IMG/VR virus record: IMGVR_UViG_3300035698_023326
Location: 1-37,827 of that record
Length of the DNA stretch: 37,827 nucleotides
DNA from: a virus
Strand: one strand, 5' to 3'
Made by a program: the position numbers and the translations under genes. Below are positions 1 to 37,827 of the stretch, piece after piece. Numbering within the stretch: the first letter of the stretch is position 1; the number at the start of each line of letters is the position of its first letter. Below the pieces are notes generated by a model. That model did not search any database, had not been told where the DNA came from, and was given only the letters and a program-made list of their open reading frames with translations.

Positions 1-202
1 CTTGTTTATTATCTTCCATACCTGGTAATATTTCATTTAGACTATGTTGGTAAAATAGAGACCATAGGTAGAAATCAAATAGTTGTTTTTGCGGGGAGTT
101 AGGTACGTTGTATGAATAGTTTATACTTTCATTCATCAAAAATTCATTAAATGATTTTAGTTTATAATTTGGAATATTTATAAAGTCTCTAAATTTACGC
201 AT
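1..202 (-). CDS. partial paralogue of the 35466 repeat-protein family (runs off the left edge)
   Basis: The reverse complement opens with MRKFRDFINIPNYKLKSF and continues for 67 codons to the window edge without a stop. It is nearly identical to the N-termini of the plus-strand proteins starting at 35466 and 37322, including the later PQKQLFDFYLWSLFYQ and MEDNKQ stretches. Function is unknown. The start overlaps the end of the gene at 178-510 by 25 bases, and it is the last visible member of the minus-strand operon that begins at 1977. No strong ribosome-binding site is seen, as for its two relatives. Whether this copy carries the C-terminal 26-residue repeats cannot be told, because the rest lies outside the window. 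Confidence 0.85.
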   Translation of the reverse strand, partial: MRKFRDFINIPNYKLKSFNEFLMNESINYSYNVPNSPQKQLFDFYLWSLFYQHSLNEILPGMEDNKQ

Positions 203-510
203 TTAATATCACTTTTTTTTGATAATGGTTCGCATATTGGTCTACCATTTGGCGATTTTTTAGGATCTGGACATTTTCCACTTTTATCTGTATCAAAACT
301 ACCAGGATTAGAATGCTGTTTCAATTCTGTATCAACATCTTCTTGAGACGAAAAAGGTCCATAGACAGAAGAATCCCATTTTTCTCCATATTCCTGATCT
401 GCTAGTTCCATCCACCATTGGTTGGTATTAGATTTATATATTAAGCAGTGTCGACTCATGCTTTCATTAATCGGTTTACTTTTGAGCCATTGTTCGAATG
501 TAGAAAACAT
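178..510 (-). CDS. small protein with capsid-targeting-like N-terminus
   Basis: A 110-aa protein of unknown function starting MFSTFEQWLKSKPINES. The first residues match the aromatic/basic leader shared by many proteins in this window, ending in I-N-E, a plausible site for a gp21-type protease (inference). The middle is Trp- and charge-rich. The C-terminal third has a Pro/Lys-rich stretch with Cys residues (CPDPKKSPNGRPICEP). The ATG overlaps the upstream stop codon (TAATG) and is preceded by GGAG inside the neighbour's glycine codons, so translation is probably coupled to the upstream gene. Confidence 0.7.
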   Translation of the reverse strand: MFSTFEQWLKSKPINESMSRHCLIYKSNTNQWWMELADQEYGEKWDSSVYGPFSSQEDVDTELKQHSNPGSFDTDKSGKCPDPKKSPNGRPICEPLSKKSDIKCVNLETL

Positions 511-764
511 TATTCTCCGCCTCCACCACCGTCTCCGCCTCCACCGTCGCCACCGGTTCCTCCGCCGAGGTCACCAGAGCTAGAATTGGAATCTCCGCCC
601 CATGCTCCCCATATCCATTCGCCGCTTAATCCGCGACCACTAGGAAATGCGCCACTATGATAAGCTAATCCTTCAGGGGTTTTACGGGCACATTTTTTTT
701 CTTTCTTCTTTTTATTTTTCTTTTTTTTCTTTTCAGTAACAAGAAGATATTCTTTAAATAGCAT
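510..764 (-). CDS. Lys-rich and Gly-rich small protein with capsid-targeting-like N-terminus
   Basis: An 84-aa protein in three segments: the leader MLFKEYLLVTE, a strongly basic lysine run (about residues 12-26), and a glycine-rich C-terminal third. A basic body behind such a leader is reminiscent of the small DNA-associated internal proteins of T4 heads; this is analogy, not homology. An AAGGAT ribosome-binding site precedes the ATG, 29 bases after the stop of the gene at 794-1774. The TAA stop overlaps the next ATG by one base. The opposite strand gives a proline-rich reading frame that is only a shadow of the glycine codons. Confidence 0.65.
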   Translation of the reverse strand: MLFKEYLLVTEKKKKKNKKKKEKKCARKTPEGLAYHSGAFPSGRGLSGEWIWGAWGGDSNSSSGDLGGGTGGDGGGGDGGGGGE

Positions 765-793
765 TCTATTATCCTTTTAAAATATATATAATT

Positions 794-1774
794 TTATTCG
801 ATCATTTTTTGTATTTTATTAGCTAACAATTCAAGATTTGGAAGTATACCAGACGTAACAAAATTCATGCCTTGTTCATTACGTGATGACATAAGATTAA
901 ATACTTGTTTATCGCTTGATACAATTTTCCATTCTCCGTTTAGCCATTTATTTCTTATAAAATTTGGTGAGGGAGGTATCACTTTGAATGCTTTTTTATT
1001 TCCATTCCGATCTAAGAAAACAATCAAATTATTTTTGATCATTGCTTTGTTTATTCCAGATGAACGTAGTGCGTTTTCAATTGTTTTTGCAATTTTCTCT
1101 ATTGACCAATTTACTATTTCTGATGGAGACATAATTGTACCAGACATTTTATTTTTTGATACTATAGTAGATTTGAATTGTCCTGGTCTTGGTGATGTTT
1201 CTGGTCTTGAAGTTGGTTCAATATCTTCTTGTCTCACGTCTTTAAGAGCTTCGTGTAAATTTTTAGATGAAAAATAAAAGATTGTATCAACACTTATTCT
1301 TGTGTTGTCCATTTTTTTACCATCCATGATAATAGTTGTTTCTCTGTTAAATTCTTCTTCTATGTTTCCATCTTTTTTTATTCTTGGAGGACGAGGAATT
1401 ATCGGCATACCATTAAAATATCCTTTTAATTTTAGATATTGAAGATATGATCCTGAAAAATTTCTTATCTTAGGGCCATCAAAAGGATCGGTTGTAATTT
1501 CATATGCGAGGTTTAGGTTTTCTTCAAATTCTTGTATTTCTGAACGCATTTTTGGCTGATTTGACCCTGGCTTTCTTAGAATTTCTCCTGTTTTTTTATC
1601 TCTTAAAATATATCTTTGAATTGTTCTTTTTGTAGCAGAAGTAGTAATTGTTCCTTTGTTAGGAGTATTGGGTGGTATTATGATAGTAGCAGTACCAGCT
1701 CCAAATTCTTCAAATCTAAATCTGCGTTCTCTAACTTCATTGATGTCTTTGAAATATTCATAAAATAATCTCAT
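794..1774 (-). CDS. unknown 326-aa protein with capsid-targeting-like N-terminus
   Basis: The protein starts MRLFYEYFKDINEVRER, so it shares the aromatic/basic leader and an I-N-E motif. No known domain was recognised. It is mixed alpha/beta in appearance, basic, with a Pro-rich linker near the middle (RPETSPRPGQ) and a more hydrophobic C-terminal third. The ribosome-binding site CGGAGATAACC lies directly before the ATG, 11 bases after the stop of the gene at 1786-1977. It is the largest complete gene of the minus-strand operon 1977 to 1. I cannot assign a role beyond a probable virion or internal head protein inferred from the leader and its neighbours. Confidence 0.75.
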   Translation of the reverse strand: MRLFYEYFKDINEVRERRFRFEEFGAGTATIIIPPNTPNKGTITTSATKRTIQRYILRDKKTGEILRKPGSNQPKMRSEIQEFEENLNLAYEITTDPFDGPKIRNFSGSYLQYLKLKGYFNGMPIIPRPPRIKKDGNIEEEFNRETTIIMDGKKMDNTRISVDTIFYFSSKNLHEALKDVRQEDIEPTSRPETSPRPGQFKSTIVSKNKMSGTIMSPSEIVNWSIEKIAKTIENALRSSGINKAMIKNNLIVFLDRNGNKKAFKVIPPSPNFIRNKWLNGEWKIVSSDKQVFNLMSSRNEQGMNFVTSGILPNLELLANKIQKMIE

Positions 1775-1785
1775 GGTTATCTCCG

Positions 1786-1977
1786 TTACGCAATTACAGG
1801 TCCAACTCCGCTTACTGGTCCTCCTGCTGGTTGTGTGACTGCAGTATAACTTGGTACAAATTTATCGTAAACCAAATAAGATTGATCTGGATTATCGAGT
1901 CGATCTATTGTTTTCTTTTTAAGTTTTTTCTTCTTTTTCTTTTTTACAAAAGTTTCTATGTATTCTCTGAAAGTCAT
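1786..1977 (-). CDS. small Lys-rich protein, first gene of the left minus-strand operon
   Basis: I take the start at MTFREYIETFVKK (63 aa) rather than the longer upstream frame, because from here it has the same leader type as its operon partners and the upstream residues are unconvincing. The leader is followed by a dense lysine tract and a C-terminus rich in Thr, Pro, Gly and Val (TQPAGGPVSGVGPVIA). That tail resembles the small protein at 5120-5320 (GGTTTGDVATYARPVGAGPV), so the two may be distant relatives. A GATAAATA element sits just upstream on the same strand and could be a late-type promoter. Function is unknown. Confidence 0.55.
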   Translation of the reverse strand: MTFREYIETFVKKKKKKKLKKKTIDRLDNPDQSYLVYDKFVPSYTAVTQPAGGPVSGVGPVIA

Positions 1978-2062
1978 TATAAGTATATTTATCATCGTGT
2001 TTGAAATAATCCACGTATTTTTTATGCGTAATCTTTGGTCATACAATATACTTATGTTTAAT

Positions 2063-3652
2063 ATGATCAAAGGGAATAAAACTATAGACGGCATTCTTAT
2101 TATGGATATTGGAAGTGGAAGTCATAAACATATAATTAGAATATGCGATTCTTGCAAAGAAGAGAAAGAAGTAGATTACAATGGTTTTATGAAGAGTCGA
2201 CAGAGAAAAAAGAAAAGAAACATGATAATAAAAGATTATTGTCGTAAATGTTCGATAAAACATTGTTTATCTGGAGATAATAGTTCTTCTAAAAAGCAAG
2301 AAGTCAGAAAAAACATGAGTTTAGCACAATTAAATAAAACTCGATCTTATGGGAAAAGAGAGCAAAAAAAAGTTATTAGAGGAAGAGGAAGATATATTTA
2401 TGTAAAAAATGATGAGGGAAAATTAGTGCCAGAACATAGACTTTTAGTTGAGAAATCAATAGGAAGAAAACTTTCCGAAGATGAAAAAATTCATCATATA
2501 GATAATGACAAAAAGAATAATAAACTAGAAAATCTTTTTACTTCAGATGAAGTAAAACATCAAAAACTTCATAGAAGTTTAGAAAAATTAGCATTTGAAT
2601 TATATAACTCGGGTCAAATAATTTTCGATCGTATAAATGGAAAGTATTATTTATCTCCTCATTTAAAAGAGAAGAGTATGAAAATAAGCCTGGGATTTGA
2701 AAATATAGCTATAATTCAAAAAAAACAAATTTGTAATTCTAGATTGGATGTTCAAACATGTTCCGAAATAATAAGAGGAATAAATAGACCAATTCCATTA
2801 ATTGCAGCAAACATGTCAACTGTATGCAATGCTGATTTTTGTATACTTCTTTATAAACTTGGAGCACTTGGAGTTTTGCATAGAGCAGATAATGATAGTA
2901 ACATATTGAAAGATATAAAGAAAATTTCTGTTGAATGTGATATTGTTGCAGCTTCGATTGGAATTAATAGCAATCAATTTGAATTTGCTAAAAAAATGAT
3001 TAAATCAGGATGTAATATTGTTTTTATTGATGTAGCTCATGGATATTGTGACCCTGTTATTGTTTTAGCAGAAAAAATAAAAAAATATAGTCCAGGAACA
3101 AAAATAGTTATAGGAAATACAACAAATATTGAATTGTTATATGAAACATATAGATTTGTAGATGGATTAAAAATTGGAATTGCTCAGGGATTTGCCTGTG
3201 AAACTAAAAATACAGCAGGGTGTACTGAAAAACAGTTTTCTGCAATTCACAAATTTAAGTATGAATCTAAAAATTTTGGGATTCCAATAATTGGCGATGG
3301 GGGGATAAGAGAACCTGCTGATTTTGTTAAATCTATAGGAGCAGGAGCAAATTCTGTTATGGCAGGTAAAATATTTGCAGAATGCCCTGAAAGCGCTGCT
3401 AAAGAAATAATAATTGATGGAAAATTGAAAAAAATATATGCCGGAATGGCTTCTTACGAGGTTCAATCAGAGTGGAGGGGAGGATTGAAAAAAGGAACAT
3501 GTTCGGAAGGCGGTACTAGACATCTTGATATTGGATTGCCTGTCCGTGAAATGATAGAAAGATATTGTGGAGCTCTTAGATCTGGAATAACATATTCTGG
3601 AGCTAAAGACATCAATACTTTTCAAAAAGAAGTGGAATTTATAAGAATATAA
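2063..3652 (+). CDS. HNH endonuclease domain fused to IMP dehydrogenase/GMP reductase-family enzyme
   Basis: One uninterrupted frame joins two domains. The first ~205 codons carry two Cys-x2-Cys pairs (CDSC, CRKC) and an HNH nuclease motif (EKIHHIDNDKKNNKLENL, then further His), typical of phage homing endonucleases. From the Met at 2678 comes a complete GMP reductase/IMP dehydrogenase barrel without CBS domains: LIAANMSTV, the catalytic-Cys loop GIAQGFACETK, GDGGIREPADFVKSIGAGA, YAGMASYE and a C-terminal LRSGITYSGAKD. The family performs NADPH reduction of GMP or NAD oxidation of IMP; which one cannot be told. The start is uncertain: the frame is open from 1958, no candidate ATG (2024, 2054, 2063, 2102) has a good ribosome-binding site, and 1958 would overlap the divergent gene. 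A purine-rich AAGAGAAGAG precedes the internal ATG at 2678, so the enzyme could also be made separately. Confidence 0.85.
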   Translation: MIKGNKTIDGILIMDIGSGSHKHIIRICDSCKEEKEVDYNGFMKSRQRKKKRNMIIKDYCRKCSIKHCLSGDNSSSKKQEVRKNMSLAQLNKTRSYGKREQKKVIRGRGRYIYVKNDEGKLVPEHRLLVEKSIGRKLSEDEKIHHIDNDKKNNKLENLFTSDEVKHQKLHRSLEKLAFELYNSGQIIFDRINGKYYLSPHLKEKSMKISLGFENIAIIQKKQICNSRLDVQTCSEIIRGINRPIPLIAANMSTVCNADFCILLYKLGALGVLHRADNDSNILKDIKKISVECDIVAASIGINSNQFEFAKKMIKSGCNIVFIDVAHGYCDPVIVLAEKIKKYSPGTKIVIGNTTNIELLYETYRFVDGLKIGIAQGFACETKNTAGCTEKQFSAIHKFKYESKNFGIPIIGDGGIREPADFVKSIGAGANSVMAGKIFAECPESAAKEIIIDGKLKKIYAGMASYEVQSEWRGGLKKGTCSEGGTRHLDIGLPVREMIERYCGALRSGITYSGAKDINTFQKEVEFIRI

Positions 3653-3718
3653 TAAAGAAACTCCACATGGAGCGTAATGTGAAATTGAAAGATTTAGAAT
3701 GGAAAAAAACAAAAAAGT

Positions 3719-4336
3719 TTGAAAGGACTTGGCACAGGTGAATGTTTTGATTTAATTCGCGAGGGATGGATAACACTTGACACTTCAGATCCTAAACAAC
3801 AGATAGCAAGGTTAGATAAAGAAGATAATTCAAAATTAGTGATGTTGTCTGGAGAAGTTAAAATAAGACAACCAGGAACCTCAATGGCTCCTGATGCATT
3901 TTATACTTTAGTTGTTTTAGATGAATCTAAAGCAAAACATATAAAGTATGAGTATAAGATAGATCCGAAACATAAACCTAAAGGTTTTTTGATCTGCCCT
4001 GTTAGAGGGGCAGATGTCGAAGACACAAGAGGAATTGTAGAGAGTTTAGAATCAGGAAAAAGCGACGGAATAAAATGGGATATTCATTGGCCACTAAGAG
4101 ACACAGACCAAGAAGATGATACTGGATATCGTATTTGCGAAGATAATATGAATGCAATAAAAGAATCTAAGAGGGTCTTCTTTGTTTGGGATGGAAAATC
4201 TCAGGGAAGTTTGTTTGATTTAGGAATGGCTTTTGCTTTTAGAAAAGACCTTACTTGTATATCTTTGCCTGAAAGAACGCCTCATAAATCATTTCAAAAT
4301 ATGGCAACTGATTGGATGTGCCATAGACGAGATTAA
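3719..4336 (+). CDS. nucleoside 2-deoxyribosyltransferase-like protein (5' end probably frameshifted)
   Basis: The C-terminal half has GFLICPVRG, then HWPLRDTDQEDDTGYRIC and VFFVWDGKSQGSLFDLGMA, a pattern I associate with nucleoside 2-deoxyribosyltransferase-like Rossmann-type proteins that cleave or exchange N-glycosidic bonds; substrate unknown. The N-terminal ~85 residues are not recognised. The only start in this frame is a TTG at 3719 with no clear ribosome-binding site. A coherent coding stretch in another frame begins at ATG 3667 (MERNVKLKDLEWKKTK) and would join this one if a single base were removed from the A-runs at 3703-3709 or 3711-3716, giving about 223 residues. It follows the GMP-reductase-like gene, so the two may form a nucleotide-metabolism pair. 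Confidence 0.6.
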   Translation: MKGLGTGECFDLIREGWITLDTSDPKQQIARLDKEDNSKLVMLSGEVKIRQPGTSMAPDAFYTLVVLDESKAKHIKYEYKIDPKHKPKGFLICPVRGADVEDTRGIVESLESGKSDGIKWDIHWPLRDTDQEDDTGYRICEDNMNAIKESKRVFFVWDGKSQGSLFDLGMAFAFRKDLTCISLPERTPHKSFQNMATDWMCHRRD

Positions 4337-4364
4337 CCAAAATATAAAAAAGGAGACAAAAAGA

Positions 4365-4751
4365 ATGACAACAGAAGACGTAGAAGGTGCTACCAATAAG
4401 GTACAAAGTACCGAAGGATATCGAGACAGTGTTATAAAATATGAATTGTATAATATTACAACAGGAGCTCATCATGGAACTATCGAAGATGTTTCTACTC
4501 CTAATAAAGCTTGTGACGGAACGAGCCCTAATGAAAAGACGAACATATCTGAAGGAGACGTAGTCGTACTAAAGAGCGGCGGACCAAAAATGACAGTTAA
4601 TTGCATACGCAACGATGCTCATACCGCGCATTGCATGTGGTTTTGCGGTAGTGATAATTTTGCTAAAGGAGAAGGATATTTTTCTGTTTTTGCTTTAGTG
4701 CCAGTATTTCAAGGAGAAGAATGTATATTAACTAAAAAAATAACATCATAA
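4365..4751 (+). CDS. DUF2158/YodC-like small protein
   Basis: The start at 4365 is chosen because AAGGAGACAAAAAG stands just before ATG; the frame is open further upstream but overlaps the preceding gene. The 128-aa product contains EGDVVVLKSGGPKMTV, then a Cys/Trp motif (HCMWFCG) and a hydrophobic end. This GDVV-LKSGGP-MTV pattern is characteristic of the small YodC/DUF2158 family, whose biochemical role is not known. The N-terminal ~60 residues are Thr/Asn-rich and not part of that domain. Confidence 0.7.
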   Translation: MTTEDVEGATNKVQSTEGYRDSVIKYELYNITTGAHHGTIEDVSTPNKACDGTSPNEKTNISEGDVVVLKSGGPKMTVNCIRNDAHTAHCMWFCGSDNFAKGEGYFSVFALVPVFQGEECILTKKITS

Positions 4752-4759
4752 AGTTTAAA

Positions 4760-5133
4760 ATGAAATTAACTAAAAAAGAAAAAGCTTGGATCCACGATCA
4801 CCTTCAAATAAATCCAAATGAAGGGGGGGTGATGATAATTTTTATTGCTCAAAATGCGGACTGCTCATTTCAAAAGGATATACTAGAGTAGTCATAGGTG
4901 ATCGTGGGCCATATGTTGAATTTTTGCCAAACCAAATAATAAGAGAAAATCTTATTATCCCACCTCAAATGCATATATACTTTAAAGAATTACAAAGTGT
5001 GTGTCCAGAAAAAATATTCGTGTATGCTCAATTAAAAACAGTAAAATATGCAGACTACAAAAAAGGGCTAATCTATATCAACCCTGATTTCTTAAAAACA
5101 GATAAATATGAATCATTGATTATTTTCGCTTAG
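4760..5133 (+). CDS. zinc-ribbon small protein, interrupted by a frameshift at a G7 run
   Basis: The frame from ATG 4760 (MKLTKKEKAWIHDHLQINPN) reaches a run of seven G at 4823-4829 and then loses sense, while the -1 frame continues coherently with DDNFYCSKCGLLISKG, a Cys-x2-Cys ribbon half, and runs to the stop at 5133. With eight G the two halves make one protein of about 124 aa. Read literally, the first part ends at a TAG near 4890 and the second has no good start. It ends converging with, and overlapping, the minus-strand gene at 5120-5320. Function unknown. Confidence 0.55.
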
Positions 5134-5320
5134 ACTTTCCTTTCCTTAAAGGAAGTGTAATTCTTGCAGAATCAACTCCGGTAACAGAAAAAGGGTATAT
5201 TCTTTTTACTGGTCCGGCTCCAACCGGTCGAGCATATGTCGCAACATCACCTGTCGTTGTCCCACCAGCTGCTGCTGCCCCAGTCATTTCCTCCAGGTAT
5301 TTCATGAATTTCCTTGCCAT
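5120..5320 (-). CDS. small protein with capsid-targeting-like N-terminus
   Basis: The start MARKFMKYLEEMTGAAA is supported by GGAGAGAATA directly before the ATG; the frame extends upstream but without a ribosome-binding site. The 66-aa product has the aromatic/basic leader ending L-E-E, an Ala/Gly/Thr-rich middle and a strongly basic C-terminus (RKGKSKRK). The tail shares a Val/Gly/Pro flavour with the protein at 1786-1977. A packaged DNA-associated head protein would fit, but this is inference. It is the last gene of the minus-strand run from 7042. Confidence 0.65.
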   Translation of the reverse strand: MARKFMKYLEEMTGAAAAGGTTTGDVATYARPVGAGPVKRIYPFSVTGVDSARITLPLRKGKSKRK

Positions 5321-5480
5321 TATTCTCTCCAAAATATTCAGATGTATCAAAAGTACTTGTTGGTAAGTCTGGTAGCATTAATGTACTCGTCGTAGTAATA
5401 TCTAACGAAAGAGTATCTGTTGTTTTTCTATCTATCAGACCGATAGATTTAGCTGCCTCTGTGGCAGCAACACAAAGTGG

Positions 5481-5611
5481 TCAGTGGCCGGGACCAACAA
5501 AGAATACAGTTTTCTTCCATATCGGTTTGTCGCTCTGCATATATTTTATTGTTGAGCACCCGACGGCAGCTGTTAGTAGTAAAATCAACACTATTAATTT
5601 TTTTTTTTCAC
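5481..5611 (-). CDS. small lipoprotein, frameshifted at an A11 run
   Basis: A GTG at 5611-5609 overlaps the preceding TAG stop (TAGTG), the classic arrangement for translational coupling. It is followed by 11 A on the coding strand, after which the original frame stops. One more A would give MKKKK, then a hydrophobic core (LIVLILLLTAAV), a lipobox ending VGC, and a short charged/aromatic body ending at a TGA at 5483-5481. This would be a lipid-anchored, o-spanin-sized envelope protein, consistent with a Gram-negative host. Past the TGA the same frame stays coherent to about 5345 (PLCVAATEAAKSIGLIDRK...), so the gene may have a second lesion. Standard TGA stops elsewhere argue against recoding. 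Confidence 0.45.
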
Positions 5612-6120
5612 TACATTTGACCTCCACCCGCTGGAGCCGCTCCCATGCCGCCGCCAATTGTTGCTCCCATGTCTCCTCCTGGAGCTCCCATATCTTGTCC
5701 CATATCTTGTCCCACACCCATACCTGTTGGAGCTTGAGCATTAGGGTCTGGCTGAGAGGGTTGTTGTTCCCCAGATACTTTTTCATCTTCTTCTTCGTCT
5801 TGGACGGAAGCATAATCTTTTACTTCTGTTGCAATTTCTTTTAGTATTTTTTCTATTTCTTCGTCATCTTCGGGGTCTTTGAGGTTTTTATTACAAATAT
5901 CTCTAACTCGCTCTAAAATATCAAAAGGAGAACTAGGAGGTTCTTCTTCCATTTCTTCTTCTGGAGCTTCTGAGTTTTGAGGAAGAGGGCTGCTAGCCAT
6001 ACCAAGGTCTTGGTTACCTTCACCTTCTTCGTTTATTTGTTTTGCTTGTTTTTCCCGTTTTTCCATAAGGGCGACATTTAGAATCCATTCTTTTACTTGA
6101 TCAGAGCCTTTTGAGTACAT
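5611..6120 (-). CDS. acidic, low-complexity protein
   Basis: A 169-aa protein with a good ribosome-binding site (AAAGGAATTATACT before ATG). The N-terminus MYSKGSDQVKEWILNVALME is amphipathic. The middle is very acidic (runs of Glu and Asp) with Pro-rich linkers, and the C-terminal 45 residues are Gly/Met/Gln/Asp-rich near-repeats (MGVGQDMGQDMG). It looks intrinsically disordered, in the style of head-core or packaged acidic proteins, but no family was recognised. It lies downstream of the AAA+ gene and its stop overlaps the start of the lipoprotein gene. Confidence 0.75.
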   Translation of the reverse strand: MYSKGSDQVKEWILNVALMEKREKQAKQINEEGEGNQDLGMASSPLPQNSEAPEEEMEEEPPSSPFDILERVRDICNKNLKDPEDDEEIEKILKEIATEVKDYASVQDEEEDEKVSGEQQPSQPDPNAQAPTGMGVGQDMGQDMGAPGGDMGATIGGGMGAAPAGGGQM

Positions 6121-6145
6121 AGTATAATTCCTTTAAATATTGATT

Positions 6146-7042
6146 TTAAGATATATATGTACTCTGTGAGATAATTTTCATAAAATCTTCAGTAGAAATA
6201 TATTCTAAATCATGTTCTCTAAAATGTTCTCTCGGATCACTATTTTTCCAAGCAATTGCTTGCTGTCTCAATGTTTCAGTGAACATTTTTTTAATATTGA
6301 TAAAAGAATACCCTTGGATTTTATCTGATATAACTTCAAAGTCTGCGTCTATCCAATCTGTATCTCTTCTATTACATCTACGGAATGCTTTGTCTCTCTG
6401 AATATTAAGAAATTTAATTATTTCTTTTTTATCTGGTGTTTTGACTTCAAATTTATAATCAAACATTTGTAGAACATCAGATTGAATATTGTCAATATGG
6501 CATGTTCTTCCTAACACATAGATATTGTTATTCTTATGAAATCCACGCATAAGACCACATAGAACTTGAGATAGTCTTAGCGAAAGACTGTCTCTAGAAA
6601 AATGATCAGGAGGACAAAAAATTGCGTCCAAGTCTCCGAAGAATAAAATTGCAGGGCATTTCTCTTCTTTTGATCTGTGAAAAGCGTCGTTAAATATAGC
6701 TTCAAGATTTTTCTCCGATTCTGAAAACCATTTATTGATTATATTAGTAATTTCGATGTTATAAAATAGCGCGTTTGTATTATAGCATAAAGATCGGGCT
6801 AGAGATGTTTTACCATTACCTCGATCTCCATATATCAAACAACTTTTTGGAATTTTACATCCAAAGTTTTTGTAATAATCATCTTCTTCTTTAATGGCAA
6901 AACACCAATCTCTCAAGAATGATTTTGCCGGTTCACATCCAATGATATCTTTGAATTTTACGTTGGGTTTGTTAACTTGAATTATTTTTGATATATCAAT
7001 GTTGTTCATATTTATTGCGCGTGGTCTTTTAACGGATGTCAT
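6146..7042 (-). CDS. AAA+ ATPase, FtsH/Cdc48-like
   Basis: A 298-aa protein with Walker A GDRGNGKTS (residues 72-80), a Walker B region AILFFGDLDAIF (131-142), and a second-region pattern (VLGRTCHIDNIQSDVLQMFDYKFEV across 176-200) that aligns with the AAA family. The Walker B acidic pair is D-x-D rather than DE. The usual Arg-rich RFDR after the sensor is changed to MFDY, so the arginine finger may be missing or elsewhere. The N-terminus contains FKDIIGCEPAK, the typical entry into an AAA module. No protease or other domain is attached. The ATG has AAAGGAAAAATAT before it. It probably remodels a protein complex; target unknown. Confidence 0.85.
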   Translation of the reverse strand: MTSVKRPRAINMNNIDISKIIQVNKPNVKFKDIIGCEPAKSFLRDWCFAIKEEDDYYKNFGCKIPKSCLIYGDRGNGKTSLARSLCYNTNALFYNIEITNIINKWFSESEKNLEAIFNDAFHRSKEEKCPAILFFGDLDAIFCPPDHFSRDSLSLRLSQVLCGLMRGFHKNNNIYVLGRTCHIDNIQSDVLQMFDYKFEVKTPDKKEIIKFLNIQRDKAFRRCNRRDTDWIDADFEVISDKIQGYSFINIKKMFTETLRQQAIAWKNSDPREHFREHDLEYISTEDFMKIISQSTYIS

Positions 7043-7129
7043 ATATTTTTCCTTTTTTTTATTTTCGCGTAATTTAATTTAATGACAAATTATCTTATAT
7101 AATATAAGATAACGAAAGGGGCATTTTTT

Positions 7130-7849
7130 ATGCACAAAAACAATTTATACATATCAAACAGAAAAGAAACACCTGACGATCTCAAGATCCTCTATACCGA
7201 GCTTTTCAACAACAAGGCTAATTCAGAGAAAATAAAAGCATTTGATGAAATGTGTAGAATTGCATATGATTTTGTTCCGTCAGAACGATGCAAAGGAAAA
7301 AAATGTGTTGTTGGTCCTGCATGTGGAAATCTAGATGCAAAAATTATGTTTATCGCTGAAGCTCCAGGGAGAAACGGAGCAGAAAGAACAGGAATACCTA
7401 TTTATGGCGATCCGTCTGGAGATAATTTTGAAACCATATTGTATAACGCCACTGGTGGACATCTTGCTCGAAAAGATGTTTATATAACAAATACATTTTT
7501 ATGGAATCCTACTAATGAACAAGGCAATAATGATAGACCAACTGATACAGAAATAATCAAGGGTCTTCCTTTTCTTAAAGCTCAAATCGAAATTGTGAAA
7601 CCAGAATTAATTGTTGCAATGGGAAATACCGCATATAAAACACTAGGGCACATCTATCCATTACCATTCCAGGGAATCTTGCGCGAAATGGCAGGCAAAG
7701 TTTTTAGATGGACAGATCGTTTACTATTAGGGATTATATATCATCCTTCTCCACGCGTCCTAGGCACACACAGGACATTAGAAGAGATGATACACGACAT
7801 GCGATCAATGCTAAAACAACATGTTTTGATGAGAAAAGGGCTATATTAG
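7130..7849 (+). CDS. uracil-DNA glycosylase superfamily protein (family 4/5-like)
   Basis: The 239-aa product has the superfamily motifs: IAEAPGRNGAERTGIPIYGD (residues 75-94) for the active-site loop, an ITNTFLWNP strand, a VKPELIVAMGNTAYKTL segment and the YHPSPR loop near 204-209. Cysteines at 54, 59 and 65 could be part of an iron-sulfur cluster as in family 4 enzymes, although a clear fourth ligand was not identified. The family removes uracil from DNA in base-excision repair. The start follows ACGAAAGGGGC. It diverges from the AAA+ gene across about 90 bases. Confidence 0.85.
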   Translation: MHKNNLYISNRKETPDDLKILYTELFNNKANSEKIKAFDEMCRIAYDFVPSERCKGKKCVVGPACGNLDAKIMFIAEAPGRNGAERTGIPIYGDPSGDNFETILYNATGGHLARKDVYITNTFLWNPTNEQGNNDRPTDTEIIKGLPFLKAQIEIVKPELIVAMGNTAYKTLGHIYPLPFQGILREMAGKVFRWTDRLLLGIIYHPSPRVLGTHRTLEEMIHDMRSMLKQHVLMRKGLY

Positions 7850-7859
7850 GTGAATTAAC

Positions 7860-7877
7860 ACAACTCTAAAGAGTTGT
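7860..7877 (+). terminator. short hairpin after the glycosylase gene
   Basis: Arms ACAACTCT (7860-7867) and AGAGTTGT (7870-7877) are perfectly complementary with a two-base spacer. The following sequence is T-rich (ATCTTTCTTATT) but not a clean T run. A weak terminator or an mRNA-stabilising hairpin is plausible. Confidence 0.4.
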
Positions 7878-7898
7878 ATCTTTCTTATTCAATTTTTG

Positions 7899-7906
7899 TA
7901 TAAATA
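7899..7906 (+). promoter_or_regulatory. T4-like late promoter box TATAAATA
   Basis: An exact TATAAATA octamer, the T4 late -10 consensus, lies about 20 bases before the GCGGAG ribosome-binding site and ATG of the gene at 7928. It stands just after the hairpin that closes the preceding gene. Confidence 0.5.
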
Positions 7907-7927
7907 ATGATACTGCGGAGACAAACT

Positions 7928-8557
7928 ATGGAAGAATTCAATTTCAACAACGAGCTAACAAAGATATCCATACTTATTAATAATGAACGTGTTTTAGTAA
8001 TTGATAGCGGGTCATGTTTGGTTAATGAAATCAATAAAAGAAAACTAGATGTTCATATAACTTATTGTGATTCCGGAGATTTCACAACGCTAACACAACA
8101 TCCTGAAGATCATATGAATGCATTCGATGTTATTTTTTGTCCTAATTGCTTGTACGACATACAAGCTGAAAATAGACAATTAGTATTACAGTTTATAGTT
8201 TGGGCAATGAAAGATAGCTCCAGGTTAATTTTTTCAGTTCCTAATATAAATAACTTTATCATTAATAATGAAATAACATGGAAAGGAAATAAGTGTTTTC
8301 TGAAAGAGGATGAAAAGTTTTTCAAGATTACAAAGTGTCGTAGTTTATTCGAATCAAACACGTGGCTGAGAGTTGACAAAGAGTTTTGGCACAAAACTAC
8401 AGTTAGGTTTCCTTTACAAAATTTTCGTACGTGGAACATTGAGAACCCAGCATCACAATGGGATTTAGAAAATTTGGCTACCAGGGGAGAGGGAGATTAT
8501 ATTTTTTGTGCAATTGATATGAAAAAATCTTTATACAAGAATGCGCAGAAAATATAA
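7928..8557 (+). CDS. SAM-dependent methyltransferase-like protein
   Basis: The start MEEFNFNNELTK at 7928 is preferred because GCGGAGACAAACT precedes it; an in-frame ATG at 7907 lies inside the promoter region. The 209-aa product has a class I methyltransferase layout: LVIDSGSC where the SAM-binding loop would be, VHITYCDSGDF as a second strand, FDVIFCPNCLYDI as the strand-4 motif, and LIFSVPN at the strand-5 position. The glycine-rich loop is degenerate (DSGSC instead of DxGxGxG). It may be a diverged or inactive methyltransferase; substrate unknown. Confidence 0.4.
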   Translation: MEEFNFNNELTKISILINNERVLVIDSGSCLVNEINKRKLDVHITYCDSGDFTTLTQHPEDHMNAFDVIFCPNCLYDIQAENRQLVLQFIVWAMKDSSRLIFSVPNINNFIINNEITWKGNKCFLKEDEKFFKITKCRSLFESNTWLRVDKEFWHKTTVRFPLQNFRTWNIENPASQWDLENLATRGEGDYIFCAIDMKKSLYKNAQKI

Positions 8558-8642
8558 AATTGAGCAAAAAATCGCATAAACATATAATCAAAAACGATCT
8601 TCTTTAATATTGAAACCTAAATTAATAAGGAGATTATTTATC

Positions 8643-8921
8643 ATGGCAACTAAACCGTTAAAATCTGATTCTACTAATTCACTAGTTAGCCGAATCAGAG
8701 GTACCAAAAGCCGCGCGCTTAAACTTCGCAAACCAGTTATCGCCCCATTCGAGAACAAAGTTACAGTTCTCACACTTTCTTCTGGAAGTACTTCACTAGG
8801 AACAATTACTGCTCGAACACGTGCGGAAGCCGCTCGTTTGACCCAGAGTCAAGAAGTTAACCTTCGAATCGGTTGGGATTCCAATCGTAATGAAAAGATT
8901 CTTGCCGACTTTGTCTGCTAA
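8643..8921 (+). CDS. small unknown protein, probably well expressed
   Basis: The start MATKPLKSDSTNSLVSR at 8643 has AAGGAGATTATTTATC before it; the frame is open from 8610 but without support. The 92-aa product is basic and Ser/Thr/Arg-rich, with the stretch TARTRAEAARLTQSQEVNLR. No family is recognised. Its base composition is richer in G+C than neighbouring genes, and it is followed by a strong perfect hairpin terminator, so it looks like a separately controlled, highly expressed gene, possibly a structural or DNA-binding protein. Confidence 0.75.
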   Translation: MATKPLKSDSTNSLVSRIRGTKSRALKLRKPVIAPFENKVTVLTLSSGSTSLGTITARTRAEAARLTQSQEVNLRIGWDSNRNEKILADFVC

Positions 8922-8935
8922 GCGACGTCTATGTT

Positions 8936-8976
8936 ACACAAAAAATCCCCCTGAAGAACAGGGGGATTTTTTGTGT
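8936..8976 (+). terminator. strong rho-independent terminator
   Basis: An uninterrupted 18-bp stem: ACACAAAAAATCCCCCTG (8936-8953) pairs with CAGGGGGATTTTTTGTGT (8959-8976) around the loop AAGAA. The T6 tract is inside the arm, and the mirrored A tract makes it usable from both strands. It ends the transcript of the 8643-8921 gene. Confidence 0.9.
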
Positions 8977-9024
8977 AAAGAAATATATATAATACTTATA
9001 TAGTATACGTAATAAGGAACACTA

Positions 9025-9063
9025 ATGAGTACAAAACAAAGATATTGCTGTAAATTAATTTAA
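9025..9063 (+). CDS. possible 12-aa leader peptide before dnaJ
   Basis: AAGGAACACTA precedes an ATG that encodes MSTKQRYCCKLI and stops. It is in the same frame as dnaJ, with a single TAA between. The sequence after the stop ([10 protein letters not shown]) also reads sensibly into DnaJ. It could be a leader peptide, or an N-terminal extension interrupted by a stop. The similar-sized MIQRKHSIRCLI sits directly before the gene at 16281. Confidence 0.25.
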   Translation: MSTKQRYCCKLI

Positions 9064-9093
9064 AGACCACTTAATGAACAGGAATTGGAAAGC

Positions 9094-10200
9094 ATGATGA
9101 ATAAAAATCTTTATGAGGTATTAGAAATTGACAAAAGCGCATCCCAAGAAGACATAAAAAAAGCCTATCGTAAGTTAGCACTGAAATATCACCCTGACAG
9201 AAACAAAGGCGACAAACAATCAGAAGAAAAATTCAAAGAAATATCTACTGCATATGAAATCTTAGGAGATGATTCTTCTCGTCAAAGATATGATATGGGC
9301 GGATCAACGGATTCAGATTTTAATAACTTCAACGGATTTAATTTTGAAGATCTTATTAATAAAGCATTTGGTGGTAATCCGTTTAGTGGTAATTTTCACA
9401 GATATAATCAATATTCTAATCCTCATAAACAAAAAAATATCCTAGCGAATATTATTGTTGATTTTAGTGATATTATTCACGGCGTAGAGAAAACAATTAG
9501 CTATAATAGGAAATTATTTTGTTCAGATTGTAATGGCAAGAAAACGAAAGAGAGCGATGGTATAGCAACTTGCGATAATTGTAAAGGTAGCGGAAGATTA
9601 GTTATGGATCATGGCATAACGCGTATTCATGTTATGTGTAACGAATGTGAAGGTCGCGGACAAAAGGTTATTAAACCATGTCCAACATGTCAAGGCAAGG
9701 GATTCAGAGTAGAAAGAGAAAAAGTAAAGTTTACTGTTCCACCAGGATGTCCTGATGGACATCAAATAATAGAAAGAGAAAAAGGTAATCAATATGGGGA
9801 GAATCAGTATGGAGATTTAGGGGTGATTATTTATGCTAATAATCATCCGGTTTATCAAAGAGTTAGCGATAAAGATCTTGCCATTGAACTTCCTATTCCT
9901 GTTCATGTTTCAATTGTAGGAGGGAAACTAAAAGTTCCTACTATTCATGGAGAAAAAGAAATCTCTATTCCACAGGGAATTAGAGATGGCCAAAGAATAG
10001 TATATAGAGGAGTTGGGCTACCGATTTATAAAACTGGTTCATTTGGAGACATGTATATTGTTTCAAGGCTAGAAACACCTCGGGAAATTACAGATGAAAC
10101 AAGAGAGATGCTCTCTAAAATTCCTATAGAGGAAAAATCTTACCCGTGTTATTCGCAATTTATGAATATTGCTTTAAATGAAAAACCGCTCAGTACATGA
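9094..10200 (+). CDS. dnaJ: DnaJ (Hsp40) co-chaperone
   Basis: A full-length type I DnaJ. The N-terminal J domain has the HPD triad (residues 33-35 from this start) in [14 protein letters not shown] short Gly/Phe/Asn-rich linker follows, then a zinc-finger region with four Cys-x2-Cys repeats (CSDC, CDNC, CNEC, CPTC). The C-terminal substrate-binding beta domains end with [20 protein letters not shown]. It would stimulate a DnaK ATPase, presumably the host's. The start is either 9094 or 9097; AGGAA at 9080-9084 fits 9094, while the in-frame TTG at 9085 is less likely. Full-length DnaJ is uncommon in phages, so host acquisition is likely. Confidence 0.93.
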
Positions 10201-10240
10201 GTAGTTTTTCATTTAATAATAACTGTTTGAATAATTTTTA

Positions 10241-10804
10241 TTATTTGCTTTCGAGTGGTTTATTTTTTGTGGCTCTTGCAGCAAGTATTGATTTGAGTTC
10301 ATCATCAGTCATATCTTCGATTGTTTTTGCTCTTTTGACTTTGGCAGCTTCTTTTCTTCTTCCGCCAAAAATAGACTGTTTGAGACCGCTTAGAATGTAT
10401 GAAGCACCAGCTGCAATATCACCAGTTCTCTTTTGACCTTGTGTTGTCGTTGTTGCGAAACCTTTTTTCTTTCCATCAACCTCAAAATCAAAATCTGTAA
10501 TATTTACAATGTCTTTTTCATCGGGAACTGATACAATAACACTAGACGATTGCCCGTCTGGTTTTTCAACGCTAAATGTCATGTAAGGCCATGTTTTTCC
10601 ACCTTCTTTTCCGCCGTCATGAATTTGAACATTTGTAGCACCTTGGAAGTGATATGTTGCTTTTCCTGGATTTTCTAGAGCACCTTTGGTTTTGTAATAT
10701 GCTTGCATTAGTTCTTGTTTAAATTTACCTGCATCCCCTGAGACCGCTGCGTCTTTTAGAGCTTTAGGCATTTCATTAACCAAGTATTTTCTGAAACTAA
10801 TCAT
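10241..10804 (-). CDS. unknown protein with capsid-targeting-like N-terminus
   Basis: A 187-aa protein beginning MISFRKYLVNEMPKALK, so it carries the shared leader with a V-N-E site. The middle has beta-rich segments (TWPYMTFSVEKPDG, SSSVIVSVPDEKDIVNITDF), and the C-terminus is basic and helical (GRRKEAAKVKRAKTIEDM). No family is recognised. The ATG has AAAGGAGTCAATAAA before it. It converges with dnaJ across a 40-base gap and diverges from the gene at 11040. Confidence 0.75.
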   Translation of the reverse strand: MISFRKYLVNEMPKALKDAAVSGDAGKFKQELMQAYYKTKGALENPGKATYHFQGATNVQIHDGGKEGGKTWPYMTFSVEKPDGQSSSVIVSVPDEKDIVNITDFDFEVDGKKKGFATTTTQGQKRTGDIAAGASYILSGLKQSIFGGRRKEAAKVKRAKTIEDMTDDELKSILAARATKNKPLESK

Positions 10805-10966
10805 TTTATTGACTCCTTTTTTGTTAAGTTTATAAAATTAGTACTTGTAGTTATATACTCCGGCTGATAATAAAAAACAAAAAAATAACAGTTATAATTA
10901 AAGAGTTAGAAATATATATTCATATAGGATTTTATTACAGAACATGTATTTGGATTTGTAATAAAA

Positions 10967-11002
10967 TTTATGAACAAATATTTGATTTTATGAACAAATA
11001 TT
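10967..11002. repeat. two direct copies of a 16-bp sequence, period 20
   Basis: TTTATGAACAAATATT occurs at 10967-10982 and again at 10987-11002. It lies in the 235-base divergent region between the genes starting at 10804 and 11040. The rest of that region is AT-rich, with no gene seen. A TATAAATT stretch follows near 11008. The spacing of about two helical turns suits a pair of protein-binding sites. Confidence 0.6.
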
Positions 11003-11039
11003 AACTATATAAATTTATATTCTAATAATGGAGAATAAA

Positions 11040-11588
11040 ATGTCAGAAAAAGAGAAACATATAGAAAAATATCCAATTCATAACCCAGATGACGAGTCTC
11101 AAGGAATGGAACTTATTGACAAAGAAGAAGGAAAAAAAAGATCGGATGTTAAACCTGGAGAGTTCAAATATTTTTCATTTGAAGACTGGTTAAAGAAAGC
11201 TAATGCCTTTTCTGGACACCACGACTTCAAATTTAATGATGACGGCGAACAAGTAGAAGAAATATCGATCCCACAAGGAAGTTTTTTTGGTGATGCAAGA
11301 TCTGGACTAGCTAGAAAATCTTCTTATAAACAACCTGGACAAGGCAAAACTACTACAGATAGTGAAGGAAGCATGAAAACCACCGGATCAACTGACCCTC
11401 TTGAAGCATTAGATATTCAAGTGATAAAAGAGCAATTAGATTCAAACAAAGTTTCGAAGTTAGAATGTATTGCTAATATTATCGATATGGACGTTAACGA
11501 AATTATAAAAGGGGCTATTCAAGGATCTACTAGTAAAGGTATGACCGTTAGTGAAATGCTCGACGTGTTAATTGACATGTATTTGTAA
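11040..11588 (+). CDS. unknown acidic protein with internal FEDWLKK motif
   Basis: The start MSEKEKHIEKYP at 11040 is chosen because TGGAGAATAAA precedes it; an in-frame ATG at 11028 overlaps that ribosome-binding site. The product is 182 aa and hydrophilic. Residues around 50 read YFSFEDWLKKANAF, like the leader of the 178-510 protein (MFSTFEQWLKS) but internal. The C-terminal 50 residues (KLECIANIIDMDVNEIIKGA, MTVSEMLDVLIDMYL) look like a small helical domain. It heads a co-directional run with 11676 and 12500. Function unknown. Confidence 0.7.
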   Translation: MSEKEKHIEKYPIHNPDDESQGMELIDKEEGKKRSDVKPGEFKYFSFEDWLKKANAFSGHHDFKFNDDGEQVEEISIPQGSFFGDARSGLARKSSYKQPGQGKTTTDSEGSMKTTGSTDPLEALDIQVIKEQLDSNKVSKLECIANIIDMDVNEIIKGAIQGSTSKGMTVSEMLDVLIDMYL

Positions 11589-11598
11589 GGAGAATAAA

Positions 11599-11676
11599 AT
11601 GGATTATATTACATTCGAAGTATGCCTGGAAGGCACAAAGGAACGCCAAGTGTTAGAACTAAGGAAGAAAAAATAA
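11599..11676 (+). CDS. 25-aa leader ORF overlapping the next start
   Basis: The strong site AAGGAGAATAAA precedes ATG 11599, which encodes MDYITFEVCLEGTKERQVLE and five more residues. Its TAA overlaps the ATG of the next gene at 11676 (TAATG). It may be a coupled leader, or the broken 5' end of the following gene. Confidence 0.4.
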   Translation: MDYITFEVCLEGTKERQVLELRKKK

Positions 11677-12161
11677 TGCCAGGATTTGTAAAAGACGAAA
11701 ACGCATGGGAAAAAGCAAAGAGAGTTTCAAGGAAAGCTGGGAATAAAGAAGGAACTCAGTCTTTCTGGAAATTTGCTAATCATATGTATTTCAAAATAAC
11801 TGGTCAAAAAAAACAAAATGAGTCATGGAGCACGGCTGGTCTTGGAACAGGAGTGGCAGGATTTGGGTCAAATGGTCCTACTGCATATCCAAAAATAATT
11901 TCTCCTCAAGCAAGTCAAACAAAAGCGCACGGAGAACCTGTAGATCACGAAAAAGGGGATCTTTCGAGTTTCAAAACATGGTTTGATTTCATCGAAAAAA
12001 AATCCGAGAGCGATAAGATGCTGACACGTGTTGGAAAGAACAAGTTTGACACCACAAAAGAAAAACAAACGATACCAGGTTCGAAAAAACCAATATTTCC
12101 TAAAAAAGACACGGTAACTGTTTGGGGTGCGCCAAAAGATTTTTCATATGTACGTAATTAA
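11676..12161 (+). CDS. unknown phage protein with FVKDENAWEKAK motif
   Basis: I use ATG 11676 (MPGFVKDENAWEKAKRVSRK), which has AAGGAAGAAAAA upstream and is coupled to the 25-aa ORF; a start at 11622 in the same frame is less supported. The first 45 residues form a basic helical motif (WEKAKRVSRK, FWKFANHMYFKI) that I recall in other tailed-phage proteins without a known role. The middle is Gly/Pro-rich. A second FKTWFDFIEKKSES motif lies near residue 105. The 161-aa product may be a virion or head-associated protein; this is inferred only from context. Confidence 0.65.
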   Translation: MPGFVKDENAWEKAKRVSRKAGNKEGTQSFWKFANHMYFKITGQKKQNESWSTAGLGTGVAGFGSNGPTAYPKIISPQASQTKAHGEPVDHEKGDLSSFKTWFDFIEKKSESDKMLTRVGKNKFDTTKEKQTIPGSKKPIFPKKDTVTVWGAPKDFSYVRN

Positions 12162-12313
12162 AAAGGTAAGCATAGATAAATGGTAAAATAAAGATTATGA
12201 AAAGTTTTGTTAATTATTTAAATGAGAGTAATGGTCCTAGTTATTCCGTTTTGAAAAAAATAAAGTTCCACTTACACCAGAGGAATGTAAAATTGTTTTT
12301 GAAAAAGACGCTT

Positions 12314-12394
12314 TGTGGTTTATTAATGGACGCCGATGTTAATGCATCAATTAATATATTACATAGAGGAGTTTATAGTTTCTCTATTGCATAA
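12314..12394 (+). mobile_element. remnant resembling the C-terminus of IS200/IS605 TnpB
   Basis: The frame reads CGLLMDADVNASINILHRG and stops eight codons later. TnpB/OrfB proteins end with a zinc-ribbon Cys-Gly, then a D-x-NAA-NIL-RG pattern containing the last catalytic Asp, and this segment matches that pattern over about 20 residues. No other part of a transposase and no transposon ends were seen, so only a fossil is claimed. Confidence 0.5.
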
Positions 12395-12458
12395 AAATAA
12401 ATTTTATATTTTTATATAAAATTTGTAACTATAACACCGCTAAAACTCTTGATGATAT

Positions 12459-12466
12459 TATAAATA
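12459..12466 (+). promoter_or_regulatory. T4-like late promoter box TATAAATA
   Basis: An exact TATAAATA stands 34 bases before the ATG at 12500. An AAAGGAAC ribosome-binding site lies between them. It overlaps the 3' remnant of the preceding broken gene. Confidence 0.45.
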
Positions 12467-12499
12467 AATTTCATGATTTCATAAAAGGAACGGCATAAT

Positions 12500-12831
12500 A
12501 TGAAATTTGCAGATTATCTAAAAAAAGTTTCTGAGTCCACGGCAACAAAACGTAATGTAACTGGACCCTATGCTAAAATGATGTATCCAACAGCTTATGG
12601 ATTTTCATATAGAGCACAATATTCACCGTGGAGTATACCAGGAATATCAGGAAAAAAAAAGTGGACGAAAAAAAAAGAAAAAAAAGAGTATTAGCGGATC
12701 TTTATAGAAAGATGTTCAACAAAAGTTGGATGCAAAAAGTGCCAACAAAAATATATTGGCATCATCCCGATGGAGTTGATGATTCTGCTGCTTCTAACCC
12801 CGACTCTATAATGTCTCAGGGAAGACTTTAA
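12500..12831 (+). CDS. capsid-targeting-type small protein, frameshifted at an A9 run (possible -1 frameshifting)
   Basis: From ATG 12500 the frame reads MKFADYLKKVSESTATK and later SPWSIPGISGKKK, then stops at 12692-12694 if no shift occurs (64 aa). At the A9 run 12652-12660 the -1 frame takes over with VDEKKRKKRVLADLYRK and runs to 12831 (TKIYWHHPDGVDDSAASNPD), giving about 110 aa. In the zero frame the run ends as A_AAA_AAG (12655-12661), the heptamer used for -1 frameshifting in bacterial dnaX and IS elements. An assembly indel is the main alternative. The leader puts it in the capsid-targeting-like group. Confidence 0.6.
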
Positions 12832-12954
12832 TATCTCAGTCAAATCGACCATACACACTTTTTAGTCGAAAATACCAATATCATCAAATTTAATTCATAT
12901 ATCTTCTTTATTTAAACATATTTTGTATGATGATATAAAAATGGAGAAATATAT

Positions 12955-13515
12955 ATGAGAACTAAATTACATTCATTTCCTTCTGTTTCTTTATCTGATG
13001 TTAATGAATTTGAAGAAACGATGAAGAAACACGCCAGAGCGTTTGCTCATAAACAAATACAAAAACAAAACGAGACAAGAACTGAGGACAAAATTGTAGA
13101 AGATATCATGAAGGGTAGCAGAGCTAAAATCGCTGCATGCCTCGCTAATAATAGGGATCCTTTAGAAGAAGTAGATTGGGTTTTTCTCGGATCATTTAGT
13201 GATGGATATATGTATCTTGGAGACCATAAATCTTATGTTGTTACTGCATATCTTGAAGATATTAAAGATGACAAAATTGTGATTTCTTTTCCTAAGAGTA
13301 AATATAAAAGTAAAATGCTTGGTTCAATAGAAAGAAATAACTATTCTGCATACACTGAATTTGTTACATATGACCCTGAATCAGATTTATATTTTCATCT
13401 AGGAAGATTAGCAACAGAAAATATAAAGGAACCTACTGATGCAACGAAATGGAATTATGTTTTTGAATTTGACATTTCCCTGCATAGTGAAGATGGGTTA
13501 TTAGTGCTTTTATGA
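12955..13515 (+). CDS. unknown protein, paired with 13512-14132
   Basis: A 186-aa protein with TGGAGAAATATAT before the ATG. The N-terminal 65 residues are helical and basic (ETMKKHARAFAHKQIQKQNE). A more beta-rich part follows (VDWVFLGSFSDGYMYLGDH, YVVTAYLEDIKDDKIVISF). Its stop overlaps the next ATG by four bases (ATGA). The two proteins share size, a helical start, a xSRAKI/GIRKEI step and a VDW/VDF beta segment, so they may be diverged duplicates. No family was recognised. Confidence 0.75.
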   Translation: MRTKLHSFPSVSLSDVNEFEETMKKHARAFAHKQIQKQNETRTEDKIVEDIMKGSRAKIAACLANNRDPLEEVDWVFLGSFSDGYMYLGDHKSYVVTAYLEDIKDDKIVISFPKSKYKSKMLGSIERNNYSAYTEFVTYDPESDLYFHLGRLATENIKEPTDATKWNYVFEFDISLHSEDGLLVLL

Positions 13516-14132
13516 TAGATGAGTATCTCGATTTTTTTCCGTTTGTTCGTCTTGATGATTTTAGTCCGTTCATGAAAACGGCAGTTGAACAATATGCGAA
13601 AGCAGCTTCTGATAAATTCTATAAGGACGAGCTAGATAGTTTAACTAGAGAATATCGAAGAACCAAGCCAGTAATAGAAGCACATTGTCGTAGTGGAATT
13701 AGAAAAGAAATAGGATTTGCGTTAATTCATAAATTAAATCCGATAACAAGTGTTGATTTTGAGATATACGAGGATAAGAAAGCAGATAGATATGATATTG
13801 CCATTGGAAAGTCTAAGTTAGATATTACAACGGCAAATCCTTTAGGATTAGAACAATATAATGAAAATACGTTTAAGCTTGCTTTTTCTCTTAGCAAGGA
13901 CAAATACCAATCTATTCTAGACAGATCTAGAAGTGATTGGTATCTTGTTAATGAAATAGCTTTTTTAAAGCAAAAAAATAGAAGAATTTATTATTTTGGA
14001 CAAATGACGGTAAAAGATCTTTTATCTAGAAAACACTCAAAAGAAAAGAAAGATGGAAAAATTATTTATTGTTTCATTGCAAAAGGCAAACAAACAAAAT
14101 CTCGTCTTTCAAAGGAAATAATACTCACCTAA
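13512..14132 (+). CDS. unknown protein, possible diverged duplicate of 12955-13515
   Basis: A 206-aa protein starting MIDEYLDFFPFVRLDDFSPF inside the end of the upstream gene, so translation is probably coupled. It has a helical N-terminal third, then VDFEIYEDKKADRYDIAIGK with a following DIT. That arrangement is loosely like a PD-(D/E)XK nuclease core but lacks a clear (D/E)xK, so I do not assign it. The C-terminus is Lys-rich and may bind nucleic acid. Function unknown. Confidence 0.75.
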   Translation: MIDEYLDFFPFVRLDDFSPFMKTAVEQYAKAASDKFYKDELDSLTREYRRTKPVIEAHCRSGIRKEIGFALIHKLNPITSVDFEIYEDKKADRYDIAIGKSKLDITTANPLGLEQYNENTFKLAFSLSKDKYQSILDRSRSDWYLVNEIAFLKQKNRRIYYFGQMTVKDLLSRKHSKEKKDGKIIYCFIAKGKQTKSRLSKEIILT

Positions 14133-14208
14133 TAAACAAAAAATATATTTTACAATTGTATCTGTTATTGTCATGATAACCTATAAATTTTATATTTAGA
14201 ATTTAATA

Positions 14209-15010
14209 ATGAAAACATTCAAAGGAGTATATTATTCGATACAACGAGGTACGGTTAGAAGTAAGAAGTATAGGAAGATCATTTATCACTGGCTTGTTGG
14301 GGACAATCATTGGAACATCAATAGGCATAGGAGCACCAACAGATACAAAAATGACTGATATGAAATATCGGAATATGGTAAAAGATTTACCTGTTATTTC
14401 TGTACATGATTTAAGATCGCCTTTGTGTTTCGTATCATTTGACACAATTCCATTAAAATTTGCTAATCAATTAAAATTTGTCAATCAGTCAAAAAAGAAA
14501 GTAGCTACTGAAAAAATTGATAAACCCGTTATTCAAAAACTAACATTAGATTTAGTTAAATTTTTTGAAGGATTTTATTCGAAGACATATAATGATGGAT
14601 TTGGTAATATAACTATTGGATATGGTTTTACTAAACACACATTGCCAGGTTTAAAATGGGGTGACACAATAAGTCAATCAGAATCCGATGAATATTTATA
14701 TAAAGTTCTAAAAAAAAGAGAACAATTTATATATGAAAATATAAAAGTTCCAATTACACAAGAGCAATTTGATGCGCTAATAAGTTGGATATATAATATT
14801 GGAAGATCTGCTGCAAAAAGAAGTACTTTGATAAAAAAAATTAATAATGGAGAATATGAGTCCGCAGCAAAAGAATTTCTAAGATGGAACCACGTTCGTG
14901 GAAGACGGGTCAAAGGTCTTACAATACGTAGAACAAAAGAAAAAATATTGTTTACCCAGGGTATATGTGAAGCACGTAATCTCTATAATATTATATATAA
15001 TACCGAGTGA
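14209..15010 (+). CDS. T4-type lysozyme (GH24) with N-terminal leader and hydrophobic segment; 5' frameshift
   Basis: The enzymatic part (from about 14540) is a GH24 muramidase. FEGFYSKTYNDGFGNITIGYG carries Glu, Asp and Thr spaced 9 and 6 residues apart, exactly as E11/D20/T26 in T4 lysozyme. It continues with QFDALISWIYNIG, STLIKKINNGE and GLTIRRTKEKILF. The intact frame has only TTG/ATG starts near 14294-14353 without a ribosome-binding site. ATG 14209, removing one A at 14221-14223, gives MKTFKEYIIRYNEVRLE followed by a Gly/Ile-rich hydrophobic stretch (SFITGLLGTIIGTSIGIG) in this frame. So it may carry both the shared leader and a membrane or signal-anchor segment. A TATAAATT box lies at 14182. 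TGA is its stop. Confidence 0.85.
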
Positions 15011-15064
15011 AAAACACGACAAAATATCTAAGTTATATCAACAAAAAAACATTGGAGGATTTTT

Positions 15065-16099
15065 ATGAATAAAGGTAAAGCCTTTTATGGTCATTCTGTA
15101 TTTTTGTATGATACAAAAAATACAATTAATATATCTGGCAGTAAAGATAATTTTGTCAAATTGTGCCAGGAATTAGGTATTCAAGCAATATGGTTTCGTA
15201 GTCATGGAACCAGAGGTCTTTATGGTGATCCTGAATACAATAAGGATATTATGAAAAGATTATCTGACGTTGGTATTCTTAGTGCGCACTGGGGGTGGTG
15301 TCAAGGAAAGGAAAACGATTGCGAAAACGTAAACGAAGCAATTGATGAATATTGCAATTTCTGTGATATGTACATAGCAGATATAGAACCAGGTGTAAAC
15401 AAGAGTAAATGGACAAAAGATTCTCTTGGTGATTTAATTGACAAGATCAAGAGAAATGATATATTTTTGGCTATTACTACATTTGGTTTTGTTCCATGGC
15501 ACGAACCTTGTTTGTGGAAACATGTTGCAGACAAAATAGATGGATGGGATATTCAAGCTTACTGGCATCATTCGCCAAACACAGGAATAGTGAACCAAGG
15601 ATTCGCAGAAAAGACAAATGACCCTGCGCATTATTGTGATGTTTGTATAAGAGAGTGGAAGAAATTAATAAGTCAAGACGCAATAATTCATCTCTCAGGG
15701 CAAGCTTATTGGGGAGAAGGCGGGTTTACTAAAATAGAAGCTGAGTTTCAATGGGACAAATTTTTCTCAGATTTTAGTGGATGGAATAAGATCTGTGGTT
15801 TTGGATATTGGCATCTTGCAAGTTTAGCTCAATCTCATAAGATGATGGAAAAATTAAAAAGTGTTAATATACAACAATATTGGGGAGATGGTATTATTAT
15901 TTCCGATCAAGAAATAATTAAAACAATACGATATAGCAATATTGAATATTCAGATTATGTAAAGGAATATCAAGTATTTTTGAAAACATTGGGATACGAT
16001 ATATATCCAGATGGATATGCTGGTCCTATGACTTCTAATGCACACAGAAAAGTTTTTGGTTCTTATATCCAAGGAGATCCACGTTTTAATTGCACTTAA
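15065..16099 (+). CDS. probable endolysin: TIM-barrel glycoside hydrolase-like domain plus peptidoglycan-binding domain
   Basis: The 344-aa protein has an N-terminal domain of about 275 residues with features of a glycosidase barrel: early FYGHSVFLYDTKNT, then GIQAIWFRSHGT, MYIADIEPGVNKSKW with adjacent acidic residues, WDIQAYWHH and FGYWHLAS. The C-terminal 60 residues (YVKEYQVFLKTLGYDIYPDG, then YAGPMTSNAHRKVFG) match the PG_binding_1 helical repeat. GH25-type lysozyme is my best guess for the barrel, but the catalytic residues are not certain. It follows the GH24 lysozyme by 54 bases with a strong GGAGG site, so the two wall-degrading enzymes form a lysis or entry pair. Confidence 0.65.
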   Translation: MNKGKAFYGHSVFLYDTKNTINISGSKDNFVKLCQELGIQAIWFRSHGTRGLYGDPEYNKDIMKRLSDVGILSAHWGWCQGKENDCENVNEAIDEYCNFCDMYIADIEPGVNKSKWTKDSLGDLIDKIKRNDIFLAITTFGFVPWHEPCLWKHVADKIDGWDIQAYWHHSPNTGIVNQGFAEKTNDPAHYCDVCIREWKKLISQDAIIHLSGQAYWGEGGFTKIEAEFQWDKFFSDFSGWNKICGFGYWHLASLAQSHKMMEKLKSVNIQQYWGDGIIISDQEIIKTIRYSNIEYSDYVKEYQVFLKTLGYDIYPDGYAGPMTSNAHRKVFGSYIQGDPRFNCT

Positions 16100-16241
16100 A
16101 CAAATTTAGTAAAGCGCGAATAGAAATTTAGTAGATAATGATTAACATAGGAGAATATGTATAAAAATTGCACCGATATATATTAAATTTTCTAGATAAA
16201 TTATATACTAGAATAGAAAAACAAAATCCCGTGGACGAAAT

Positions 16242-16280
16242 ATGATACAAAGAAAACATTCTATAAGGTGTTTAATATAA
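16242..16280 (+). CDS. possible 12-aa leader peptide
   Basis: ATG 16242 encodes MIQRKHSIRCLI and its TAA directly abuts the ATG of the phosphatase gene at 16281, in the same frame. A 9-codon ORF with the site TAGGAGAAT lies at 16157-16186. The whole stretch 16100-16280 otherwise contains only AT-rich sequence with promoter-like TATATACTA near 16202. Confidence 0.25.
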   Translation: MIQRKHSIRCLI

Positions 16281-16721
16281 ATGACTAAATTAATTACACA
16301 TATTGGTATTTTGCATGTTTGTGATGTTATTCCTTCAGATAATATTGCATTGATTTCGTTACGAGCACCGAACAGTGGAGAAGATCTTTGTACTCAAATT
16401 AATTTTGCTGGTAAAGAACTTAAATTAAAACCCGGGTGGAAGAATATTTGTATATTAGAGTTTGATGACATTGACAAACCTATTGAAAATTTTGTTCATT
16501 TTAATGAAGATCATGCAAATAAAATATTAGACTTTGTCGAATCAATGAAAGATAAGAATATTATAGTTCATTGTCATGCAGGAGTAAGTAGATCAGGAGC
16601 GGTTGCTAAGTTTATTTCAGAAGCGTATGATTATAAAATGATGAACGATGATCAAGGATATAGTCAATTTGTTTATAATATTCTTATTACTACACACGAC
16701 AATAGAGTAAATTTCGCATAA
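16281..16721 (+). CDS. dual-specificity/tyrosine phosphatase-like protein
   Basis: The 146-aa product contains IIVHCHAGVSRSGAVAKFI, the CX5R phosphatase signature with Cys98 and Arg104, preceded by an acidic loop (FDDIDKP, residues 61-67) that could supply the general acid. The length and layout match compact phage and bacterial dual-specificity phosphatases. The family dephosphorylates Tyr/Ser/Thr residues or small phosphoesters; the target is unknown. AAGGTG lies 11 bases before the ATG. Confidence 0.85.
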   Translation: MTKLITHIGILHVCDVIPSDNIALISLRAPNSGEDLCTQINFAGKELKLKPGWKNICILEFDDIDKPIENFVHFNEDHANKILDFVESMKDKNIIVHCHAGVSRSGAVAKFISEAYDYKMMNDDQGYSQFVYNILITTHDNRVNFA

Positions 16722-16753
16722 AGTGAAACTTATATAGTTGATAAGGTATTAAT

Positions 16754-17233
16754 ATGAGACCAACCAGGGACGATAATTTTAAAGAAATTTCTCAGGTAGC
16801 GGCTAAGCTTAGTAGAGATACATCAACTCAACTTGGTGCTGTTATTGTTAATTCTGACAATGTAATTCAGGCTGTTGGGTATAACGGATTGCCTCGAGGA
16901 GTTGATGATGAAAATCCAGAGAGATATGAGAGACCGTTAAAATATAAATGGTTTGAACACGCAGAAAGAAATGCGATATATAATTTTGCAAGACAGTATC
17001 TTAAAGGAAGTTCTATTCATCTTACTTGGATCCCATGTACAGATTGTGCACGAGGAATTATTCAAACTGGGATTACAACGGTTATTATATCAGAAACAGA
17101 CGTAAAAGATAGATGGAAAGAAGATTTTCTGCAATCATTGATAATGATGAAAGAAGCTAAAGTTAGAGTTCGTATGCCAAATAGCGAAGAAAATATAATT
17201 GAAGATTTAATAATAAAACTATCAGGGGAATAA
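16754..17233 (+). CDS. dCMP deaminase
   Basis: The 159-aa product has the zinc-dependent cytidine/deoxycytidylate deaminase signature: HAE at residues 69-71 (WFEHAERNAIYN) and PCTDC at 94-98. His69, Cys95 and Cys98 are the predicted zinc ligands and Glu71 the proton donor. VGYNGLPRG upstream is typical of dCMP deaminases. The enzyme turns dCMP into dUMP, feeding dTMP synthesis. It sits three bases before the next gene, in a short operon with the phosphatase. Confidence 0.93.
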   Translation: MRPTRDDNFKEISQVAAKLSRDTSTQLGAVIVNSDNVIQAVGYNGLPRGVDDENPERYERPLKYKWFEHAERNAIYNFARQYLKGSSIHLTWIPCTDCARGIIQTGITTVIISETDVKDRWKEDFLQSLIMMKEAKVRVRMPNSEENIIEDLIIKLSGE

Positions 17234-17235
17234 AA

Positions 17236-17925
17236 ATGTCTATTAGTCTAGATATGAACAGAGTTCTGAAAAATATTGAAAGTTTGTTCGATGTCGCCGT
17301 CATACTTGGTGTTCCTATAAAAGAACTGAATGATGTTATAAAGGAACTGGAAAAAATTTCTAAAAATATTAAAAGCATTCTCAACGTCGCTGTCGCATCT
17401 GATATTTCTGTAAAGGAACTGAGCGATGCTATAAAGGAACTAGAAAAAATTGCTGAATATATTATAAACATATTGCCACTTCAAGATTATAAAGGTATTT
17501 CAGGTTGTTTAGAACTCAAAACGCGATCAGTCGTCCCGCTAATATATACATGTGGAAAATGTAGGCATTGTTTTATTGATCTAACAAAGAAACAAATAAA
17601 ATCAAAAACGTTTAGAGGCTATCTCAGAGCAGGAGAATCATTTTATTGCTATAAAGAACCTATAGTAACACATATTAAAAATAAAAGATACGTTCCATGT
17701 GACATTAGAAACGCAAGCGGGAAGTGCGAAATGTTCGAAGATATTCCTAAAAAGGAAAGTTATACAAGAGAATATCAAAGAATAATAAAGGATCCATCAA
17801 CATGGTTTCATTGGAAAAAAGTTCCAGTTGATAGTCCAGCTTGGAGTGTCATAGATAGAAATAGAACACTTGGCATTCAAGAACCAGACGTATTAGTTGA
17901 AAATCCAACAAAGAAAGGTAAGTAA
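17236..17925 (+). CDS. coiled-coil protein with Cys-rich metal-binding domain
   Basis: The first ~80 residues hold two similar ~37-residue helical repeats (VPIKELNDVIKELEKISKNI and ISVKELSDAIKELEKIAEYI), likely a coiled coil. The rest has a Cys cluster: CGKCRHC near residue 112, then single Cys in FYCYK, YVPCDIRN and GKCEMFED. This spacing suggests a zinc or iron-sulfur site. The C-terminus is Trp/Pro-rich. A GGGGAA site precedes the start, three bases after the dCMP deaminase stop. Function unknown. Confidence 0.75.
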   Translation: MSISLDMNRVLKNIESLFDVAVILGVPIKELNDVIKELEKISKNIKSILNVAVASDISVKELSDAIKELEKIAEYIINILPLQDYKGISGCLELKTRSVVPLIYTCGKCRHCFIDLTKKQIKSKTFRGYLRAGESFYCYKEPIVTHIKNKRYVPCDIRNASGKCEMFEDIPKKESYTREYQRIIKDPSTWFHWKKVPVDSPAWSVIDRNRTLGIQEPDVLVENPTKKGK

Positions 17926-17970
17926 TATGAGCGTTGAAAAACTGAAAAGCGGGGTTTAATAGATACAATT

Positions 17971-18525
17971 ATGAGAATTTTAAATTATTTACTATCTCTA
18001 GTGTTTATAGTTTTGGTATCTAACATATGCGTTGCAAAAGAAGATATATCTTCTAATTTCTCTGATTATAAAATCTTAATAGAAAGAAATATATTTGATA
18101 AAAATCGAAATGCTCAAAAATCACTGCCTAAGGTCAAACCAGGCCCGCCACCCAAGTCTGTTCCAAAATTAGAAACCATTACCGTAACAGGAGTAATGAT
18201 TTCTAATTCTGAAAACACTACTTTAACTGAAAAGGTAATTTTTATCGAAGGATCAAAACCCGAATATCATAAGGTTATGATCCTAGGAATGAAAATTGAA
18301 GGATTTGAATTAATAAAAATCGATACAAGTCAAATAGAATTAATGAAAAATAGCAAAACAATAAAAATACCTATTGGAAAAAGTATCATTGGCAATGAAG
18401 AGAAGAAGTGGAGGCTATCAAATGCTCCTAAAACATCTATTAAAAAATCTTCAGATGACACCGAAGATAATTCGAATTTATTAAAGAAATTAGCAGAAAG
18501 ACGACAGAAAGAATTATCTGAGTAG
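17971..18525 (+). CDS. secreted protein with GspC-like ERNIFDKNR motif
   Basis: The 184-aa product has a signal peptide (MRILNYLLSLVFIVLVSN, cleavage probably after ICVA), then DYKILIERNIFDKNRNAQKS, a Pro-rich linker, and a small beta domain (LETITVTGVMIS, KVIFIEGSKPEYHKVMILGM). The RNIFD motif, Pro linker and small beta domain resemble the periplasmic part of type II secretion GspC-like proteins. That is a pattern match, not a firm assignment. ATG 17971 has no ribosome-binding site. ATG 17927, with AAAGGTAAGTAAT before it, would join this frame if the A4 run 17945-17948 had one more A (MSVEKLKKRGLIDTIMRI). The end overlaps the convergent gene by 12 bases. Confidence 0.65.
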   Translation: MRILNYLLSLVFIVLVSNICVAKEDISSNFSDYKILIERNIFDKNRNAQKSLPKVKPGPPPKSVPKLETITVTGVMISNSENTTLTEKVIFIEGSKPEYHKVMILGMKIEGFELIKIDTSQIELMKNSKTIKIPIGKSIIGNEEKKWRLSNAPKTSIKKSSDDTEDNSNLLKKLAERRQKELSE

Positions 18526-18747
18526 TAGGTTTTGTAAAAAGTTAGGAATCAGTTCATATACATCTCCATCTTGCATATAAACTATTAATTTTGCATTTTC
18601 TCTCTGACCTTTAGTTTCTGCTTTTCTTATATATTTATCCTTTGCTCCCGTATTAATAACACGAGTTATATTTCTACAAACACTTTCATGTTTTAGAGAT
18701 GGGTTTATTTCTTCTTTTAAATTGAGAAAATCTTTGAACACGTGCAT
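18514..18747 (-). CDS. small protein with capsid-targeting-like N-terminus
   Basis: A 77-aa protein starting MHVFKDFLNLKEEINPS, again the aromatic/basic leader. The body is basic (TGAKDKYIRKAETKGQREN), followed by an LIVYMQDGDVYELIP segment. It converges on the secreted-protein gene and overlaps it by 12 bases. No strong ribosome-binding site is visible, so it is only moderately supported. Function unknown. Confidence 0.5.
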   Translation of the reverse strand: MHVFKDFLNLKEEINPSLKHESVCRNITRVINTGAKDKYIRKAETKGQRENAKLIVYMQDGDVYELIPNFLQNLLLR

Positions 18748-18822
18748 AGTAATAATATATATTAGAAAGGGTACAAATTTCGAGAACTTTATTAAATCTT
18801 CTAACAGAGCAAGTGAATAAAA

Positions 18823-19413
18823 TTAAGAATAAAAGTTGTTTATAGATTTGATCCATTGTTTTCTAAGACGAGCATCAAGAAGTAGTTGATCTGACTTTAC
18901 TCCGTCTAATAAGAAGAAAAATCCATCTTCACTTCCTAGTAAAGGATTATTTCCTCTTCTATTTACAAAATACATTTTATCAATAAATGATTCTGGACAA
19001 TGGTTAGGATATATATTTAGAACAAATAGTTTGCATACGCCCCAGTGATGTGTACCAACAATATCAAATAAAAGTTTTTGAATTATTCTGCGGTCTTCTT
19101 TGCTAAGATCAACTGTTACAGTAGGAGAGTTTTCTATTTGTGCATATCCTATATTTCCAGTATATTTAAATGAAGGCCTTAGCAAAGGTTTAGATATTTC
19201 GATTATTTCAGATAGAGGAATAAAGTTATATGGTATATCTTTATTTCTTCTATTCTCTAGGAACTCTGATTTTTTTTCTAATCGATAATCATTTAATAAA
19301 ATCAATATATCCAAATATATATCTTTGTCTAAATAGTCATATTGACAATTATAAGTTGTCTTTAGTATATCGTCAACAATGTTATCTAAAACTTTATACG
19401 TAATATACATCAT
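18823..19413 (-). CDS. unknown protein
   Basis: A 196-aa protein, MMYITYKVLDNIVDDILK at the start, with no recognised domain. It is hydrophilic, with an aromatic-rich centre (VGTHHWGVCKLFVLNIYPNH) and C-terminal LLLDARLRKQWIKSINNFYS. It stands alone on the minus strand and diverges from the 19474 gene across an AT-rich 60-base gap; no clear ribosome-binding site was found for either ATG at its start. Coding is supported by length and residue composition rather than by family. Confidence 0.65.
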   Translation of the reverse strand: MMYITYKVLDNIVDDILKTTYNCQYDYLDKDIYLDILILLNDYRLEKKSEFLENRRNKDIPYNFIPLSEIIEISKPLLRPSFKYTGNIGYAQIENSPTVTVDLSKEDRRIIQKLLFDIVGTHHWGVCKLFVLNIYPNHCPESFIDKMYFVNRRGNNPLLGSEDGFFFLLDGVKSDQLLLDARLRKQWIKSINNFYS

Positions 19414-19473
19414 TATATAATATAGTACAATATATTATATAAATTTTTCGTAACTGTAACAATATATATATTT

Positions 19474-20130
19474 ATGAAAACATTCCTACAATATTTAATT
19501 AGCGAAAACCTAGATAAGTCCAAGGGAATAAATAATAATTTTATTAATCATGACCACAAGGATGCTAGAACATTTACTATTATTAATCACGAATATATTA
19601 TTGGAGCAACAAGATATCATTCCGAATTTATTATGACACATTCAGTAATTAGAGGATACCAGAGAAAAAATATTATACGTGGAGAAATAAACGGGATAAG
19701 CTCAAACAAAAAACTTCCTATGTCAATAATGAAAATGTCTCCTGGTAGAGTTAGTAACTGGATAGAAGGACGCATATGGCTAAACAATTATGTCATTGCC
19801 TTTTGGAATTTAAAAAAAGATATACTGAGAAGCGATATTAATTTAATTTTTGATTTTTATAATATATCAGAATCAAATAGAAATAAATTTAGAATAGACG
19901 TTGAACATCAGAATAAAAAGTATGGGCTTGATTTTAATTTTGAAGATCTCGTTTTAGTTAATGATTTACAACAACAAAAAGAGAAACAAAAATCACCTGA
20001 AATAATAAAATTAGAAAAAGAACTTATGGATGCACAAAAAAGGTATCATACACAAACTGGAACAAGTAAGAAATACACTGAGATATTAATAAAAAAAATA
20101 CAAGACAAAATTTTATCTATTTCATCATAA
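19474..20130 (+). CDS. unknown protein with capsid-targeting-like N-terminus
   Basis: A 218-aa protein starting MKTFLQYLISENLDKSK, among the closest in the window to the T4 leader MKTYQEFIAE. The body has a basic beta-rich middle (SVIRGYQRKNIIRGEING, NWIEGRIWLNNYVIAFWNLK) and a Lys/Gln-rich coiled C-terminus. No family was recognised. It has no clear Shine-Dalgarno sequence. If the leader is functional, the protein would be carried inside the head and possibly injected. Confidence 0.7.
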   Translation: MKTFLQYLISENLDKSKGINNNFINHDHKDARTFTIINHEYIIGATRYHSEFIMTHSVIRGYQRKNIIRGEINGISSNKKLPMSIMKMSPGRVSNWIEGRIWLNNYVIAFWNLKKDILRSDINLIFDFYNISESNRNKFRIDVEHQNKKYGLDFNFEDLVLVNDLQQQKEKQKSPEIIKLEKELMDAQKRYHTQTGTSKKYTEILIKKIQDKILSISS

Positions 20131-20173
20131 AATTATTATTTAATTTCATAAATGGAATTGTATATATTTTACG

Positions 20174-20350
20174 ATGAAATTCAAGGGATATATCGATAAT
20201 TTAATTAATGAAATGTATACACCACCAGAACTCTCTAAAGAATTAATAAAATTTTTGAAAACACTAGAAAAAGATCCAAAATATATGGATCAGGCAAAAA
20301 AAATACGAGAAAAAATAGAGCAAGAAATTCTAAGGTCTGGTAACTTGTAA
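20174..20350 (+). CDS. 58-aa protein with capsid-targeting-like N-terminus
   Basis: ATG 20174 encodes MKFKGYIDNLINEMYTPPEL and continues as a charged helical peptide (KELIKFLKTLEKDPKYMDQA) to TAA at 20348-20350. The leader ends in I-N-E. It lies 43 bases after the previous gene in the same direction. The length is below many gene-calling cut-offs, but composition and leader support it. Confidence 0.65.
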   Translation: MKFKGYIDNLINEMYTPPELSKELIKFLKTLEKDPKYMDQAKKIREKIEQEILRSGNL

Positions 20351-20352
20351 CA

Positions 20353-20469
20353 CTACTTTTCAATCATTATATCTAATATAGGTTTCTGTCCTGTTATTTT
20401 TCCTTCTAACCAAGGAAATAGATTCCAATCAATAAAATTTCTATTTTTTTCCTTATTCAAATTTAACAT
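20353..20469 (-). CDS. possible 38-aa protein
   Basis: The minus strand reads MLNLNKEKNRNFIDWNLFPW, then LEGKITGQKPILDIMIEK and a stop at 20353, a coherent peptide. ATAGGAGAAAT precedes it, but is better spaced to an ATG at 20476 in another frame, so a small frameshift is possible. It converges with the 20174 gene. Confidence 0.35.
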   Translation of the reverse strand: MLNLNKEKNRNFIDWNLFPWLEGKITGQKPILDIMIEK

Positions 20470-20483
20470 GTGACATATTTCTC

Positions 20484-20819
20484 CTATATGTTTAATATTT
20501 CACATATTCTTTTATAATCTTTCTCTTCCTGTTGTTGTTTGTGTATATTCATAATATTCAATATTGCTTTACCAAAGTGGTCAGAATAATATTTCGAATC
20601 AATTTTTAGGTGTTTTGAAAAACTTATTCTTTTTTCGTCAGATATTAGACAGTTACACATATTCATCTTGATGTATAACTTTTTATGCATAATTACTGCT
20701 AGATAAGAACTATTTTGTTGAAGTTGTCGAGGAATATATTTCCAGTTATCTGGATCTTCTAATTCTTTCTTTAAAAAATCAGTTATTCTTTTTAAGTATG
20801 TGTTACCATTGTTATCCAT
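20484..20819 (-). CDS. unknown protein
   Basis: The start MDNNGNTYLKRITDFLKKEL at 20819 is chosen because AAAAAAGGATATAGCA precedes it; the frame is open to 20867. The 111-aa product has a helical N-terminus, an NSSYLAVIMHKKLYIKMNMC strand-rich middle, and the segment KIDSKYYSDHFGKAILNIMN near the end. A truncated copy of that last segment lies just upstream (20870-20937). No family was recognised. Confidence 0.6.
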   Translation of the reverse strand: MDNNGNTYLKRITDFLKKELEDPDNWKYIPRQLQQNSSYLAVIMHKKLYIKMNMCNCLISDEKRISFSKHLKIDSKYYSDHFGKAILNIMNIHKQQQEEKDYKRICEILNI

Positions 20820-20869
20820 TGCTATATCCTTTTTTTCTGAACTTATATTTTTAATATAGTTGAGCAAAG

Positions 20870-20937
20870 CTAAGATGTGTTCATAATTCTTTGTATCGCT
20901 TTACCAAAGTGGTCAGAATAATATTCAGAACTTATTG
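20870..20937 (-). pseudogene. C-terminal remnant of a paralogue of 20484-20819
   Basis: The minus strand reads TISSEYYSDHFGKAIQRIMN before a stop, matching KIDSKYYSDHFGKAILNIMN of the neighbouring gene. The 28 bases at 20898-20925 are identical to 20566-20593. Nothing of the N-terminal part remains. Confidence 0.65.
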
Positions 20938-21165
20938 TTAAGGGTATTGTTTTTCTTCCTGTTCTAATATTTTCTGTTCTAATATTTCCTGTTCTAATAT
21001 TTCCTGTTCTAATATTTCCTGTTCCTGTTCTAATCTTTCCTGTTCCCGCTGTCTTTGTTCGGCTAGTTCTGGATTACGATCATAATGTTCTTGATTTTGT
21101 TTAATTCTACTTATTATTCCTGGTGTTAGTATGGTATATGGTCGTGGATAATCTGGTCTTGGCAT
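20938..21165 (-). CDS. Glu/Gln repeat protein
   Basis: A 75-aa protein with AAAGGAGAACAAAA before the ATG. The N-terminal half is Pro/Tyr/Arg-rich (MPRPDYPRPYTILTPG). The C-terminal half is an array of EILEQ-type five-residue units that would form a charged helix or coiled coil. The array is encoded by 15-bp DNA repeats and may vary in length between strains. Function unknown. Confidence 0.6.
   Translation of the reverse strand: MPRPDYPRPYTILTPGIISRIKQNQEHYDRNPELAEQRQREQERLEQEQEILEQEILEQEILEQKILEQEEKQYP
20958..21053. repeat. 15-bp tandem repeats inside the Glu/Gln repeat gene
   Basis: The unit CCTGTTCTAATATTT recurs about five to six times with small changes, coding for EILEQ units on the minus strand. 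Confidence 0.8.
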
Positions 21166-21234
21166 TTTTGTTCTCCTTTATCTCATATGCTAATATGGGT
21201 ACTTTATAGCGTTGTTCATTTTCTTTTACTTTTC

Positions 21235-21289
21235 ACATACTTATATTATTAGCCACTAATCTTGCTTGCTCATATGAATAATACACTCT
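21235..21289 (-). pseudogene. remnant of a homing-endonuclease repeat
   Basis: Directly after the stop of the DUF5662-like gene, and in its frame, the minus strand reads VYYSYEQARLVANNISM and stops. This matches KYYTYEEARLVTKNMNI in the third C-terminal repeat of the endonuclease-like protein at 22272-23735. The rest of the 124-base gap (21166-21289) shows nothing else. Confidence 0.55.
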
Positions 21290-21865
21290 TTATATGTTCT
21301 CGATAAGATCGTTAATCATTTTCACTTGTTTTTTAGTAAATTTCCAACGAATATTTACATTACTATCTGCCCATTTCTTGGGGCTTGAATCTTTCTTTTC
21401 CTCGCTCATAGCCCACCAGTCTGCAACCATTTCTCCAATATCAAGATCAGTCATATTTGTAGCGTCTATCATTTTTTCAGGAGGCTTATCCCTATTTTCT
21501 CTATTTATTGTTTTTCCTTTAGTTGGAGAAGTTGACTCAGGATGATGTCTATTATTTTTATTACGAACATGGCTCTCTGTTGCTTTACTCATTTTTTGTT
21601 TCATTTCTTCAGAAGGCGACCAATCAATACCATTTTCTTTACATCTATAACCCCAAGTTATGTTTATATAAGGTTCCATTTCCGGATCTTCATATTTACT
21701 TTTATCATGAATCTCACCCCTGTCAATCAATCCGGCAAAACGTTTTGGATCATATTCTTCTATTTTCTTACAATACTTTTGAACAAGCCTAATATGATTA
21801 TCAGTTCTTTTCTTAAAAAATTTGATCATATTTTTTCTTTCTGTATATTCGTTAAATTTTTTCAT
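21290..21865 (-). CDS. DUF5662-like protein
   Basis: A 191-aa protein, MKKFNEYTERKNMIKFF at the start, so it has a leader of the shared type, though without an obvious I/L-x-E. The body carries the pattern of the DUF5662 family: HIRLVQKYCKKI, then GLIDRGEIHDKSKYEDPE with an HD pair, ESHVRNKNNRHHPES, and DIGEMVADWWAM. The paired His/Asp residues suggest a metal-dependent HD-like fold, but the activity of this family is not known to me. The site AAAGGAAATAAAAT precedes the ATG. Confidence 0.7.
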   Translation of the reverse strand: MKKFNEYTERKNMIKFFKKRTDNHIRLVQKYCKKIEEYDPKRFAGLIDRGEIHDKSKYEDPEMEPYINITWGYRCKENGIDWSPSEEMKQKMSKATESHVRNKNNRHHPESTSPTKGKTINRENRDKPPEKMIDATNMTDLDIGEMVADWWAMSEEKKDSSPKKWADSNVNIRWKFTKKQVKMINDLIENI

Positions 21866-21877
21866 ATTTTATTTCCT

Positions 21878-22267
21878 TTATTTATCTTCGGTAAATTCAT
21901 AATACCTACCTATGAATTCCAGCATTCCTATATCTCGTAGTTTTTTCATTTGCTCTTTTATTTGATCAGGATTGAAAAAAGTATTTAAGCTATATTTTTT
22001 TTCATGTTCACAAGGATTTTGTATATCATTGATTGGATCTATATTCCAAACAACTGGTTTGCCCGGAAGACAAATAACTAATTCACTGAATATGACACCT
22101 TCATGTATAATATTGTTTTCACGTATAAAAAAACCATTCCCATAATGTTTCCAAGAGAGAACTTCTTCGCATTCTTTTTTTATTTCTTCTTTTTGTTTTC
22201 GTTCTTTCCATAATGATCCGGATATAGTGCCTATAGCACTGCTTATAATTGAACTTATTATATCCAT
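21878..22267 (-). CDS. unknown protein with glycine-zipper-like N-terminus
   Basis: A 129-aa protein starting MDIISSIISSAIGTISGSLW, a short hydrophobic segment with small residues at regular spacing that could be membrane-active, followed by a charged helix (KERKQKEEIKKECEE). The rest has HYGNGFFIRENNIIHEGVIF and a C-terminal helical part (IKEQMKKLRDIGMLEFIGRY) resembling a small winged-helix end. The site TAGGAGAATAATAAC precedes the ATG. It lies five bases after the endonuclease-like gene. Function unknown. Confidence 0.65.
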   Translation of the reverse strand: MDIISSIISSAIGTISGSLWKERKQKEEIKKECEEVLSWKHYGNGFFIRENNIIHEGVIFSELVICLPGKPVVWNIDPINDIQNPCEHEKKYSLNTFFNPDQIKEQMKKLRDIGMLEFIGRYYEFTEDK

Positions 22268-22271
22268 GTTA

Positions 22272-23735
22272 TTATTCTCCTAAGAATTGTTTCCATCCAT
22301 TCCATTGTTCTTCATAAGTTCTTTGAGGTTTAGATGGTAATTTTTTATCTTCTTTGTATTTGATTCTATATTCGTCTAGTTTGGTTATATTCATATTCTT
22401 AGTAACCAACCGAGCTTCTTCATATGTATAATATTTTTTTCTAGTTCCTAGAAAATCGTAGTAATCAATCCATTCTTTATTTTGATATTTTTCATCTGGA
22501 GCACAATGTAATAAAGGATCTTCTTTATATCTTTTATAGTATTCTTTTTTGTTTTTAATACCAAGCTTCTGTACAGCTTCTTTTGCTTCTTCATATGTTT
22601 CATATACTTGCTTTTTATTCTTATCAAATATATCGTACCAACTATTAAACATAGGGTATACATAAGAAGGATGAGAGGGGAGCCTAGGGTCTATTTTATA
22701 TTTTTTTCTATATTCTGTACTAGATTTTATATTCAATGCTCTAGTAGCTTCTTTAAATTCTTCGTATGTATCATAATAAGATTCATCATATTGAATATAT
22801 GCTTGCCCTTCTATGTTCATAGTCTTTTCGTTCCAGAATTCATATAAATATCCATTTTCTTCACAATATTGTATAGCAACTTTTTGTTTGAGAAGATTGT
22901 CTGGAATTACTTCCATTAGTCTAATGGGTTTTATCTCTAATATTTTTATTTCACTATTAGTATATGTTGCAATGAAATCAGGAATATAAATATGATTAGA
23001 TCCTTTGCTACTCGCATATTTTATTTGAAGAGGCTCATATGTATATTCTATACAATTGGAATCATTGTCTAGTAGGATACAAGCCGTTTTTTCATAAGAA
23101 GATTTTAACTTTATTGTATTATAACTATTCTGGCATTTAGAGCTAGTATGTCTAATTTTTTTGCAATTGCCAAATGGGTTGAATTCTCCTGATTGTATTT
23201 TATCTGCTATTGTTTGGCTTATTTGTTCTTTTATTTCTTTTTTCATTCCGCCTTGTTCTTCATAAAATTTCTTTTTTGCTTTAGAATATGTCTCTTTCAT
23301 TTCTGGCGTACGTATTTTACCAGTATTAGATATACTTCTTTTTTCGTTGGATTCTTTTGATTGTGTTTTTCCTAGTTGAGGATTGGGTTTTCCTAGATCA
23401 AAATATCTTTTTCCTTTAACATATCTAATTGTATTATTTTTTTTTGCATAATCAGACATTTTTTGTTTAGTTTCGTCTGACATCTCTCTACCTTTGAGAG
23501 TTATGCTTATTTTTTTCTTATGTTCATCAGTTGGAGGGGCTTTGAGTTTACTTTGAACATAAGACTTGCAATAATAAACACCGTGTTTATTTATATTTTT
23601 TATTATTGCATTTTTTGTGACATGTTGTGTTTCTCCGTTTCCTGCACATACAATATCCATTTTTTCTTGCTGTAGTCGTTTTTGCCCTAATGATTCTAAT
23701 TTTTGTCTTATGTTATCATAATATTCTTGGTTCAT
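22272..23735 (-). CDS. homing endonuclease-like protein: NUMOD3 motif, PD-(D/E)XK nuclease, integrase-type repeats
   Basis: Numbering from the ATG at 23741, two codons upstream. The second ATG (23735) is preferred because AGGAG is correctly spaced from it. Residues ~74-105 (KKKISITLKGREMSDETKQK) form a NUMOD3-type DNA-binding motif. Residues 215-275 look like a TnsA/PD-(D/E)XK nuclease: SSYEKTA (Glu217), HIYIPDFIA (Asp255) and ILEIKP (Glu269, Lys271). Residues ~318-489 hold three ~56-residue repeats with a TYEEA helix, a LGIK...EYRKKYK helix, DPRLPSHP and an aromatic W..W..FLG ending, similar to phage integrase repeat units. It sits beside the capsid gene, a favoured homing-endonuclease location. 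Confidence 0.75.
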   Translation of the reverse strand: MNQEYYDNIRQKLESLGQKRLQQEKMDIVCAGNGETQHVTKNAIIKNINKHGVYYCKSYVQSKLKAPPTDEHKKKISITLKGREMSDETKQKMSDYAKKNNTIRYVKGKRYFDLGKPNPQLGKTQSKESNEKRSISNTGKIRTPEMKETYSKAKKKFYEEQGGMKKEIKEQISQTIADKIQSGEFNPFGNCKKIRHTSSKCQNSYNTIKLKSSYEKTACILLDNDSNCIEYTYEPLQIKYASSKGSNHIYIPDFIATYTNSEIKILEIKPIRLMEVIPDNLLKQKVAIQYCEENGYLYEFWNEKTMNIEGQAYIQYDESYYDTYEEFKEATRALNIKSSTEYRKKYKIDPRLPSHPSYVYPMFNSWYDIFDKNKKQVYETYEEAKEAVQKLGIKNKKEYYKRYKEDPLLHCAPDEKYQNKEWIDYYDFLGTRKKYYTYEEARLVTKNMNITKLDEYRIKYKEDKKLPSKPQRTYEEQWNGWKQFLGE

Positions 23736-23855
23736 GGCCATCTCCTGTTAATTGTTTATATAATAATATAGATAATGGTGTGGAATTTTTTACATTTTTA
23801 TTATACTTTTTGCTTGCGGTGTAATAAAACCCCTTGTTGTGTACAGAAAATATAC

Positions 23856-23886
23856 AAAAAAAGAGAGAAGCTTTTCAGCCCCTCTC
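23856..23886 (-). terminator. rho-independent terminator of the capsid gene
   Basis: On the minus strand GAGAGGGGCT pairs with AGCTTCTCTC (two G-U pairs) across a GAAA tetraloop and is followed by seven T. It lies 29 bases after the stop of the major capsid gene. The rest of 23742-23914 is AT-rich with no gene. Confidence 0.85.
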
Positions 23887-23914
23887 AGTGTATAGAGTGT
23901 TGATTTTGTTATAC

Positions 23915-25612
23915 TTAGATTATGAAATTCTGTATAGAAATCCTCGCATAAAATTTCGCACCTTCTCTGAGCAACTTTTTGCCGTAGCGAGTCAAAACGC
24001 CTCTACGCGGACAAAACGAGTCAGGGTCGAGTACGACTGGTGTTTGAGTGAGTGGGACATATGGGCAATAGAAGTAGCCTGAGTCCATGTAAGAGTCTCC
24101 ACGGTAACCCATGAGGATGGAACCACGTGGGAAGAGAGGATCTTTATAGACACGCCATCTGTTGCTGACTTGTCCAACATACTGAATACCAAGAGAGCTT
24201 TCAAAGTTGTTGCTTGGTGCTGGGGCGAATCCGGCGGTAGCTGTTTCAAAGATTGAAGCAACTTCTGGGGATGTGACGATCCAGTTAGCACCACCACGAA
24301 GAGTTTTTCTGTGGATGATGTTGGAAATTTCAACGACCTTGACATATAGCGATTCGTATTTTTCCTTGATTGTGTCACCAAGAGCAGTGGCGAAGTCCCA
24401 GGTAGCAACTGTACCAGCGTTTACACGAAGGTCCGTGATGATTTCACGGTCGATTTCAAGGTTGATTTCCTTGGCAAGAATTTGTGTAAGTTCTGCTTCG
24501 GCATCAATATTGTGTTGTGATCTGAGGTCTTGCTGTGCTTCGAATGACCAGACTGCTTTGAGCTTACGGGTTTTAGCGGTGATTGTTTCTGATTCAATAA
24601 CAAGATTGACTTCAGGAAGATCAACGTTACATTCCATATCATACTCATAGACACCGCTAGCAAGGGTGACAGAGTCTGTTGCGACTGCGATAGAAGAACC
24701 TGTAATCGTTATAACACCAGTAGCTGGAGTTATAGCGATAACTGTCCAAGTCATGCTTCCACCAGGAACAGGAACTATATCTGTGATATTGTAAGTGTAT
24801 GTTCCACCGGAAAGAGTTCCGGAGACTGTTTCATCAACTGCGCCAGCGTCAGCTGTACCAGTGATTCTTAGAGTAGAGGTTGATTGTGACGAGATAGCGA
24901 TATCAAACGCTGAACTACCAACGCCTGCATCAGTAGCTGTTATTGTGCCCCAGAACATATAAGGGGTGTTTGTTCCCACTGGAGACGAGTAAGCACCTGG
25001 GAAACCACCAGCTGTTGCTGCAGTAACGGAGTTGTTAACATTGGCGTCGGCTATGTCTGCGTAGAGTTGACCATTGTTGAGAACTGGGGTATGGCCAAGA
25101 GTAATAACAGCAGAAGTGACTGATGCAAGAACAGCAGTAGCGGCTTCGTTATTAATTCTTTGGTGGGCATACCAGATGTCCAAGTTTGCATCACCATCAG
25201 TTTGTTGTTGCATCGTGATGGATTCGGCGCCGGCGGTACCGACGGCAAGGTCTTTATTCGTTTGACCAAGGGTAGAACCCTTGTCTGTGCCATATCTAAA
25301 TCTTAGATAGTAAACTAGCCCTGTTGGGCCGAGAAGTGGTTGTACGGAAACGATCTTGTTCGCGACTAGTTGAGGATAAATTCTTCGAACTAGAGGAATA
25401 GAAATTCTACGGAACTGAGAAACATCAGAACTATCAGTACCACCAGTGAGAGCTTCTGTTAGCGGGCTTTCATTGGCAAGTTTCTGGTTCTCAAGAAGAA
25501 GAGCCGTCGTTCTTTTAGTGTGCTCATCTTCGATTCCTTCGAGAAGACCATATTCACCCCATTTGTCTACCATCTTGACTGATTCGGCGATGAGATTGTT
25601 GTTTAGATCCAT
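23915..25612 (-). CDS. 23: major capsid protein, gp23-like
   Basis: A 565-aa protein with AAGGAGATAAACAA before the ATG. Residues near 75-90 (VRRIYPQLVANKIVSVQPLL) and the C-terminal VGYKG/YAPY-like segment (ILMGYRGDSYMDSGYFYCPY, VPLTQTP, then RRGVLTRYGKKLL) match T4 gp23. A Gly/Thr/Ser-rich insertion at about residues 200-330, with repeated beta strands, is probably a surface domain. The T4 protein loses an N-terminal propeptide to gp21; here a plausible site lies in the Glu-rich first 65 residues, not assigned. It follows the scaffold gene by 39 bases and is closed by a strong terminator. Confidence 0.93.
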   Translation of the reverse strand: MDLNNNLIAESVKMVDKWGEYGLLEGIEDEHTKRTTALLLENQKLANESPLTEALTGGTDSSDVSQFRRISIPLVRRIYPQLVANKIVSVQPLLGPTGLVYYLRFRYGTDKGSTLGQTNKDLAVGTAGAESITMQQQTDGDANLDIWYAHQRINNEAATAVLASVTSAVITLGHTPVLNNGQLYADIADANVNNSVTAATAGGFPGAYSSPVGTNTPYMFWGTITATDAGVGSSAFDIAISSQSTSTLRITGTADAGAVDETVSGTLSGGTYTYNITDIVPVPGGSMTWTVIAITPATGVITITGSSIAVATDSVTLASGVYEYDMECNVDLPEVNLVIESETITAKTRKLKAVWSFEAQQDLRSQHNIDAEAELTQILAKEINLEIDREIITDLRVNAGTVATWDFATALGDTIKEKYESLYVKVVEISNIIHRKTLRGGANWIVTSPEVASIFETATAGFAPAPSNNFESSLGIQYVGQVSNRWRVYKDPLFPRGSILMGYRGDSYMDSGYFYCPYVPLTQTPVVLDPDSFCPRRGVLTRYGKKLLREGAKFYARISIQNFII

Positions 25613-25651
25613 TTGTTTATCTCCTTATAATATTTCGAATCATCAAATTGT

Positions 25652-26653
25652 TTATGATTTTTGGATTCCTGCCATTCTTAGCAGGTCTTCTTTGCTGTAT
25701 CCAAAGTTGTCGTCCTTATTTTCTTTAACGACTTCTTTTTCCTCACGCTTGTCTACGGCATTCCCTATGTTTTCATGAAAAATATCTTCTTCGGACATTT
25801 CCTTGATGTCTCCGCGACCTTCTGCTTTCTTTGCATTCTTCTCGGAGATTCGACGTTCTGCTTCTTTACGAACTGTTTCATAGTAAGCATCGTCTCTATC
25901 ACCCGGGTTGTTTCCTTCTGTAATTGTTTTTACTTTTTTCTCGTAGTTAGCATTTTCTGTGGTAAGTCTGAGATTCTTAGCCTTTAGAGCTTTGATTTCT
26001 TTTTGGAGCGCTTCCAGGCTTTCTTCGAGCGTTTCGACTTTTTCACTTGCTGTGTTTTTTAGTTCGCTTGGAGTAAGCGAGGCAGCGATGATGTCTTTGA
26101 TGCGATCAAACGCGACTTTGTTTTCGAGTATTTCTGGGGAGTTTCTAAGTTCTTTACGAACTGACACAGAAATTTCTTCAACCTTGTCATTTAGGAAGTT
26201 ATCAATCTTGTTAACCAAATCTTCTTTAATATCTGCGATTTGTTGACTGTAAGATTCATAAAGAGTTTGTTCGATTTCTTCATTTTTGCCTTTTTCTTCT
26301 TCAAGCAATTTTCCAGCGACCTCATATTGCTCTTCTAAGAAGGTCTCAAACTCAGTTTTCTGAGTTATTGTGGCTTCTTTTTCTTCTTCAAGCAATTGCT
26401 TTGCTTCTTCGTAGCCCTCCAGAGCGGTAGTTTCAGCTTCTTTAAGCTTATTTTCGCCTTCCTGGCGAGTTTCTTTTAGTTGCTCGTCCCATTCCTTATA
26501 AGATTCCTCGAGAGTTTTTTCATATTCTGCTTTGATTTTTGACTCTGTTTCTTCGACGAACTCACTAATGGCCTGCTCAACACCAGAAGCTTGATCTGCT
26601 GGGATCATGCCCTTGAAGGACTCCATAATTTTTTGAGTAACTTTGTTGCCCAT
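25652..26653 (-). CDS. 22: prohead scaffold core protein, gp22-like
   Basis: A 333-aa, very acidic and almost wholly helical protein. Long coiled-coil stretches occupy residues ~30-150 and ~205-245, and the tail reads KEDLLRMAGIQKS. Sequence identity to T4 gp22 is not obvious by eye, but its place between the protease and the capsid gene, size and composition fit the core scaffold, which is normally digested by gp21 during maturation; several L/I-x-E sites are present. A TATAAATA box lies 32 bases upstream, overlapping the end of the protease gene. Confidence 0.85.
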   Translation of the reverse strand: MGNKVTQKIMESFKGMIPADQASGVEQAISEFVEETESKIKAEYEKTLEESYKEWDEQLKETRQEGENKLKEAETTALEGYEEAKQLLEEEKEATITQKTEFETFLEEQYEVAGKLLEEEKGKNEEIEQTLYESYSQQIADIKEDLVNKIDNFLNDKVEEISVSVRKELRNSPEILENKVAFDRIKDIIAASLTPSELKNTASEKVETLEESLEALQKEIKALKAKNLRLTTENANYEKKVKTITEGNNPGDRDDAYYETVRKEAERRISEKNAKKAEGRGDIKEMSEEDIFHENIGNAVDKREEKEVVKENKDDNFGYSKEDLLRMAGIQKS

Positions 26654-26683
26654 TATATGATCTCCTAATTATAAAGTTTTTTA

Positions 26684-27388
26684 CTATTTATAAGAATTTT
26701 TAGATTCTTCTAATAACCCTTTAATAAAACCAATTAAAATTTGTGGATTAATACTAGTAACATTGGTATTATTTATGATATTTCTTTCTTTTTTTTGCAT
26801 TTTTTTTTGCACGGCGATTTGTGTGCCTGTGGTTTCATGTTTGTAAAACTTATTTTTACCTTCTCCAACAGCGTGTGCAAAAGCCTCGTTTGTTGAAGGA
26901 TCAGCGACGACATCAAATGTAATAAGTTTGAAGGATGGATCAATTATCATCGATCCATCTTGTCCTACTTTGCCTGTTCCAACTCCTCTAGACGAAATTC
27001 CTATAGGAATTCCACAACGAATAATTGTTTCCAATATATTTCCAGCTGGTGTTGGTAAGATTTCACCTTCACCCAACATCTCTTGGCCTTCCCACCATAA
27101 CTTGGTGATAAGGTGAGATGCATTTTCAAGGTGAATGATACTATCGGCGGGGTGGTCGAGTTCACCAAATAGTCTATTCTGTTCGATGATAGGAGCAAGG
27201 CGAACTCTTTCCCTTTCTAAAATATCGTAGGAGTAAATTCTTTTATTCTTATTCTGAATATCAGCTTCCTGAAATTTACCTTTAAATCGGACTGAGCCAG
27301 GATTAGATCCAGTTCCTTCGTTTACCATAATTTCAAACGTGGCGCTTCCCACACAATCACATATTAGGAATTTATCATTTCTGCTCAC
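26684..27388 (-). CDS. 21: prohead core protease, gp21-like
   Basis: A 234-aa protein of the phage prohead protease group (serine type, His/Ser). RFKGKFQEADIQNKNKRIYS opens the fold, LFGELDHP carries the His (residue 79), and GIPIGISSRG carries the Ser (132/133). ITFDVVADPSTNEAF continues the core. In T4 the enzyme sits in the immature head and cleaves scaffold, capsid and internal proteins at (L/I)-x-E sites, then digests itself. This makes it the likely processing enzyme for the many leader-bearing proteins in the window. The C-terminus is Lys/Asn-rich. Its last codons form a late-promoter-like box for the next gene. Confidence 0.92.
   Translation of the reverse strand: MSRNDKFLICDCVGSATFEIMVNEGTGSNPGSVRFKGKFQEADIQNKNKRIYSYDILERERVRLAPIIEQNRLFGELDHPADSIIHLENASHLITKLWWEGQEMLGEGEILPTPAGNILETIIRCGIPIGISSRGVGTGKVGQDGSMIIDPSFKLITFDVVADPSTNEAFAHAVGEGKNKFYKHETTGTQIAVQKKMQKKERNIINNTNVTSINPQILIGFIKGLLEESKNSYK
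26685..26692 (-). promoter_or_regulatory. T4-like late promoter box overlapping the protease stop
   Basis: On the minus strand TATAAATA overlaps the final Tyr-Lys-stop codons of the gp21-like gene and lies 32 bases before the scaffold ATG at 26653. Confidence 0.45.
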
Positions 27389-27401
27389 TGGATGTCTCCT
27401 T

Positions 27402-29201
27402 TTAGTCTAGATCCAATTGCTTAGCACCGAGAGCCTTTAGAGTCATTGGATTGGTATGAATACCAGTCTTCATAATCTCAAAACCCCTAGGTCCGTCAGT
27501 TTTTTCAAGATCTAAGCTATCTGGGCCCATAGATTTTGGAATCATTGGGTTTTTAATATTTGTTTCTTCGTCTCCTTTTTCGACATCTTTCGTTCCGCCT
27601 TTAGCGTGTTGTTTATAATTGTCGCCGTCTAGGTCAAAGCTTTTGTGAAAGTGACCTGGATCAACAAAGAGTTTACCTTTGTTGAGGCTATAATCATTTC
27701 CCACACCAGTTAGAAGTGATCCAACGACCATTCTTACTAGGTTTTCGTTTAAAGGACCATGTGCCTGTGCCATAATCTGCGAGGCATATTCTCTATATCC
27801 GGTGACAACTTTTGAAACCTTAGAAGGATCAATATCATATACTTTAGCATCAGATTCTAGTGTATTTGCTGTTTTTGCGAGCATCTCAGCAAGATGTGTA
27901 AGCGAGTCGTATTGTTTTTCAGCTGTTTTGTAGACATCTTCAAAATATCTTTCAGAAACTTGCTCAAAAGCTTCAAAATCATCGTCTGAAACTTCTTCTT
28001 CGAGTCCCCAAACCTCATCGCTTGCAGCATACTTGATAATGTCATAAGCTTGGTCTGTATAAGTGCTATGAGCAAGTTTTTTCAAACCATAAGCAATATC
28101 TTCACAAAGTTCATCATCCCAATTTGTCTCGTTTTTCTTGGCAAGAATTCTTGAAACCATTTCCTTTAGTTCGTTCTTTGAAGCGTAAATGATAGAAGGG
28201 TTGTTAGCGACGAGATTCATGAGAGTTTCGCCTAATCCTTTTTCATCTTTTTCGTTGTTTTTTCTTTTGACGTCAACAACTTCGTCTTCGAAATCATCTT
28301 CATCTTCTTTTTCCGAGAGTTTTGTACGTTCTTTTTTAACTTTTTCGCGGTGTTTTTTGGATTTTTCAGAGTTCTTTTTCTTCGAATCTTTTTTCTCATC
28401 TGTATCGACTTCTATTTCGTCGATTTCATCTTCTCTTTCATCTTCTTTTTCTTCGCCTTTTTTTCTGCCTTTACTTTTCTTTTCGTCATATTCTTCATCG
28501 TCGTTTTCTGAGATAACATTTTTGAATTTAATTTTGAAAATGCCTGTTTGTTGTTCGCAAACAATTTCTGCTACTTGCTTTACAGCTTCTAGCAGATGAC
28601 GTTTTACCTCATTGTAGTTTGGTAACACGCCAGCATATTCTTCAAGAGCATCATCAACAGCTTTCAGATTAAGAAGTTCGTCTTTTGAAGAGGTTTTGGA
28701 CCCATACTTTCCATCAGGTTTTTGAGCGGCTCTGGTTTTACCTTTTTTCTCTTGACCTTCTTCGTCAGCGTTATCAACGCCAGCGTCTCCAGGTGCTTTT
28801 CCTGGCTTCTGGGCTTTAGATTTTACCATTTCAGAAACAGAAACTTTATTCCATATTTCGTTTGCGGTATCTGTATCGTCATTATAGAGAGCGTCTACGA
28901 GTCCTCGTAGAATACCACGTCTTGCTTTATTTACGGAATTCTCATCAATAACAAGTCTTTCGAAATTTTTAAGCTTAATGGTATTATTCTCTGTGAATGA
29001 ATATGTAGCTTTCAACAGAACATTTGTATTTCCTGCTGGATGATAAACTACATAGTCTTCGTTGACGCTACGAACATAAAGATCTTTCCCAACCAACTGG
29101 GAAAGGACTTTACCTGCGGAAACAAGTTCTTTTTCTACATTGGCAAAAGATCTTTTTTGAATCTCTTCAAAAACATCTTGTTCAATGATTTTGGTTTCCA
29201 T
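27402..29201 (-). CDS. large charged head-module protein of unknown function
   Basis: A 599-aa protein between portal and protease, where T4 has the small core genes 67 and 68. Residues 1-125 form a folded part (SQLVGKDLYVRSVNEDYVVY, HPAGNTNVLLKATYSF). Residues ~140-175 are a Lys/Gly linker, ~240-325 an extremely Lys/Glu/Asp-rich tract, and ~325-480 a helical domain. The C-terminus is rich in Pro, Gly and Asp. It could be a core protein, but no family was recognised, so the role is inferred from position. The site AAGGAGAAATTTTC precedes the ATG. Confidence 0.8.
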   Translation of the reverse strand: METKIIEQDVFEEIQKRSFANVEKELVSAGKVLSQLVGKDLYVRSVNEDYVVYHPAGNTNVLLKATYSFTENNTIKLKNFERLVIDENSVNKARRGILRGLVDALYNDDTDTANEIWNKVSVSEMVKSKAQKPGKAPGDAGVDNADEEGQEKKGKTRAAQKPDGKYGSKTSSKDELLNLKAVDDALEEYAGVLPNYNEVKRHLLEAVKQVAEIVCEQQTGIFKIKFKNVISENDDEEYDEKKSKGRKKGEEKEDEREDEIDEIEVDTDEKKDSKKKNSEKSKKHREKVKKERTKLSEKEDEDDFEDEVVDVKRKNNEKDEKGLGETLMNLVANNPSIIYASKNELKEMVSRILAKKNETNWDDELCEDIAYGLKKLAHSTYTDQAYDIIKYAASDEVWGLEEEVSDDDFEAFEQVSERYFEDVYKTAEKQYDSLTHLAEMLAKTANTLESDAKVYDIDPSKVSKVVTGYREYASQIMAQAHGPLNENLVRMVVGSLLTGVGNDYSLNKGKLFVDPGHFHKSFDLDGDNYKQHAKGGTKDVEKGDEETNIKNPMIPKSMGPDSLDLEKTDGPRGFEIMKTGIHTNPMTLKALGAKQLDLD

Positions 29202-29296
29202 GAAAATTTCTCCTTATAAAATTTAGTTAAGGTTTTAAATTTATGCGGTTATAGCATACTATTTCAGCTATTTCTCCTGGTATTATATATACAAAT

Positions 29297-29340
29297 GTGA
29301 TAATATTTGTATTTAAAATAATATATATAAATATTATCAC
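29297..29340 (+). promoter_or_regulatory. palindromic site around a late-promoter-like box
   Basis: The 12-bp arms GTGATAATATTT (29297-29308) and AAATATTATCAC (29329-29340) are perfect inverted repeats 20 bases apart. TATAAATA at 29326-29333 overlaps the right arm, 19 bases before the ATG at 29353. It may be an operator controlling that gene. The intergenic region 29202-29352 holds nothing else. Confidence 0.45.
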
Positions 29341-29352
29341 TAGGATTAAAAT

Positions 29353-30285
29353 ATGAAATTTAACGAATATTATATAATTGAGGCAAATAAACAAGAAAAA
29401 TTATTAATACAAAAAGATCCTAATTTTATATTAGGAGCTGAATTAGAATTTATAGTACGAAAAAAAGATAAACTATATGACATGGATGGTGTTGCAGACT
29501 TATTATCAATTTTTTCTCCTTATAAATTCAATTTTGATGAAGATATAACAATAGAAGAAGGGGATGATATTGGAATCGAGATACAAACTTTTCCATACGA
29601 TTGGGACAATTTTCAAAAAGTCATTAAAAATTTTTTCAAATTTATACAAAAATATGGATACACAAATAATTCTTGTAGTTTTCATGTAACTATAAATTAT
29701 AAAAATGTGAAATTACCTTCAGATTTTGGTCAAAAATTAGCACAATCAATAAACGATCCTAAAGTATATAAAGATTTCCCATCTAGAAAAGATCATCAAC
29801 ATGCTTGGTCTAGAACTAAAGCGGTTATGTATGGATTTTCTGATGATTATTATAAAAGATCATATACATTTAGACAAAGAAGAAATAATCCAGAACAAGT
29901 AGAGTTTAGAGCAATTGGCGGAAAAGATTATGAATACAAATGGGATATTATTAAAAATATTATATTAGATTATATGGTTAATTATTATAAATCAGCATTT
30001 ACTCATGATTTTATGAAGAGAAAAATGTCATATTCTTTTTCAGATTCGCAGATAAAAGCTAAATTATTGAAATCGAAAAATATAAATGATATTAAAAAAT
30101 ATATGTATCAGACAAATAAACGTTGGCTTGAAGCTGAGCCTTATATTATGAAAGATCCTGAATATGCTTTTTATTATGCCAGAGACGTAATAAAAGGTCG
30201 TTGGCCTGAAGCTGAACCTTATATTATGAAAGATCCTGAATATGCAGAAGAATATAAACATGCCGTCATTGATCAAATAAAATAA
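29353..30285 (+). CDS. amidoligase-like protein with two 26-residue C-terminal repeats
   Basis: The 310-aa protein starts MKFNEYYIIEANKQEK, a leader with I-I-E. Residues ~27-215 resemble the putative amidoligase (glutamine-synthetase-like carboxylate-amine ligase) family: GAELEFIV, a later IGIEIQTFPY, NNSCSFHVTINY and QVEFRAIGG, with Glu and His residues where ATP and metal would bind. Residues 257-308 are two copies of the 26-residue repeat (KRWLEAEPYIMKDPEYAF, then GRWPEAEPYIMKDPEYAE), shared with the proteins right of the portal gene. It is oppositely oriented to the surrounding head genes and follows a palindromic site. The repeats probably tether the enzyme to something; this is inference. 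Confidence 0.65.
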   Translation: MKFNEYYIIEANKQEKLLIQKDPNFILGAELEFIVRKKDKLYDMDGVADLLSIFSPYKFNFDEDITIEEGDDIGIEIQTFPYDWDNFQKVIKNFFKFIQKYGYTNNSCSFHVTINYKNVKLPSDFGQKLAQSINDPKVYKDFPSRKDHQHAWSRTKAVMYGFSDDYYKRSYTFRQRRNNPEQVEFRAIGGKDYEYKWDIIKNIILDYMVNYYKSAFTHDFMKRKMSYSFSDSQIKAKLLKSKNINDIKKYMYQTNKRWLEAEPYIMKDPEYAFYYARDVIKGRWPEAEPYIMKDPEYAEEYKHAVIDQIK

Positions 30286-30305
30286 TTATAAAAAAAATTC
30301 AATTA

Positions 30306-33300
30306 TTACTCATCATAGTTAATATCGATTTCCTCTTCGTCAGCTTCTAAATCAGCAAAGTCTGTGAATCTCTTTGGCTTAGATTGTTCAGGCACCGCTA
30401 ATGTTTCAGGTTGTTTTTGGATATCCATTCTCAAAGGAGTTCCTTCAATTTCAGGAGCCATTTTAACTCCAGCTGCTGGTGCTTCAGGAGCCATTCCAGC
30501 TCCGGTTGCTGGTGCTTCAGGAGTTGATTCTAAACCAGGAAGACCTTCTAATCCTGGTGTTGTTCCCCCACTTGGAGGAACAGGTGGTACTCCAAATGCA
30601 GCTTGATCAGGGGTTGTTAGCTGAGCGAAGATTTGAGCCTGAGCTTGAATTTCTTGCTCTCTCAATGTCTGTTGCTCTTTTTTGTCTATAATTTCTTTTG
30701 CTTCTTCTTTTGTATGACTCAATATTTTTGTCAGTATTGTATAATCATCATATATACTACTTCCCTTTATAGAAGCAGCTAAGTTGTATCTATTAGTAAG
30801 AAGCTCAGACCTAGATAACTCCAACCAATCTGAAGGAGAGGTAAAATTAATTTTTAGACTTCTAATATCTTCTTCTGAGAACCCCTTTAGAATAAGATGT
30901 CTTATTGCTATTTGTTTTATACCCTGAGCAATAATCTTCTGAATTCTAAAAATTGTTCTCGCGAATCTCATGTCCTGAGTAGCAAAGGATGTACGGGTAA
31001 TACTTACTTCATCTTGGAATAAGTAAGTCTTAGGAAGTTTCAATGCAACCATTAATTTCTCACGGAAATATTTTGTATCATCTATTTCTCCCAAATTGCT
31101 GTTGAACGTAAATCCAATAGAATTAATACCGAATGTATGATAGCTATGATATTTTTCATCTACATCAATAGTTAATGTTCCAACTTCAATTTCATCTTCT
31201 AAATATTCTATTTTGGTAATTTTATGATTATATAATTCAATTTCATTTTTTAATTGTTCAAAGTTTTCATACCCATTAGCTTGAATCATTTTTTCTAAAT
31301 TGTGTTTTTTTATATTTTTTAATTTATTTAATTTTTTAAATTTAGCAGCAAAGATGGTATTGTTTTGAATAACATCTGTTAATTGATCTATAGATTCACA
31401 TTCGGGTATAAATGTTGAAACTTTATTCATTAATTGTTTGTGTATATTTTTATCATGATAAAGTAATAAATCTTGTTTTAATTCTCTAGTTGATTTATAC
31501 CCAAAAGACTTTACTAATTTTTTCAAATGAATTATTGTAAAGCCTTGCGATGTGTTAAAGCTCTTTCTGGCGATATGAGTATTAAGCTTCCCAAATCTTG
31601 CAATAAAATTTTTATCCTTATTAATTTTTTCTATTGTTAGATATGTTTTTCCATTTGATTCAATCATATATTGTTTAGCCTTATCAAAAAGATAAGAATC
31701 AAATTGTATTTTTTGTTTAGAAATAATATGATTTCTCATATTATCATTTTCCCACATAATAATATTTCGTTGTGATTGTTTTTTTGAAATTTCTTTCCAC
31801 ATTTCTGGTTTATTTATTTTAGACTTCGCTTGGCTTTTTTTACATATATCTTTGAACTCTTCTCTAAATTTAGGATTTTCTTTTAATTTTTTAGCCATAG
31901 CCATAGAAGCTTTATATGCATTCTTCTTGTAAATTAATCTTTTTTCTTCTCTTTCCTCTTCAGACATATTTGCTAAATATCTTTCATTTCCTTCTATTAT
32001 TCTTTGTCTAATTATAGGATCGTTTATATGACGCGAATGATAAATAGCATGGTCTTTACTTGCCATTCGTAATAAGTTTTCTGGATTATTATTATATCTG
32101 TTATAATCTATATGATGTGTTGTTTTTTTAGGTTCGTTTATATATTTTTCACAAAAATTCCACTCGCCAACTAAGTCGTTTGTAAAATAGTTAGTAATCA
32201 TTCTATGAACAAAAACCCATTCTTTAGAGTTATTATCATAAATCTGCTCATAATGTAATTTTCTAGACATACAAACTTTTTCTTTTCTTGTATTTAATGG
32301 AATAATGCTTTCGCCAACCTCTAATTCATCTGCTCTTATTTTTCCTTTACTCAAAATTGGAAACTTGTGATCAGGAGTACAAGTAATTGTTTTCCCATTA
32401 TCAAACGTGAGCTTCATGACCTTTGCTTTTTCATGTGTTGTACCGGCCCATGATACTATACCAGGAACAATTTCGCCATTTTCAGGATTACAAGAATATA
32501 TCCAATTTTGTTTTCCTAATTGATGCTCTTCTTTCATTTGTTGTAATGTAAGAACTCTACTATCTAACAATGGTATCTCGGTGTCCATTGACAAACATCC
32601 ACCTGGCAATGTTTCTATTCTAGTATTTGATTCCGGCCTGGTAGGAATGAAGAAATCTTCGTCCGCTGCCCATGCGTTATAACGTTCATCAATTTGGCCT
32701 GTTCGGCGATTATAAATCTTTTTCTTTTTAATTTTATCTCTTACTCGCTCAAGAACCGCTTCACCTTTATTTGGCGGTAGTGTTCCAACGTCAATATAGA
32801 AAATTCTGCGCTCGGGCGCTCTGGTATTGTGCGAAACCGTTCCGTTGACAATAAAATTATGGAGATTATTATCAATAGTTATATCATAAACTTCTTCTTC
32901 TCCATCAGGTTTCACTGATAATACGTTTTCGTATTTAGGAAGATCTAAGTCTGAAACATACAAGCACCAGGATAATCCTCCACTTATAAATCTTCCTGGT
33001 GTTATTTCATGATATTCGTCTCGTCTGTCTCTTTCTATTATATGACCAGAAGACAAGCCACAACTAGACCATAATTCTTTTGCATCTTCTACTAATGGTT
33101 TATTGGCTAACCCAATTGTTCCAGTCCATAACCCAGCATTTGTATATCTTACCGATCCATCTGCATCAACTAGTCCTCTGATTAATGCTTTTCTGATTTT
33201 TTTAGATGCAGTGAATGCCCATTGCGGGATTCTTTTTTTGTCATGTCCGGATACAAACCCTAAGCTTTTGAAGATTTGAGCCGCGATTGTGTTTTGAACA

Positions 33301-35393
33301 GCATAGCTTCCTACACATTCATGTTTTGTTCTTGGGTCAGGGCAGAATATAGTTTTACCAAAATATTTTTCTAATAATGATTGATATTCATGATTTAGAT
33401 CCTCGTCTATTCCTGAAGCAAAACTAATTCCATATGGTCCGATACTTCCATCGCCGAGCATAAAACCAAACAATTTAGCAAAATCTTCATCTACATATTC
33501 TGGCGTATTGATTCTTTCTGAATTAAATTCGTTTCTATTACAAACATCTAATTTTGAAGTATTAAGATCGAACATGTTGCATATTTCTATAGCATCTGTA
33601 TGTTTGAGAGCTTTATTATCTGAATATAAAAATTGTCTTATTCTTCTAATATCTACTGAACAATCACATTGTCTCATCATTTCAGTGATGTTATTATATG
33701 ACTTGGATCTAAAATTTAATTTTTGATTTAAAGAAAGCTTTGCCCATTTTTCTCCAAATATACGAGGTATTTTAACAAGAGTATTATCATTTCTAATTAT
33801 ATTTATAACTTGATGTTGTTTTGGAATTAGATTTTGGAAATCTACATATTCAACAACTCCTGTTTTTTTATCGTGGATTAAGAGAGGGTGAGTATACGTA
33901 CCTCGTAATTCAACATGTTTAGATCGTACTTTCAATATTGGTTGAACGCCGTTGTTTACATGATAACAAACATCGCTATTTATTATGTTTTCATTTTGGT
34001 CATATGAGAATACTTCATCTCCTTCTCTTAAATCTTTGATATATTTGTATCCTTCTGATGTTTGAACTCTTGATTCTCCAGTTAAGCATAGCCGGTAGAT
34101 TACCATCGCATCTTCCATAAGCTTCAAAAGGTGAGCGATACGTCTTCCGGCATATAGAACTGAAACTCCGTATGGATAGAAACCGCGTCGTCTCATTCCA
34201 ATTCTCATATGAATAACCTGCGTTGGATCGAATCGAATAACATTATTGATTTTTGGACTTCCGCTCATGGAAGCGAATTGAGTGTTTGTTCCAGTGGTCG
34301 TTACAGAGGCTTGGCCTGGGTGGTGGCCTACAGCAGAATCTGCTTGAGATGCTTTTTCTTTTATACTTGATATTACTGCTTGATAATCGGGTCCAAGATA
34401 AGATTGTTGAAATTCTAGGAGTCTTCCTCTTACTGTTTCTATTCTATATAATGTTTCTGGAGGAAGTTCAGAAATTTTTTGAATACCAAGCTCTGGGCTG
34501 TCAGCGTCGATAATTATTTCTAGAAACAAGTCTCCGTTCTTTACAACATTTCTTGACCAAGACCAGAGGTCTTCTGTTTCTAGTTGTAATAAGTCGTCAA
34601 ATAACCAGTCTAATTCTTCTTTTACTCCTTGGCTTGGCGTTGAGACATTAAATATTTTCCCATCTATATCAGGAACAGTTGTTTCGTCGGAGTTATGAAC
34701 TATAACACCATTACACGCAAAGTTATGATATATATCTGTTGTTATATCATAAACATTTTCTATTCCAATTTTTTCTACATTAAGAACAATAGAAAAGTTT
34801 TCCATTGAAACAAGTCGGTCATCTTTTGTAAGTTGGCTGGCCTCACACCATTCTCCATTTCTTTTTAGAAACTTATGGTCCCCAGTGCACTTAATAGATT
34901 TTTCATTATCAAATTTCACTTCATATATTTGATCTGTTTTGGTATACTTGACATTATGGGCGTTTCCAATTGTTATATCTTCGTTTGCTTTGTCATAACA
35001 AAATACCTCAAAATATTCTCCATTAGGATATTTTTCGAGAAGTTGTTCGATAGTAAAATCTCCACGTGGAGTGTTGATAATGCTATCTTTAGACAAGCAG
35101 TATGTATCAAGGGCCGAGGAAATTTCCGGGATGTTTTCCATTCGGTCATATTCCAGGTATCTTGCTCTTCTATCTGTATGTTCTCCGATTTCTAGAAAGT
35201 CGTTGAGATCTGTTATTTCAACAGCATGGTTAAATGTAGATCCGCCCTCTAAGTATTCAGCGGATCCCATTGCGTCAGCTCGTCCAATTCCCGCACCCGA
35301 TAGAGAAGCTGGATTTGGAGCTTCTTTAGAGAGATCGCGAGAGAATATAGAACTAAATATGTCTTTTAAAGCTTCCCAAGGTTTTGGTGCCAT
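30306..35393 (-). CDS. 20: portal protein, gp20-like, with three in-frame inteins
   Basis: A 1695-codon frame that would splice to a 639-aa portal. Extein segments are residues 1-98, 235-435, 857-932 and 1432-1695. They carry T4 gp20 hallmarks: SDETTVPDIDGKIFN, MRIGMRRRGFYPYGVSVLYA, MEDAMVIYRL joined to TRAPERRIFYIDVG, and LPGG joined to SNLGEIDDTKYFREKL. The portal is the dodecameric ring at one capsid vertex through which DNA passes, and it nucleates head assembly. The C-terminal ~110 residues are Pro/Ala/Glu-rich and disordered, beyond the T4 length. All three insertions begin with Cys, end with Asn and are followed by Ser or Thr. Without splicing the portal could not fold, so they should be active. 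The ATG overlaps a TATAAAT stretch with GAGAGG upstream. Confidence 0.95.
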   Translation of the reverse strand: MAPKPWEALKDIFSSIFSRDLSKEAPNPASLSGAGIGRADAMGSAEYLEGGSTFNHAVEITDLNDFLEIGEHTDRRARYLEYDRMENIPEISSALDTYCLSKDSIINTPRGDFTIEQLLEKYPNGEYFEVFCYDKANEDITIGNAHNVKYTKTDQIYEVKFDNEKSIKCTGDHKFLKRNGEWCEASQLTKDDRLVSMENFSIVLNVEKIGIENVYDITTDIYHNFACNGVIVHNSDETTVPDIDGKIFNVSTPSQGVKEELDWLFDDLLQLETEDLWSWSRNVVKNGDLFLEIIIDADSPELGIQKISELPPETLYRIETVRGRLLEFQQSYLGPDYQAVISSIKEKASQADSAVGHHPGQASVTTTGTNTQFASMSGSPKINNVIRFDPTQVIHMRIGMRRRGFYPYGVSVLYAGRRIAHLLKLMEDAMVIYRLCLTGESRVQTSEGYKYIKDLREGDEVFSYDQNENIINSDVCYHVNNGVQPILKVRSKHVELRGTYTHPLLIHDKKTGVVEYVDFQNLIPKQHQVINIIRNDNTLVKIPRIFGEKWAKLSLNQKLNFRSKSYNNITEMMRQCDCSVDIRRIRQFLYSDNKALKHTDAIEICNMFDLNTSKLDVCNRNEFNSERINTPEYVDEDFAKLFGFMLGDGSIGPYGISFASGIDEDLNHEYQSLLEKYFGKTIFCPDPRTKHECVGSYAVQNTIAAQIFKSLGFVSGHDKKRIPQWAFTASKKIRKALIRGLVDADGSVRYTNAGLWTGTIGLANKPLVEDAKELWSSCGLSSGHIIERDRRDEYHEITPGRFISGGLSWCLYVSDLDLPKYENVLSVKPDGEEEVYDITIDNNLHNFIVNGTVSHNTRAPERRIFYIDVGTLPPNKGEAVLERVRDKIKKKKIYNRRTGQIDERYNAWAADEDFFIPTRPESNTRIETLPGGCLSMDTEIPLLDSRVLTLQQMKEEHQLGKQNWIYSCNPENGEIVPGIVSWAGTTHEKAKVMKLTFDNGKTITCTPDHKFPILSKGKIRADELEVGESIIPLNTRKEKVCMSRKLHYEQIYDNNSKEWVFVHRMITNYFTNDLVGEWNFCEKYINEPKKTTHHIDYNRYNNNPENLLRMASKDHAIYHSRHINDPIIRQRIIEGNERYLANMSEEEREEKRLIYKKNAYKASMAMAKKLKENPKFREEFKDICKKSQAKSKINKPEMWKEISKKQSQRNIIMWENDNMRNHIISKQKIQFDSYLFDKAKQYMIESNGKTYLTIEKINKDKNFIARFGKLNTHIARKSFNTSQGFTIIHLKKLVKSFGYKSTRELKQDLLLYHDKNIHKQLMNKVSTFIPECESIDQLTDVIQNNTIFAAKFKKLNKLKNIKKHNLEKMIQANGYENFEQLKNEIELYNHKITKIEYLEDEIEVGTLTIDVDEKYHSYHTFGINSIGFTFNSNLGEIDDTKYFREKLMVALKLPKTYLFQDEVSITRTSFATQDMRFARTIFRIQKIIAQGIKQIAIRHLILKGFSEEDIRSLKINFTSPSDWLELSRSELLTNRYNLAASIKGSSIYDDYTILTKILSHTKEEAKEIIDKKEQQTLREQEIQAQAQIFAQLTTPDQAAFGVPPVPPSGGTTPGLEGLPGLESTPEAPATGAGMAPEAPAAGVKMAPEIEGTPLRMDIQKQPETLAVPEQSKPKRFTDFADLEADEEEIDINYDE
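31101..32597 (-). other. intein 3: HNH-nuclease intein with Phe before the terminal Asn
   Basis: Portal residues 933-1431 (499 aa). It starts CLSMDTEIPLLDSRVLTLQQ, has block B ITCTPDHKFPI, then an HNH motif THHIDYNRYNNNPENLLRM with DHAIYHSRH (1092-1120). A Lys-rich region (1150-1390) with two similar helical units, FTIIHLKKLVKSFGYKS and IKKHNLEKMIQANGYEN, is likely DNA binding. The end is TLTIDVDEKYHSYHTFGINS, then IGFTFN and extein Ser. The usual penultimate His is Phe. The junction is TLPGG/SNLGE. Confidence 0.9.
32826..34088 (-). other. intein 2: LAGLIDADG homing-endonuclease intein
   Basis: Portal residues 436-856 (421 aa). Block A is CLTGESRVQTSEGYKYIKDL, block B ELRGTYTHPLLI. Two dodecapeptide motifs, LFGFMLGDGS (641-650) and LIRGLVDADGS (737-747), mark a LAGLIDADG nuclease. 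It ends VYDITIDNNLHNFIVNGTVS, then His-Asn, with Thr as the +1 residue. The extein junction is VIYRL/TRAPE. Confidence 0.95.
34692..35099 (-). other. intein 1: mini-intein without nuclease
   Basis: Portal residues 99-234 (136 aa). It starts CLSKDSIINTPRGDFTIEQL (block A), has IKCTGDHKFL (block B, Thr and His) and ends VYDITTDIYHNFACNGVIVH plus Asn, followed by extein Ser. No nuclease fits in this length. The extein junction is ALDTY/SDETT. Confidence 0.93.
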
Positions 35394-35440
35394 TTATATG
35401 CCTCTCAATTATTTTTATCTTTACTTAATAAAGTAAATTC

Positions 35441-35462
35441 TATTCATATCTTTATATATAAT
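35441..35462 (+). promoter_or_regulatory. upstream element shared by two repeat-protein genes
   Basis: The 22 bases here are identical to 36834-36855. Both copies precede repeat-protein genes and end in TATATATAAT, which may serve as a promoter. The gene at 37322 has a related TATATAAAT upstream. Confidence 0.45.
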
Positions 35463-35465
35463 GTT

Positions 35466-36752
35466 ATGCGTAGATTTAGAGAATTTATAAATATTCCAAA
35501 CTATAAATTAAAATCATTTAATGAATTTTTACTAAATGAATCTATTTCTTATACTTATAAAGTTCCGTCTTCTCCGCAAAAACAATTATTTGATTTCTAT
35601 TTATGGTCGTTATTCTACCAATATGGTCTAAATAAAATATTACCAAGTATGGAAGATAATAAACAAGATTTGGAAGTTATTGTTGAAGATGCAATAAAAA
35701 AGATTACTGATAGCCAGCAATTATTGTTATTATCTACTGGTTTAACTTCAATTGCTTCTGAACTAAGACATGTATATGTGAGAAATAGTAAAATTGATAT
35801 AAAACAGTTTTTTATTGATAAAGGGTTAGATTATAACAAATTTGAAAATTGGCATAATAATATTTTAGCTGAAAATATTGTACCAGCAGAAGGCAATAGT
35901 AATATTAGAGATAAAGCTGGTAAATCAATCATTAGTTCTGGTTACCGATCTTATGAATTTGTAAATATTGCCCAACAATTATTTGATAATATGAAATGGG
36001 ACGCAAGTTTTGGTGGTAAACCTTGGGTAAAGATATGTAAAGGTTGGAAACAATTATATAGTGCTAATAATGTAAATGACAAGATAAAATCAATTGACCA
36101 TATATATGATTTACAACATAATACTGGTTTTGCTTTAAATAAAACAAAAATATTTGATAATACCTGGATAAAAACTGCTTTAGATACAAAATATAGCGGC
36201 AAAATTTGGGAACTAGTAAACAATAGTTCAATACCACAAAAAATAGTTGGTTATTTAGTAAAATTGTCTGGTGTTGGTGAAAGCAAAGAATCTGAAGAAT
36301 CTGATTTGAGTAATTATACAGCTGAACAATTATATGAAAAAGCATTGGCTTCAGGTAAACGTTGGCTAGAAGCCGAACCATATATTATGAAAAATCCTGA
36401 TTTTGCTTATTTATATGCAAAACGTATAATAAGAAGACGTTGGCCTGAAGCCGAACCTTTTATAATGAAAAATCCTTATTTTGCTTATTGGTATGCAAAA
36501 GATGTAATAAAAGGACGTTGGCCTGAAGCAGAACCTTACATCATGAAAGATCCTCAATCTGCTGCGTGGTATGCAACAGATGCAATAAAAGATCGTTGGC
36601 CTAAAGCTGAACCTTACATCATGAAAGATCCAGAATATGCTTATTGGTATGCAAAAAATGTAATAAAGGGTCGTTGGCCTGAAGCCGAACCTTATATCAT
36701 GAAAGATCCTGATTTTGCTTCTTTGTATACAAACATGATGAAAGGCCATTAA
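35466..36752 (+). CDS. repeat protein: unknown N-terminal domain plus five 26-residue repeats
   Basis: A 428-aa protein. It begins with two stacked leader-like peptides, MRRFREFINIPNY and KLKSFNEFLLNES. Residues ~28-275 form an unrecognised helical domain with LFDFYLWSLFYQYGLNKILP and DKAGKSIISSGYRSYEFV. From residue 299, five repeats follow with an exact period of 26 (Arg-Trp at 299, 325, 351, 377, 403), consensus RWPEAEPYIMKDPxxAxxYA plus a basic KxVIKG. They would form a helical solenoid. The stop at 36750 interrupts a sixth, degraded unit. It diverges from the portal gene across 72 bases and is paralogous to the genes at 1-202 and 37322. Function unknown. Confidence 0.85.
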   Translation: MRRFREFINIPNYKLKSFNEFLLNESISYTYKVPSSPQKQLFDFYLWSLFYQYGLNKILPSMEDNKQDLEVIVEDAIKKITDSQQLLLLSTGLTSIASELRHVYVRNSKIDIKQFFIDKGLDYNKFENWHNNILAENIVPAEGNSNIRDKAGKSIISSGYRSYEFVNIAQQLFDNMKWDASFGGKPWVKICKGWKQLYSANNVNDKIKSIDHIYDLQHNTGFALNKTKIFDNTWIKTALDTKYSGKIWELVNNSSIPQKIVGYLVKLSGVGESKESEESDLSNYTAEQLYEKALASGKRWLEAEPYIMKNPDFAYLYAKRIIRRRWPEAEPFIMKNPYFAYWYAKDVIKGRWPEAEPYIMKDPQSAAWYATDAIKDRWPKAEPYIMKDPEYAYWYAKNVIKGRWPEAEPYIMKDPDFASLYTNMMKGH

Positions 36753-36800
36753 TCTGAAGCTGAACCTTATACTATGAAAAATTATTGTTATGTTTTTTTA
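36360..36800 (+). repeat. 78-bp coding repeats, five intact plus one degraded
   Basis: Five 78-bp units encode the 26-residue repeats. After the TAA at 36750 the same frame still reads SEAEPYTMKN, a sixth unit in which the Trp codon has become a stop and further residues have drifted. The 120-base gap 36753-36872 contains this remnant and the shared upstream element at 36834-36855. Confidence 0.85.
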
Positions 36801-36872
36801 TTTATTTTTACCCTTATTTAAGAAAACAAATTTTATTCATATCTTTATATATAATTATCGAGATCATATATT

Positions 36873-37247
36873 TTGAATAAATTTAATATATCACAACACA
36901 AATTGAAAACATTTTACGAATTTATATATGGTGATTCTTCTTTGCCAAAATTTAAAGATGCTAAATTCGCATATGATTATATTGTAAACAATAATCTAGG
37001 ACGGCAGGAAGAAATCGAACTCTATATAATGGAAGATCCAGAATATGCTTATAAATATGCCAAAAACATATTAAAAGGAAGGTGGGAAAACGCTGAGCCT
37101 TATATAAGAAATTCTAGATATGCAAGTTTATATGCCAAAAACGTATTGAATGGAGATTGGCCAGTAATCAAACCTGAAACTGATTCAATAATTAATTATA
37201 AAGACCAAGGTTCACCTGGGGCAACTATTTTACCAGTAAAAATGTAG
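36873..37247 (+). CDS. short repeat protein of the same family
   Basis: A 124-aa protein with a TTG start (NKFNISQHKLKTFYEFIYGD), aligning with the leader of the 35466 protein but lacking its large middle domain. Two to three degenerate 26-residue repeats follow: IELYIMEDPEYAYKYAKNIL, GRWENAEPYIRNSRYASLYA and NGDWPVIKPE. The tail is NYKDQGSPGATILPVKM. It looks like a deletion derivative of the larger gene. No ATG or ribosome-binding site is clear, so it could be decaying. Confidence 0.65.
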   Translation: MNKFNISQHKLKTFYEFIYGDSSLPKFKDAKFAYDYIVNNNLGRQEEIELYIMEDPEYAYKYAKNILKGRWENAEPYIRNSRYASLYAKNVLNGDWPVIKPETDSIINYKDQGSPGATILPVKM

Positions 37248-37321
37248 AGATATTCAATTACCATCCAAATTCTTTTAGCAAAAACTTTTCAATTATTCTG
37301 CAACTTATTTATATATAAATT

Positions 37322-37827
37322 ATGCGTAAGTTTAGAGACTTTATAAATATTCCAAGTTATAAACTAAAATCATTTAGTGAATTTCTACTAAATGAAAGTA
37401 TAAACTATACCTATAAAGTACCATCTTCCCCGCAAAAACAATTATTTGATTTCTATCTATTATCATTATTTTACCAACATGATCTAAATAAAATATTGCC
37501 AGGTATGGAAGATAATAAACAAGATTTAGAAGTTATATTAGAGGATGCAATAAAGAAGATAACCGATAGTCAACAAAAATTATTATTATCTGCTGGTCTA
37601 ACCTCAATTGCTTCTGAACTAAGACATGTATATGATATAAACGACGAAATTGATATAAAACAATTTTTTGATGATAATGGTTTAGATTACAATAAATTTA
37701 ATAATTGGTTAAACCGTGTTTTAGCCGAAAATATTGTGCCAGCAAAAGGCAATAGTAATATTAGAGATAAAGCTGGTAAATCAATCATTAGTTCTGGTTA
37801 CCGATCTTATGAATTTGTAGATATTGC
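37322..37827 (+). CDS. partial repeat-protein paralogue (runs off the right edge)
   Basis: From ATG 37322 the frame reads MRKFRDFINIPSYKLKSF and continues unbroken to the window end (168 codons). It is closely similar throughout to residues 1-168 of the 35466 protein, including QLFDFYLLSLFYQHDLNKIL and NSNIRDKAGKSIISSGYRSY. It is therefore a recent tandem duplicate. The repeat region would lie beyond the window. No ribosome-binding site is evident; TATATAAATT lies immediately upstream. Confidence 0.9.
   Translation, partial: MRKFRDFINIPSYKLKSFSEFLLNESINYTYKVPSSPQKQLFDFYLLSLFYQHDLNKILPGMEDNKQDLEVILEDAIKKITDSQQKLLLSAGLTSIASELRHVYDINDEIDIKQFFDDNGLDYNKFNNWLNRVLAENIVPAKGNSNIRDKAGKSIISSGYRSYEFVDI

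Follow-up and report, generated by a model that had tools for sequence, protein, structure and literature searches.

Inteins in phage packaging genes are known from mycobacteriophages, where the portal (PORT) and TerL carry them (PMC5050341). TerL-type proteins have seven intein sites at functional centres, and splicing as well as cleavage of inteinless alleles was shown for representatives; the portal is that of Cluster C1 and not of the T4 type, and neither two or three inteins in one protein nor regional families of portal inteins were found in that account (PMC5050341). Two inteins in one phage gene have already been described (PMC7886860, PMC3322345), as in the TerL of crAss-like phages with its two Hint-Hop inteins (PMC7886860). 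The best described intein hot spot that we found is Prp8, one essential gene with 7 sites near its functional centre, between which the limited homology was read as independent entries (PMC6805012).

Here we describe a portal gene on IMG/VR record IMGVR_UViG_3300035698_023326, a 37.8-kb metagenomic viral fragment analysed over its full length of 37,827 bases (the window). It joins the known phage-packaging inteins and, like crAss-like TerL, holds several of them in frame, but the gene is a T4-type portal, and its inteins are three in number and differ in nuclease state. The part that may be new is their regional spread: inteins at neighbouring portal sites are nearest kin, which is the opposite of the pattern in Prp8. 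T4 gp20 (PDB 3ja7, 6uzc, 9lu6) represents the same extein family; it is inteinless, and its homology to the window portal, the C-terminal tail of which is longer, is distant. In the open-access literature (most subscription journals lay outside our search), our search met with neither a description of a T4-type portal that holds three or four inteins nor one of regional families among portal inteins.

Anatomy of the portal gene

A sequence-only reading of the window had placed three inteins of three types (mini, LAGLIDADG and HNH) in a gp20-like frame, each starting with Cys and ending in Asn before Ser or Thr. Boundaries and Pfam and PHROGs matches bore this out to the residue, the +1 positions being Ser, Thr and Ser. 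The gene is organised as follows:

30306–35393, minus strand: portal (gp20-type) precursor ORF, 1695 aa, a single open frame
35100–35393, minus strand: extein 1, 98 aa (aa 1–98)
34692–35099, minus strand: intein I1, a 136-aa mini-intein (ORF aa 99–234); Cys1, TGDH in block B, VIVHN before S
34089–34691, minus strand: extein 2, 201 aa
32826–34088, minus strand: intein I2, 421 aa, LAGLIDADG (ORF aa 436–856); Cys1, TVSHN before T
33447–33473, minus strand: first LAGLIDADG motif of I2, LFGFMLGDG, read from the sequence
33156–33188, minus strand: second LAGLIDADG motif of I2, ALIRGLVDADG, read from the sequence
32598–32825, minus strand: extein 3, 76 aa
31101–32597, minus strand: intein I3, 499 aa, HNH (ORF aa 933–1431); Cys1, TPDH in block B, IGFTFN before S
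32049–32117, minus strand: HNH motif region of I3, HNH_3 match (ORF aa 1093–1115)
30306–31100, minus strand: extein 4 (264 aa) and stop codon

Once I1, I2 and I3 are removed, the exteins add up to 639 aa (98 + 201 + 76 + 264). Portal_T4 (PF07230) matched three stretches of the ORF (E = 1.8e-63, 215 bits against a cut-off of 22.9), alternating with three stretches of Intein_splicing (PF14890, E = 2.4e-37 for the whole ORF); three stretches were also matched by intein_Nterm of NCBIfam. Searched one by one, as the sequence-only reading had proposed, all three segments matched intein profiles (PF14890: 54.7 bits for I1, 43.3 for I2 and 55.4 for I3; curated cut-off 35.8) and solved inteins. Each has Cys at position 1 of block A (CLSK, CLTG and CLSM in I1, I2 and I3), TxxH in block B (TGDH, TYTH and TPDH) and a C-terminal Asn followed by Ser or Thr (HN before S, HN before T, FN before S). 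The penultimate His, common but not obligatory in class-1 inteins, is present in I1 and I2 and is replaced by Phe in I3. Judged by sequence criteria, the three are class-1 inteins, and splicing is predicted because Cys1, block B, block F and the Asn and +1 residues are intact.

Both LAGLIDADG motifs of I2 (LFGFMLGDG and LIRGLVDADG) contain their acidic residues, and the intein matched LAGLIDADG_3 (PF14528) with 32.2 bits against a cut-off of 22.5. The HNH assignment of I3 comes from PHROGs (1e-6); HNH_3 of Pfam was below its cut-off (E = 0.0048) and matched better in the homologues of two relatives, L017 and L039 (2.6e-8 in L039). The AlphaFold predictions for I1 and I3 had too low a confidence to be used (pLDDT 37 and 51).

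The profile matches identify the gene as a T4-type portal (gp20). Aligned with solved T4 gp20 chains, another step that had been suggested, the spliced protein matched 3ja7 (E about 1e-34). Downstream on the same strand lie a T4-type head maturation protease and the major capsid protein, which is the setting expected of gene 20 by comparison with T4. Neither further inteins nor Rfam families (group I introns included) or tRNAs were found in the window.

Splice junctions

The junctions were analysed with a portal HMM built from inteinless portals and T4, the window sequence being left out. While the unspliced ORF matched this HMM in three pieces, the best with 61.6 bits, the spliced 639-aa protein gave a single continuous match of 184.9 bits. 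Random excision of three C...N(S/T/C) segments, repeated 300 times, scored 51 bits on average and at most 130. With every Cys taken as a candidate start and every Asn before Ser, Thr or Cys as a candidate end, the proposed pair ranked first at each junction (among 7, 29 and 31 candidates). That is, removal of the segments restores one continuous gp20-like sequence of 639 aa, as the first reading had held.

We consider it highly probable that the portal subunit is made as a 1695-aa precursor with three self-splicing inteins that belong to three regional families. The class-1 inteins would excise themselves by an acyl shift at Cys1, transesterification to Ser, Thr and Ser at +1, and Asn cyclisation, joining the four exteins into the 639-aa portal. 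I2 and I3, the LAGLIDADG and HNH motifs of which are intact, would probably remain able to home into related phages whose alleles are empty, while I1, its nuclease lost, would be inherited with the gene. Each would derive from a portal-specific family whose members occupy neighbouring sites within a single stretch of the gene.

Position of the insertion sites

In the spliced protein, I1 lies at Y98^S99 (portal HMM column k92), I2 at YRL^TRAPER (k277) and I3 at TLPGG^SNLGE (k354). The sites were mapped by alignment with T4 gp20, using published domain limits (PMC4493910). I1 falls at the start of the T4 wing domain (about residue 96–102), which is the least certain of the three mappings. I2 maps to the end of stem helix alpha5 (the stem-clip junction), its flanking T4 residues being I276 and T277, and I3 between A353 and D354, within the channel loop (350–359), one of the constrictions that may contact DNA (PMC4493910). 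An unspliced insert at these sites should block assembly of the dodecamer or the channel, and since this applies to all three, splicing would have to precede assembly. A virion protein that splices three times before a twelve-subunit ring is formed would be a strict natural test of splicing efficiency.

I3 ends in FTFN, and the penultimate His is absent in all 42 distinct inteins called at k354, most of which have Lys there. Because splicing has been documented in inteins that lack this His (reference 74 of PMC4031507), its absence points to a family trait rather than decay; C-terminal cleavage of I3 may be slow or differently assisted. Shorter members of the I3 family exist, with HNH (237 aa, L039) and without it (179 aa, L034), and a further relative is empty (L040). 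Read from their sequences, these states look like a homing cycle at one site.

Regional intein families

From a search with an alignment of I3 relatives, the best 80 viral loci were retrieved, and the intein-bearing ORFs that we read from them were T4-type portals with very few exceptions; in these, a contig carried a second intein in a gene other than the portal. Throughout the intein-based scans, portals made up 67 of the 70 intein-bearing viral ORFs for I3, 29 of 33 for I2 and 55 of 56 for I1 and its kin, where the 56th (L273) is a truncated portal. The next relatives outside portals were mainly inteins of CPR bacteria, DPANN archaea and Omnitrophota, labelled GyrB- or GyrA-type from their flanking residues.

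Portal inteins occupied 23 alignment columns, which correspond to about 20 sites, since columns that differ by a single residue may in some cases stand for the same site. The sites cluster in three stretches (k77–96, k252–277 and k317–396). A tree of 130 splicing domains placed I1, I2 and I3 in three different groups; it is based on 146 columns, a quick method and sampling guided by the window's inteins, and half of its forks are open. All inteins of the middle stretch are found on the same side of a single branch (support 78), and 51 of the 54 from the last stretch group together. Group labels changed 9 times on the tree, against 63.8 times when shuffled (none of 200 shuffles was as low), and among portal inteins alone the minimum number of changes was 27 for site and 3 for stretch. 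Inteins at nearby sites are related to each other (Mantel rho 0.31, a value reached in 8 of 2,000 permutations); for 20 of the 23 sites the nearest other site is in the same stretch, at most 32 columns away. In several genes, two or three of the inteins come from a single family; in L176, those at k331 and k354 are 53% identical and form sister rows (SH-aLRT 94).

Since the relatives of each window intein are found almost only in portals and in the same stretch, their distribution argues for local spread and not for random entry. The premise of the sequence-only reading, that inteins settle in conserved sites, misses this spread: portal-specific families occupy neighbouring sites. We put at about even the chance that the T4-type portals of phages that are uncultured and in many cases very large rank among the densest hot spots of inteins yet described (up to four per gene), in which three largely portal-restricted families, each in one stretch, spread mainly from one site to another close by ('intein walking'), in some cases through duplication inside one gene, instead of homing to one cognate site only. 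Across the wider portal set, many neighbouring sites of one gene represent a single intein family in several states (empty, mini, nuclease-bearing and duplicated). This is a rarer resource than a thrice-spliced virion protein, and it makes directly testable by what route inteins come to occupy new sites.

I1 and the neighbouring k96 intein

The nearest relative found, L017, carries homologues of I1 (61% identical) and I3 (41%) at identical sites. Its I1 homologue is likewise a mini-intein (140 aa), and some inteins at sites near k92 carry HNH, both of which support the earlier view that I1 has lost its nuclease. Every other portal of the window's own clade has an intein at k96, four residues downstream of the I1 site. 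The k96 inteins (L005–L016, L045–L060 and others) are 228–237 aa long, and 200–300 aa in 80 of 81 distinct cases; they have no recognised nuclease and share a conserved insert of about 100 aa, for which no convincing relative was found in the PDB. The k96 intein is seemingly non-homing, yet it was never seen lost in this clade. Split inteins, which had been considered for L005–L016, were rejected; one open frame with a 231-aa intein four residues downstream explains the data.

I1 might not be a separate arrival, but a shifted descendant of the k96 intein. This variant is compatible with the reading of three regional families, and we regard it as possible while leaning against it. Outside k92, the k96 inteins are the best-scoring relatives of I1 (104 bits), and they form its sister group in the tree (SH-aLRT 84), if with long branches and modest support; inteins at k86 are nearly as close to I1 by tree path. 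In the portal-based sample of the clade, k96 is occupied in 23 near-complete portals, only the window and L017 have k92 instead, and none is empty. A shift by four residues, however, requires recombination and not point changes.

Frequency of portals with several inteins

Inteins were called by spliced alignment with profile-supported junctions in a set of 267 distinct portal ORFs that is enriched for them. At least one was present in 180 of these ORFs: one intein in 139 ORFs, two in 32, three in 8, the window gene among these, and four in one (L237, 1852 aa, for which Pfam supports four splicing-domain stretches). Among the portals with several inteins is that of a 484-kb huge-phage record, LR756508, with three splicing-domain stretches according to Pfam. 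Prevalence was taken from the portal-based searches alone, because intein-based scans are biased to intein-bearing portals; here, 27 of 94 near-complete portals had inteins (two in 7 of them, three in none) and 67 were inteinless. Three inteins in one portal are thus rare but not unique. The sequence-only reading had called such a portal unusual, which holds as to its rarity; it is not an isolated case, as two to four inteins recur in portals of environmental viruses. Annotation is affected as well: as long as the inteins are left in, the portal markers of large phages will appear truncated or too long.

This rarity, together with the metagenomic origin of the contig, could suggest that the portal has decayed, no longer functions and is overrun by inteins, or that the precursor is an assembly chimera. 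We consider either very unlikely: no stop codon interrupts the 1695 codons, the catalytic residues are intact, and all exteins are collinear with those of L017 (extein pieces 74, 65 and 56% identical). Portals with three inteins also occur in independent records, the 484-kb one included.

Several further ORFs were seen in these searches. The portal ORFs of L237 (3762–9317, 1852 aa) and L241 (1380–7559, 2060 aa) have four intein splicing stretches each. L410 (1–2478), on a contig filed under a bacterial MAG (Izimaplasma), seems to encode a phage portal of divergent sequence that holds three inteins or more, of which two lie near the tunnel loop. Terminase-like ORFs with inteins (L167, 94–2883, and L231, 1–3114) lie on contigs with intein-bearing portals.

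Relatives with empty sites

Related portals serve as natural controls. In L017, site 2 is empty and the sequence across it reads ...ATTTACAGACTC^ACGCGCGCGCCA..., against ...ATCTACCGGCTA^(I2)^ACCAGAGCGCCC... in the window. Sites 2 and 3 are empty in L005 and its kin, L018 has an I2-type intein (37%) exactly at site 2, and in the T4 portal all three sites are empty, as in most other portals. Because of these empty-site relatives, I1, I2 and I3 are best regarded as optional inserts and not as portal domains. Splice residues are kept in the intein homologues. The first reading had named related portals with these segments in the mature protein as evidence that would speak against it; among the relatives examined, we saw none that retains a segment without splice residues.

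That the three segments are ordinary inserted domains kept in the mature portal is accordingly highly improbable. The frame is open throughout and splicing itself is predicted rather than observed, which would suit retained domains; against this, all three are intein domains with splice residues, the same protein exists seamlessly joined without each of them, and they would interrupt the end of the stem helix and the channel loop.

Scarcely credible is an origin of I1, I2 and I3 as duplicates of one intein within this gene, for although sister inteins of the L176 kind occur at neighbouring sites in other portals, the window's three are only 27–38% identical in their splicing domains, and the tree places each of them, within its own stretch, beside inteins from other phages. 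This pairwise identity and the three tree groups favour three independent invasions, as first proposed.

Other genes in the window

ORFs with common tandem repeats of about 26 aa (RWPEAEPYIMKDPEYA...) surround the portal on the plus strand (29353–30285, 35466–36752 and 36873–37247); the first two had no Pfam match. In the 564-aa product of 1958–3652 on the plus strand, an IMP dehydrogenase/GMP reductase domain carries an in-frame HNH endonuclease at its N terminus. Beside the capsid genes, an ORF on the minus strand (22272–23741) combines a TnsA-like endonuclease domain with integrase repeat units (INT_rpt) and is possibly a free-standing homing endonuclease.
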